From Verrucomicrobiota bacterium (GTDB taxonomy: Bacteria > Verrucomicrobiota > Verrucomicrobiia > Opitutales > Opitutaceae): 45,363 bases of DNA. Each line of letters starts with the position of its first letter. Position 1 is the first letter of the stretch. Made by a program: the position numbers and the translations under genes. The stretch covers positions 1 to 45,363 of the forward strand of contig VHCI01000014.1 in NCBI GenBank assembly GCA_016871775.1, written 5' to 3'. Shown here piece by piece: positions 1-45,363 of this stretch. The notes below the pieces were generated by a model, which was not told the origin of the DNA, did no database searches, and saw only the letters and a program-made list of their open reading frames with translations.

Positions 1-1533
1 CCCGTTGCGCAGGGCGGCCTGTAGCTCCGGCGTGGAGTAGGGAGCCACGGGGGCGAAGGTCCAGAGTGCACCGCTCACCTGCCCGACGGGCAGGGCGATC
101 ACGTAATCCTCGTTCGCGCCCAAGGTGAGGTGCGCCGTGGTCTGGGCGGAACTCAGGTTGGCGAAGGTCAGGTTCACCGCCGCGACGGTGCCGGAGGAAC
201 TGAGCAAAATTGTCGCCGTGCCGTAGCCGATGGAGCCGCCCGTGGCCGCGGTCGTCGGCCGCACGGTGGCGATGTAGAGCGTCGCGGGACTGTCCCCGAT
301 GGTCACGGTGGCCGAACGGTTCGCCCCGATGAGGTAGTTGGGGCCGGGTGTGACGGTGACGACGACCGAATCGGTCCCCTCGCTTTGAACGTCCGGGGTG
401 GGGATGACCGGGATGGTCACGGTGGGACTGCCCGCCGGGAAGTTGACCGTGCCGGAGAGGCGGCCGTAGTCGGTGCCATTCACGGCGGAGCCGCCGACCG
501 AGTAGCGGACGGTGAGGGGGCTAAGGTTCCCGCCCGTGCGGGTGAGGGTGAACTCGCCGGGGCGGAGGCCGGACTCGTCGGCCGAGGCGCGGCTGGCGAC
601 GATGGTGATCGTGGGCGGGTCGACCGGGGTGAGATCGTAGACCTCCACGATGGCGAGGCCGGAGCCGGCGTTGCCCCCCACCAGGATGCCGTAGTTGCCG
701 GGGCCGAGGTCAACCATCACCGCGGCGTCGTTGGAGCCCGCGGGAAAGGCGAACGCACCGGCGACCCCAAAGGCCGCCGAGAGCAGCCCGGCGTCCGCCG
801 CCTGGGGGGTGGCGGGCACACTCCAGTTGTCATTGCTCGCGAGCACGCGGCCGGTGGCATCCGTCAGACGCAGGGTGGGGTCGGGCAGGGTCCCGGTGAG
901 GCCGAACGCGCCGAGGGCGGGACCGGCATTGCGTACGAGTAACCGGCGGGTGCCCGCGCCGGGGGCGACGACAAAGCCAATGATCGGGCTGGTGGTCGTG
1001 GTGACCTGCAGGCGAGTGGAGAGATTGACCAGCTTCGCGCCCGTTTCGCCGATCTGGTAGACCTCGACCAGCGTCTCGCCGGTGGCTCCGGTGGCATTCG
1101 CGACCTGCGCGGTGTAACTGCCGGGCCGCAGCGTGGTGACCAACGCGGAGTCCCGGCCGCCGGTCGTCAGGGGAAACGCGCCGACCTGAGCGAAGGTGGC
1201 CGCGAGGGCGGCCTGACCTGCAACGGGCGTGCCCCAATCATCGTTGGAAGCGACGCTCTTGCCGTCCGCGTCGAAGACCGTGAGGACCGGGTTGGCGATC
1301 GTTCCTGTAACCCCGAAAGCGGCGAGGGCGGGGCCCACGGCCCGGATCAGGACCTGCCGCGGTTCCCCGGGGCCGACGACGAAGCCGGCGGTCAGGATGT
1401 TCGCGCCGGCTCCGGTCTGAGCGCGGGTGGAGAGGTTGATCAGCCGAGCCTCCTGGGCGGATGCGAAAGGCGCGGAGGCGAGCAGCAGCGCGGCGAGCGG
1501 GAGCAGATGGTGGCGGAAGAGGATTCCGTTCAT
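1..1533 (-). CDS. Secreted repeat / Calx-beta / CHRD-domain protein (C-terminus beyond window edge)
   Basis: The frame opens at an ATG at 1533 and stays open to base 1, so 511 residues are visible and the C-terminus is missing. Residues 1-26 form a Sec signal peptide ending ASA|QE. Two repeats of about 120 residues follow (about 29-150 and 153-278); each starts with an LxNLSTR motif, has a VGPAL or AGPAL core and an SNDxW motif, and ends in VEVYQI/VEVYDL. A Calx-beta-like domain (about 280-385, with the usual NGTDY motif) follows, then the start of what looks like a CHRD domain (YIATVRP, then TTAHLTLG). Such proteins are exported, often to the surface, in Verrucomicrobiota; their function is not known. 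It follows lptE on the same strand but has its own 115-base leader and no obvious link to it. Domain calls are from pattern recognition. Confidence 0.8.
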   Translation of the reverse strand, partial: MNGILFRHHLLPLAALLLASAPFASAQEARLINLSTRAQTGAGANILTAGFVVGPGEPRQVLIRAVGPALAAFGVTGTIANPVLTVFDADGKSVASNDDWGTPVAGQAALAATFAQVGAFPLTTGGRDSALVTTLRPGSYTAQVANATGATGETLVEVYQIGETGAKLVNLSTRLQVTTTTSPIIGFVVAPGAGTRRLLVRNAGPALGAFGLTGTLPDPTLRLTDATGRVLASNDNWSVPATPQAADAGLLSAAFGVAGAFAFPAGSNDAAVMVDLGPGNYGILVGGNAGSGLAIVEVYDLTPVDPPTITIVASRASADESGLRPGEFTLTRTGGNLSPLTVRYSVGGSAVNGTDYGRLSGTVNFPAGSPTVTIPVIPTPDVQSEGTDSVVVTVTPGPNYLIGANRSATVTIGDSPATLYIATVRPTTAATGGSIGYGTATILLSSSGTVAAVNLTFANLSSAQTTAHLTLGANEDYVIALPVGQVSGALWTFAPVAPYSTPELQAALRNG

Positions 1534-1648
1534 GGGGAGGGAGCGGAGTGATGGAGGTCTTGAAGGCGAAGACGGTCGCGGCGGCGGTCAGGTTGCAATA
1601 GGATGGCGTCCTCTCCCCGGGGGTCAATCGCGGGCGCTACGAGGTTCG

Positions 1649-2161
1649 CTACCAGGTTTCCACGAGGTCGCTGGTGATCCGGGCGGCGAGGGCTTCGGTG
1701 AGCAGGGCGAAGGTCTGGTATTCGGCCTGGAGTTGGCCGCCGTCCGTGAACATCTCGCGGCGCACGCTGATCCGGCGGTCGGTCCAGAGACTGCGGCCAG
1801 TGCGGGGATCCCGGAGGGTGCAGGTGGCCGTCAGCGTCACGTTGAACTTGCGGGCAAGGCCGGTGTCATCGGAGCGAGCGGCAGCGATTTCGCGGCGGTA
1901 GTCGACGAGCGTCAGGGTCAGGGCGGCTTCGGCCGAGCCGGGATCCGGACGCAGTTCCACGCGGGCGTCGCGGAGCAGCGCCTCGCGGAGGCGGGTGGAG
2001 AGCAGGGCGGCGCCCTGCGGGAGGGCGATCCGGGAGTCCGCGGGGGCGACGTGAAGGGAGCGGAAGGCGGGGGCGGAGCCGGTGCCCAGCCGGTAGTTGG
2101 CGCAGCCGGACGCGAGCAGCGTTACCAGCAGCCAGGCCGGAAGGACAGATGGGCGCGGCAT
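1649..2161 (-). CDS. lptE: LptE-like LPS-assembly lipoprotein
   Basis: A protein of 170 residues with a lipoprotein signal peptide: a short hydrophobic stretch ends in a lipobox (LASGC, Cys at about residue 20) and is followed by the YRLG motif typical of LptE. Known family members plug the LptD barrel in the outer membrane and help deliver lipopolysaccharide to the surface. The body has the expected pattern: strand, helix with TRLREALL, a strand with LTLTLVDY, and a central ATCTLRDPRTGRSLW strand pair. It lies 29 bases downstream of bamD on the same strand, which supports an outer-membrane assembly role. LptE sequences diverge quickly, so the family call rests on topology, length and context more than on conserved residues. 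Confidence 0.75.
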   Translation of the reverse strand: MPRPSVLPAWLLVTLLASGCANYRLGTGSAPAFRSLHVAPADSRIALPQGAALLSTRLREALLRDARVELRPDPGSAEAALTLTLVDYRREIAAARSDDTGLARKFNVTLTATCTLRDPRTGRSLWTDRRISVRREMFTDGGQLQAEYQTFALLTEALAARITSDLVETW

Positions 2162-2190
2162 CGCGGGCCCGGTCGGAGGGGCGGGATGGG

Positions 2191-3255
2191 TCAGAAGAAG
2201 AAGAACCGCTTCTTCTTCGGCTGCTCCTGACCGGGAGCGGGCGCCGGGGCGGGTTGGCCGGAAGCCTTGGCCTCGACCTCGGCGAGGCGGCCCTTGGCCC
2301 GGGTGGCGATCGCGGATTCCGGATAGGCGGTGATGGCTTCGTTATAGAACACCTTCGCAGCCTTAAGGTTCGAACGCTTGTCGAAGTAAAAGTCGCCGAT
2401 TCGCATCTTGCTCTCGGCAAGCATCGTCTTCATTCCGTCGAGGCCCTTTTCCGCGGTGCCCACGTTCGAGTCCGCCGGGAAGAGGAGCATGAAGTCGGTG
2501 AAGTAGGTGATGGATTCCTTGGTCGCGCCTTGGTCGTAGTAGGGGCCGTCTACGAGCGAGGCGTGGGTTTGCGCGAGCTTTAGGTAAGCGTCGGGGGCGA
2601 GGAGGCTCTGCCCGTAGCTGTTGATCATCCGGTCGAGCGCATCGATCGCGTTCTCGGTGTTGCCGAGCTTTTGGTGGCCGCGGGCGATGTTCATCAGGGC
2701 GAGCGGCGCGTAGTCGCTGTACGGCGCGTTCGCGAGGATGGTCTCGAAGAACTCAAGGGCCTTGTCGCGCTGGGTGAAGCCGGGCAGCAGGCCCCAGAGC
2801 ATCCGGCCGCGCACGCCATCGAGGAGGGCGCTGGCGATCCGGTACTGCTCCCCGACGATCTCGTTGAAGCGACGAGTGTTAGGGTAGCGGGAGAGTACCT
2901 GCTGATAGTCCTCAAAACCCTTCGCGTAATCGCCGAGCGAGAGCCGGAGCCGCGCGGAGCGGTAGAGGGCCTCCGGGGCGTAGATTGAGTTCGGGTATTT
3001 CTTCGCCACCGCTTGATAGGTGCGGACCGAGCTGCGCCTGCGGCCGCCCTCCTCGGAGTCGCGGGCCCGGTTCATCTGGTCGAGGGCGTTCCGGCCATCG
3101 GCTCCGGCCAGTCCGGAGAGGGCCCCGCCCTCGACGCGCCAGCCGGATTCCTTGGTCCAGACGAGCTCACCCCGGGCGACCGGAGCCGCCACGCCCAGCA
3201 GGCAGGCGATGATGCGGAGGGCGGGAAACTGCCGGACGGGAAAGAGATACTTCAC
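2191..3255 (-). CDS. bamD: BamD-like outer-membrane assembly TPR protein
   Basis: A protein of 354 residues starting at GTG 3255, seven bases after the fabH stop. The N-terminus is a signal peptide ending about ARG|E; there is a Cys at residue 18, but the hydrophobic stretch lies after it, so a lipid anchor is doubtful, unlike E. coli BamD. From about residue 55 there are tetratricopeptide-like helical pairs (YPNSIYAPEALYRSARL, YPNTRRFNEIV, then FFETILANAPYSDYAPLALM). The BAM complex folds beta-barrels into the outer membrane and BamD is its TPR subunit. The chain is longer than E. coli BamD (about 245 residues) and ends in a proline/alanine linker and a basic-then-phenylalanine tail, KKKRFFFF, encoded by a perfect inverted repeat. 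A general TPR lipoprotein-like role is the alternative. Confidence 0.8.
   Translation of the reverse strand: MKYLFPVRQFPALRIIACLLGVAAPVARGELVWTKESGWRVEGGALSGLAGADGRNALDQMNRARDSEEGGRRRSSVRTYQAVAKKYPNSIYAPEALYRSARLRLSLGDYAKGFEDYQQVLSRYPNTRRFNEIVGEQYRIASALLDGVRGRMLWGLLPGFTQRDKALEFFETILANAPYSDYAPLALMNIARGHQKLGNTENAIDALDRMINSYGQSLLAPDAYLKLAQTHASLVDGPYYDQGATKESITYFTDFMLLFPADSNVGTAEKGLDGMKTMLAESKMRIGDFYFDKRSNLKAAKVFYNEAITAYPESAIATRAKGRLAEVEAKASGQPAPAPAPGQEQPKKKRFFFF
2194..2218 (-). repeat. Perfect 10-bp inverted repeat at the 3' end of bamD
   Basis: GAAGAAGAAG (2194-2203), a five-base loop, and CTTCTTCTTC (2209-2218) lie directly before the bamD stop at 2191-2193. The same bases encode the KKKRFFFF tail. 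In the mRNA this would form a stable stem between bamD and lptE; there is no U-tract after it, so it looks more like a processing or attenuation hairpin than a full terminator. Confidence 0.6.
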
Positions 3256-3262
3256 GGGTCAA

Positions 3263-4228
3263 TCACCAGCGAAGCAGGGCACTTCCATAGGTCAAGCCCG
3301 CCCCAAAGGCCACAAGGAGCACAAGGTCGCCACGGCGGACGCGGCCAGCGCGGTGCGCCTCGTCCAAGGCGAGTGGGATCGAGGCGGCGGAGGTGTTGCC
3401 GTAGCGGTCTAAGTTTACAAAAAAGCGATCGGGCGGCAATTCAAGGTACTCCGCGATTGCGTCGATGATGCGCTGGTTGGCCTGATGGGGGATCACGAGC
3501 GACACCTGATCCGCACGCACCCCCTGTTGTTCCAGGATCTCGCGCGCGGCGTCGTCCATCGCGCGGACTGCCAGCTTAAAGATTTCCTTGCCCCGCATCC
3601 GCAGGAAAGGGCCGCTTTCGCCGGGTACCGGTGGCGGGACGCACAGCAGCTCGGCGTTGGCGCCGTCGCCCCCGAGGCGGGTTCCGAGCAGGCCGCGCCC
3701 CGGCTCGTTGCTGGTGCCGAGGACCACGGCCCCGGCGCCATCGCCGAAGAGCACGCAGGTGGTGCGGTCCTGCCAGTCCACGATCCCGGAGAGCTTTTCG
3801 GCCCCGATTACGAGCGCGTGCCGGTAGCGCCCGGAGGTCAGCAGCGCCGCGGCCGTGTCGAGGGCGTAGATGAACCCGGAGCAGGCGGCATTGAGATCGA
3901 AACAGGCGGCGTGCGTGGGCACGCCGAGCTTCCGCTGCACGTGGCAGGCGCAAGCCGGCACCGGGGTGTCGGGTGTGATCGTGGCGACGATCAGTAGGTC
4001 GATGTCCGCCGTGGTGAGCCCCGCCTGGGCAAGGGCCGGGAGCGCGGCCGCAACCGCGAGGTCCGAGGTCTCCGCGGTGGGCGACGCGAGCCGGCGCTCC
4101 CGGATGCCGGTGCGGGTCCGGATCCACTCGTCGGACGTGTCCACCTGAAGCGCCAAGTCGTGGTTAGTCACCACCTTTTCCGGAGCGTGGGAACCGGTAC
4201 CGAGGATCACGGTGGAACGCATCGTCAT
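3263..4228 (-). CDS. fabH: Beta-ketoacyl-ACP synthase III
   Basis: A protein of 321 residues, the usual length for FabH, which condenses acetyl-CoA with malonyl-ACP to begin fatty-acid synthesis in the cytoplasm. The N-terminal TSDEWI and RTGIRERR motifs are diagnostic. The active-site Cys sits in NAACSGF (about residue 116), the His in PHQANQRI and the Asn in GNTSAASIP. The start chosen is the ATG at 4228; a second ATG two codons later is possible. It lies between plsX upstream and bamD downstream, all on the minus strand with short gaps, matching the widespread rpmF-plsX-fabH arrangement. Nothing unusual is seen in the sequence. Confidence 0.97.
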
Positions 4229-4265
4229 CGACGGGGAGGGGGCGGGCGGCGGCGGGAGTTCCCGC

Positions 4266-5324
4266 TTACGCCGCCGCCGGGGTCGCGAGCACCTGGTTCG
4301 CGCGGGCGATGTCCGCCCCGATGTGGCGGTTCATGTCCGCGTGGAGGATGTCGCCCGCCGCCTTGAGCGCGCTAACGATGGCGTGGCGGTTGGAGGAGCC
4401 GTGGGCCTTGAGGATGTTGCCATTGAGGCCAAGGAGCGGGGCGCCGCCGTAGCGCTCGGGGTTCATCCGCTCCTTGAGCGAACGGAACGCGCCGCGCGCG
4501 AGCAGCGCTCCCGCGGCGCGGAGCGGATTGGCCCGCAGTTCTTCCTTCAGAAGGTGCGAGAAGAACTTCACTAGCGACTCCCAGCTCTTAATCATGATGT
4601 TGCCGGTGAAGCCGTCGCACACGACCACGTCCACCTGATCGGTGAAAATATGGAAACCCTCGATCGGGCCGACGTAATGAATCAGGTCGCCGAGGCGCTT
4701 TAGCTGCTCGTGGGTCTCCGTGATCAGGGCGGTGCCTTTGCCCTCCTCGGTCCCGATGCTCATCAGTCCGACCCGCGGACGCTCGAGCCCCAGCATCACG
4801 CGGCAGTAGTGGCTGCCGAGGATCGCGTTGTGGACGAGGTATTCGGTCTTGGCCTCCGGGTTGGCGCCGGCGTCGAGCAGGACGAAGTGCCCGCCGCGCC
4901 GGGGACCGATCGCGGCGAGGGCTGGGCGGGCTACGCCCGCCATCGTGCGGAGCTTGAGGGTGCCGCCGGCCATCAGCGCCCCGGTGTTGCCACACGAGAC
5001 AACGACCGAGGCGGCGCCGGACTTCACCAGTTCAATGGCGCGCACCATTGAGGCATCCTTCTTGCGCTTCAAGGCCTGCATCGGCTTGTCGGTCATCGTG
5101 ATGACCTCGCTGGCGTGCAGGAGCAGAAGGTGATCATCCGGAGCCAGTTGCTCCTGGCGCAGGAGGTCCTCGAGCACGGTCAAATCACCGACCAAGGTGA
5201 TCGGCGGCAGCTGGGGAAGGGCAGCGCGGGCGAGCTTGACGGCTGCCACCACCTCGACGGGTCCAAGGTCGCCACTCATCGCGTCCACCGCGATGCGGGC
5301 CTCGGCGGTCGGGGGGGAACCCAT
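4266..5324 (-). CDS. plsX: Phosphate acyltransferase PlsX
   Basis: PlsX makes acyl-phosphate from acyl-ACP, the first step of glycerophospholipid synthesis through PlsY. The protein begins at ATG 5324 and has 352 residues. Family features include the N-terminal [12 protein letters not shown] motif, [22 protein letters not shown], and [17 protein letters not shown] further upstream in frame (5372) would overlap rpmF; I preferred the ATG because the conserved region begins about ten residues after it. The gene is 37 bases downstream of rpmF and 37 bases upstream of fabH on the same strand, so these are almost certainly cotranscribed. Confidence 0.96.
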
Positions 5325-5361
5325 CGCCTGCAGGGGGAGGACCGGGATCGAGCCGGTGGGC

Positions 5362-5541
5362 TCAGATCTCAACGTTCAGCACCTGGCGACCGCGGTACAT
5401 CCCGTTCTTCGGATTCACGCGGTGGGGGCGGAAGGCGGTGCCGTCGGTGGGGTCCTTGGCGAATTCCGGGGCCTTGAAGGCGTTAGCCGCACGGCGGTTG
5501 GCGCTGCGGCGTTTGGACTGCTTGCGTTTCGGATTGGCCAT
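5362..5541 (-). CDS. rpmF: 50S ribosomal protein L32
   Basis: A protein of 59 residues that starts MANPKRKQSKRRSANRRAA, the classic L32 N-terminus, followed by a short C-terminal part ending RGRQVLNVEI. Some L32 proteins carry two zinc-binding CxxC pairs; none are present here, so this is a cysteine-free form. The upstream in-frame extension to 5652 is discarded because L32 always begins at this motif. It is the first gene of the rpmF-plsX-fabH-bamD-lptE operon. The bases before the ATG (CTTCCCTTCC) are pyrimidines, with no Shine-Dalgarno sequence. Confidence 0.97.
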   Translation of the reverse strand: MANPKRKQSKRRSANRRAANAFKAPEFAKDPTDGTAFRPHRVNPKNGMYRGRQVLNVEI

Positions 5542-5603
5542 GGAAGGGAAGTTGGGAGGCGGGGCGGAGCGCGGGAACCGCGGGGCGCGAAAAGAAAACC
5601 GTA

Positions 5604-5633
5604 GTCGTAGGCGTTCGGTCCAATGGGCGTCAA
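5604..5633 (-). promoter_or_regulatory. Possible sigma70-type promoter of the rpmF operon
   Basis: Read on the minus strand, TTGACG (5633-5628) is followed after 18 bases by TACGAC (5609-5604), about 60 bases upstream of the rpmF ATG. The -35 matches consensus at five of six positions; the -10 is weak. Its place between the vWA gene end and rpmF is right for an operon promoter. Confidence 0.35.
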
Positions 5634-5661
5634 GCGCCTTTCCCTGCCGCACGGCCGAGGC

Positions 5662-6681
5662 TCAGAGGTCTTGGAGCGCGATGAAGGCGCCGCCGTGGAG
5701 GTAGGTTACAGTGCGCATCAAATTCGCGAAACGCAGCCCGGTGTTCCCCATCGAGAACTGGTAGCGGATGGTGGTGGGGAAGCCCACCGCGTTGATCGTC
5801 ACCGAGCGGGCGCCCTGCTCGTTGGCCGGGTTGAGCTCGTCCAGCCTGCGAATCACCTCGTCCGCCGACTGCGGCGAGTTGAACTCGTCCCCGAACACAA
5901 AGATCCCCATCCGCATCCCGGCGTTTTCTTTGTCGAAGAGGAAGCGCATCGCGTTGTAAATGCCGGGGACGGGATTGCTGACGGTGTCCTGGTCGTAACG
6001 GCGGAGCGTACGCTTGATGGCCTCGCGGGTCTGGGGCGAGTCCGGCAGCCAGCCGGCGGTGCCACTCGCACGGCGGCCGAGGATGAAGCGGCCGTCGCCG
6101 TCGATCAGCTGGATGCCCTGCACGTCGGGGTAGGCGTCGAGAACGGTTTCGATGGTGCGGATCACTACCGGCCAGAGGCCACCGAAGTTCGGGTCGCGCA
6201 TCGACCCGGAGGTGTCGACGACGAAGGCGAGGAAGTTGCTGCCCACGGGCAGTCCGACCGGAGCCGGTGGGACCTCCTTCAGCACCAGCTCGTGGTCGGG
6301 CTTGCGCTGCCGGGCGGCGATCTCCTTCCGCAGCTCGTCCAAGTCCACGAGAAGCGCCTGCTGGCCTCGTTTCTCCTGCTGGAGGCTGCGCTCCAGCTGG
6401 TCAATCATCGCCTGAAGCGAATCCTGGCGCCGGCGCGTCTCCTCCAGCCGGGGGACGATGCGCTGCTGGTCGCGCCGCGCCTCGATTTGGGCCGCCTCGA
6501 TCCGGGTCAGCGCCGCGGCTTGTTCCGCCAGGGCGCGCTGCAGCGCGAGCAGCACGTCGAGTTGCGCGCGCTGCCGGGAGCCGATGCTGATCACGAAGAT
6601 CAGGATGATCGCCCCGAAGCCGCAGCAGATGCAGTCGAGGAACGACAGGCTGAAGATCTCGCTTTGGCGGCGGCGAATCAT
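5662..6681 (-). CDS. Membrane-anchored coiled-coil von Willebrand A protein (intact MIDAS)
   Basis: A protein of 339 residues starting at ATG 6681, whose first four bases overlap the stop of the gene before it. Residues 10-33 are a transmembrane segment with the motif FLDCICCGFGA; Asp16 lies where ExbD/MotB proteins carry their proton-accepting Asp. Residues about 37-125 form a glutamine- and arginine-rich coiled coil. From about residue 150 there is a vWA domain with a complete metal-binding DTSGSM motif (Asp156) and a later FGDEF loop. It would sit in the inner membrane with the coiled coil and vWA domain outside the cytoplasm. It is the last gene of the four-gene channel operon and closely resembles the gene before it. 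Biological role unknown; the operon suggests it is a partner subunit of the ExbB-like channel. Confidence 0.88.
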   Translation of the reverse strand: MIRRRQSEIFSLSFLDCICCGFGAIILIFVISIGSRQRAQLDVLLALQRALAEQAAALTRIEAAQIEARRDQQRIVPRLEETRRRQDSLQAMIDQLERSLQQEKRGQQALLVDLDELRKEIAARQRKPDHELVLKEVPPAPVGLPVGSNFLAFVVDTSGSMRDPNFGGLWPVVIRTIETVLDAYPDVQGIQLIDGDGRFILGRRASGTAGWLPDSPQTREAIKRTLRRYDQDTVSNPVPGIYNAMRFLFDKENAGMRMGIFVFGDEFNSPQSADEVIRRLDELNPANEQGARSVTINAVGFPTTIRYQFSMGNTGLRFANLMRTVTYLHGGAFIALQDL

Positions 6682-7754
6682 GTGTCGGGCCAGGTTTTGG
6701 ACGGGCTCACGAGGGCGCCCTTGGTGGCGTTGGCCAGTTCCCAGAACAGTCCCGGGGCCCCGGGATCGCCGGTCAGGAGCGGGAACAGGATCGTGCTCAC
6801 CGGCACCCTCGGGGGCAACTGGCGCGCGGCGATCTCGAAGAAACGGACGCGGCTCGCCTCGTCGATGTCGCCCTCGAGCGCGAGGGAGTCGCTGCGGGTC
6901 GGCAGGCCGTCGGTGAGGAGGACGACGCTGTCGGGCAGCCGGGGGAGGGACCGGAGGGTGGCGAAGGCGCGTTCGAGGTTGGCGGGGCCCTTGGGGACGA
7001 TGGCGTTGAGCCGGGTGAGGATCTGGGTCATCGTCTCGCGGTCCTGCGGGTTGAACCACTCCTCGCCGCGCCCCGTCAGCAGGGGCACCGTCTCCTCGTT
7101 GAAGACGAGGATCTGGAAGCGAGTCCCGGACTCCAGCGCGGCCAGCATCCAGACCAGGGACTCGATCACTTTGCGCCATTTCGGGGCCTCCCGCTTTTTG
7201 TCGTCTGGATCGAGCAGCCGCGCCGCCGCCCCGTCGATGGTGTCGTCGAGCATCGAGCCGGAGGCGCGCAGCACGAAGACGACAAACTCCCCGTGCAGCT
7301 TCACGCCGGTAAGGTACTGGCGGCGGTCGATGTTGGGTACTGGTACCGGCGGGGGTTCGGCCTCGGTCGGGAGGTCCCGCTTCTCCCCCAAGAGGGTCTG
7401 CAGGGCGTCGCGGAGCGCGCCCGTCTGCTGCAGCATCAGAAGGAGCTCACGCCGGCGGTCGGAGATCCGGGTCTTGTCCTCCTCGACCCGTCGTTCGGCT
7501 TCCGTGAGGTCCTGGCGGGCCTGCGCTAAGGCGGCCGCCAGCCGGTCGAGGTCCTCCTGGTTGCGCTTCACCTCGGTCTGGATCTGACGCAACCGCTCGC
7601 GGGCGAGATCGACGTCCGCCTGGTCGACGTCACCTTTCTTCGATACGGTGAGCAGGAAGATCAGGAGCACCGCTCCGAAGCCGCAGCAGATGCAGTCAAG
7701 GAACGAGATACTGAACACCTCTGTCTGCCGTCGTTTCCGGGCCAGCTGGGACAT
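6678..7754 (-). CDS. Membrane-anchored coiled-coil von Willebrand A protein (degenerate MIDAS)
   Basis: A protein of 358 residues built like the following gene product: a short basic N-terminus, a transmembrane segment (about residues 14-37) with the same FLDCICCGFGA motif (Asp20), a coiled coil (about 42-126), a proline-rich linker, and a vWA domain from about residue 150. The metal-site motif reads RASGSM, with Arg163 where Asp is expected, while the later LLTDGLPT loop is kept, so metal binding may be lost or altered. Its stop overlaps the start of the second vWA gene (ATGA) and it begins 20 bases after the Hsp70-like gene. The two vWA proteins look like diverged duplicates that could form a heterodimer. 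Function is not known from the sequence. Confidence 0.87.
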   Translation of the reverse strand: MSQLARKRRQTEVFSISFLDCICCGFGAVLLIFLLTVSKKGDVDQADVDLARERLRQIQTEVKRNQEDLDRLAAALAQARQDLTEAERRVEEDKTRISDRRRELLLMLQQTGALRDALQTLLGEKRDLPTEAEPPPVPVPNIDRRQYLTGVKLHGEFVVFVLRASGSMLDDTIDGAAARLLDPDDKKREAPKWRKVIESLVWMLAALESGTRFQILVFNEETVPLLTGRGEEWFNPQDRETMTQILTRLNAIVPKGPANLERAFATLRSLPRLPDSVVLLTDGLPTRSDSLALEGDIDEASRVRFFEIAARQLPPRVPVSTILFPLLTGDPGAPGLFWELANATKGALVSPSKTWPDT

Positions 7755-7774
7755 CGCGGGTTGGCAGCGCTGGC

Positions 7775-9256
7775 TCAGGCCGGTCCGACCGTCGAGGGAA
7801 GGCAGCGCACGAGCAACAGCTCGGTCTTCTCGTCCCCAATCGCCAACTCAAGGCGGTCGCCCGCCGTCAATGGTGCGCCTGGCGCCTCCGAGCCGGCGAG
7901 GAGCCAACAGCCGCCCTCCTGCAGCAGGGTCCACGCGGGGGAACCTGCGGGCAGCGGCAGAGACAGGTCCGGTTCCGCGGACGGCGGCCCGAAGGTGAAC
8001 CGACGTTGGCGGGGCAGGGGATGGGCGAGTCCGCCCAACACTAGGTGGGTCGGGGCGCTTCCCGGAGTGCCCGGGCCGCCGCCCGCGACCCGCAGGCGCC
8101 ACGAGCCGGCGGGGATCGGCGTGACAAGGGCAAGATCGAGTTCGGTCCAGACCGGGACCTCAGCGAGGTCGGCGGGGGCGTCCGCCGACGAGTGGCCGAG
8201 CCGGGCGGCGCCCACGGCGGCCGCTGCGGTCGGAAGCCGCAGGAGGCGGGCGGGGGTCCCGGCGCGCAGCCGGGCCTCGAGCCCGGGAATCCGCGCGGCA
8301 CGGTCGGTCAGCGCCACGGTCCCGGGGGCTGGCCCCCCGTTCCGGCGGGCGAGCAGATCCTGCAGTCCCTGGGCGATGGTGGCGGCGACGCCGAGCGCGT
8401 CAGCGGCGAGCTGCTCCCGCTTGGCGTTCATCTCGTAGGTGCGCGCTCCCGTGCCGATGACGAACCGGTGCTCGGTCGCCTCTCCTTGGAGGAAGTCGTG
8501 GACTTGGCGGAAGAAAGCCTGCTCAACACGGCCGTCGGTAAGGATGTCAAAGGTGGTTTGCCGGAGGAAGCGATTGCCCAGCGCGGCCGTGAGCTGGCGG
8601 CGCAGCGCGGCGAGACCGGCTTGGGGCAGGTGCAGGTGGGCCGCGCGCGCGAGCCGGCCCGCGCGTGGTTGCAGCAGGGTGAGGTCCGCCCCAGTCAATC
8701 CGGCGTCAATGAGCACCACGGGCAGGGACGGGTCGCAGCCGGGACCGCGCGGGTCGCTCAGCGCGGCAAGCCCGGCGTCGACGACGCCGACGAGGGGCAG
8801 CTGCAGCCCGTGGGCTAAGCCGAGCAGTAGCCCGATCCTTTCTTCTTCGATCGCGGGGTCGCGGAGGTAGGCTCCGGGCACGGCCAAGACCACCCTTCCG
8901 GGTCGGCTCGCGGCGGGTTCTAGTCGGGCGAGGAACGCGCGCAGAAAAAGAAACGCCAGCTCCGACGAAGAGAGAGTCTTTCCGTTGACTTGCAGCGCCG
9001 AAGGGTCGTGGCCGAGGCGGGCCCAGAAGTGGAAATCGATGCGCCGTGGGTGTACGAACCACAAGTCCTCGGCGGCGCGGCCGAGCGTTATGGTTTTCCC
9101 GTCGCTGCAGGCATAACCGGGCCAGTCCCGGTTGCCCTGATGATCCGGGACAAAGAACGGTTGTGGGTCGATCCCAGCGGCGACGCCAAGGGCGGCCTCC
9201 AAACCTGCATCCGAAAGTTCCAGGCCGAGCGTGGGTATTGCTTGGGGCTCGCTCAC
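7775..9256 (-). CDS. Hsp70/actin-fold (ASKHA) protein with FHA-like C-terminus
   Basis: A protein of 493 residues starting at GTG 9256 (GTGA overlap with the upstream channel gene). The Hsp70-like fold is seen in VVLAVPGAYLRD, then LPLVGVVDAGLAAL (the connect-1 region), VVLIDAGLTGADLTL (phosphate-2 loop), and LTDRAARIPGLEARL with AAAAVGAARLG near residues 320-365. The first phosphate loop near residue 10 (LGLELSDAG) lacks the usual DxGTT form, so ATPase activity is uncertain. About residues 415-490 resemble a degenerate FHA domain (FTFG, DLSLPLP, then LTAGDRLELA and LLLVRC). No signal peptide or membrane segment is seen, so it should be cytoplasmic. Sitting between the channel gene and two vWA genes, it could be a regulator or assembly factor. 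It is clearly not DnaK itself: it lacks the substrate-binding domain. Confidence 0.8.
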   Translation of the reverse strand: MSEPQAIPTLGLELSDAGLEAALGVAAGIDPQPFFVPDHQGNRDWPGYACSDGKTITLGRAAEDLWFVHPRRIDFHFWARLGHDPSALQVNGKTLSSSELAFLFLRAFLARLEPAASRPGRVVLAVPGAYLRDPAIEEERIGLLLGLAHGLQLPLVGVVDAGLAALSDPRGPGCDPSLPVVLIDAGLTGADLTLLQPRAGRLARAAHLHLPQAGLAALRRQLTAALGNRFLRQTTFDILTDGRVEQAFFRQVHDFLQGEATEHRFVIGTGARTYEMNAKREQLAADALGVAATIAQGLQDLLARRNGGPAPGTVALTDRAARIPGLEARLRAGTPARLLRLPTAAAAVGAARLGHSSADAPADLAEVPVWTELDLALVTPIPAGSWRLRVAGGGPGTPGSAPTHLVLGGLAHPLPRQRRFTFGPPSAEPDLSLPLPAGSPAWTLLQEGGCWLLAGSEAPGAPLTAGDRLELAIGDEKTELLLVRCLPSTVGPA

Positions 9257-10104
9257 GCCGCAGATCCCTCCTCGCGGGTCGGCACCTTCATCACGTCGAT
9301 CACGGCGTCGCGGCAGTAGGTCTGCGTCTCGATGACCTGCGCCTCCTGCCGCGATTGCACGCCGTGCATCAGGTACATCAGTCCCATCGAGAGCACGAGG
9401 GCCACGAGGGTCGAGTTGAAGGCGAGGCCGAGCGCCTCGATCACCGGGCTAATGTCGCCCTTGATCGCCTGCTCGGCAAAGGCGAGGGCGAGGCCAATGC
9501 CGCGAACCGTGCCGATGAACCCGATGGCCGGAATGGCCCACGCGATGTAGCGCACGAGCGAGAGGGACGAATCGAGCCGGTCGGCTGCGAGCTCGGCACG
9601 TTCCTTCACGGCGTTGGCGGCGTCCTGCACCGAACGGGTGGCATGGAACCGGTGCAGCGCGGCGAGGATGCACTCGGGCAGGAGGCGGTCCCGCCAGCGC
9701 GAATCCCGTTCTACGCTGGCCTGGAGTTCTCGGTGGCGGTCGAGCGCGTCCTCAGGCAGGATGCGTTCCCCGGGCTGGAGGTGCACGAAGTCGAGCCGGA
9801 ACAGGCTGCGCTCGCGCCGCAGTTCCAGCAGTTTGTAGCCAAGAAGAAAGGTACCCCAGAGGGCGAAGATGATCTCAATCTGCTGCTCGGGATCCTTAAT
9901 GATGATGTGGAAAGAGCGCTGCTCCGAATTCACGGCGGTCGCCCCGCCGCGGGCTGCCATCACCCGCTGCTTCAGCTCGATCTCCGCGACGCGCGGGCGG
10001 ACAACGGTAGCGTAGTAGGGCTCCACGAGGGCGACGGCGAGCAGCAGGCCAAGGGCGGGGACGAGGAAGTCCGCAGATAGAACTCCCTTATTTCGGGTGG
10101 TCAT
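9253..10104 (-). CDS. MotA/TolQ/ExbB-family proton-channel protein
   Basis: A protein of 283 residues starting at ATG 10104. Predicted membrane segments are at about 12-34, 76-94, 183-209 and 221-246. The last two contain the family signature: IPAIGFIGTVRGIGLALAF, then LGLAFNSTLVALVLSM. A long cytoplasmic stretch lies between segments 2 and 3. Known relatives form pentamers around two ExbD/MotB-type subunits and use the ion gradient to drive rotation. No ExbD, TolR or MotB gene is nearby; instead the operon holds two vWA proteins with an ExbD-like transmembrane Asp. It is the first gene of the operon, and its stop overlaps the next start. A longer in-frame start at 10236 is rejected because it would run through the promoter region. 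Confidence 0.9.
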   Translation of the reverse strand: MTTRNKGVLSADFLVPALGLLLAVALVEPYYATVVRPRVAEIELKQRVMAARGGATAVNSEQRSFHIIIKDPEQQIEIIFALWGTFLLGYKLLELRRERSLFRLDFVHLQPGERILPEDALDRHRELQASVERDSRWRDRLLPECILAALHRFHATRSVQDAANAVKERAELAADRLDSSLSLVRYIAWAIPAIGFIGTVRGIGLALAFAEQAIKGDISPVIEALGLAFNSTLVALVLSMGLMYLMHGVQSRQEAQVIETQTYCRDAVIDVMKVPTREEGSAA

Positions 10105-10147
10105 AGGAAAGATTGGGTCGCGAGAGGGCGGCAGGCCCGAACCGCAG

Positions 10148-10175
10148 CTTATGATCGTTTCCCCGGAAAGTTCAA
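10148..10175 (-). promoter_or_regulatory. Candidate promoter of the channel/vWA operon
   Basis: On the minus strand TTGAAC (10175-10170) and CATAAG (10153-10148) are separated by 16 bases, giving a start about 37 bases before the ATG at 10104. The -35 lies inside a palindrome. The matches are four of six in each box. Confidence 0.45.
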
Positions 10176-10181
10176 ACTTTC
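10166..10181. repeat. Palindrome over the -35 box of the channel operon (possible operator)
   Basis: GAAAGTT (10166-10172), two bases, then AACTTTC (10175-10181): a perfect 7-bp inverted repeat with a 2-base centre. It overlaps the -35 element of the minus-strand promoter and sits about 40 bases from the plus-strand promoter of the neighbouring lipoprotein gene, a good place for a repressor or activator site controlling both. Confidence 0.5.
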
Positions 10182-10220
10182 GGCCCGAGCCGGGCCGCGG
10201 GGCCTTTTTTAACGCAAGGG

Positions 10221-10249
10221 TTGAATTCAAAAACATCTGCGGTTAGGAT
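10221..10249 (+). promoter_or_regulatory. Candidate promoter for the lipoprotein pair
   Basis: TTGAAT (10221-10226) and TAGGAT (10244-10249) are separated by 17 bases, about 40 bases upstream of the ATG at 10290. It diverges from the channel-operon promoter. Confidence 0.45.
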
Positions 10250-10289
10250 CGACGAATTAGCGTTGTTCAGTCCGACACCGATCCTCCCT

Positions 10290-10967
10290 ATGTCGTTTCC
10301 CCGCCCTCTCGGTACTCGTCCGGCGAAACGCCTCCTCGTCCCCTGCGGCTGCGCGCTCCTTTCCCTCGCGCTCCTCTCCGGCTGCCAATCGGGGGTCGCA
10401 CCGTCGAAGACGGCCACCGGGGCTGGCACTGGGGCGATGGTCGGCGCGGTCGGCGGCTCCGTTGTCGGAAGTAACAGCAGCATAGGTTCGGGCGCCGGTT
10501 TAGTGGGCGGCGCGGCCGCGGGCGCCCTGATTGGAGGAATCGTGGGGATGGTGCAGGATGCGAAGGATCGCCGGGAGCAGGACCGGCTCGCGCAGGAGCG
10601 GGCGTTCCAGCAGGACAAGGCCAAGAGGTTGCAGGAGGAGGCCAAGGCCAAGGCGGCGCTTGAGGAGGAGCTGGCCATCGCCGAAGGGTTCCGGATTTCG
10701 GACCTCGAGCTCAATGAGGCGAAGCGGAAGCTTGATTCCGCCGCCGACCGGCTCAAGCGGCTGCAAGGCGAGCGGAATGCCGCCCTAGCGAAGAAGAAGG
10801 AGCTCGATGATGCGCAGGCGAAGACACTCTCCACCGAGGCCGAGATCGCCCGGTTGGAGGAGGAGCTGGCGCGCCTCAAGGGCGAGACAGTCCCCGGAGC
10901 CCCTTTGCCCCCGAGCGAACCCGCCACCGCCGGCGCGCCACCCGTGCCCGGGCGTACGGGACCTTAA
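10290..10967 (+). CDS. Glycine-zipper, coiled-coil lipoprotein
   Basis: A protein of 225 residues starting at ATG 10290; an in-frame extension upstream runs through the promoter and is rejected. The signal peptide ends in a lipobox (LLSGC). A glycine-rich stretch follows (about residues 40-90, with repeated GAxxGAxxG spacing and hydrophobic residues), as in glycine-zipper outer-membrane proteins that insert into or span membranes. After this come about 110 residues of charged coiled coil rich in Glu, Lys, Arg and Ala, then a proline-rich tail. It is divergent from the ExbB/vWA operon across one shared regulatory region, and 12 bases upstream of a second lipoprotein gene. Specific function unknown; an envelope partner for the channel system is possible but only by position. 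Confidence 0.8.
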   Translation: MSFPRPLGTRPAKRLLVPCGCALLSLALLSGCQSGVAPSKTATGAGTGAMVGAVGGSVVGSNSSIGSGAGLVGGAAAGALIGGIVGMVQDAKDRREQDRLAQERAFQQDKAKRLQEEAKAKAALEEELAIAEGFRISDLELNEAKRKLDSAADRLKRLQGERNAALAKKKELDDAQAKTLSTEAEIARLEEELARLKGETVPGAPLPPSEPATAGAPPVPGRTGP

Positions 10968-10979
10968 CGCGCTCCCCCA

Positions 10980-11747
10980 GTGCGCCCGCTTTTGGCAGCC
11001 CGTTTTCTCGCCCTGATCGCGCTGGCTGCAGGGCTGTCGTTTCTTGGCGGCTGCGGGACCCCGGCGCACTCGGTCAAGGTCGATGCAATCTCGCGGCCGG
11101 CGCGCGCGGACGCCCAGTCCTACGTGCTGAGGTCCAAGGATCCGACCAAAGGCGAGGAGAACCTGCGCCACCGCGAAGCCTCGGACTTCATCCGCACCGC
11201 ACTCGCGGGCAAGGGGCTCTACGAGGCTCCCTCTGCCGAGCGGGCGGATATGGTGGTCGAACTCGACTACGGAATGGAGGCTCCGCGCTCGAAGATCGAG
11301 CGGGTGAGTGTCCCGGTTTACGCCCAAGTCGGCGGCGGGGTACGATATGATACGGTGCCCTCGACGGATTCCCGCGGCAATGCCACGCTCCGGACGGTGG
11401 CGGTGTACCAGCCGCCCCGGAACGAGATTGTTGGCTACGAGGAGGTCCCGCGGATGGTGACGGTTTACGAGAAGTACGTGCGCATTTCTGCCCGGGAGAA
11501 CCGTCCCGCCAGCGAAGGTCGGCCTCCCTCAGAGCTTTGGAGCATCCACGCCAGCACCGAAGACGAGAGCAAGGACCTGCGTAAGTACTTGCCGATTCTG
11601 GCCTCAGCCACGGTCGACTACATCGGGTCCGACACCTCGAGCCAGCGGACGGTTAAGGTCCGGGCCGACGGGGCCGACGTGGACTTCATCCGCCGCCGTG
11701 GCGCTGACCCCGCGCCGGCCCCGGCCGCCCCCGCGCGCGGTTCCTGA
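10980..11747 (+). CDS. Lipoprotein of unknown function
   Basis: A protein of 255 residues with a GTG start at 10980, 12 bases after the preceding gene. The signal peptide is strongly hydrophobic and ends in a lipobox (FLGGC). The body contains an N-terminal strand-helix region with TALAGKGLYEAP followed by ADMVVELDYGME, a pattern seen in DUF4136-like lipoproteins where an unfolded or multi-strand domain binds unknown partners. The C-terminus is rich in Pro and Ala. I cannot name a family with confidence. It is probably cotranscribed with the glycine-zipper lipoprotein, and the next gene, secG, follows after 72 bases. Confidence 0.75.
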   Translation: MRPLLAARFLALIALAAGLSFLGGCGTPAHSVKVDAISRPARADAQSYVLRSKDPTKGEENLRHREASDFIRTALAGKGLYEAPSAERADMVVELDYGMEAPRSKIERVSVPVYAQVGGGVRYDTVPSTDSRGNATLRTVAVYQPPRNEIVGYEEVPRMVTVYEKYVRISARENRPASEGRPPSELWSIHASTEDESKDLRKYLPILASATVDYIGSDTSSQRTVKVRADGADVDFIRRRGADPAPAPAAPARGS

Positions 11748-11819
11748 GCGCGACCGCCGCGGCCGCGGGACATCTCGCGGTTGACATCCGGTCCCCGGGG
11801 AGGCACTGCTCCCGGTCCC

Positions 11820-12224
11820 ATGAGTATCGTCCTCGGCATTCTGACGTTCATCCTGATCCTCGTTTCCGTCTTTCTGGTCCTGATTGTGCTGATGCAGAAG
11901 TCGAAGGACGGTGGAATTGGTTCCGCCCTAGGTGGGGGGGCCGCGGAGGCGGCCTTCGGCGCCGAGACCAACAACGTGCTCGTGCAGGCCACGAAGTATT
12001 CGGCGATCCTGTTCTTCGTCCTCGCCTTCCTGCTCTATCTGGGTCGCATTTCAGAGCGCAAGTTCGAGAAGGGCGCTGCCGGCGGCGCTCTCCCGAGCAT
12101 CACCGCCCCCTCGGCTCCGGCGGCCTCGACGGCTGCGACCCCTACCCCGGCGGTGGCCGTGCCGGCCACGGCGGCTCCGGCCACCGCCGCGCCGGCCCCG
12201 GCGCCCGAGGCGCCCAAAAAGTAA
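11820..12224 (+). CDS. secG: Preprotein translocase subunit SecG
   Basis: A protein of 134 residues starting at ATG 11820. Two transmembrane helices (about 5-25 and 55-75) flank the conserved SecG loop with [17 protein letters not shown]. SecG is the small, non-essential subunit of the SecYEG channel and assists SecA-driven export. The family is usually 75-110 residues; here an Ala/Pro/Thr-rich low-complexity tail from about residue 85 adds length, a common feature in high-GC genomes. It heads a short plus-strand run with the LolA-like and HAD genes, with a 13-base gap to the next start. Confidence 0.93.
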
Positions 12225-12237
12225 GCGTCGCTTCCGG

Positions 12238-13110
12238 ATGGGCCCGACCGTCCTTGTTCGGCCCGGTGTTTGGCGGTCGGGACTGGCTTTCATTACTTGG
12301 GGATTGCTTCATCTATCCGCGGCTGCCCCTAGCCGATCGCCCGAGCTCTCTCAGGCGGGTAACCCCAGTGAGGTGGAAGCCGCGCGGATTCTGGAGCGAT
12401 TCCGGCAGGCGGGTATCGCGGGCAGCTTTTATCTGGCCATCGAGTTGCGCTCCCTGCCCCGGCGAGGCGAGGAACGGGTGTTCCCGGGCCGTCTTTGGGG
12501 TGGCCGGGAGGCGGGTGGTCCCGTTTTCCGCCTCGAGGTCGAGGACGGCCAGGGTGAGGTGCGCCGTCTGATCCTGAGAAATGGGGTGGAGGGCGGGGTC
12601 TGGCGCTGGGCCGGCGCGCAGGTCGAGCAGGTGCCCCCAGCGGCTGCCGTCGCGCCGCTATTCCCCGGGGTGGAGGTCTCCGCCTTTGATGTGCAGATGC
12701 CCTTCCTGTACTGGCCGGAGGCGCAGCTGGAGAAGCTCGCCCGCGCCTTCGGCCGGCCCGCCTATTCCTACCTCTTCAAGGCACCGCCCGGCTTCCTTGA
12801 GCAGGGGGGAGGTTACGCCGCGGCCCGCGCCTACCTCGACACCCAGTTCAACGCCCTGATGCAGACCGAACTGTTGGCCGCCAACGGGGGGGTCCTGAAG
12901 ACCTTTTACCTCGTGAGCCTCAAAAAGGTCGGGGAACAGTACGTGCCCCGGCAGGCCGATTACCGCAACGAGCTCACCCGCGACAAGACGCGTTTTCAAG
13001 CCACTGCCGCCGCCCTCAACCTGTCGATCCCTGCCGGGGCCTTTGCGCCGGCGTCACTCGCGGAGCCGTGGTCGCCGCCCGCCGCCGCCCTCGTCCTACC
13101 CGTTGAATGA
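12238..13110 (+). CDS. Exported LolA-like outer-membrane lipoprotein-sorting protein
   Basis: A protein of 290 residues starting at ATG 12238, with an N-terminal signal peptide (about residues 1-30, ending SAAA). From about residue 40 an amphipathic helix (AARILERFRQAG) leads into repeated beta strands (GSFYLAIELRS, then FPGRLWG, VFRLEVED, RRLILRN), the half-barrel pattern of LolA/LolB and related periplasmic carriers. A VSAFDVQMPFLYWPE motif near residue 150 is seen in uncharacterised verrucomicrobial relatives. The likely role is carriage of a lipid or lipoprotein between membranes, but the family call is by fold pattern only. It is 13 bases after secG, and its stop overlaps the HAD gene start (ATGA). 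Confidence 0.6.
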   Translation: MGPTVLVRPGVWRSGLAFITWGLLHLSAAAPSRSPELSQAGNPSEVEAARILERFRQAGIAGSFYLAIELRSLPRRGEERVFPGRLWGGREAGGPVFRLEVEDGQGEVRRLILRNGVEGGVWRWAGAQVEQVPPAAAVAPLFPGVEVSAFDVQMPFLYWPEAQLEKLARAFGRPAYSYLFKAPPGFLEQGGGYAAARAYLDTQFNALMQTELLAANGGVLKTFYLVSLKKVGEQYVPRQADYRNELTRDKTRFQATAAALNLSIPAGAFAPASLAEPWSPPAAALVLPVE

Positions 13111-13766
13111 GCGCCTCCCTCCGTCCCAAGCGCACCGTCGTCTTTGACCTCGATGGCACCCTGCTCGACAGCCTGCCGCTCGTCCTCGAGGCCATCCGCC
13201 ACGCGCTGGAGCCCTTTGGTAGCTTCCCGACAATGGATATCTTTGCCCGTCTGGGCGGCCCGCCTGAGCGGTTCCTCGCAGACCTGCTCCCGGACCCTGT
13301 CCACGTGCCTGTGGCGCTCCGGCGGATGGTGGATTTCCACGACGGGAACCACCACCTGATCCAGCCTTACGCCGGCGCCGTGGAGACGCTGAGCGACCTG
13401 CGGGCGCGCGGTATCCCGGCCGGGATCTGGACTGGACGCGATCGGGCCTCGACTCTCACGCTCATGGCGGCGCACGGGCTGGATGAAATCGTCGACGCGG
13501 TGGTCTGCGGGGATGACCTTCCCACGCACAAGCCGGACCCGGAGGGATTGCTGGCGTTGGTCAGCCGGCTTGGCTGCGCGCCCGCGGAAACGCTTCTGGT
13601 CGGCGATGCCGACGTGGACGTTCTCGGCGGCCACGCCGTTGGCGTCGAAACGGTGCTCATCCGGCACCAGCGGACGATCGCCCCCGCGGTGACCGCCATG
13701 TGCTGGCGCGACGTCACTTCGCCCGCGGAGGCCTACGCGCTCGTCCGCGCGCGCCTGCGCGAGTGA
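13107..13766 (+). CDS. HAD-superfamily hydrolase, phosphoglycolate-phosphatase type
   Basis: A protein of 219 residues. The HAD motif I nucleophile is Asp14 in VFDLDGTLLDS; motif II is in IWTGRDRAS; the motif III Lys lies in PTHKPDPEGL; motif IV is LLVGDADVDV. The cap region between motifs I and II is helical, as in Gph/PGMB-like phosphatases that act on small sugar phosphates or 2-phosphoglycolate. The true substrate cannot be read from the sequence. Its ATG overlaps the stop of the upstream gene and it ends 17 bases before the convergent prfC stop. Confidence 0.9.
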   Translation: MSASLRPKRTVVFDLDGTLLDSLPLVLEAIRHALEPFGSFPTMDIFARLGGPPERFLADLLPDPVHVPVALRRMVDFHDGNHHLIQPYAGAVETLSDLRARGIPAGIWTGRDRASTLTLMAAHGLDEIVDAVVCGDDLPTHKPDPEGLLALVSRLGCAPAETLLVGDADVDVLGGHAVGVETVLIRHQRTIAPAVTAMCWRDVTSPAEAYALVRARLRE

Positions 13767-13770
13767 ACCC

Positions 13771-13783
13771 AGCCGGCGCGGCT
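13771..13783. terminator. Short stem-loop between convergent HAD and prfC genes
   Basis: AGCCG, a three-base loop GCG, then CGGCT form a perfect five-base stem in the 16-base convergent gap, touching the last base of the prfC stop. No U-tract on either strand, so its role as a terminator is doubtful. Confidence 0.25.
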
Positions 13784-15414
13784 CAGCGCGTCTGCTCCAG
13801 CGGCAGCTCGTGGAGCCGGAGCTCCGGGTTCTTCTCCTGGAAGTATCGGAGCGTCCACTCCGAGGGGAAAAGTACGATCGGCTGATCCAGCCTGTCGGTC
13901 CCGAAGCTCACGCCGCTGGCCGTCACCAGCATTCCCGGCTGAGCGAGGCTGGGATGCGGCTCGATCCAGCGGAGGAGCGTCCAGGGCGTGGGTGCAAGGC
14001 GGGACTCGGCCCCGTACTCGCTCTGAAGCCGCCATTGGACGACTTCGAATTGCAGCGGGCCGACGGCGGCCAGGAGCGTGGAGCCGGGGGGGGCGTTACG
14101 CGCGTTAAACGCCTGCACGACACCCTCCTGGAGGAGCTGTTCGAGACCGGCGCGGTACTTCTTCGCATCTCCCGCGTTCGGATTTGAGATGTAGGTAAAC
14201 ACCTCCGGTGGGAACCTGGGGATCTCGTCGAAGAGGATCCCCTTGTCGTCGGTGAGGGTATCGCCGATGCCAAAATCACTGTGGCCGACCAGGCCGATGA
14301 CGTCGCCCGGCCAGGCCTCGTCGACCGTCTCCCGCTCCTGCCCGAAGAGCTTGTGCGACGAGGAAAGGCGCACGGTGCGGCCGGTGCGCTGGTGGGTGAC
14401 GAGCATGTCGCGCTCGAATCTGCCCGAGCAAACCCGCAGGAACGCGATGCGGTCGCGGTGCTTGGGGTCCATGTTCGCTTGGATCTTGAAGACGAAGCCG
14501 GAGAAACGGGGCGACTCGACGGGGACCACGGTACGTTCGCCCGCGGCTACGCCCGCGGTCGCCGGGCGGGCGCTGGAGCGCGGCGCGGGCGGCACGGAGT
14601 CCTGGAGGAATCCGTTCAGCAGCAACTCGATCCCGAAATTGTTCACCGCGCTGCCAAAGTAGACGGGGGTCTGCCGGCCCGCGCGGATCGCTGCAAGATC
14701 AAGGGGGGTGCCGGCGCCGTCGAGCATCGCCAGCTGCTCCGTGACTTCGCCGTAGGTGTGGTCATCGAGCCGCTCGCGCACCAGCGGGTCCTCCAAAGAG
14801 GCCACGTTGACCGGCGCGCGGAACTTGCCGCCCGGGACGCGCTCGAACAGGTGCACTTCGCGGGATCGGCGGTCGAAGACCCCGCGAAAGCCCGGGCCGT
14901 TGCCGAGCGGCCAGATGACCGGCGAGCACTGCAGGCCGAGCACGGTCTCGAGCTCGTCGAGCAGCTCCAGCGCGTTGCGCGTGGGCCGGTCGCACTTGTT
15001 CATGAAGGTGAAGATCGGGACGCCGCGGCGCCGGCACACCTCGAAGAGCTTGCGGGTCTGCGCCTCCACACCCTTGGCCGCGTCGATCACCATCAGCGCG
15101 GCGTCAACCGCGGTCAGCACGCGGTAGGTGTCCTCTGAGAAGTCCTTGTGACCGGGGGTGTCGAGAAGGTTGACCGCGAACCCGCCGAAATCGAACTGCA
15201 GCACGGTGGAACTGATCGATATCCCACGCTGCTTCTCCAGCTCCATCCAGTCTGAGGTGGTGGCGCGCTGGTTCTTTCGCGCGGTGACCGTGCCCGCGAG
15301 GTGGATGGCGTTCCCGTAGAGGAGGAATTTCTCGGTCAGCGTAGTCTTGCCCGCGTCCGGATGGGAAATAATCGCGAAGGTGCGGCGGCGGGCGATTTCG
15401 GCGGCGGGAGTCAA
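13783..15414 (-). CDS. prfC: Peptide chain release factor 3
   Basis: RF3 is the GTPase that removes RF1 or RF2 from ribosomes after termination. All G motifs are visible: [12 protein letters not shown] (P-loop), the switch region with [22 protein letters not shown], and FMNKCDRP. The C-terminal part has the RF3-specific [11 protein letters not shown] motif. No ATG lies before the conserved start; the best candidate is the TTG at 15414, giving [13 protein letters not shown] and 543 residues (family about 530). There is no Shine-Dalgarno before it, and longer in-frame starts run into the divergent P450 gene. The domain is canonical throughout. Confidence 0.94.
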
Positions 15415-15526
15415 GGGACGGAAGGGGGGGAGCAAACGGCCCGTCGCGGGTGCAGGGAAGCGGAAAATGGCGCGTTCGCGGTTTGACCCGCCCACGCGGG
15501 GGGCTCCTGCTGGACGAGTCCTGTCG

Positions 15527-16669
15527 ATGTCCGCCCCCGCCGACCCGTTCCGCGCCGCCCGCGAGTCCCGCGGGGTCCTCCGCTGCCCGTTCCACGGCGA
15601 GGAGATCACAATGATCCTGCGCCACGCGGACGTCCGCGCGGCGTCCCGCGACTGGGGCCAGTTCTCGTCGGATGCGCCGTTCCGCGTCCCGATTCCCTCG
15701 GAGGAGGCGGTGCGATCGATGCGGCAGCTGCCGATCGAGACCAACCCGCCGGAGCACGGCGAGTACCGGGCTTTGGTGGAGCCCTTCTTCGCCCGGGCCA
15801 AGGACCCCGGGGTGATCGCGCAGGTCGAGGCCCTGATGGCGCGGGCGCTGGAGCCGTTGCTGGCGGGGCACCCCACCGAGGTGGTGCACGGCTTCGCGCT
15901 GCCGGTGCAGTCCCGCGCGCTGACCTACCTGCTCAACGTGCCGGAGGCGGAGGCTGAGGTCTGGATCGGTTGGGGGATCCACGTGTTCAAGGTCACCGGG
16001 GGTGACTTCAAGCAAGGCACGGTGCTGGAGGACTACTTAGCGCGGAAATTCGACGAGGCGGAGCGCCGACCCGGGGCCGACTTCTTCAGCGCGCTGGCCT
16101 CCGCCTCCTTCCGCGGACGGGCGTTGACGCGGGACGAGCAGATGGGTTTCGCCAACCTCGCCTTCGCCGGCGGGCGCGACACCATTATCCATACGATCTG
16201 CTGCGCGCTAGCGCACCTATCCGCGCGGCCGGAAGACCTTGAGTTCCTCCGCGCGGACCCGCGCCGCATCGTGCACGCCGCCGAGGAGTTTTTCCGCGTC
16301 TTCATGCCCCTGACCCACATCGGGCGAGTCTGTCCGGCTGGGGCCGAGGTGCACGGGGTCAAGGTGGCCCCCGGCGATCGCGTCTCCCTGTGCTGGGCCT
16401 CGGCGAACTTCGACGCCGCCGCGTTCCCGGAGCCGGAGCAGGTGAAGCTCGATCGCAAACCGAACCCGCACCTGTCCTTCGGATTCGGTCCCCATCTCTG
16501 TCTCGGGGCGCCGCACGCCCGGCTCATCCTGCGGACGCTCCTGCGGTTGTGCTGCGAGCACGTGCGGTGTGTTACCACGGTCGCGGCGCGGGAGCGGGTC
16601 GAACACGAGGCGGGTTATGACCGGCCTCTGGGCTTCGAGTCCCTCCAATTGCGCTTCGAGCGCATTTGA
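15527..16669 (+). CDS. Cytochrome P450
   Basis: A protein of 380 residues, typical for soluble bacterial P450s. The heme-ligand motif is [15 protein letters not shown] with Cys at about residue 325; the I-helix oxygen-activation motif is AGGRDT; the ExxR motif is in EEFFRVF. Bacterial P450s insert oxygen into substrates using electrons from ferredoxin and its reductase; no partner genes are adjacent, so electron supply must come from elsewhere. The start is ATG 15527, leaving 112 bases to the divergent prfC start. Substrate unknown. The next gene begins directly at its stop codon, suggesting cotranscription, though the functions are unrelated. Confidence 0.95.
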
Positions 16670-17872
16670 GTGGCTCCGCCGGGGGAAGCACGCATCGTCC
16701 GCCAAGTGTCCGCCGCGCCCTACCTCAAGCTCCGTCCCAACGTCCGTCCGCGTGCTTTGCAGGGGCATCCGTGGGTCTTCACCAACGAGGTTGAGGCACC
16801 GCTCGCGGCCGAGTTCGATGGAGAGGTGGTCGAGTGCCGCGACCGGACCGGGCGCTTCATCGGCACGGGAATCCACAATTCTCGTTCCCAGATCGTCTGG
16901 CGGCGACTGAGCCGAGACCGGGTGACGCTGGATGCGGATTACCTCCGCGGGGCGCTGACGCGGGCCATCGCCCGGCGGGCCCCGGAGGCGGCGCGCCGGC
17001 TGGTCTGGAGCGAATCGGATGACCTACCCGGGGTGGTGGTGGACCAGTTCGACGATGCCCTAGTGGTGCAGCTCCAAACCCTCGCGATGGAGCGGCGCGC
17101 GGGGCTGATCGGCGACCTGCTGGCGGAACTTCTCCGGCCGGCGGAGGTGATCTTCCGCAACGACGCGCCGATCCGGCGGCTGGAGGGTCTGCCGCTCGAG
17201 GTGCGCACGCGCTCCGGCCAGCCGTGGGAGGCGCGTTGGGTGCGCATGGGCGGCTTTGAGTACTGGATCGACCTGCAGGCGGGGCAGAAGACGGGTTTTT
17301 ACCTGGACCAGCGTTTCCAGCACACGGCGGTCGCGCGCCACTGCGCGGGGGCCCGGGTGCTGGACGCCTTTTGCAATCAGGGCGCCTTCGCCCTGCAGGC
17401 CGCGCGAGCGGGCGCGCTGGAGGTGCTGGGTCTCGACATCGCGGAGGACGCAGTGGCGGCGGCGCGGCGCAATGCCGAGCGCAACGGGCTGGAGGCAGAA
17501 TTCCAGGCGGCGAACGTCTTTGACTGGTTCAATGATCCGGCGCGGGGGATCGAGCCGCTGTGGGACGTGATCATCCTGGATCCGCCGCCGTTCGCGAAGT
17601 CGCGCTCCGCGCTCGAGGGCGCCCTGCGCGGCTACAAGGAGATTAATCTGCGCGCGGTGAAACGGCTCGTGCCCGGGGGTCTGTTGGCGACCTACTCCTG
17701 TTCCCATCACATGCAGGATGCCGAGCTGCGGCATGTCCTAGCGGAGGTCGCGGCGGATTCGCGGCGGCGGCTGCGGGTCGTCGAGTGGGCGCACCAGCCC
17801 GTCGATCACCCCGTGCTCGCGACGATGCCGGAGAGCGAGTATTTGCGCGGCTACCTGTTGCGAGCCGAATAG
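16670..17872 (+). CDS. rlmI: RlmI-like 23S rRNA cytosine-C5 methyltransferase
   Basis: A protein of up to 400 residues. An N-terminal PUA domain (about 15-90, with ALQGHPWVFTNEV) precedes an EEHEC-type linker region and a class I SAM methyltransferase with VLDAFCNQGAFALQAA (SAM binding), LDPPPFAKS and the catalytic-Cys region TYSCSHHM. The E. coli homologue makes m5C1962 in 23S rRNA. Two GTG starts are possible: 16670, which abuts the P450 stop, and 16706, twelve codons later and nearer the PUA domain. Neither has a Shine-Dalgarno. The order PUA plus methyltransferase and the length (about 396 in E. coli) fit the RlmI family, though close relatives with other rRNA targets cannot be excluded. 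Confidence 0.9.
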   Translation: MAPPGEARIVRQVSAAPYLKLRPNVRPRALQGHPWVFTNEVEAPLAAEFDGEVVECRDRTGRFIGTGIHNSRSQIVWRRLSRDRVTLDADYLRGALTRAIARRAPEAARRLVWSESDDLPGVVVDQFDDALVVQLQTLAMERRAGLIGDLLAELLRPAEVIFRNDAPIRRLEGLPLEVRTRSGQPWEARWVRMGGFEYWIDLQAGQKTGFYLDQRFQHTAVARHCAGARVLDAFCNQGAFALQAARAGALEVLGLDIAEDAVAAARRNAERNGLEAEFQAANVFDWFNDPARGIEPLWDVIILDPPPFAKSRSALEGALRGYKEINLRAVKRLVPGGLLATYSCSHHMQDAELRHVLAEVAADSRRRLRVVEWAHQPVDHPVLATMPESEYLRGYLLRAE

Positions 17873-17880
17873 CGGCCCGG

Positions 17881-17893
17881 GGCGCTGCGCGCC
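17881..17893. terminator. Short GC stem-loop between convergent genes
   Basis: GGCGC, loop TGC, GCGCC forms a perfect five-base stem in the 23-base gap between the rlmI stop and the convergent gene's stop. No U-tract. Possible weak bidirectional terminator. Confidence 0.3.
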
Positions 17894-17895
17894 GT

Positions 17896-18522
17896 TCAGC
17901 GCAGGGTCTGGTCCAGCTGGCGGCGCATTGCGCGCAATTCGTTGAGCTGGCGCTGCAGCGCCAGCTTCTCCTCCGGCTGCTGGGCGATGGCGATCTGCTC
18001 GACGATGTCCTTCTCCGCCTCGAGGAGTTCCACCCGCTCGGCGGCGACGCGCTGGCGGAACACGGCCGAGTTGCCGCCGAAGATGGAGAGGGTCCGGCTG
18101 ACCTGGGCGTTGTTGAGCGCCCGGTCAGTCTCGGTTGCCTTGAGGTTCCGCTGCTCGCGCTCGATTGCCTGGTCGTGCTGGTTGAGCTCCTGAGCGAGGC
18201 GATAATCGCGTTCCGAGAATTTGCCCTTTCGCACCTCGACCTGCGGCAGCACCGCGGGGGCTGCCGCGGCGGGCGCGGAGGTGGTCGAGGGCATCAGGGC
18301 GGCGGAGGGCGTGGCGGGGGCGTCCGCGGGGGGTGGCGAGGAGGGCTTGGCCGGCGCCGGGGCCGCCTTGGGGGCGGACGGGGGCGCGGTGCGTGCGCTT
18401 TCCGCCATCCGGGCCCGCAGCGCCTCCTTGGCCGCTGACTTCGGGGCGGGCTCATCCGCCCCTTGAAGGACGCGCGCCGTCGCGAGCAGGAGCAGGACAA
18501 CCGATGCCTTCATCAATTTCAT
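17896..18522 (-). CDS. Exported proline-rich, coiled-coil protein of unknown function
   Basis: A protein of 208 residues starting at ATG 18522 (a second ATG lies three codons later). Residues 1-22 are a signal peptide ending LQGAD. A low-complexity Ala/Pro/Ser linker spans about residues 40-93, and the C-terminal 105 residues form a charged coiled coil (NQHDQAIEREQRNL, then EKLALQRQLNELRAMR). It probably acts in the periplasm as a structural or adaptor protein. I recognise no family. It lies 70 bases downstream of enolase on the same strand, so it may be cotranscribed with it, but there is no functional clue in that pairing. Confidence 0.75.
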   Translation of the reverse strand: MKLMKASVVLLLLATARVLQGADEPAPKSAAKEALRARMAESARTAPPSAPKAAPAPAKPSSPPPADAPATPSAALMPSTTSAPAAAAPAVLPQVEVRKGKFSERDYRLAQELNQHDQAIEREQRNLKATETDRALNNAQVSRTLSIFGGNSAVFRQRVAAERVELLEAEKDIVEQIAIAQQPEEKLALQRQLNELRAMRRQLDQTLR

Positions 18523-18592
18523 CGGTCAGCGTAGCCTCTGGGTTCTCTCCTGTCGACGCGGGCCGGGCTTTGCGGGTGGGCGGGGCGCGGGC

Positions 18593-20990
<2,398 letters not shown>

Positions 20991-20993
20991 CGT

Positions 20994-22043
20994 TCAGCGG
21001 CGGTAGTGGGTGGAGGTGGGCGTGAGCTGGAGGTCGCGCTGCAGCGGGCGCTGCGGCTTGATGCTGAGCTTTTCCAGCACGCTGTGGTAGGCCTTGACCG
21101 CCTCGACGGGCTCGACCTCGCCGTCGACGATCCGGCGCAGGAACTCGATGAAGGCGAGCGGGTGTTCCGAGAGGTTGATCTTGCGTCCGAAGAGGGCGAC
21201 GCGGGCGCCGTACCGCTGCGCGTCGTGGATCAGCTGGAACGCGTCGAGGGTCGTGCCGCTGCTGCCACCGAGGATCCCGACCACCAGCCGAGGATCGTAG
21301 GCCACCAGCTCCTCAAGTGGTCCCGGGCCGTTGTAGGGGATCTTGAGGAAGACGGGTCGGCCCGCGGAGGTGACGCCCGCGAGCGTGCGCACGATGTGGT
21401 CGTTGAGGAAGCCGGGCACCTGGCCGGCCGGGATGCCCGGATCGACGTTGGGATTAAAAATCTCGAGGAAGTAGCGGAAACGCTTCGCTTCGGCTTCGAG
21501 CCGGAAGGCGGCAAAGTCCTCTAGTGCGCGGAAGTCCCAGTCGATGTTGTTGGTGAAGGTGATCGAGTACAGGCCAAGGTCGGCGCCCGGGAAGGGCTGG
21601 GTACAGTCCGCCTGCAGCCGCCCGTACTTCATATGCTCGATCGTCGCCGTACGGAAGGCACGGGAGGGCAGCGTGGGGTATTTTCCGCCCCTTACGACCC
21701 AGATGTCGCTGGTGTCGTTGGCCCGGGCGGCGGGGGTGATCGCGGACTCGCGGAAGAGCCCCTCCTGAATCGCCAGTTGCTCGACGTTGGAAGCGGAGAG
21801 CAGGACGATGTCCACCAGGTCCTGGGCGATCACCGCCCGGATCTGCGCGCGGTAGTCCGCGAGGGACTTCCAGCAGGCCTCGGCCTCGCGGTGACGCTCG
21901 GGGCGGCACTGGCCGGGACCGGGGGCCGTAATGCCAAAGGCCATGTCCGCGTCCTTCGCGTCCGCGATGATGAAGTCCTTCCGGGCCGCCTGGCCGGCGT
22001 GGATCCGCGCCAGTTTCTGGTCAAGTCGCTTGGGTAGGCCCAT
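20994..22043 (-). CDS. Class I aldolase-like TIM-barrel protein
   Basis: A protein of 349 residues starting at ATG 22043. Barrel-strand motifs include VDIVLLSASN, RYFLEIFNPNV, PVFLKIPYNGPGPLEE (probable Schiff-base Lys at strand six), VVGILGGSSGTTLDAF and RVALFGRKINLSEHP (phosphate-binding loop pattern). This pattern matches the DhnA/LacD/FbaB-type class I aldolase superfamily, which cleave phosphorylated sugars to dihydroxyacetone phosphate and an aldehyde, but I do not recognise the exact family and the characterised members differ in the N-terminal third. Overlap-like spacing with the PfkB kinase makes a kinase-aldolase pair likely. Enzyme specificity is inference. Upstream bases before the ATG are C/T-rich (CTACACCTACCC). 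Confidence 0.7.
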   Translation of the reverse strand: MGLPKRLDQKLARIHAGQAARKDFIIADAKDADMAFGITAPGPGQCRPERHREAEACWKSLADYRAQIRAVIAQDLVDIVLLSASNVEQLAIQEGLFRESAITPAARANDTSDIWVVRGGKYPTLPSRAFRTATIEHMKYGRLQADCTQPFPGADLGLYSITFTNNIDWDFRALEDFAAFRLEAEAKRFRYFLEIFNPNVDPGIPAGQVPGFLNDHIVRTLAGVTSAGRPVFLKIPYNGPGPLEELVAYDPRLVVGILGGSSGTTLDAFQLIHDAQRYGARVALFGRKINLSEHPLAFIEFLRRIVDGEVEPVEAVKAYHSVLEKLSIKPQRPLQRDLQLTPTSTHYRR

Positions 22044-22144
22044 GGGTAGGTGTAGAGCCTCGCCGCCCGCCCGCCCGCTTGTCGAACCAGAAGCGGCGGG
22101 CCGGAGGCTTGCGGCGGGCCGTCCGGCAGGCCCAGGCTGCCGAC

Positions 22145-22510
22145 ATGCGTGCCCTGCTGCTCGTCGCCCTTGGCTCTGCCCTCGGGGGCGCGGCCCGTTT
22201 CCTCCTCGCCGGCTGGGTCGGCGCGCGGCTGGGCGGAGCCTTTCCTTGGGGCACCGTTCTGGTTAACGTCTCCGGGTCAGCCCTGATCGGCGTCTTGGCC
22301 GCGCGCGAGGAGATCATCAGCCCGGAGACCCGGCAGTTCCTGATGGCCGGGGTGCTCGGCGGTTTCACCACCTTTTCCAGCTTCAGCCTCCAGACCTTCC
22401 GGCTGGCACAGGAGGGGGATTGGGCCCGGGCCGCGGGCAATGTCCTTGGGAGCGTATGCCTGTGTCTTGCCGCGGTCGCGATCGGCTACCGGCTCGCGCG
22501 GCTTGCCTGA
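22145..22510 (+). CDS. crcB: Fluoride ion channel FluC/CrcB
   Basis: A protein of 121 residues from ATG 22145, with four transmembrane segments (about 4-22, 35-55, 65-90, 97-118). Family motifs: GGAARFLL near the N-terminus, WGTVLVNVSGSALIG, and GGFTTFSSFS, which contains the phenylalanines and threonines lining the fluoride path. Known FluC proteins export fluoride as dual-topology dimers. Only one copy is present, in contrast to the paired genes of some bacteria. I found no fluoride riboswitch in the 101-base leader. It is divergent from the aldolase gene and convergent with ccsA. Confidence 0.93.
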   Translation: MRALLLVALGSALGGAARFLLAGWVGARLGGAFPWGTVLVNVSGSALIGVLAAREEIISPETRQFLMAGVLGGFTTFSSFSLQTFRLAQEGDWARAAGNVLGSVCLCLAAVAIGYRLARLA

Positions 22511-22533
22511 GCGTTCGACTCCTCCGGAACCGG

Positions 22534-24384
22534 TCAGGCCCCCGCCGGTCCGCTGCGCCAGAACTTCAAGGGCACGTTGGCGAGGGCGATCAGCGCCAGC
22601 TGGCTCGCGACAAACGAAGAGAGGGCGACAAAGGCCGCGTCGGTAAAGCCGTAGCTGTGCAGGCCTACGCCGAGCATGTTGGTGCCGAACCAGCTCCACG
22701 AGGTTACGATGTTGCCTCCGATAGCGAGGGCCATGAAGCCGCGCTGGCGAACGATTCCGCCCCAGCGGGCATGCAGCATAATCGCGTTCCAAAGCACAAT
22801 GATGAGCGCGCCGTTCTCCTTGGGATCCCAGCCCCAGAAACGCCCCCAAGACTGGTCAGCCCAGATGCCGCCCAGGATCGTGCCCACGAAGTTGAAGAGG
22901 AGTGCAAAGCAGGTGATACCGTAGGTCATTCGCGTGAGCGCGTCCGCCGTGGGCCGGTCGAGACCGCGGGAGAATAGTCCGCGGACCACGAAGATGATGC
23001 CAAGGAAGCCCGCGAGGAAGGTCGCCGAGTAGCCGGCCGTGATCACGACCACGTGGGTGGCGAGCCAGAAGTTAGAGTCGAGCACCGCTCGCATCATCTC
23101 CATGGTGTCACCGCTGAGTGAAAGGTGGTGCGCGATCACTAAAGTGGAGAAGCCGATCGCACCAGCGGCGACGCTGCCGATGGCGTTGCGATAGACGGCC
23201 TCAAGCACGAGGCATAGCCCGACGGCACCCCAACCGACGAAGAGGGCGGATGAATAAAGGTTGGTGACCGGTGGGCGGCCCTCCAGCCACATCCGGCAGA
23301 GAATACCCGCGGTGGCCACCGTCCACGCAACCGCGGTGATCCAGAAGGCTGAGCGCCCGAGGAGCGACGGCCAGACCAACCACGAGAACAAGGCGACGAA
23401 GAAGGCGAGGGCGTACAGCACCGAGCTGGTGTAGAAGGGCTGGGCCGCGTTGAAGCGAGTCTCCAGGTCGCACTTCCGCAGCTCGGCATCGAAGCGCTTG
23501 GCGAGGTCCGCCCGGAAAAGCTCCACCAGCTTGTTGAACCGCTCCGGCTTCTCGCCGTCCCAAGCGTGGGCGAACCCGGCGTAGGCGAGCGCGGCGGGGT
23601 TGACCGTGCCCGCGCGGAACGTGTCGAGCAGGGCGGCGCCAGCAGACTTCCAAGCCGTGAGGTCCGGGTTGCCCGAGTTAGGCGGAACGACGAGGAAGTT
23701 GGTTGACTCCGCCATCACTACGAAGCGCTCCCCGATGTCGGTCATTGCCTTCGCCGCGGCCTCGTCGTGCGGCTGCCCGGCCTGCTTGGCGCGCACCGCC
23801 TCCGTGCCGGCCTTGACTTGGTCTTGGAACTGGAGGAGCTCGCCGAGGTAGTCGGAACGGCCCGGCGAGACGAAGGCGTGGCGGAGCCGCTGGTAATGAA
23901 CCAGGTTACCGTAGATCTGGAGCACGCCCCGCTGGAAGGGAGTGCGGACCGCAGACTCGACCTGGTCGGCGAGCTTGGCCTGGCGCTGGAGCTCCGCGAT
24001 CTTGGGCTCGAGTTGGCGCAGGGAGAATCGCTTCTCGCCTTGGCCCTCCGACGTGCGCAGGTTGAATACCGCGAGCACATCCGGGTTCACGATCTCAAAG
24101 TGCTGGTAGGCGTCCGCCTTTGCCGGCCGGAACGCGACGTCAAGGAGCCATTCGACCGGCTGCAGCCGGCGGCCGTCCGGGGTGGTGACCGCCTGGCGAC
24201 CCTGGAGTTGCAGGAGGGAACTCCGGGCGACGGTATCGAGCGGCTTGAGGCGGCCGTTGACCAGAACGGGTAGGCGCCCGAGGCCCTGGACGTCAAACGC
24301 GGCGGGGTTGCGCGGGGCCCGCAGGGTGCTGGCGACCCAGGCTAGGACGAGGATAAGGACGAGGGAGGGGGCGGCCTTTTTCAT
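22534..24384 (-). CDS. ccsA: Cytochrome c biogenesis protein CcsA (ResC type)
   Basis: A protein of 616 residues. An N-terminal membrane anchor (about 8-22) and a large extracytoplasmic region (about 25-305) precede a CcsA domain with about eight transmembrane segments and the heme-handling tryptophan-rich motif WGRFWGWDPKENGALI. His residues expected to ligand heme are present near the last segments (IAHHLSLSG, ATHVVVITAG). With ResB it forms the System II machine that moves heme across the membrane and attaches it to cytochrome c. The N-terminal extension is longer than in typical CcsA. The start (ATG 24384) overlaps the resB stop, and it ends 23 bases from the convergent crcB. Confidence 0.95.
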   Translation of the reverse strand: MKKAAPSLVLILVLAWVASTLRAPRNPAAFDVQGLGRLPVLVNGRLKPLDTVARSSLLQLQGRQAVTTPDGRRLQPVEWLLDVAFRPAKADAYQHFEIVNPDVLAVFNLRTSEGQGEKRFSLRQLEPKIAELQRQAKLADQVESAVRTPFQRGVLQIYGNLVHYQRLRHAFVSPGRSDYLGELLQFQDQVKAGTEAVRAKQAGQPHDEAAAKAMTDIGERFVVMAESTNFLVVPPNSGNPDLTAWKSAGAALLDTFRAGTVNPAALAYAGFAHAWDGEKPERFNKLVELFRADLAKRFDAELRKCDLETRFNAAQPFYTSSVLYALAFFVALFSWLVWPSLLGRSAFWITAVAWTVATAGILCRMWLEGRPPVTNLYSSALFVGWGAVGLCLVLEAVYRNAIGSVAAGAIGFSTLVIAHHLSLSGDTMEMMRAVLDSNFWLATHVVVITAGYSATFLAGFLGIIFVVRGLFSRGLDRPTADALTRMTYGITCFALLFNFVGTILGGIWADQSWGRFWGWDPKENGALIIVLWNAIMLHARWGGIVRQRGFMALAIGGNIVTSWSWFGTNMLGVGLHSYGFTDAAFVALSSFVASQLALIALANVPLKFWRSGPAGA

Positions 24385-25559
24385 GCGGCGGCGGGAGCGA
24401 TGCTGCGGCGCTTGGCGATGAAGCCGAGCAGGTGGATCGTAAACTGCCAGAGGAGGCCGAGGGTCATTAGGCTGCAGGCGATGTAGGGGATGAGCCAGCT
24501 GGGGTTCCGGACGACCTGCAGGATCGTGACCTTGTCGTTCCCGGGCTCGAAGCTCGCCTGATAGAACGTGTAGCCCGCGTAACGCAGCGGGTTGTTCATG
24601 TAGATTAGGACCTCGCGGTCATCAGCACCCCGGGGCGTCTGCAGGCGGATGCGGCTGGAGAAGTTCTTCGGGATTTCGGTACCCGAGTACTTGTCGTGGC
24701 TGAACTTGAGCAGGGTCAGCGTGTAGTCCTTGTAAGCCCGGGTGAAACGCAGGGAGATGTGGTAGCTACGCCCGGCATAATCGAATCGCTGCGGCGGCAT
24801 CCGCGGGTCGGCGGAGAGCATCCAGGTCCCGATGGTGCCCTCACTGCCGACGAGCTCGACAAACGCGCCGGGCAGATTCCGCTCGTCCTGCTTGTAGGTG
24901 ATGGGCAGGGGCGTGAGGTCGACATTCTGGCCGATGCCCTTCGTCGCCTTGATGGTGGCCGGCGCCGCCGGGGTTCCAGCCTCCCGGTTGCGGATCAGCG
25001 AGTTGGGATAGTAAAGGCGGGTGATGACCCGGAACGGGAGCTTCGGGTGCTGGATGGTCTCGCCGCCGGCCGCGATGGACTCGGGAATGGCTACCACATC
25101 GTCGTGCTTCGAGTCCGTGGTGTCGACGATGGCGAGTTCGTTTTCGCGGAAGCTCTCGGAGTAGTTGCGCGGCTCCTCCTGGGTGAGCCGCATGCTGAAG
25201 TCGTCCTGCAGAATGCCCGTCAACAATTCGCCAATCAGTAGCAAAATCAGCCCGGCGTGAGCGAGCTGAATGCCGAGCTGGCGCAGGTTCCCCTTGAACC
25301 GGTAGACATGGCTGGCGACGAGATTGACCAGGAGCAGCCCGCCGATGAAGTAGCCTCCGGGGAAGACCGGGACGGGGAAATTCCCGAACCGCGCGAGGAC
25401 GAAGAAGGAGCGAAAGTATTTCTCCTGCACCGCCCAGATGCCGAGGTTGACCTGGTCGAGCGTCGCCGCGAAGACCAACACCAAACCGAGGACCAACAGG
25501 ACCACGGTGAGCGTGAGGGAGGTGAAGAAATCCCGGAACTGGCGAGTGACGTCGTTCAT
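24381..25559 (-). CDS. resB: Cytochrome c biogenesis protein ResB
   Basis: A protein of 392 residues from ATG 25559. Four transmembrane segments: about 12-32, 70-90, 108-128, and one near the C-terminus (about 360-385), with a large extracytoplasmic domain between the third and fourth containing the NNPLRYAGYTFYQASFEPG motif seen in ResB/Ccs1. With CcsA it makes the System II cytochrome c synthetase. The ATG overlaps the stop of the upstream lipoprotein gene (ATGA), and its own stop overlaps the ccsA start, so the three genes are translationally coupled. Confidence 0.93.
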   Translation of the reverse strand: MNDVTRQFRDFFTSLTLTVVLLVLGLVLVFAATLDQVNLGIWAVQEKYFRSFFVLARFGNFPVPVFPGGYFIGGLLLVNLVASHVYRFKGNLRQLGIQLAHAGLILLLIGELLTGILQDDFSMRLTQEEPRNYSESFRENELAIVDTTDSKHDDVVAIPESIAAGGETIQHPKLPFRVITRLYYPNSLIRNREAGTPAAPATIKATKGIGQNVDLTPLPITYKQDERNLPGAFVELVGSEGTIGTWMLSADPRMPPQRFDYAGRSYHISLRFTRAYKDYTLTLLKFSHDKYSGTEIPKNFSSRIRLQTPRGADDREVLIYMNNPLRYAGYTFYQASFEPGNDKVTILQVVRNPSWLIPYIACSLMTLGLLWQFTIHLLGFIAKRRSIAPAAA

Positions 25560-26185
25560 CTCGCGGGCGCGGCCGGTTTGATGGTGGCGAGGAAGGCGGT
25601 GAAGGCGGATTTCTCGCGCGCGACGAGCGCTGCCGGGCCGGTGAGCTTGAAAAACCAAGTGGCGCCACCGTGCGGGACCATGGCACCGAGGATGCGCTGG
25701 GGCTTGTCACCGGTGCCCAGAATGTCGACCACCGTCATATGCAACCCGTTGTGGTCCTCGTGCGCGGTCGCGGCCGCGAAGTCCGACTGGTTTAGGGCGG
25801 GGAGCGAAAGCTGCCCGCGCCAGCGGTTGAGGTTCGCGAGGTCGCCGCCCACGTCGCCCGGGAAGGCGGTGATTGCGAAGTCTGCCTCCCCCTCGTCTCC
25901 TTTCACGGCGTAGCTGCCCTTGCGCATCGCTCCCGCGGGTTTTGCCGTCCACTTTGCGGGGGCGGTCCAGGCAAGCGGGGCTCCGGAGGCGGTCGCGACC
26001 GCGGTGTTCGCCATATTGCCTCCCGCGGGCGCCGGACTGGCGACGGTCGCGGGCGCCGCGCTGGCCGCCCCCTTGGCCCCCGGATGCTGCTCTTTGGGGA
26101 CCCGGTAGGCGGTGACTTCCGCCTTCTGACAGCCGGTGGCGAGAGCGAGAACCAGCGCAAGCACGGAGGGCGGGCGAACCTTCAT
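25556..26185 (-). CDS. Lipoprotein preceding resB
   Basis: A protein of 209 residues from ATG 26185, beginning MKVRPPSVLALVLALATGC, a lipoprotein signal peptide with lipobox LATGC. An Ala/Pro-rich linker (about 30-65) leads to a folded domain of about 140 residues with PLAWTAPAKWTAKPAGAMRKG, then YAVKGDEGEADFAITAF and GGATWFFKLTGP, a PsbP-like beta-sheet pattern. It is the first gene of the lipoprotein-resB-ccsA operon, so it may help cytochrome c maturation or handle a substrate such as heme or apocytochrome in the periplasm; this is inference from the operon. An earlier in-frame ATG at 26224 is rejected because it would leave the signal peptide with a non-hydrophobic start. Confidence 0.75.
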   Translation of the reverse strand: MKVRPPSVLALVLALATGCQKAEVTAYRVPKEQHPGAKGAASAAPATVASPAPAGGNMANTAVATASGAPLAWTAPAKWTAKPAGAMRKGSYAVKGDEGEADFAITAFPGDVGGDLANLNRWRGQLSLPALNQSDFAAATAHEDHNGLHMTVVDILGTGDKPQRILGAMVPHGGATWFFKLTGPAALVAREKSAFTAFLATIKPAAPAR

Positions 26186-26195
26186 AGATGGAGGC

Positions 26196-26220
26196 AGTTT
26201 TGCGCGGTTGGTGCAAAACT
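26196..26220. repeat. 8-bp perfect inverted repeat before the lipoprotein-resB-ccsA operon
   Basis: AGTTTTGC (26196-26203), nine bases, then GCAAAACT (26213-26220), just upstream of the ATG at 26185. It could be an operator or a leader hairpin that limits translation. Confidence 0.5.
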
Positions 26221-26274
26221 TCAACCCAATCCAGCATCCTTAGTTGCACCCGTAGCTCCCGCTGGTTTTTCCCT

Positions 26275-26303
26275 TTGCCGCCCGTCGCGAACCGGTCGAT
26301 AAC
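26275..26303 (+). promoter_or_regulatory. Candidate promoter of the pxp operon, leaderless
   Basis: TTGCCG (26275-26280), 17 bases, GATAAC (26298-26303). The start point six or seven bases later falls on the ATG at 26310, implying leaderless mRNA. Each box matches four of six consensus positions. Confidence 0.5.
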
Positions 26304-26309
26304 TGCGTG

Positions 26310-27923
26310 ATGAGGCTGCAGGCCCTCGGGGATTCCGCGGTCGTTTTTTCCCTCGGGAACGAGGCCGACCGGACCGTCGCCCGCCGGGTCCGCGCGATCG
26401 CGTCCCGGCTGCGGTGCAAACCCCTTTCGGGAATGAGCGAAGTCTTCGCGGCCTTTGGAAACGTCGCGCTGTTTTTTGAGGCTGGCGTGACTCCGCCGCC
26501 GACTGAGGTGCTGGCGGTCGCCGTGGCGGAAGCGGACGCGGGCCCGGCCGCCGTGGCTCGCCCCCACGTGGAGGAAATACCGGTCGTCTACGGGGGGGAA
26601 TCCGGTCCCGATCTGCCCGAGGTGGCCGCCGCCGCCGGGCTATCTCCGGCCGCGGCGGCGGAACTGCACGCGGGCGGCGAGTATTTCGTGCGCGCCATCG
26701 GCTTCGCGCCAGGCTTTCCTTATCTTGGCGGCCTTCCCCCCGCGCTAGCCCGACCCCGTCGTGAAACGCCCCGGGTTCGCGTGCCCGCGGGGTCGGTCGG
26801 GATCGGGGGCACGCAGACCGGCATCTACCCTCAGGCGAGCCCGGGGGGCTGGAAGCTCATTGGGCGCTCGCCCCGGCGGCTCTTCGACCCCCGGGACAAG
26901 CCGCCGGCGCGATTGGAGATCGGCGATGAGGTGCGGTTTGTGGCGGTTGCGGAGGCCGATTTTTCGTCGCCCACGGAGAGGGTGCCGGAGCCGCGCGGCC
27001 CGGGCATCTGGGTGCGGCGGGCGGGCGCGCTGACGACGGTGCAGGATCTGGGCCGCCCGGGATGGCGGGCCAGCGGGATATCCCCGGCAGGGGCCGCGGA
27101 CCCGTTCTCGCTTCGGATTGCGAACCTCCTGGTGGGCAATGCGGAGGGGGAACCGGCGTTGGAACTGACCCAGACGGGACCGGAGCTCGAGTTTCCTGCG
27201 GGCGCCGTGGTGGCCGTCGCAGGGGCGCCGATCGACGGATTGCAGTGGGGACGTCCGGTGTACCTATCCGCGGGGGCTCGCCTGCGGCTGGGAGCCGCGC
27301 GAGGCGGCCTGCGCACCTACCTGGCCTGCGCGGGCGGCTTCGGGTTGCCGGAGGTGCTGGGCGGCGGCGGCACGGACCTGCGTGCGGGCTTTGGAGGCTC
27401 GGGCGGGCGGGCGCTGCGCGCGGGTGACTGGCTGCCTTTGCGGAGCATGGAGCCGCCCCGCTGCCCCGCTCGCTGGCACCTTGATCCACGGTGGCGTCCC
27501 ACGGTGGAGGCCGCGGTCGAGCTCCGCGTCTTGCTGGGGCCCGCGGCGGCGGACCTACCGAGCTGGACAGAGCGCGCATTCACGGTCGGCGCACGCTCCG
27601 ACCGGATGGGTCTTCGGCTCGAGGGTGAGGCTTTCGCGCGCCCGCCCCCCGGAGATCTGGACTCCTTCCCCGTAATCCCTGGAACGGTCCAGCTGCCACC
27701 GGACGGCCGTCCGATCGTGCTCTTGGCCGACGCGCAAACGCTGGGAGGCTACGCGCGTCTCGGTCACGTCATCAGCGCGGATCTGCCTCGCCTTGGGCAG
27801 CTGCGGCCCGGGGACCAGCTGCGGTTTCGGGAGGTCGGGATCGAGGAGGCCAGGGTTCGGGTGGCCGCGCGCGAGCGCCGACTGCGAGAGCTTCGGCTCG
27901 GACTGGAGGGTTGTCGATGCTGA
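26310..27923 (+). CDS. pxpBC: Fused 5-oxoprolinase subunits PxpB-PxpC (KipI-KipA)
   Basis: A protein of 537 residues that joins two proteins usually encoded separately. Residues about 1-215 are the PxpB/KipI part ([12 protein letters not shown] at the start; [28 protein letters not shown] near 170). A linker follows, then from about 228 the PxpC/KipA part ([55 protein letters not shown] near 450-465). PxpABC hydrolyses 5-oxoproline to glutamate with ATP. The ATG at 26310 is preferred over the GTG three bases earlier. Its last seven bases overlap pxpA. Fusions of these subunits occur in several phyla, so the fusion is not unique, but the operon context fits the salvage role well. Confidence 0.93.
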
Positions 27924-28678
27924 CCATTGATCTCAACTGCGACCTCGGAGAGGGGGGGCGGGCGGATGAGGCGCTCATGCCCCTGATCACGTCGGCCAAC
28001 ATCGCCTGCGGGGGGCACGCCGGCGATGAGGCGACGATGCGGGCGACGCTGCGCCTCGCGCGGCGCTACGGCGTCGGCGCGGGCGCGCATCCGGGCCACG
28101 AGGATCCGGCCCACTTCGGTCGGCGAGAGCTGCCCGTGACGCCCGCCGCTGCGGCTGAGCTCGTGGTACGGCAGACAGAGCGCCTCCGCCGCTTGGCGGC
28201 GGGCGAGGGGACCCAACTCACCCACGTGAAGCTCCACGGCGCGCTCTACAACCAGGCCTCGCGCGATCCCGCGTTGGCGGCGGCGGTGGTGCGCGCGCTG
28301 GCAGCCGATTTTCCCGGGCTGCCCCTGATTGCCCTCGCTGGCAGTGTGCTCGAGGCAACGGCCCGCGGTGGCCTTGGTGCGCCCGTGCACGCGGAGGCGT
28401 TCGCGGATCGCGCCTATGAGGCCGGAGGCAGCCTGCGCGCGCGTGGCCTGCCGGGCGCCCTGCTCCGGGACGCCGCCGCGGCCGAGCGGCAGGTGCTACA
28501 GATTCTCCGCTCGGGCCGGGTTGCGACGTGGGATGGCCGCGAGACCCCGCTGCGGGCCGAAACGGTCTGCCTGCACGGAGATGGCGCCGACCCAGTCGGC
28601 TTCGCGCGCTGGCTGCGCGCAGCGCTCGCCGCGGCAGGCGTCGCGATCCAAGGTTTTACCTCGCCCGCCCTCCGTTGA
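27917..28678 (+). CDS. pxpA: 5-oxoprolinase subunit PxpA (LamB/YcsF family)
   Basis: A protein of 253 residues from ATG 27917, overlapping pxpBC by seven bases. Motifs: [54 protein letters not shown] and [17 protein letters not shown], all typical of the family, whose members use a metal-binding deacetylase-like fold. With PxpBC it makes 5-oxoprolinase. The stop codon shares one base with the start of pcp (TGATG), so the three genes are translationally coupled. A TTG six bases upstream is less likely as the start. Confidence 0.95.
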
Positions 28679-29394
28679 TGCCGCCCGTGCCCCCTTCGTC
28701 CTCGCCCCGCCCCGCCAGCCCAGTGTTGCTACTCACCGGCTTCGAGCCCTTTGGGGGAGCGTCGACCAATCCGTCCGAGCAGATCGTGCGCGCCTTGGAT
28801 GGCAGGAGGGCGGCGGGACATCAGATCGTGGGGGCGGTGCTGCCCTGCGTGTTTGGCGGGGCGCGTCGGGAACTGGCCCGCCTGCTGCGCCAGCACCGGC
28901 CCACGGTGGTCGTCTGCCTCGGCGTGGCCGAGGGGCGCACTGCCATCACGCCCGAGCGAGTGGCGATCAATCTCGAGGACGCGCGGATCCCCGACAATGC
29001 CGGGGCGCAACCGCGAGATCGCCCGGTGGTCCGGGGTGGGCCGGCTGCGTATTGGTCGACGCTCCCGGTGAAGGCGATCGTCGCCGAGTTGGAGCGCCAC
29101 GGGATCCCGGCGGCCGTCTCGCACACGGCGGGCACGTTCGTCTGCAACCACGTCTTCTATGCGCTGCGGCACGCGGTGCGGCGCCGGCGGGTGCGAGCTG
29201 GCTTCATCCATGTACCGCCCGCGGTGGCGCGCCCGGGACCGCGGGCGCCCGGCCTGCCGCTTGCCCTCCAGATCCGGGCCGTGGAGCTGGCCCTTGAGGT
29301 GGCCGCCCGTCGGCGCCGGGATCTTCGGCGGACGGGCGTGCCAGGCAGACGGAGTTTTCCGGCCGGGGCTGGTGCCGAGGTCCCCGAGAGATAG
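28678..29394 (+). CDS. pcp: Pyrrolidone-carboxylate peptidase
   Basis: A cysteine peptidase of 238 residues that removes N-terminal pyroglutamate from peptides. The N-terminal LLTGFEPFGGASTNPS motif is diagnostic. Catalytic residues are seen in context: Glu in TPERVAINLEDARIPDN, Cys in HTAGTFVCNHVFYAL and His in AGFIHVPP. A tail of about 20 residues with Arg and Pro extends past the family's usual end. The product, 5-oxoproline, is the substrate of the PxpABC enzyme encoded directly upstream, which makes this a complete salvage module. No signal peptide is seen, so it acts in the cytoplasm on imported or degraded peptides. Confidence 0.94.
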   Translation: MPPVPPSSSPRPASPVLLLTGFEPFGGASTNPSEQIVRALDGRRAAGHQIVGAVLPCVFGGARRELARLLRQHRPTVVVCLGVAEGRTAITPERVAINLEDARIPDNAGAQPRDRPVVRGGPAAYWSTLPVKAIVAELERHGIPAAVSHTAGTFVCNHVFYALRHAVRRRRVRAGFIHVPPAVARPGPRAPGLPLALQIRAVELALEVAARRRRDLRRTGVPGRRSFPAGAGAEVPER

Positions 29395-29431
29395 ACAGGT
29401 CGGATCGTTAACCCAGAGCGCGAAACACGAT

Positions 29432-29450
29432 CCGCGGGTTTCCCCCGCGG
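29432..29450. terminator. Stem-loop between convergent pcp and propeller genes
   Basis: CCGCGGG (29432-29438), loop TTTCC, CCCGCGG (29444-29450): a perfect seven-base stem in the 82-base gap between two converging genes. There is no U-tract on either side, so it may act as a bidirectional, possibly Rho-assisted, terminator. Confidence 0.5.
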
Positions 29451-29476
29451 CAGACTTCCATCTTTCGACAAGAATC

Positions 29477-31753
29477 TCAGAAGCGCAGGCGCCGGGTCGC
29501 GGCGTTGCCCGCTGCATCGAGCAGGCTGATTTCGACCGCGTCCGCCCCCGCAGCCCGGTCGAGCGGCAACTCGAGGACGAAGGTCTCCTCGCGGCCGTCA
29601 CGGATTCCGTCCGCCGGTTGGCGCACGCTCTCGCGGAGCCCGTGGTTGAAGACCAGATCGAGCCCCTCCAACAGGCTGAGGCCGTCACGCCCGCTCACGG
29701 TCACAACCACGGACCCGGCACCGCGCACGGCCTGAGCCGCGAGGATTTCTGGCGGCGTGTGGTCCACGACGAGAACGTCGGTGCCGAAGGTGTGGCTGAG
29801 TCGCTCCGCAGCGGGGCGCGGGGCGGTCTCGTTCACGCGCAGCCGCGTCTCGTAAGATCCTTCCGCTAGATGTTGCGTCTGGAAACGCACGAACGGGTCG
29901 CGCGTCCCCACGGCTATGTCCCGCCACTCGGTCTCGCCGTCGCGGCGGGCGGAGAAAGTCGCGGCGACTGTGTCTCCGTCGGGGTCGAGAAGGGTCCACG
30001 TCGCCACGCGCGCCCCTGGCACGGCCACGATCGGGCTGCTGGTCAGGTTGGCCCGGCCGCGAGCCTCCTCGCGGGCCGGCTGTAGCAACTGGCCCAGCGT
30101 CGTGCTCGCGGCGGGGGCGGGTTCCGAAGCGGGGATCAGGTCTAGGCCCGGGGGTAAAATGCGGAACTCCTGCAGTTGGGGGCGGCGGTTCTGCGGAAGG
30201 TGGTACACGGTCGCACGGTCGAGGTTGAACGGACCGGTGTGGTCGAGCGACAGGCGCAGGCGGAACGACCGGCCGTGCAATTCTTCCCCCCGCCAGCCTC
30301 CGTCCGGCTCGAGGCGCAGCGGCGTCCAGTCGCCCCAGCCCTCCGTCTCGTCGCTGCCGAGACTCGTGCGCAATTCCAAGCGCAGCTCGCCCGCAGTGGT
30401 TCCCGTCAGCCGGGGCAGGCGCACGGCGCCGAAACGGCTGGGCCCGGGCAACTCCAGCCGACGAGTCTCCGCCGAACGGGGGCCCGCCGCCGCGAAGTCC
30501 ACCCACGCGAGGCCGGCAGCATTATTGCGCAGCGCCAAGAATAGCCCCGGGCGTTCCGGCCCCGCGGGCAACAGGTGGTTAACCTGCGCGGAAGCGCTGC
30601 CGGGGAAGGTGAGGGAGAGCCGCTCGCGCAGGTCATAGCCCACCATCTCCCCCTCGTCGCCGCCCGCCGCCACGACCACCTCCCCGTGTTTCGCGAGCCG
30701 GTAGAGGGCGAGGTTGGACCGAGTGGAGAGCACCTCCGGCAGCCCTCGCGGCGGCACGCGCACGAGGGCGCTGCGGCCGGTAAAACGCACCGGGGTGGCG
30801 GGAGGCGGCAGTGGGTCGCGGGGCGGCTCCGCGCCCGGGCGCCCCTGGTTTCCGCCGCCGGGCGAGGAAGCAGGGGAGGGCAGGGTGACGCGCGATTCGA
30901 GGGAGGAAGGCGAGAAGACCACGGTCGCGAACAGATCGCCCTCGGGCATCGCCAGCAGGTCTGTGACCTCGCCCTCGGAGTTCTCGAACAGCAGCCGTGG
31001 GACGCCGCCCTCGGGGTCCAGGCCGGGCTCGGCCGGGAACGCGTAGAGGTTCCCGCGCGGCGCGGAACCAGCCGCAATGCGGCCGTCGGCCAGCTGCGCG
31101 AGTCGCCGCACGTTCCGGTCGCGGATCTGCCCAAAGAGGGTCACGCCGCGGGCGGCGAGCGCGGCCGTGCCGGTCGCCTCGGTCTCGCCTCCACTCGTCG
31201 CGGTGAAGCGCGCGAGGTCGACGCGGTAGATCCGGCCAGGGTTGCCCGTCGCCGCCAACACGATGCCCTCGCCGAGCGGCAACAAGTCGAGCACCGAATC
31301 CGCCGGTAATCGCACGCGCGCCTTGAGCTGTCCGTTCTCAACGACGCAAAGGAGACCACCCGGCGAGGTGCCCGCGAGCAGCGCCCCCTCCGCGGTGCGG
31401 CGCAGCGCGAGCACCTGCGCGTCCGGGAGCCGGATCAGCTCGCGGTGAGCGAACGCGTCCGCTCCCGTGGCGAGGGTGACCTCGTGGATGGCCCCGTCGG
31501 GGCCGGTCCCCAGCAGCCAGGTGTCGGGAGTCGCCCCGCGCTCGAGGGCCCAGAGTAAGGGAGCGGGGGAGGGGTGGCGAAGATCGGTGAATACGGGACC
31601 GGGCACGAGGCGCCCGTCGGCGCGGGTGGCGAAGCCGCGGAGACGGCGGCTGGGCACATCGCGATGGAAGTCCACTTCCAATTTCCGCGAGAGGGGCTCG
31701 GCGGCGTGGCCGGTGAGGACGAGGCAGGCGAGGATCAGCGGGCGGGGCAACAC
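29477..31753 (-). CDS. Large exported beta-propeller-like protein of unknown function
   Basis: A protein of 758 residues from GTG 31753, chosen because it gives a signal peptide (MLPRPLILACLVLTGHAAE); the in-frame ATG at 31837 lies only three bases from the divergent exonuclease start and gives a weaker leader. The N-terminal half (about 50-420) has repeating strand patterns such as DTWLLGTGPDGAIHEV, GIVLAATGNPGRIYRV and LPDAQVLALRRTAEGALLAG, typical of seven-bladed propeller repeats. The C-terminal half has beta-sandwich features (DPDGDTVAATFSARRDGETEW, VDHTPPEIL, SLLDAAGNAATRRL) like fibronectin/Ig-type domains. It is probably exported to the periplasm or surface. No catalytic site recognised. 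Its end is separated from pcp by a stem-loop. Confidence 0.78.
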   Translation of the reverse strand: MLPRPLILACLVLTGHAAEPLSRKLEVDFHRDVPSRRLRGFATRADGRLVPGPVFTDLRHPSPAPLLWALERGATPDTWLLGTGPDGAIHEVTLATGADAFAHRELIRLPDAQVLALRRTAEGALLAGTSPGGLLCVVENGQLKARVRLPADSVLDLLPLGEGIVLAATGNPGRIYRVDLARFTATSGGETEATGTAALAARGVTLFGQIRDRNVRRLAQLADGRIAAGSAPRGNLYAFPAEPGLDPEGGVPRLLFENSEGEVTDLLAMPEGDLFATVVFSPSSLESRVTLPSPASSPGGGNQGRPGAEPPRDPLPPPATPVRFTGRSALVRVPPRGLPEVLSTRSNLALYRLAKHGEVVVAAGGDEGEMVGYDLRERLSLTFPGSASAQVNHLLPAGPERPGLFLALRNNAAGLAWVDFAAAGPRSAETRRLELPGPSRFGAVRLPRLTGTTAGELRLELRTSLGSDETEGWGDWTPLRLEPDGGWRGEELHGRSFRLRLSLDHTGPFNLDRATVYHLPQNRRPQLQEFRILPPGLDLIPASEPAPAASTTLGQLLQPAREEARGRANLTSSPIVAVPGARVATWTLLDPDGDTVAATFSARRDGETEWRDIAVGTRDPFVRFQTQHLAEGSYETRLRVNETAPRPAAERLSHTFGTDVLVVDHTPPEILAAQAVRGAGSVVVTVSGRDGLSLLEGLDLVFNHGLRESVRQPADGIRDGREETFVLELPLDRAAGADAVEISLLDAAGNAATRRLRF

Positions 31754-31840
31754 GGGGTCAGTCCGCGCGGCGCCGCGCCGGAAGGCAAGCCGGTGCAGCG
31801 CCGCGTTGACCGGACCGCCGGCGACAGATGGGCTCATGAG

Positions 31841-32761
31841 ATGGCGAAATGGCTGCTGGTGGATGGCTTCAACCTAGCGTACCGGTGCTTTCACGCGCTA
31901 CCCGAACTCACCCGTGCCGACGGTTTCCCGACCGGTGCCCTGCACGGCTGGGTCAAATCTCTCTGGAAGCTCGCCGACCAAGAGGCGCCGGACGCGACGC
32001 TGGTGTTCTTCGATCGGGGCGAATCGTCCGAGCGCGTGGCGCTGCACGCGGCGTACAAGGCCCAGCGTGCCCCGATGCCCGAGGCGCTGCGCGCGCAGAT
32101 CGATCCGATCCGCGAACTCACCCGCGCGATGGGGCTGGCCGGCATCGAGCAGGAAGGGGTCGAGAGCGATGACCTCCTCGCGGCGGAGGCAGTGCGGCTG
32201 GCCGGGCAGGGACACCAGGTGGTCATCGTTAGCAGCGACAAGGATTTCGCCCAAGTGGTCGGACCCCGGATTTCGATTTTGCTGCCGCCACCATCGGCCG
32301 CGCCGAAGCTCGGCTGGCGCCGCCTAGATGCCGCGGGGGTGGTCGAGAAGTTCGGGGTCCCTCCGGAGCGCATCGCCGATTACCTCGCCCTCGTGGGGGA
32401 CACGGCGGACAACATCCCCGGCATCGAGGGCGTGGGCCCGAAGACTGCCGCCAAATGGCTGGCCGAGTGCGGCTCCCTCGAAGCGGTGATCGCACGCGCC
32501 GGGGAACTGCGGCCGGAACGATTCCGCCCCGTGGTGGCGGGGGCGGCGGACCGCCTGCGGCTGAACCGGCGCCTCACCACGCTGAACCTCGCGCTGCCGC
32601 CTGCGGAGCCGGCTTGGCGTACACCAAGCCCCGCGGATTTCGTCGCGATGCTCGAGCAATACGAGATGCGTTTAACGGCCGCCGAGGCCCGCCGTCGGCA
32701 CGGGCTGGAGTCCCCGCAGCCTTCCGCTCCGCCGGCGCCGACCCAAGGCGAACTGTTCTGA
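31841..32761 (+). CDS. 5'-3' exonuclease (PIN/FEN superfamily, PolA N-domain type)
   Basis: A protein of 306 residues from ATG 31841. It contains the N-terminal active-site Asp in LLVDGFN (Asp8), further acidic residues in VFFDRGESS, ESDDLLAAEA and SSDKDF, and the helix-hairpin-helix (H3TH) with VGDTADNIPGIEGVGPKTAAKWL that binds DNA. These are the features of the 5' nuclease domain of DNA polymerase I; here it stands alone, without polymerase domain. Such stand-alone nucleases remove flaps or RNA primers, or act in repair. A longer in-frame start at 31574 is rejected because it runs across the divergent gene. No gene overlaps at the 3' side: the regulator converges seven bases later. Confidence 0.92.
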   Translation: MAKWLLVDGFNLAYRCFHALPELTRADGFPTGALHGWVKSLWKLADQEAPDATLVFFDRGESSERVALHAAYKAQRAPMPEALRAQIDPIRELTRAMGLAGIEQEGVESDDLLAAEAVRLAGQGHQVVIVSSDKDFAQVVGPRISILLPPPSAAPKLGWRRLDAAGVVEKFGVPPERIADYLALVGDTADNIPGIEGVGPKTAAKWLAECGSLEAVIARAGELRPERFRPVVAGAADRLRLNRRLTTLNLALPPAEPAWRTPSPADFVAMLEQYEMRLTAAEARRRHGLESPQPSAPPAPTQGELF

Positions 32762-32768
32762 ATCGCAT

Positions 32769-33536
32769 TTAGCGACCCACCTCTGACTCGCCTTTCGGGT
32801 CGAAGATGTAGCCGACCCCGTGGACGGTGCGGAACTGCTCGAGGCTCATTCCGTGATCGGAGAAAAGTTGGCGGATCTTAGCGACATACTGGTCGAGCGA
32901 GCGGCTCCTCACGTCCGCGTGCACGCCCCACACCGCGTGGATCAGGGCCGGGCGGGGCACGATCTGGCCCGCGCTGCTGTTGAGGTGAGCGAGGATGCCC
33001 AGCTCCTTGCGTCCGATGGTTGCGTTCACGCCGCTCGGAAAGGAGACCTCGAGCCGCTGCGGCTGGACTCGCGCGCCGCAGAATTCGAAGGGATCATGGT
33101 TCACCTTGACGTTCTTGGTGATGTTCAGGTCCGCCTTGACCTCCGTGCGGCGCAGCACCGCCCGGATGCGCGCCAACAGCTCGGCGTAGCTGAACGGCTT
33201 GGTGACGTAGTCGTCACCCCCGAGCTCCAGACCCCGCACCTTACTCTCCTCCTCGGCGTTACCGGTCAGAAAGATAATCGGCACACTGATGTCGGCCGCC
33301 TTCAGTTGCTGTGCCAGCTCGAACCCGGACTGGTCGGGGAGGTTAATGTCGAGCAGCGCCAGGTTAGCGAAGTTCCTCTGCAGGAAACGCAGCGCGTGTT
33401 GCCCGCGGTGGCAGATCTGCGCGTTCATCTCCGCGCGCTCCAAATGCGTCGCAACCAGCGCGGCCAGCTCCGGCTGGTCCTCCACCACGACGATAAGGGG
33501 CTTCGGTTGGATGCGCGGAGAAGAGGTCTGGGACAT
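32769..33536 (-). CDS. Orphan OmpR/PhoB-family response regulator
   Basis: A protein of 255 residues. A receiver domain (about 12-130) has the acidic pocket (Glu19-Asp20), the phosphorylation site Asp63 in LALLDINLPD, Thr91 and Lys113 in DYVTKPF. A winged-helix DNA-binding domain (about 155-250) ends with RSRSLDQYVAKIRQLF and YIFDP. The regulator would be a DNA-binding two-component protein controlled by phosphorylation. No histidine kinase gene is adjacent, so it is an orphan in this window. It starts at ATG 33536, just 12 or so bases after a strong promoter. The frame can be extended for over 600 codons in the antisense direction, but the first codons of the extension lie under hisG and aguB. 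Confidence 0.95.
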   Translation of the reverse strand: MSQTSSPRIQPKPLIVVVEDQPELAALVATHLERAEMNAQICHRGQHALRFLQRNFANLALLDINLPDQSGFELAQQLKAADISVPIIFLTGNAEEESKVRGLELGGDDYVTKPFSYAELLARIRAVLRRTEVKADLNITKNVKVNHDPFEFCGARVQPQRLEVSFPSGVNATIGRKELGILAHLNSSAGQIVPRPALIHAVWGVHADVRSRSLDQYVAKIRQLFSDHGMSLEQFRTVHGVGYIFDPKGESEVGR

Positions 33537-33554
33537 CGGGCGGCGCGGTTTGGG

Positions 33555-33584
33555 AGTATAACGCTCCGCCGCGCGCCGTGTCAA
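33555..33584 (-). promoter_or_regulatory. Strong sigma70-type promoter of the response-regulator gene
   Basis: On the minus strand TTGACA (33584-33579, a perfect -35) is followed after 18 bases by TATACT (33560-33555, five of six). Expected start about 33548, leaving a leader of only about 12 bases before the ATG at 33536. Confidence 0.75.
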
Positions 33585-33665
33585 CTGCCTCCCCACTCGG
33601 GGCTTCCGCGGCCGCGGGCGGGAAATTTGCTTGAAGGGCCCGGGGCCGGGGTGTGCCTTCAGCGG

Positions 33666-34550
33666 GTGTCCGAACGCGCACCTCTGTTGATGCTCGGGCT
33701 CCCCAAGGGCAGCTTGGAGGAGTCCACCAAGACCCTGTTCGCCAAGGCGGGCTGGAAGATCACGACCAGCAGCCGCAGCTACCGGCCGTCGATCGATGAC
33801 CCGGAGCTCGATGGGCGCTTCGTCCGCGCGCAGGAGGTCAGCCGCTACGTCGAGCACGGTTTCTTCGACTGCGGCCTCACCGGGCACGACTGGGTCCAAG
33901 AGAATGGCTCCGATGTGGTCGAGGTCTGCGACCTCGTCTACAGCCGCGCCTCCACCCTCAAGTCCCGCTGGGTCCTCTGCGTGCCGGAGTCCTCGCCGGT
34001 GCGTTCCGCCGCCGACTTGGCGGGCAAGCGAGTGGCCACCGAGCTGATCAACACCACCCGCCGCTACTTCGAGTCCCGCGGGGTGAAGGTGGAGCTGGAG
34101 TTCTCTTGGGGCGCGACCGAGGTAAAGGTGCCGGATCTGGTGGACGCGATCGTGGACATCACCGAGACGGGCAGCTCGTTGCGGGAGGCCAAGCTGCGGA
34201 TCGTCGACACGTTGCTGGAGACCAACACCAAGCTGATCGCGAACAAGGCGAGCTGGGCGCACCCGGCGAAGCGCCGGAAGATCGAGACGATCGCGCTGCT
34301 GCTGCGCGGCGCCTTGGAGGCGGGCTCGAAGGTCGGGCTGAAGATGAACCTGCCCCGGGCGGCCCTCGAGCAGGTCTCGGCCCAGTTGCCTGCGCTGCGA
34401 AACCCGACGATCTCCCAGCTGAGCGCGCCGGACTGGATCGCATTGGAGACGATCATCGACGAGAGCGTGGTGCGGGAGATCATCCCGCGGCTCAAGGCGC
34501 TGGGCGCCGAGGGCATCGTGGAGTATCCGCTGAACAAGGTCGTCTACTGA
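33666..34550 (+). CDS. hisG: ATP phosphoribosyltransferase HisG, long form
   Basis: A protein of 294 residues from GTG 33666; an ATG eight codons later (33690) is the alternative, but the GTG start keeps the first beta strand complete. HisG makes phosphoribosyl-ATP, the first step of histidine synthesis. Features: LGLPKGSLEES at the start, DCGLTGHDWV, TELINTTRRYF, the PRPP-binding DAIVDITETGSSLRE, and a C-terminal regulatory domain (HisG_C, about residues 215-290: KMNLPRAALEQVS, VREIIPRLKALGAEGIVEYPLNKVV) that binds histidine. The long form needs no HisZ. No other his genes are present. It is divergent from the regulator, and the amidase starts four bases after its stop. Confidence 0.94.
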   Translation: MSERAPLLMLGLPKGSLEESTKTLFAKAGWKITTSSRSYRPSIDDPELDGRFVRAQEVSRYVEHGFFDCGLTGHDWVQENGSDVVEVCDLVYSRASTLKSRWVLCVPESSPVRSAADLAGKRVATELINTTRRYFESRGVKVELEFSWGATEVKVPDLVDAIVDITETGSSLREAKLRIVDTLLETNTKLIANKASWAHPAKRRKIETIALLLRGALEAGSKVGLKMNLPRAALEQVSAQLPALRNPTISQLSAPDWIALETIIDESVVREIIPRLKALGAEGIVEYPLNKVVY

Positions 34551-34553
34551 GCC

Positions 34554-35438
34554 ATGGCCAAGGTCACCCTCGGACTTCTCCAGCACTCGTGCGGCGCCTC
34601 GCCGGCCGCGAATCTGCGCCGCACCCTCGCGCTCGCGGAAAAGGCAGCCCTTCGGGGCGCCAACCTCATTTGCACGCAGGAACTGTTCCGCTCGCGGTAC
34701 TTCTGCCAGGCCGAAAAGCACGAGTACTTCCGCCTCGCCGAGCCGATCCCCGGGCCCAGCTCCCGCGCCTTCCAGGCCCTTGCTCGCAAGCACGGGGTCG
34801 TGGTCATCGCCTCGCTCTTCGAGCGCCGGGCTGCGGGGCTCTACCACAACACCGCGGTGATCTTCGATGCCGACGGCCGGATGGTCGGACGCTACCGGAA
34901 GATGCACATCCCGGACGACCCGCTCTACTACGAGAAGTTCTACTTCACTCCCGGCGACACCGGCTTCCGCGCCTGGGACACCCGCTTCGGCCGCGTCGGC
35001 GTGCTCATCTGCTGGGACCAGTGGTACCCGGAGGGCGCCCGCCTCACCGCCCTGCAAGGCGCCGAAATCCTCTTCTACCCGACGGCCATCGGCTGGCATC
35101 CGGGGGAGAAGGCGGAGCACGGCGCCCGCCAGCACGGCGCCTGGGAGACCATCCAGCGCGCTCACGCCGTGGCCAACGGCTGCTACGTCGCGGCCGTCAA
35201 CCGCATCGGGACTGAGCGGCCCGAGGGCGGCGACGGAATCGAGTTTTGGGGCCAGAGCTTCGTCGCGGGCACCAGCGGCGAAATCCTCGCGAAGGCCGGA
35301 ACCGACCGGGAGGAAGTGATGCTGGTACCTATCGACCTCGGGCAGGTCGATACCACCCGGACCCACTGGCCGTTCCTCCGCGATCGCCGGATCGACGCCT
35401 ACGGCGACCTCACTCGGCGTTTCGTTGATCCCGTATGA
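34554..35438 (+). CDS. aguB: Carbon-nitrogen hydrolase, N-carbamoylputrescine amidase type
   Basis: A protein of 294 residues. The nitrilase-family triad is visible: Glu in ICTQELFRSRYFC, Lys in YRKMHIPDDP and Cys in LICWDQWYPEGARL. The FRSRYFC, DDPLYYEKFYFTPGD and IGWHPGEK motifs are those of N-carbamoylputrescine amidases, which form putrescine with release of ammonia and carbon dioxide. The usual partner, agmatine deiminase (AguA), is absent from the window, so the pathway link is by family only. ATG 34554 follows the hisG stop by three bases; its stop overlaps the DUF3088 gene start (ATGA). Confidence 0.9.
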   Translation: MAKVTLGLLQHSCGASPAANLRRTLALAEKAALRGANLICTQELFRSRYFCQAEKHEYFRLAEPIPGPSSRAFQALARKHGVVVIASLFERRAAGLYHNTAVIFDADGRMVGRYRKMHIPDDPLYYEKFYFTPGDTGFRAWDTRFGRVGVLICWDQWYPEGARLTALQGAEILFYPTAIGWHPGEKAEHGARQHGAWETIQRAHAVANGCYVAAVNRIGTERPEGGDGIEFWGQSFVAGTSGEILAKAGTDREEVMLVPIDLGQVDTTRTHWPFLRDRRIDAYGDLTRRFVDPV

Positions 35439-35791
35439 AGCCCCGCGACCAGCTTTTTCTGCTCTCGCCCAATTTCCCGGACCTGCGCGCGGGCCCCGGC
35501 CTCTACCATTGCCCGGAGTGCGTGCAGGTGGAGGGCCTGCTCGCGTCCTACCCGTTCCTACGCGGCGTGCTGGACTTAGCCTACGTTGACTTCCCGCGGC
35601 CCCGCGCCGCGATCGTCCCGCTGGTGGGCGTCGAAAATCAAGGCTGCCCCGTGCTCGTGCTCGCGGGCGCCGCCCCGGCCGGGGTCGCCGTCCGCCACCA
35701 CCACGCCACTGGCCGTGATTTCGTGTCCGGTTACCGCGAGATCAGCGCCTACCTGGCCGCGGTCCAGCGGATCCCCGCCGCCCACCCGTGA
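35435..35791 (+). CDS. DUF3088-family protein with a CPEC motif
   Basis: A protein of 118 residues that matches the DUF3088 family: LFLLSPNFPD near the start, YHCPECVQVEGLLASYP (a CxxC pair near residue 26, like a thioredoxin-fold active site), and VENQGCPVLVLAG with FPRPR before it. The family has no proven function; the CxxC suggests a redox or thiol role. It overlaps the amidase stop upstream and the lipoprotein start downstream (GTGA), so the three are coupled in translation and may work together, perhaps in processing or protecting amine products. That is inference from spacing only. Confidence 0.85.
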   Translation: MKPRDQLFLLSPNFPDLRAGPGLYHCPECVQVEGLLASYPFLRGVLDLAYVDFPRPRAAIVPLVGVENQGCPVLVLAGAAPAGVAVRHHHATGRDFVSGYREISAYLAAVQRIPAAHP

Positions 35792-36267
35792 GGCGGGCGG
35801 GGTTCGGGCCCGCGACGGCCCTCACGCTCCTGCTGGCGGCGGGCGGGCTGGCTGGGTGCGCCGTGGCCGACGCGGCTGGTCAGGCGGTCCAACGCCGCCT
35901 GCAGGATCCCGCCGTCGAGCGCGTGTTCCCGGGGGCCCCGCGGGACGTCTACGGCTCCGTCCGCGCGGCTGTTACGCGGCTGGGCTACCGGGTGGTCCGC
36001 GGATCGGCCTCGCAGGGTGAATTTGAGGCGGTGAGCGTCGTCGGGGCCGGGCTGGACCCGGGCAGTTCCCGGCAACTGGTGCTCCGCATCCGCCTCACGG
36101 CCGCCGAGGAGGGGACCATGGTCCGGCTGCGGGTGGCGGAGGTGCGCGAGGCCGATTCTTCCCGCCGGGCGGGGCACGCCACCAAGGTGCCCCTGCCACC
36201 GGGTCCGCGGCACGAGGCCCTGCTCGCGGAACTGGGCCGGGAGCTCGCCGCCCAAAAATCCCGTTGA
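35788..36267 (+). CDS. Small lipoprotein of unknown function
   Basis: A protein of 159 residues with GTG start at 35788, overlapping the DUF3088 stop. The signal peptide ends in a lipobox (GLAGC). The rest has a helix (AAGQAVQRRLQDPAVERVF) and a mixed sheet with DVYGSVRAAVTRLGYRVV, LVLRIRLTAAEEGTMVRLRV, similar to small DUF3568-like lipoproteins with one alpha-beta domain. The chain probably sits in the outer membrane or periplasm. No family call is made with confidence. Confidence 0.72.
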   Translation: MRRAGFGPATALTLLLAAGGLAGCAVADAAGQAVQRRLQDPAVERVFPGAPRDVYGSVRAAVTRLGYRVVRGSASQGEFEAVSVVGAGLDPGSSRQLVLRIRLTAAEEGTMVRLRVAEVREADSSRRAGHATKVPLPPGPRHEALLAELGRELAAQKSR

Positions 36268-36294
36268 CGCCGGGTGCTCCGCCGGGCGTATTTG
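36264..36294 (+). promoter_or_regulatory. Possible promoter of rpsU
   Basis: TTGACG (36264-36269), overlapping the stop of the upstream gene, is followed by TATTTG (36289-36294) after 19 bases. Start point about 30 bases before the rpsU ATG. The -35 resembles that of rpmF. Confidence 0.4.
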
Positions 36295-36333
36295 TCTTTC
36301 CTTATTTCTTTTCCGTCCCGTTCCAGTCGTCCC

Positions 36334-36531
36334 ATGCCCATCGAAATCAAGATCCGCAAGAACGAGCCCATCGACCGTGCGCTGCGTCGCATGAAGAAGA
36401 AGCTCGAGCGCGAGAACATCATTAAGGGAACCCGCGCCAAGCGGTACTATGAGAAGCCGTGCGAGAAGCGCCGCCGCAAGGAGAAGGTGCAGGCCTTCAC
36501 CCAGATGTTGCGCCGCCGCTACGCTGAGTAA
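36334..36531 (+). CDS. rpsU: 30S ribosomal protein S21
   Basis: A protein of 65 residues. The N-terminus MPIEIKIRKNEPIDRALRR and basic tail with YYEKPCEKRRRKE are standard for S21, which takes part in translation initiation near the 3' end of 16S rRNA. ATG 36334 is preceded by pyrimidine-rich bases with no Shine-Dalgarno. It has its own likely promoter and is followed by a clear terminator, so it is probably transcribed alone. Confidence 0.97.
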   Translation: MPIEIKIRKNEPIDRALRRMKKKLERENIIKGTRAKRYYEKPCEKRRRKEKVQAFTQMLRRRYAE

Positions 36532-36550
36532 GCACCCGCCCCAGCCTCCC

Positions 36551-36591
36551 GGGCCGTGCGGCCGCTTCGGCGCCGCGCGGCCCTTTGCTTT
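36551..36591 (+). terminator. Rho-independent terminator after rpsU
   Basis: A 12-base stem with one T-G wobble: GGGCCGTGCGGC (36551-36562), loop of nine bases, GCCGCGCGGCCC (36572-36583), then TTTGCTTT (36584-36591). The stem and T-rich tail are directly after the rpsU stop at 36531. Confidence 0.75.
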
Positions 36592-36647
36592 CCGCCCCCG
36601 GCGTCGCAACCGGCGCTTTCCCGGCCGTGTCTCCACCCCCAAGTTCC

Positions 36648-37598
36648 GTGACGCCCCTCCTCGCCCTCTCCACCAGCTGGTGCTCCCATCGGCACCAAGA
36701 CGGCCACGCGATGCTGTCGGAGATGGCCGCGCTGGGCTTCAGCCATGCCGAGCTCAGCCACGGCATCCGCATCACCTTGGTGCCCGGCATCCTGCGCGCG
36801 GTGGCGGAGGGTGTCGTTCGTATCACCTCGACGCATAACTTTTGTCCGCTCCCCACTGGAGTCGTCCAGGCTGCCCCCAACCTCTTCAAGCCCTCCGCCC
36901 GCGACCGCCGCGAGCACGACCAGTGGCTGCGCCACACCCGCCGCTCGATCGAGTTTGCTGCCCAGGTCGGGGCCAAGGTCCTCGTGCTGCACCTCGGCAG
37001 CGCCGAGTTCTTCTGGTTCAACCCCGCCCGGAAGCTTGGGCGATACCTCCGCGACCATCCGGACGCTGGCCGCAACCCGGATGACCAGACGTACGCGGGG
37101 ATCCTCCGCGCCTGCCATCGGCGCCTGGAGCGACGCGCCCCGCCTTTCTGGGCCCAGGTGCAGGATAGCTTGCGCGAGATCAGCGATTTCGCCCGCGAGA
37201 AGGGCGTCCGGCTCGGCTGCGAGAACCGGGAGAAGTTCGAGGAACTCCCTCTCGACGCGTCCCTCCCCGCCTTCTTTGCCGCCCAGCCCGCGGGTTCGCC
37301 GCTCGGCTACTGGCACGATACGGGCCACGCCGACATCAAGGAAGGAATGGGCCTGCTCCGCCACCGGGAGCATCTGGCGGCGATGGCGCCGTGGACCATC
37401 GGTTGGCACCTGCACGACGTCGACGCGCAGGGCCGGGATCACCAGGCGCTCGGCGCCGGCCACATCGATTTCGGGATGGTGAGCGAGTTTTGGCGGCCCG
37501 AGCACCTGCTGACGCTCGAGTTTTCCCCGCGGGTCGCCCCCGACGAGATCCGCGAGTCCAAGGCGCGCATCGAGGCCTTGCTGGCCCGGCGTGGCTGA
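36648..37598 (+). CDS. TIM-barrel protein, UVDE / sugar-phosphate isomerase-like
   Basis: A protein of 316 residues from GTG 36648 (36627, also GTG, is possible). It has the xylose-isomerase-like barrel: LSTSWCSHRHQDG at strand one, FSHAELSHGIRI, ITSTHNFCP, VLVLHLGSAEFFW, RLGCENREKFEE, GYWHDTGHADIKEG and WHLHDVDAQGRDHQALGAG. The His/Glu/Asp pattern suggests two or three metals, as in endonuclease IV and UV damage endonuclease as well as in sugar isomerases. Its position between rpsU and mutY fits a repair role as well as a metabolic one. I favour the broad superfamily call. Confidence 0.85.
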   Translation: MTPLLALSTSWCSHRHQDGHAMLSEMAALGFSHAELSHGIRITLVPGILRAVAEGVVRITSTHNFCPLPTGVVQAAPNLFKPSARDRREHDQWLRHTRRSIEFAAQVGAKVLVLHLGSAEFFWFNPARKLGRYLRDHPDAGRNPDDQTYAGILRACHRRLERRAPPFWAQVQDSLREISDFAREKGVRLGCENREKFEELPLDASLPAFFAAQPAGSPLGYWHDTGHADIKEGMGLLRHREHLAAMAPWTIGWHLHDVDAQGRDHQALGAGHIDFGMVSEFWRPEHLLTLEFSPRVAPDEIRESKARIEALLARRG

Positions 37599-37615
37599 AC
37601 GGCCGCGGTGTTCCC

Positions 37616-38635
37616 TCAGCGCGCGAGCAATTCGCGCACCCAGCGCCGGTGCGGGCCGGAAAGGGTGAGGGCGTCGAGCCCGTCCGGCTTAACCCACACC
37701 AGCCCTTCGGCCGCCCGCGCGGGCAGCGTCTCGGCGGGCAACTCGTGGATGAACTCCGTGATGCGGTAGCGGGTGATCCCGCGCCGCTTTCGCGCCAACA
37801 GCGGTCCTCCGCGCGCCGCCGCCTCGGTCAGCCCGGCCTGTTCCGCGCTGGGTAACTCGTAAATGCGGGCCAGCCGTCGCGCGCCGTCCGGCGTGCGGTG
37901 CAGCAACAGGTAGCTCCCGCGCCGGCACCAGACACGCACCACGGTCCGGTCCTCCAATTGCCGCGGTTGTAGGCGGGGCAGCTCCTCGGGCCGGCCTTGG
38001 CGCGCGCCGGCGCAGAACTCCCGGACCGGGCAACTGAGGCACGCCGGGGCGCGGGGCAGGCACACCGTCGCCCCCAGCTCCATCATCGCTTGGTTGTGAT
38101 CCCCCGGCGCGGCGGGGTTCAGCAACCCCTCCGCCAGCGGTCCAAGGGCTTTGGCCGCGGCCACGCTGTCCCGGTAGGCCGTGCCATCCGCGGTCAGGCG
38201 GGCGAGGATCCGCACCACGTTTCCATCCACGCAGGCCGCCGGGTGGCCGAAGGCGATGCTGGTGATCGCCGCGGCGGCGTACGGGCCCACCCCCGGCAGT
38301 TCCCGCCACGCCTCGGGGGTGCGCGGGGGTTCCGGCAGGGCTGCGACGGCCTGCGCGAGCCGGTGCAGGTTGCGGGCCCGCGAATAGTACCCGAGCCCCT
38401 CCCAGAGTCGAAGCACGCGCTCCTCGGAAGCTCCCGCCAAGGCGGTGAAGTCGGGCCATTCCTCCAGCCAGCGCGCGAAGTAGGGAAGCACCGTCTTCAC
38501 CTGCGTCTGTTGCAGCATGAACTCGCTCACTACTGTGGAATACAGGCCCGGACGCTCCCGCCACGGCAGCCGCCGCGCGTGCTGCCGGTACCAGCCCAGC
38601 AGGGCGGCCCGGAACGCGGGGGCCAATGAGGTCAT
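37616..38635 (-). CDS. mutY: A/G-specific adenine glycosylase MutY
   Basis: A protein of 339 residues from ATG 38635 (upstream in-frame starts enter the rnhC region). It removes adenine opposite 8-oxoguanine. Features: catalytic Glu in SEFMLQQTQV, helix-hairpin-helix ELPGVGPYAAAAI, catalytic Asp in ACVDGNVVRIL, and the 4Fe-4S cluster cysteines with the C-x6-C-x2-C-x5-C spacing in CLPRAPACLSCPVREFC. The C-terminal NUDIX-like domain (about 225-335) that recognises 8-oxoguanine is present. It is divergent from rnhC with a 95-base gap. Nothing unusual is missing. Confidence 0.96.
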   Translation of the reverse strand: MTSLAPAFRAALLGWYRQHARRLPWRERPGLYSTVVSEFMLQQTQVKTVLPYFARWLEEWPDFTALAGASEERVLRLWEGLGYYSRARNLHRLAQAVAALPEPPRTPEAWRELPGVGPYAAAAITSIAFGHPAACVDGNVVRILARLTADGTAYRDSVAAAKALGPLAEGLLNPAAPGDHNQAMMELGATVCLPRAPACLSCPVREFCAGARQGRPEELPRLQPRQLEDRTVVRVWCRRGSYLLLHRTPDGARRLARIYELPSAEQAGLTEAAARGGPLLARKRRGITRYRITEFIHELPAETLPARAAEGLVWVKPDGLDALTLSGPHRRWVRELLAR

Positions 38636-38730
38636 GTCCGACAACACCTCCCCAGCAGACGCCGGGCGCCCCCCGGGCCCCAAGCAGAATCTTTTTGAGC
38701 TTTCGGCCGCTTTGGTGGCCAATGCCCGCA

Positions 38731-39735
38731 ATGACGTCCCGTTCTCGCGACGAATCCGCGCGCCCCAAGCTGGCCTCCCACACGGTCAAGCTCGACGGGG
38801 CGCAACTGGAGACCCTCCGGGGCGTCCTCGCCGGCCGGGGCTGGGAACCGTTTCCCGTCGCCCACACCCACTTCGCGTTCCGCGCCGATCACCTCAAGGT
38901 GAACGTCAGCGCCTACACCTCCGGCAAGGTCGTCGTCGCCGGCAAGGGCACCGAGGACTTCGTGCGCGATGTGCTCGAGCCCGAGGTGATCGGCGAGGCC
39001 CGGCTGGGCTACGACGAGGTGCGGCACCCGGACTGGTTCGAGCCGCACGCGGGGTTGGACGAGAGCGGCAAGGGCGACTTCTTCGGACCGGTGGTCGCCG
39101 CCACGGTAATTGCCGACCGCGCCGCCATCACCAGCTGGATCGAGGCCGGGGTGAAGGACTCCAAGCAGATCGCCGACCCGCAGATCCTCCGGCTCGATGC
39201 CCTGATCCGCGCCACCAAGGGGGTGGTCGTCCGCACCTGCCTCTGCGGGATGCCCCGCTACAACGAGCTGATGGCCCGCCCCGGCGCCAACCTGAACCGC
39301 CTCCTCGCCTGGCAGCACGCGACCGCCTTGACGCAGGCCCTCGCCGAACGCCCGGTGCCCTGGGGCCTCTTGGACCAGTTCTCGGAACAGCCGCTCACCC
39401 AGCGGGAACTCGCCCGCAAGGGCGTCGCCGGTTTCGACCTGCGGATGCGTCCCCGCGCGGAAGAGGATCCGGTGGTGGCCGCCGCCTCGGTGGTGGCTCG
39501 CGCCGAGTTCGTCCGGCAACTGCACGACCTCTCCACGCGGTTGGGCGAGAAGCTGCAGAAGGGCGCCGGCGCGGCGGCCAAGGCCCAGGGCGCCCGCATC
39601 GTGGAACGGCTCGGCGCGCGGGCCCTGGCCGATTTCGCGAAGCTCCACTTCCGCACCGCCTACGAGATCGTGTCCGCGGCCGGCCGCCTCGATGAACTTC
39701 CCCTGCCGGCCCCCAAGGCCCGGATGGGGTTCTGA
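38731..39735 (+). CDS. rnhC: Ribonuclease HIII
   Basis: A protein of 334 residues from ATG 38731 (an ATG three codons earlier at 38722 is equally possible). An N-terminal substrate-binding domain (about 10-90: KVNVSAYTSGKVVVAGKG) precedes the RNase H-fold with GLDESGKGDFFGPVVAATV and, in the catalytic core, VKDSKQI and LLDQFSE. The N-terminal domain and the DESGKGDFFG motif separate HIII from HII. The enzyme cuts the RNA of RNA-DNA hybrids, for example in Okazaki fragments or R-loops. It is divergent from mutY. Confidence 0.95.
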   Translation: MTSRSRDESARPKLASHTVKLDGAQLETLRGVLAGRGWEPFPVAHTHFAFRADHLKVNVSAYTSGKVVVAGKGTEDFVRDVLEPEVIGEARLGYDEVRHPDWFEPHAGLDESGKGDFFGPVVAATVIADRAAITSWIEAGVKDSKQIADPQILRLDALIRATKGVVVRTCLCGMPRYNELMARPGANLNRLLAWQHATALTQALAERPVPWGLLDQFSEQPLTQRELARKGVAGFDLRMRPRAEEDPVVAAASVVARAEFVRQLHDLSTRLGEKLQKGAGAAAKAQGARIVERLGARALADFAKLHFRTAYEIVSAAGRLDELPLPAPKARMGF

Positions 39736-39742
39736 GCCGCGT

Positions 39743-39758
39743 CCCGCCCCCAGGCGGG
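39743..39758. terminator. Stem-loop between convergent rnhC and lipoprotein genes
   Basis: CCCGCC (39743-39748), loop CCCA, GGCGGG (39753-39758), a perfect six-base stem eight bases after the rnhC stop. No U-tract. Confidence 0.45.
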
Positions 39759-39768
39759 CGGTCAGGGA

Positions 39769-40233
39769 TCAGTCCAGCCGCGTGAACGGGACCGCCTGGC
39801 CGAGCAGGTCGGGCTGGCCCCAGCCGGCCGCGACGGCCCGCCGCAGCGCCCCCGGGTCCCGCTCGTGGCGCGGCACCAGCTCCTCGCGCACGAAGCTCAC
39901 GTCCACGCGCCGGTCCGAGACCCGGCGCTTGAGCAGGAAATGATGCCGCGGCGCCGCGCCCTCCAGATTGCGCAGGGTCAGGAAATCCTGTCCCGCCACG
40001 CGGCTGTGCCAGGCCCGGTAAACGGTGCCGTTGTAAACGAGGATGTAGTTCTCCGCATCGTAGCGGGAAACTTTGGCCCAGCCGTCGGGTGCGACCCAGC
40101 GGCCCAGCAGGCGCTCGTCCACCGGCGCCTCCGGTTTGGCCGAGAGCGGAGCCTCGAATTCGCAGCCCGTGCCGAGGAGGAGCAGCAGCAGCAGCAGGGC
40201 AGGGAAGAGCCGGGCGAGGCGCAGGGTTTTCAT
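39769..40233 (-). CDS. Small lipoprotein of unknown function
   Basis: A protein of 154 residues from ATG 40233. The leader is unusually leucine-rich (MKTLRLARLFPALLLLLLLL) and ends in the lipobox GTGC. The body is a mainly beta domain with LLGRWVAPDGWAKVSRYDAENYILVYNG, similar to small lipocalin-like or copper-resistance-type lipoproteins with repeated short strands. No family call. It is convergent with rnhC and divergent from the AlkA-like gene (72-base gap). Confidence 0.78.
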   Translation of the reverse strand: MKTLRLARLFPALLLLLLLLGTGCEFEAPLSAKPEAPVDERLLGRWVAPDGWAKVSRYDAENYILVYNGTVYRAWHSRVAGQDFLTLRNLEGAAPRHHFLLKRRVSDRRVDVSFVREELVPRHERDPGALRRAVAAGWGQPDLLGQAVPFTRLD

Positions 40234-40305
40234 CCGGCCAAGGTGCCGCGGATGTCTCACCGGGGCAACCTTGCCGCCGGGCCCGGACGCGGTTGGGCTG
40301 GCGGG

Positions 40306-40926
40306 ATGGAGCCCGCCGCCCGCGCCTGCCTCGAAAGCGACCCCGCCTTGGCCCGCGTCATCGCGCTGGTTGGCCCGCTGACCCTGAAACCCCGTCGTCG
40401 CCCGCCCTGCGAGTCGCTGGTGCAGGCCATCATCCACCAGCAGCTCAGCGGTCGGGCCGCGGCCACCATTCTGGGCCGCTTCCGCGAGCAGGTGGGCGGC
40501 GGGCCGTTTCCGGGCCCCGAGGTCATTTTGGCCACGCCGGTGGAGCGCCTGCGGGCGGCCGGATTGTCCGGGGCCAAGGCGGCCTACATCCAGGCCGTGG
40601 CCGGCGCGGCCGTGGAGGGGACGCTCCCGACGCTCCGCGCCTGCGCCCGGCTGGACAACGAGGAGATCATCGCCGCGCTCACCGCGGTGAAGGGCATCGG
40701 GCGCTGGACGGCCGAGATGTTCCTCATCTTCAACCTCGGCCGGCCCGATGTGCTGCCGGTCCTCGACCTCGGGGTGCGCCGGGGCTTCCAGGTCGCGCAC
40801 GGGCGCCGCCAGCTCCCGGCCCCCCGCGCTTTGGCCCGGCACGGGCAGCGCTGGGCGCCGCACCGCACCCTCGCGACGCTTTACCTCTGGCAGGCCGCCA
40901 ACGATCCGGCGCGCTTCGCGCAGTGA
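40306..40926 (+). CDS. DNA-3-methyladenine glycosylase II (AlkA family)
   Basis: A protein of 206 residues from ATG 40306. The HhH-GPD superfamily pattern is clear: SLVQAIIHQQLSGRAAATI, then LTAVKGIGRWTAEMFLIFNLG and the catalytic Asp in LPVLDLGVRRGFQ. The family removes alkylated bases from DNA. The N-terminal domain of E. coli AlkA is absent, as in the short archaeal and bacterial MpgII-like members. ATG is preferred over several upstream frames that cross the divergent lipoprotein. Confidence 0.92.
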   Translation: MEPAARACLESDPALARVIALVGPLTLKPRRRPPCESLVQAIIHQQLSGRAAATILGRFREQVGGGPFPGPEVILATPVERLRAAGLSGAKAAYIQAVAGAAVEGTLPTLRACARLDNEEIIAALTAVKGIGRWTAEMFLIFNLGRPDVLPVLDLGVRRGFQVAHGRRQLPAPRALARHGQRWAPHRTLATLYLWQAANDPARFAQ

Positions 40927-40945
40927 TACTGCCCCGGAGACAGGC

Positions 40946-42208
40946 TTAGGCCGGCCGCACGACCTCGGCCTGGGCCACCCACGCCGGGTCCAGGGTGACG
41001 CCAAAGCCGATTCCGGTCGGGCACTGCACGACCCCCCGGGCGCACTGGAGGGTCGAGGTCTCGCAGGCCACCGGGAGCGTCGTGTTCCCCTTGAACTCCT
41101 GGAAGGGCCCGATGTTCGGCGTCCACGAGGCGAAGTGGACCACATCGAGGTAGCCGAGGCCCCCTCCTGACATATGGGGCACCACGGGCAGGCCCGCCGC
41201 GGCCGCCATCCGCGCGACCCGCGTCGCCCGGATGAAGCCGCCGCCGTAGTGCAGGTCCGGCTGGACGATGTCCACCGCCCGGTGCGCGACCATCCAATGC
41301 CAGCGGTGGAGGCTGAACTCCTGCTCGCCGCCGGCGACCGGGATGGTGAGGGCATCGGCCACCTCGCGCGTGCCCCACAGGTCGTCAAACTCGCAGGGTT
41401 CCTCGTAAAACCCGTAGCCGTGGGCCTCGAGCACGCGACCGATCCGGATCGCCTCCGCCGGGCGGTACGAGCTGTTGGCGTCCGCGTACAGGGTCATCCC
41501 GGAGCCGAACCTCTCCCGGGCGAGCGCGATGAGCCGCTCGCTGCGGCCGGGGAGCGAGTCCGCGTCGCGGCTCATCCGGCCGCCGAGCCGGAACTTCAGG
41601 GCGCGCGCGCCGGAGCTGGCGACGAGCCGCTCCAGGTATTCGACCTCGGCCTCCGGGGTGTTGCCGCGGTTGCCGCTCGCGAAATACACCGGGATCTCGC
41701 GCCGCCGCGCGCCGCCGAAGAGGTCCGCCACCGGGCGTCCCGCCGTCCGCGCCAGCAGCTCGAGCAGCGCCTGCTCCACCGCCATCACCGCCGACCAGAA
41801 CAGCTGGCCCTGCATCTTGTAGTTGCTCGCGTGCCGGTAAGCGTCCCAGTGCAGGTCCTCCAGCCGGCGCGCGTCCTGGCGCAGGTAAGGCGGGAGGACC
41901 GCGCCCAGCAGCACCGGCCACGCCTTGGTCATCATCGCCGGATTGGGCACGGTGATCGCCTCCACGCCGTCCGCGGAGCGCGCGCGGACCACGTACTCCT
42001 TTCCGCGCCGCAGGAGCTCCAAGCTCCTGACGATGACGGGACTTGGAACGAAAGACACGTCCAGCACCGGGGCCTCGAGGATCCGGCGCAGTTCCTCCGC
42101 TCCGGGCGTCGCCCCCCGCAGGAGGCCACCGCCCGCCGCGAGCAGCACGGCCTGGCGCAGGAAGTTACGACGATCAGTGCGGGGCGGGGGGAGGGGAGGA
42201 GGGGGCAC
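40946..42208 (-). CDS. Tat-exported enolase-superfamily (mandelate racemase/muconate lactonizing) enzyme
   Basis: A protein of 420 residues from GTG 42208. The N-terminus has a twin-arginine motif (RRNFLRQ) followed by a hydrophobic stretch, so it is exported folded. The barrel carries the MR/MLE features: [13 protein letters not shown] (Lys region), [10 protein letters not shown] (metal Asp), YEEPCEFDD (metal Glu) and AGGEQEF (third metal ligand), with VVPHMSGGG near the end. Family members act on acid sugars or amino acid derivatives by abstracting a proton next to a carboxylate. It is divergent from a sulfatase gene (78-base gap), which suggests work on sulfated or acidic polysaccharides; the substrate is not evident. 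Confidence 0.9.
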
Positions 42209-42286
42209 CCGAACGATTCCGCACGTCCGGCGCCCGGCCGCAAGGGCGGGCTGGCCAAGGCCGGACGGCGCGTGCTTGGCTGGGGC

Positions 42287-43693
42287 GTGATTCCCCGCTT
42301 CCCCCTTATCCCGCTCCTCCTGGTCCTCCTTTTGGGCGCGCTTGCCCCGCTCCGCTCGGCCACGCCCCCGCCCAATCTCATCTTCATCCTCAGCGATGAC
42401 CTTGCTCAGGGAGACCTCGGCGTTTACGGCCAGAGACTGATCCGCACCCCGCGGCTCGACCGGATGGCCCGCGAGGGCACCCGCTACACGCAGGCCTACT
42501 CGGGCACCACCGTCTGCGCGCCCTCGCGCGCCTCGCTCCTGACCGGACTCCACACCGGGCATTCCCCGATCCGCGGGAACTGGGAGATCCAGCCCGAGGG
42601 CCAGTTGCCCCTGCCGGCCGAGACCCCCACGGTCGCCGAAGTGCTGCGCCGCGCGGGCTATGCCACCGCCGCGATGGGCAAATGGGGAATGGGGATGTTC
42701 GACACCTCCGGCAGCCCGCTGCGGAAGGGCTTCGACCACTTCTTCGGCTACAATTGCCAGCGCCACGCCCACTCCTACTTCCCGACCTACCTCTACCGCG
42801 ACGACCGCCGCTTCGAGCTGCCGGGCAACAATGGCGCCGGGGTCGGCCCGGTTTACGCTCAGGACCTGATCCAGGAAAACGTCCTGCGCTGGGTCCGCGC
42901 CCAGCGCGACCGCCCGTTCTTCCTCTATTACGCCATCACACTCCCGCACGGCCGCTTCGAGATCAACGACCTCGGGGACTACGCCCGCGAGCCGTGGACC
43001 GACCAGCAGAAGGCCTACGCCGCGATGGTCACGCGGCTCGACCGCGATCTTGGCCAGCTCCTGGACCTGCTCGCGGAACTCGGGATTGACCGCCGCACGC
43101 TCGTGATGACCGCCGGCGACAACGGCTCCTCCTTCGACCCGGAATCGGAGATCGGCCGCCGGTTCAACCAGGCGGGCAACGGCCTCCGCGGGTTCAAGCG
43201 CGGGCTCTACGAGGGCGCGCTGCGGCAGGCGGCCCTCGCCCGCTGGCCCGGAGTCATTCCCGCCGGCCGCGTCTCGGACGAGCCCTGGGCCTTCTGGGAC
43301 TTCCTGCCCACGGCCGCGGAACTCGCCGGCGTGCGCCTCCCGGCGGACCACCGCACGGACGGCCGCTCCCTGGTGAAGTTCATCCGCGGCGGACCCGCCC
43401 CGCGCCGCGATTTCTTTTACTGGGAACTGCATGAGCAGCGCCCCCTGCAGGCCGCGCGCTTCGGGGACTGGAAAGCCGTCCGCAACGCCCACGACCAGCC
43501 GATTGAACTCTACGATCTGGCCCGGGACCCGGGGGAACGCACCAACCTCGCCGCCTCCCATCCCGAGCAGGTGGCACGGGCCGCGGCCATCTTCCAGTCG
43601 GAACACACCCTCGATCCGAGGTGGCCGCTCGATCGCCGGGCCGCCGCCCGCGAGGCGCCCGGCGGCAAGAAGAAGGCCGGAGGTGCCAAATGA
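42287..43693 (+). CDS. Sulfatase
   Basis: A protein of 468 residues from GTG 42287, with a hydrophobic signal peptide (about 1-24). The active-site motif [11 protein letters not shown] carries the Cys turned into formylglycine, and the metal-binding residues lie in [16 protein letters not shown] and DNGSSFD; AMGKWG is the family Lys motif. The C-terminus has a 40-residue Lys/Arg/Gly-rich tail. Such enzymes free sulfate from polysaccharides or small esters, usually in the periplasm; a formylglycine-generating enzyme must be encoded elsewhere. The stop overlaps the following gene (ATGA). Confidence 0.95.
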
Positions 43694-44010
43694 ATCCCCG
43701 CCGCGCATCCCGGTGCGCGTGCGGCCGCCCGCTGTTCTTCCGCCGGCCGCCCGACCGGAACACGTTCTCCGGGGTCGCCGACCTCCCGGACCTCGCCGTG
43801 CGCGACGGCCGTTGGAAACTGCTCTGTGAGTACGATGGATCGCGGGCGGAGCTCTACGATCTGGAGGCTGATCTGGCGGAGAGCCGCGACCGGGCCGCGG
43901 ATTTCCCGGCCGAGGTCGAGCGCCTGCGCGCCGCGTTGTCCGCGCGGCACCGGCAGATGCCGCCGGCCCTCGGCGGCGCTTACCGCCCCGCGCCCAAGCG
44001 GAAGGGCTGA
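43690..44010 (+). pseudogene. Sulfatase C-terminal fragment
   Basis: An open frame of 106 residues from ATG 43690 (overlapping the sulfatase stop). It matches only the last part of sulfatase chains: LAVRDGRWKLLCEYDGSRAELYDLEADLAESRDRA is split here as VRDGRWKLLCEYDG and ELYDLEADLAESRD, the family's C-terminal strand. The catalytic domain with CxPSR is missing, and the first 30 residues are basic and without any motif. Most likely the remnant of a second sulfatase gene lost by deletion or frameshift. A short functional protein is possible but less likely. Confidence 0.7.
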
Positions 44011-44074
44011 GGTCCTACCTAGGTCGGGCGCCCCCAGGCTTGCCTCGGGCGGCCCCCCGCGCCGTGTTGGTCGG

Positions 44075-45346
44075 ATGCCCCCGCTGCCCCTGATGCGCCG
44101 GGTGCGGCAGGTCTTCCCGCCCACCACGCCCCTCGATCTGCCCGCGGCCGTCGCGGCTGGACTCGACCGCCTGTGCCCCGCGTTGCGTCCCGGCGCGACC
44201 GTGGCTGTGGGGGTCGGCAGCCGCGGCATTACCAGCCTCGCCCGCCTCGTCGCGTTGGTCGTGGCCGGGCTGCGGGAACGCGGGGTTAAACCGTTTCTTT
44301 TTCCTGCGATGGGAAGTCACGGCGGCGCGACCCCGGAGGGTCAGGTCCAATTGCTCGCCAGCTACGGGGTCACGGAGGCCGCGCTGGGCGTCCAGATCCG
44401 GCCTTCCCTCGAGGTGCGGCAGGTCGGGGTCTCGGCCGAGAGCGTGCCCGCCTTTTGCAGCGTCGAGGCCCTCGCGGCCGATGCCATCGTGCTGCTGAAC
44501 CGGGTGAAGCCCCACACGGATTTCTTCAGTCCCACGCTCGGCAGTGGCCTGATCAAGATGACCGTGGTGGGTCTCGGGAAGCAGGCCGGTGCCTCGGCGA
44601 TGCACGACGCGGCCTGCCGCATCGGCCACGAGCGTGCGATCCGCGGGATCTGGCGGGTCCTGCGGGACGCGACGCCCCTGATCGGCGGGCTGGCCGTGCT
44701 GGAGGACCAGCACCACGCGACGGCGCGGGTGACCGGCGTGCGGGCCGCGGACTTCGAGGCCGTGGAGCCGAGGCTGCTGGCGGACGCCCGGGCGTTGCTA
44801 CCGCTGCTGCCCTTCGAGGAAATCGATCTCCTCGTGGTTGACCGCATCGGCAAGAACATTAGTGGGACCGGGATGGACACCAACGTGATCAACCGTTCGG
44901 TCCACGGCTATTCCGCGGCGCTGGCGCGGGAGGGGCGCCCGGCGCCGTTCATCCGGCGCATCTTCGTCCGCGGGCTGACCCCCGAGACCCACGGCAATGG
45001 CGTGGGCATCGGTCTGGCGGACGTCACGACCGCGCGGGTGGTGCGCAGCCTCGACCAGCAGGCGATGGCGATGAATGCGCTGACCGCGATGGCGCCGCAG
45101 TCGGCCAAGGTGCCGCTGTGGTTTGCCGACGACCGGGAGGCTTTGGTCCGCACCCTGGGGGCGCTGGCGTTGCGCCAGGGGGAGGAACCGCGCGTGGTGC
45201 GGATTGCCGACACGCTGTCGGTGACCCAGTTGGAGGTCTCCGCGGCGTTGTGGCCGGAGGTGGAGGGGAGGGCGGGCCTCGAGTTCACCGGCCCTCCGCG
45301 GGCGTGGACCTTCGACGCGGACGGCAGCCTGCGGGACGAGGCGTAG
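44075..45346 (+). CDS. LarA/DUF2088-like protein
   Basis: A protein of 423 residues from ATG 44075. Features match the N-terminal LarA/DUF2088 region: VAVGVGSRGI, FPAMGSHGGATPEGQVQLL, AIVLLNRVKPHTDFFSP, GSGLIKMTVVGLGKQAGAS, and VDRIGKNISGTGMDTNV. LarA is a nickel-pincer lactate racemase, but many DUF2088 members have unproven functions and some catalytic His/Lys pairs of LarA are not clear here, so I do not call it a racemase. It follows the sulfatase fragment after a 64-base gap, in line with a small-acid or sugar-acid catabolic island. Confidence 0.85.
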   Translation: MPPLPLMRRVRQVFPPTTPLDLPAAVAAGLDRLCPALRPGATVAVGVGSRGITSLARLVALVVAGLRERGVKPFLFPAMGSHGGATPEGQVQLLASYGVTEAALGVQIRPSLEVRQVGVSAESVPAFCSVEALAADAIVLLNRVKPHTDFFSPTLGSGLIKMTVVGLGKQAGASAMHDAACRIGHERAIRGIWRVLRDATPLIGGLAVLEDQHHATARVTGVRAADFEAVEPRLLADARALLPLLPFEEIDLLVVDRIGKNISGTGMDTNVINRSVHGYSAALAREGRPAPFIRRIFVRGLTPETHGNGVGIGLADVTTARVVRSLDQQAMAMNALTAMAPQSAKVPLWFADDREALVRTLGALALRQGEEPRVVRIADTLSVTQLEVSAALWPEVEGRAGLEFTGPPRAWTFDADGSLRDEA

Positions 45347-45363
45347 TCCGGGCCTGGGGCCGT

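Follow-up and report, generated by a model that had tools for sequence, protein, structure and literature searches.

An operon of a Verrucomicrobiota bacterium that probably encodes an ion-driven TolQ/ExbB-type motor with two vWA proteins and an Hsp70-fold partner

We analyzed a 45,363-nucleotide stretch of DNA, here called the window (contig VHCI01000014.1, positions 1 to 45,363, of assembly GCA_016871775.1), from a member of the Opitutaceae in the phylum Verrucomicrobiota. Four genes on its minus strand form a conserved unit (Table 1) that very likely encodes an ion-driven motor. The full reading that we favor, to which we assign a probability of roughly 0.6, is a TolQ/ExbB-type motor driven by the proton motive force, composed of a channel, a vWA pair and a pseudo-Hsp70, and acting on an outer-membrane ligand. 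The original prediction of an ion-powered envelope machine is borne out to this extent: the machine is probably ion-driven and of the ExbB/TolQ type, with vWA proteins in the place of ExbD and a partner with an Hsp70 fold.

The motor core is not of a new kind, because a TolQ-like channel combined with a heterologous vWA pair was predicted in 2025 to form a 5:2 proton-driven motor; in the parts of that article consulted here, AF3 models put the vWA helices of such proteins inside the TolQ pore (PMC12204202, Mol Biol Evol 2025). The idea that the operon specifies a hitherto unknown machine therefore survives in part. Its channel and paired vWA core are already in print, whereas no published description of an Hsp70-like gene, a lipoprotein pair or a metal-site asymmetry in connection with vWA motors was found in the portions of the literature consulted.

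Table 1. Features of the operon and of the adjoining divergent genes, in window coordinates
Feature	Position	Strand	Description
TolQ/ExbB-like channel gene	10104..9253	-	283 aa; PF01618 MotA_ExbB E 1.7e-10, above cut-off
Hsp70-like gene (pseudo-Hsp70)	9256..7775	-	493 aa; AlphaFold2 model: Hsp70 nucleotide-domain fold plus C-terminal beta domain
Hsp70 nucleotide-domain fold, residues 6-360	8177..9241	-	From model and profile; DnaK K70, E171 and T199 positions replaced
C-terminal beta domain, residues 385-488	7793..8104	-	From model; Pfam FHA in two distant relatives
vWA1 gene	7754..6678	-	PF13768 VWA_3 E 3.2e-7, above cut-off
vWA1 transmembrane helix, residues 16-37	7644..7709	-	FLDCICCGFGA motif; judged from sequence
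vWA1 degenerate MIDAS RASGS, residues 163-167	7254..7268	-	Sequence and alignment of relatives
vWA2 gene	6681..5662	-	VWA_2 E 0.0012, below cut-off
vWA2 transmembrane helix, residues 12-33	6583..6648	-	FLDCICCGFGA motif; judged from sequence
vWA2 intact MIDAS DTSGS, residues 156-160	6202..6216	-	Sequence and alignment of relatives
Intergenic region, 155 bases	10105..10259		Between channel gene and divergent lipoprotein gene; from gene coordinates
Glycine-zipper lipoprotein gene	10260..10967	+	Helical tail; lipobox-like LSGC; Gly-zipper_YMGG E 1.9e-4, below cut-off
Second lipoprotein gene (LP11)	10980..11747	+	Weakly DUF4136-like; lipobox-like LGGC; DUF4136 E 0.012, below cut-off

Gene order and recurrent neighbors

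The four open reading frames are placed as the original prediction had them, as one unit, with spacings of -4 (GTGA), +20 and -4 (ATGA) bases at the channel/Hsp70-like, Hsp70-like/vWA1 and vWA1/vWA2 junctions, respectively. The intergenic region upstream of the channel gene presumably holds promoters in both directions.

We compared 57 distinct loci from Verrucomicrobiota (one duplicate, L100, was omitted) and searched 288 genomes of the phylum. The conservation of the unit is far above chance, because all four genes are present at 44 of the 57 loci and lie in identical order on a single strand in every one of these 44, among which we count L067 although a contig end cuts its vWA2. The proposal that the gene order would be kept in other genomes is thus clearly upheld within the phylum. 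The 4-base overlap between vWA1 and vWA2 is retained in 41 of the 44 complete loci. Seven of the 13 incomplete loci are truncated by contig ends, and at three loci besides the 44 the channel gene and both vWA genes are present without the Hsp70-like gene.

Full-length channel relatives were found at 18 places (E of 6.8e-50 or lower, against 3.6e-22 for the next match). They fall in the identical 18 of the 288 genomes as the matches to the vWA2 profile, and all of these 18 carry two vWA genes. The inter-locus distances of the four proteins correlate with Pearson coefficients of 0.93-0.99 (based on 46 loci, or 43 where the Hsp70-like protein is involved). Genome relatedness inflates both the co-occurrence and the correlations. 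Three genomes with split operons still retain parts of the unit: G044 has the channel and Hsp70-like genes on contig C10 and the vWA pair on C13, G205 has vWA2 on a separate contig, and G206 has the channel on a separate contig, where the contig that stops 200 bases past its Hsp70-like gene leaves room for a further channel gene. Another genome, G033, carries two vWA pairs; its additional copy of the unit has diverged but retains the order, with a middle protein that begins MKYLGIDLSD. The gene set recurs in the host's order and outside the host's class (families f38 and f43), and single species manage without it, including a 100% complete genome of the host's own genus (G022); the machine is therefore probably of general use in these bacteria.

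The original prediction overlooked two lipoprotein genes that diverge from the operon upstream and accompany it in many relatives. The glycine-zipper lipoprotein gene adjoins the channel gene divergently at 45 of the 57 loci, and the LP11 gene lies divergently beside the unit at 37. LP11 is found in 9 of the 18 motor genomes and also in 3 genomes that lack the vWA pair, and in two genomes (G056 and G206) the lipoprotein pair is on a different contig from the motor genes. PADLOC also matches the glycine-zipper protein with LeoBC (E 6e-7, residues 56-202), which seems to reflect no more than coiled coil or zipper. That the lipoproteins are the outer-membrane partner of the motor is a tentative assignment.

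These neighbors also bear on a reading in which the motor is real but works at the cell surface, where the vWA pair would act on adhesins and so serve adhesion or gliding. vWA domains commonly bind adhesion ligands, and the consulted part of PMC12204202 suggests that gliding is possible for the other vWA transducer family described there. Here, however, no adhesin or gliding gene was recognized as a fixed neighbor, the recurrent neighbors being the two small lipoproteins; since the only queries in the neighbor search were genes that flank the unit in the window, other recurrent neighbors may be missed. We regard a surface role as unlikely.

The channel and the vWA pair

The original prediction had called the first protein a MotA/TolQ/ExbB-type channel, and the Pfam match agrees. 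Its predicted model (pLDDT 84.2) comprises a TolQ-like core at residues 59-281 and an extra N-terminal helix at residues 11-51, and the model superimposes on TolQ (8odt_A) with a Z score of 14.3 and an rmsd of 4.2 over 208 residues. Thr199 and Thr232 are invariant in 56 of 56 channel relatives. The same two residues are found in four other aligned ExbB-family proteins, three of them from the host's own genome, from which alignment one ExbB-family gene on contig C46 of that genome was left out.

A Zorya-like anti-phage system is the least probable of the alternatives that we weighed. The channel does give partial ZorA matches in PADLOC, the best at E 9.3e-6 over 90 residues, but these are weak, and the structural score against TolQ exceeds that against ZorA (Z 14.3 versus 10.2). 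ZorB, ZorC, ZorD and ZorE were not detected by PADLOC in the four operon proteins (E up to 1) or in ten flanking proteins (E up to 0.001), and the annotated flanks are housekeeping genes. Searches of plasmids, phage records and viral contigs turned up no relatives of the vWA proteins; one of them matched 598 short stretches, among which tblastn identified no relative. The link to defence that the original prediction had entertained is not supported, neither by PADLOC on the operon and its flanks nor by the plasmid, phage and viral searches. A separate PADLOC match of vWA1 to JetC2 (E 6.6e-5, residues 46-123) again seems to be no more than coiled coil or zipper.

Both vWA proteins have a basic N-terminus, one transmembrane helix, a coiled-coil-like stretch and a vWA domain. 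The expectation that each transmembrane segment carries an Asp proved correct throughout the relatives: Asp20 is present in 52 of 52 vWA1 proteins and Asp16 in 47 of 47 vWA2 proteins. The vWA domains differ in their metal sites. All 47 vWA2 relatives compared keep the Asp and the SGSM of the MIDAS (DTSGSM), and the first MIDAS position of vWA1 is Arg in 38, Glu in 7 and Asp in 7 of 52. As read from these alignments, the metal site is kept in vWA2 and mostly lost in vWA1.

The transmembrane segments of the vWA proteins resemble those of the single-span partners of other TolQ-like channels, with the Asp in register (hhalign E 1.1e-10; one row of that partner set, L122_2974, was kept although it probably comes from an unrelated reading frame). 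A direct comparison of the vWA transmembrane helix with ExbD was not significant (E 0.21), and the partner set against ExbD gave E 0.023 with a probability of 2%; because just one distinct ExbD sequence was compared, this test of homology is weak. None of the four operon proteins matches PF02472 (ExbD/TolR), and the four ExbD matches in the host's own genome all lie off the window's contig, in agreement with the statement that no ExbD or TolR gene is nearby. The vWA pair is likely to sit in the channel pore.

Alternatively, the channel and vWA pair could be a sensor instead of a motor, detecting envelope stress that the Hsp70/FHA-like protein relays inward. Such a relay would fit the FHA-derived domain seen in two relatives of the cytoplasmic partner, and a locus on a Rhizobium plasmid at which a related channel has a PP2C phosphatase and also an FHA protein beside it; this locus was reached through H1, one of three plasmid hits (H1-H3), all of which are relatives of the channel alone. 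The invariance of the pore threonines and of the transmembrane Asp in each vWA protein, which an ion-driven machine requires, speaks against it, as do the failure to detect FHA in the window protein and the finding of no protein kinase or phosphatase domain in a Pfam search of a few neighbors, mostly the window's. A sensor is, in our estimation, improbable, slightly more so than a surface role.

The pseudo-Hsp70

The Hsp70 relationship of the second protein is visible through its predicted model and profile comparison, and not through family libraries: searches of Pfam, NCBIfam and PADLOC gave it no match with an E value of 1 or less. The AlphaFold2 model (mean pLDDT 85.9) has a top Foldseek match at E 6.1e-19, and its structural matches mostly span residues 6-360. 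Among the matches listed, which may have left no room for other families of the actin fold, are the nucleotide-binding domain of mortalin (6p2u; Z 33.4, rmsd 2.7 over 340 residues) and chain 5mb9_B of the ribosome-associated complex (rmsd 3.5 over 357). A broad profile of the Hsp70-like family (A2) aligns with the host's own DnaK at E 8.6e-8, compared with 0.088 for the best of 20 shuffles; a profile built from the genus alone (A1) matched DnaK too weakly to be of use (E 0.023).

Positions taken from the profile alignment show that the DnaK catalytic residues are largely missing from 21 relatives (K70 in 0, E171 in 0 and T199 in 2). At the two adenosine-binding GG positions, which were placed by eye where the alignment no longer reaches, Gly is found in 1 and in 2 of these 21 proteins. 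The predicted fold is thus that of an Hsp70 nucleotide domain whose catalytic residues have been lost. With regard to the C-terminal domain, Pfam FHA scores above cut-off in two of the 21 relatives (L056 and L057) and is undetected in the window's protein. Of the Hsp70/FHA-like partner originally described, the Hsp70 part is therefore supported by the model and the FHA part is seen in two relatives only.

The Hsp70-like gene is not indispensable, because it is absent from 3 of the 18 motor genomes (family f11), which keep their vWA genes, and is shortened in the five genomes of family f38 and in G175. This loss also weighs against a chaperone system, in which the Hsp70-like protein would fold or unfold either the vWA proteins or some secreted client. 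The predicted fold is that of the Hsp70 chaperones, and one of its top structural matches, Ssz1, is an Hsp70 that acts without ATP hydrolysis. Nevertheless, the catalytic residues are lost, no DnaJ or GrpE match was found in the four operon proteins, and the gene is gone in family f11 while the vWA proteins stay; we consider a chaperone system very unlikely. The pseudo-Hsp70 is more probably a cytoplasmic subunit or adaptor of the motor.

The proposed motor and known systems

In the motor that we propose, five TolQ-like chains would form an inner-membrane channel, and one vWA1 and one vWA2 would replace the TolR/ExbD homodimer, their single transmembrane helices entering the pore (5:1:1). Proton passage between the transmembrane Asp residues and the rings of Thr199 and Thr232 would turn or swing the pair, rotation being a supposition of the model, and some 90 residues of putative coiled coil would convey the movement across the periplasm to the vWA domains. 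Of these, vWA2, with its metal site intact, would be the grip. The vWA domains probably find their ligand at the outer membrane, where the divergent lipoproteins would be the best candidates in the host's order. The pseudo-Hsp70 may bind the channel from the cytoplasmic side as an adaptor or clutch, with a C-terminal domain perhaps derived from an FHA-like phosphopeptide reader. More speculatively, these parts may make up a six-part machine under cytoplasmic control, in which a dead Hsp70-FHA-derived clutch or docking platform serves an asymmetric vWA heterodimer, with a metal grip that works in one chain and is broken in the other, pulling on a dedicated lipoprotein pair. If the proposal is correct, an Hsp70 fold would serve a membrane motor as a structural or regulatory part and not as a chaperone.

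Zorya ZorAB resembles the unit in that an ExbB-type channel shares an operon with single-span partners, but no ZorB or ZorC/D/E was found here and the context is housekeeping. DnaK, mortalin and Ssz1 share the nucleotide-domain fold (Z about 33 for the predicted model); unlike these Hsp70s, the window's protein has K70, E171 and T199 replaced, is too distant for Pfam HSP70, ends in a domain recognized as FHA in two of its relatives, and has its gene within the operon of a membrane channel. With TolQR(A)-Pal and ExbBD-TonB the unit shares a channel whose fold is nearest to TolQ and which conserves the pore Thr; it differs in that the partner here is a vWA pair without an ExbD match and the channel has an extra N-terminal helix.

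The closest likeness is to the TolQ plus TPH-vWA family, the second vWA family of PMC12204202 (Fig. 4c,d; seed Idiomarina), which is described, in the sections consulted, as having tight linkage of a TolQ-like gene to a heterologous vWA pair, no tolR/exbD nearby, and transmembrane Asp and Thr ring residues, with Verrucomicrobia members reported as well. The same features recur here: the TolQ-like gene is linked to vWA genes at 44 of 57 loci and at the three without the Hsp70-like gene, heterologous vWA pairs are present (two vWA matches in each of the 18 motor genomes), the host's own genome has no adjacent tolR/exbD, and the transmembrane Asp (52/52 and 47/47) and Thr ring (56/56) are conserved. 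The description of that family, in the same sections, names no Hsp70-like gene, FHA domain or divergent lipoproteins and does not mention an asymmetry of the vWA metal sites. The pseudo-Hsp70 component and the two candidate outer-membrane partner genes thus appear to be new to vWA motors. The recently predicted vWA motors thereby gain a probable cytoplasmic partner as well as a candidate target at the outer membrane, which makes the function of these motors testable.

Conservation and co-occurrence of the four-gene unit

The original prediction that the four genes for the TolQ/ExbB-like channel, the Hsp70-like protein, vWA1 and vWA2, which are spaced by -4, +20 and -4 bases, act as one unit is borne out by comparison with relatives. 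Among 57 distinct loci (the window, L030-L069 and L101-L116, no two having identical key proteins), 44 carry the complete set, and order and strand are kept in all 44. The overlap between vWA1 and vWA2 is 4 bases in 41 of these 44 loci; in L067, also counted among the 44, the vWA2 gene is truncated by a contig end. A set of 24 relatives bears names such as Opitutaceae, Opitutae, Opitutus or merely Verrucomicrobia, and the window's own genome is an assembly of 274 contigs.

Features of the window and of related loci
Feature	Coordinates	Strand	Description
Four-gene unit	10104-5662	-	
Channel gene		-	283 aa; MotA/TolQ/ExbB family, PF01618 E 1.7e-10
Hsp70-like gene		-	493 aa; no family match in Pfam, PADLOC or NCBIfam
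vWA1, vWA2		-	358 and 339 aa; each with basic N-terminus, single transmembrane helix (assigned from sequence by judgement), vWA domain
Two lipoprotein-like genes	10260-10967, 10980-11747		divergent, upstream of unit
tRNA-Gln (ttg), ARAGORN	12462-12537		within long reading frame
Long reading frame	11932-13110	+	
L055 (G044, contig C10)	8117-10229		cytosine DNA methylase, Vsr endonuclease, PIN-domain gene, weak ribbon-helix-helix match
L057 (G043)	15805-17916		PEGA and FGE-sulfatase (SUMF1-like) protein
L112 (G175)	4405-6501		PEGA and FGE-sulfatase (SUMF1-like) protein
L193 (Rhizobium leguminosarum plasmid NZ_CP125637.1)	4521-7314		four genes in a row
L207 (G033, contig C300)	6361-11036		second, diverged copy of unit

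Seven of the 13 incomplete loci reach a contig end (L030, L032, L040, L045, L051, L068, L069). The Hsp70-like gene alone is absent from another three (L114-L116), and the last three (L055, L106, L113) are split. The split loci retain the missing parts elsewhere in the genome: G044 has the channel and Hsp70-like genes on contig C10 and the vWA pair on C13, the vWA2 gene of G205 was found on C43, and G206 has the Hsp70-like gene with both vWA genes on C110 and a channel gene on C173. Since C110 stops 200 bases past the Hsp70-like gene, a further channel gene could lie there. Behind the two G044 genes on C10 lie the genes listed in the table for L055, as if the operon had been split by insertion, the vWA pair being on another contig.

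Upstream, beyond the two lipoprotein-like genes, the window carries secG, and downstream of the unit it carries rpmF, plsX, fabH, a YfiO/TPR gene and an LptE-like gene. When these housekeeping neighbors were searched for in the stretches around the loci, matches were confined to the nearest relatives (L030-L033), with the one exception of secG, which was also matched in L055; the unit remains together in relatives where these neighbors gave no match. The tRNA-Gln and the reading frame that overlaps it are probably not both real.

We searched 288 genomes of the phylum, apparently the same draw each time, with the channel and with a vWA2 profile. Full-length channel relatives occur in 18 genomes, at 18 places with E-values of 6.8e-50 or better, a cut-off set after the gap to the next match (3.6e-22) was seen. 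The vWA2 profile matches 18 genomes, with two vWA matches apiece, and the two sets of 18 genomes are identical. The Hsp70-like gene is present in 15 of them and absent from three of family f11. Within the window's genus it is found in 25 of 27 genomes; one of the remaining two (G019) is 70% complete, and the other (G022) is 100% complete and also lacks the channel and vWA genes, so the unit is dispensable. Among the four proteins, pairwise distances correlate at 0.93-0.99, to which kinship of the genomes adds. One genome, G033, holds a second, diverged copy of the entire unit, in which the Hsp70-like position is taken by a protein that begins MKYLGIDLSD, matches the profile over its first 68 residues only (E 2.2e-5) and gave no match in a Pfam search.

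Of the 57 loci, 45 have the glycine-zipper lipoprotein gene divergently adjoining the channel gene, and 37 have the second lipoprotein gene alongside (the duplicate L100 being omitted). Twelve of the 288 genomes encode the second lipoprotein; nine of these twelve have the putative motor (Fisher p 3e-10, kinship ignored), and nine of the 18 motor genomes lack this lipoprotein. The glycine-zipper protein is found in 10 genomes at E 1e-25 or better, nine with the motor, at a cut-off picked afterwards; at 1e-6, 25 genomes match. G056 and G206 keep the two lipoprotein genes together on a contig other than that of the motor genes. These counts therefore suggest that the lipoproteins are likely partners of the motor within the host's order, not universal parts. 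In a domain search of 10 neighbor proteins, a PEGA and FGE-sulfatase protein was seen directly upstream of the motor genes of G175, and a second one in G043, where it lies about 3 kb downstream of them.

The channel and the vWA pair

The AlphaFold2 model of the channel (24 sequences, mean pLDDT 84.2) best matches TolQ 8odt_A (Z 14.3, rmsd 4.2 over 208 residues) across model residues 59-281. ExbB (up to 12.7), ZorA (10.2) and flagellar stator chains (up to 9.2) score lower, and for helical proteins, the tool itself warns, Z below about 13 may be unspecific; in Foldseek the best E-value is a weak 3.7e-3. Residues 11-51 are predicted to form an additional N-terminal helix. Neither Thr199 nor Thr232 varies among the 56 channel sequences, and both are shared by four other alignable ExbB-family proteins, three of them from the window's own genome; TolQ and ExbB have the same 33-residue spacing between their essential Thr residues. 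The own genome holds five MotA/ExbB-family genes and four ExbD matches. Three of its other channels adjoin ExbD genes (contigs C105, C27 and C44), whereas the ExbD search found none adjoining the window's channel gene, and the unit is therefore an additional, separate machine.

Both vWA proteins of the window carry the motif FLDCICCGFGA in the transmembrane helix, and its Asp is kept in vWA1 (52 of 52) and vWA2 (47 of 47). The metal site is intact in vWA2, with Asp and SGS in 47 of 47; of 52 vWA1 sequences, 7 keep the metal-site Asp, while 38 have Arg and 7 have Glu in its place. Pfam VWA_2 matches 8 of 17 broad vWA2 relatives at E 0.01 or below (best 4.6e-5). The vWA transmembrane profile aligns with single-span partners of other TolQ-like channels with the Asp in register (hhalign E 1.1e-10); compared directly with ExbD, it gives no significant match (E 0.21). 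Because the stretch of about 90 residues between helix and vWA domain weakly matches several coiled-coil families, we infer a stalk. Other TolQ-like channels of the phylum (L126, L128, L131 and L132) also have two differing single-span partners, with helices of the LLLDTMCNTFGG and FQDI types, and such unlike pairs may be common there.

The Hsp70-like protein

The model of the second gene product (23 sequences, mean pLDDT 85.9) is an Hsp70 nucleotide domain. At a cut-off of E 0.001, Foldseek returned 407 matches, the best at 6.1e-19; among the best 50, 49 have titles that name a member of the Hsp70 family or a complex containing such a protein, and one is a ciliary apparatus. By VIA, the model superimposes on mortalin 6p2u (Z 33.4, rmsd 2.7 over 340 residues) and on chain 5mb9_B of the ribosome-associated complex (rmsd 3.5 over 357 residues). 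When a profile of 21 relatives is aligned with the DnaK of the same genome, 294 columns match at E 8.6e-8, and the best of 20 shuffles reaches 0.088; a narrower genus profile reaches only 0.023. In the DnaK alignment, none of the 21 relatives has Lys at the K70 position, where 17 have Trp; none has Glu at E171, two have Thr at T199, and at D194 there are 16 with Asp and five with Glu. Because catalytic positions are gone, and the adenosine-site GG, with positions set by eye, seems lost as well, we named the protein pseudo-Hsp70. Its gene is the fastest-evolving of the four (mean distance 0.60 versus 0.48-0.51), and the protein is shortened to 268-418 aa in families f38 and f43.

In two distant relatives the C-terminus matches Pfam FHA above the cut-off, with E-values of 2.8e-5 and 3.5e-4; the Pfam search of the window's protein gave no FHA match. 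The Rhizobium locus L193 encodes in a row a PP2C phosphatase, an FHA protein (E 1.3e-14), a channel protein related to the ExbB of the window and a protein with a similar IEIFSMSVLDLFASALGG transmembrane motif; FHA is thus linked with this class of channel in another phylum as well.

Comparison with predicted motors

We regard the existence and conservation of the unit as solid, together with the folds predicted for two subunits, the loss of Hsp70 catalytic residues and the asymmetry of the vWA pair. No paper found in open-licence literature reports an Hsp70-like gene within an operon of this sort. The main text of PMC12204202 mentions no Hsp70, and its sole FHA match is FhaC. That text presents a second family of vWA proteins, tethered to the membrane and known from Proteobacteria and Verrucomicrobia. 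Its members show tight co-occurrence with tolQ homologues in the absence of tolR/exbD, come mostly in heterologous pairs, and have a helix that bears a conserved Asp and is placed by AF3 in the TolQ pentamer. Every feature of that family checked here is also found in the window's operon, which is thus a variant of this recently predicted kind of motor.
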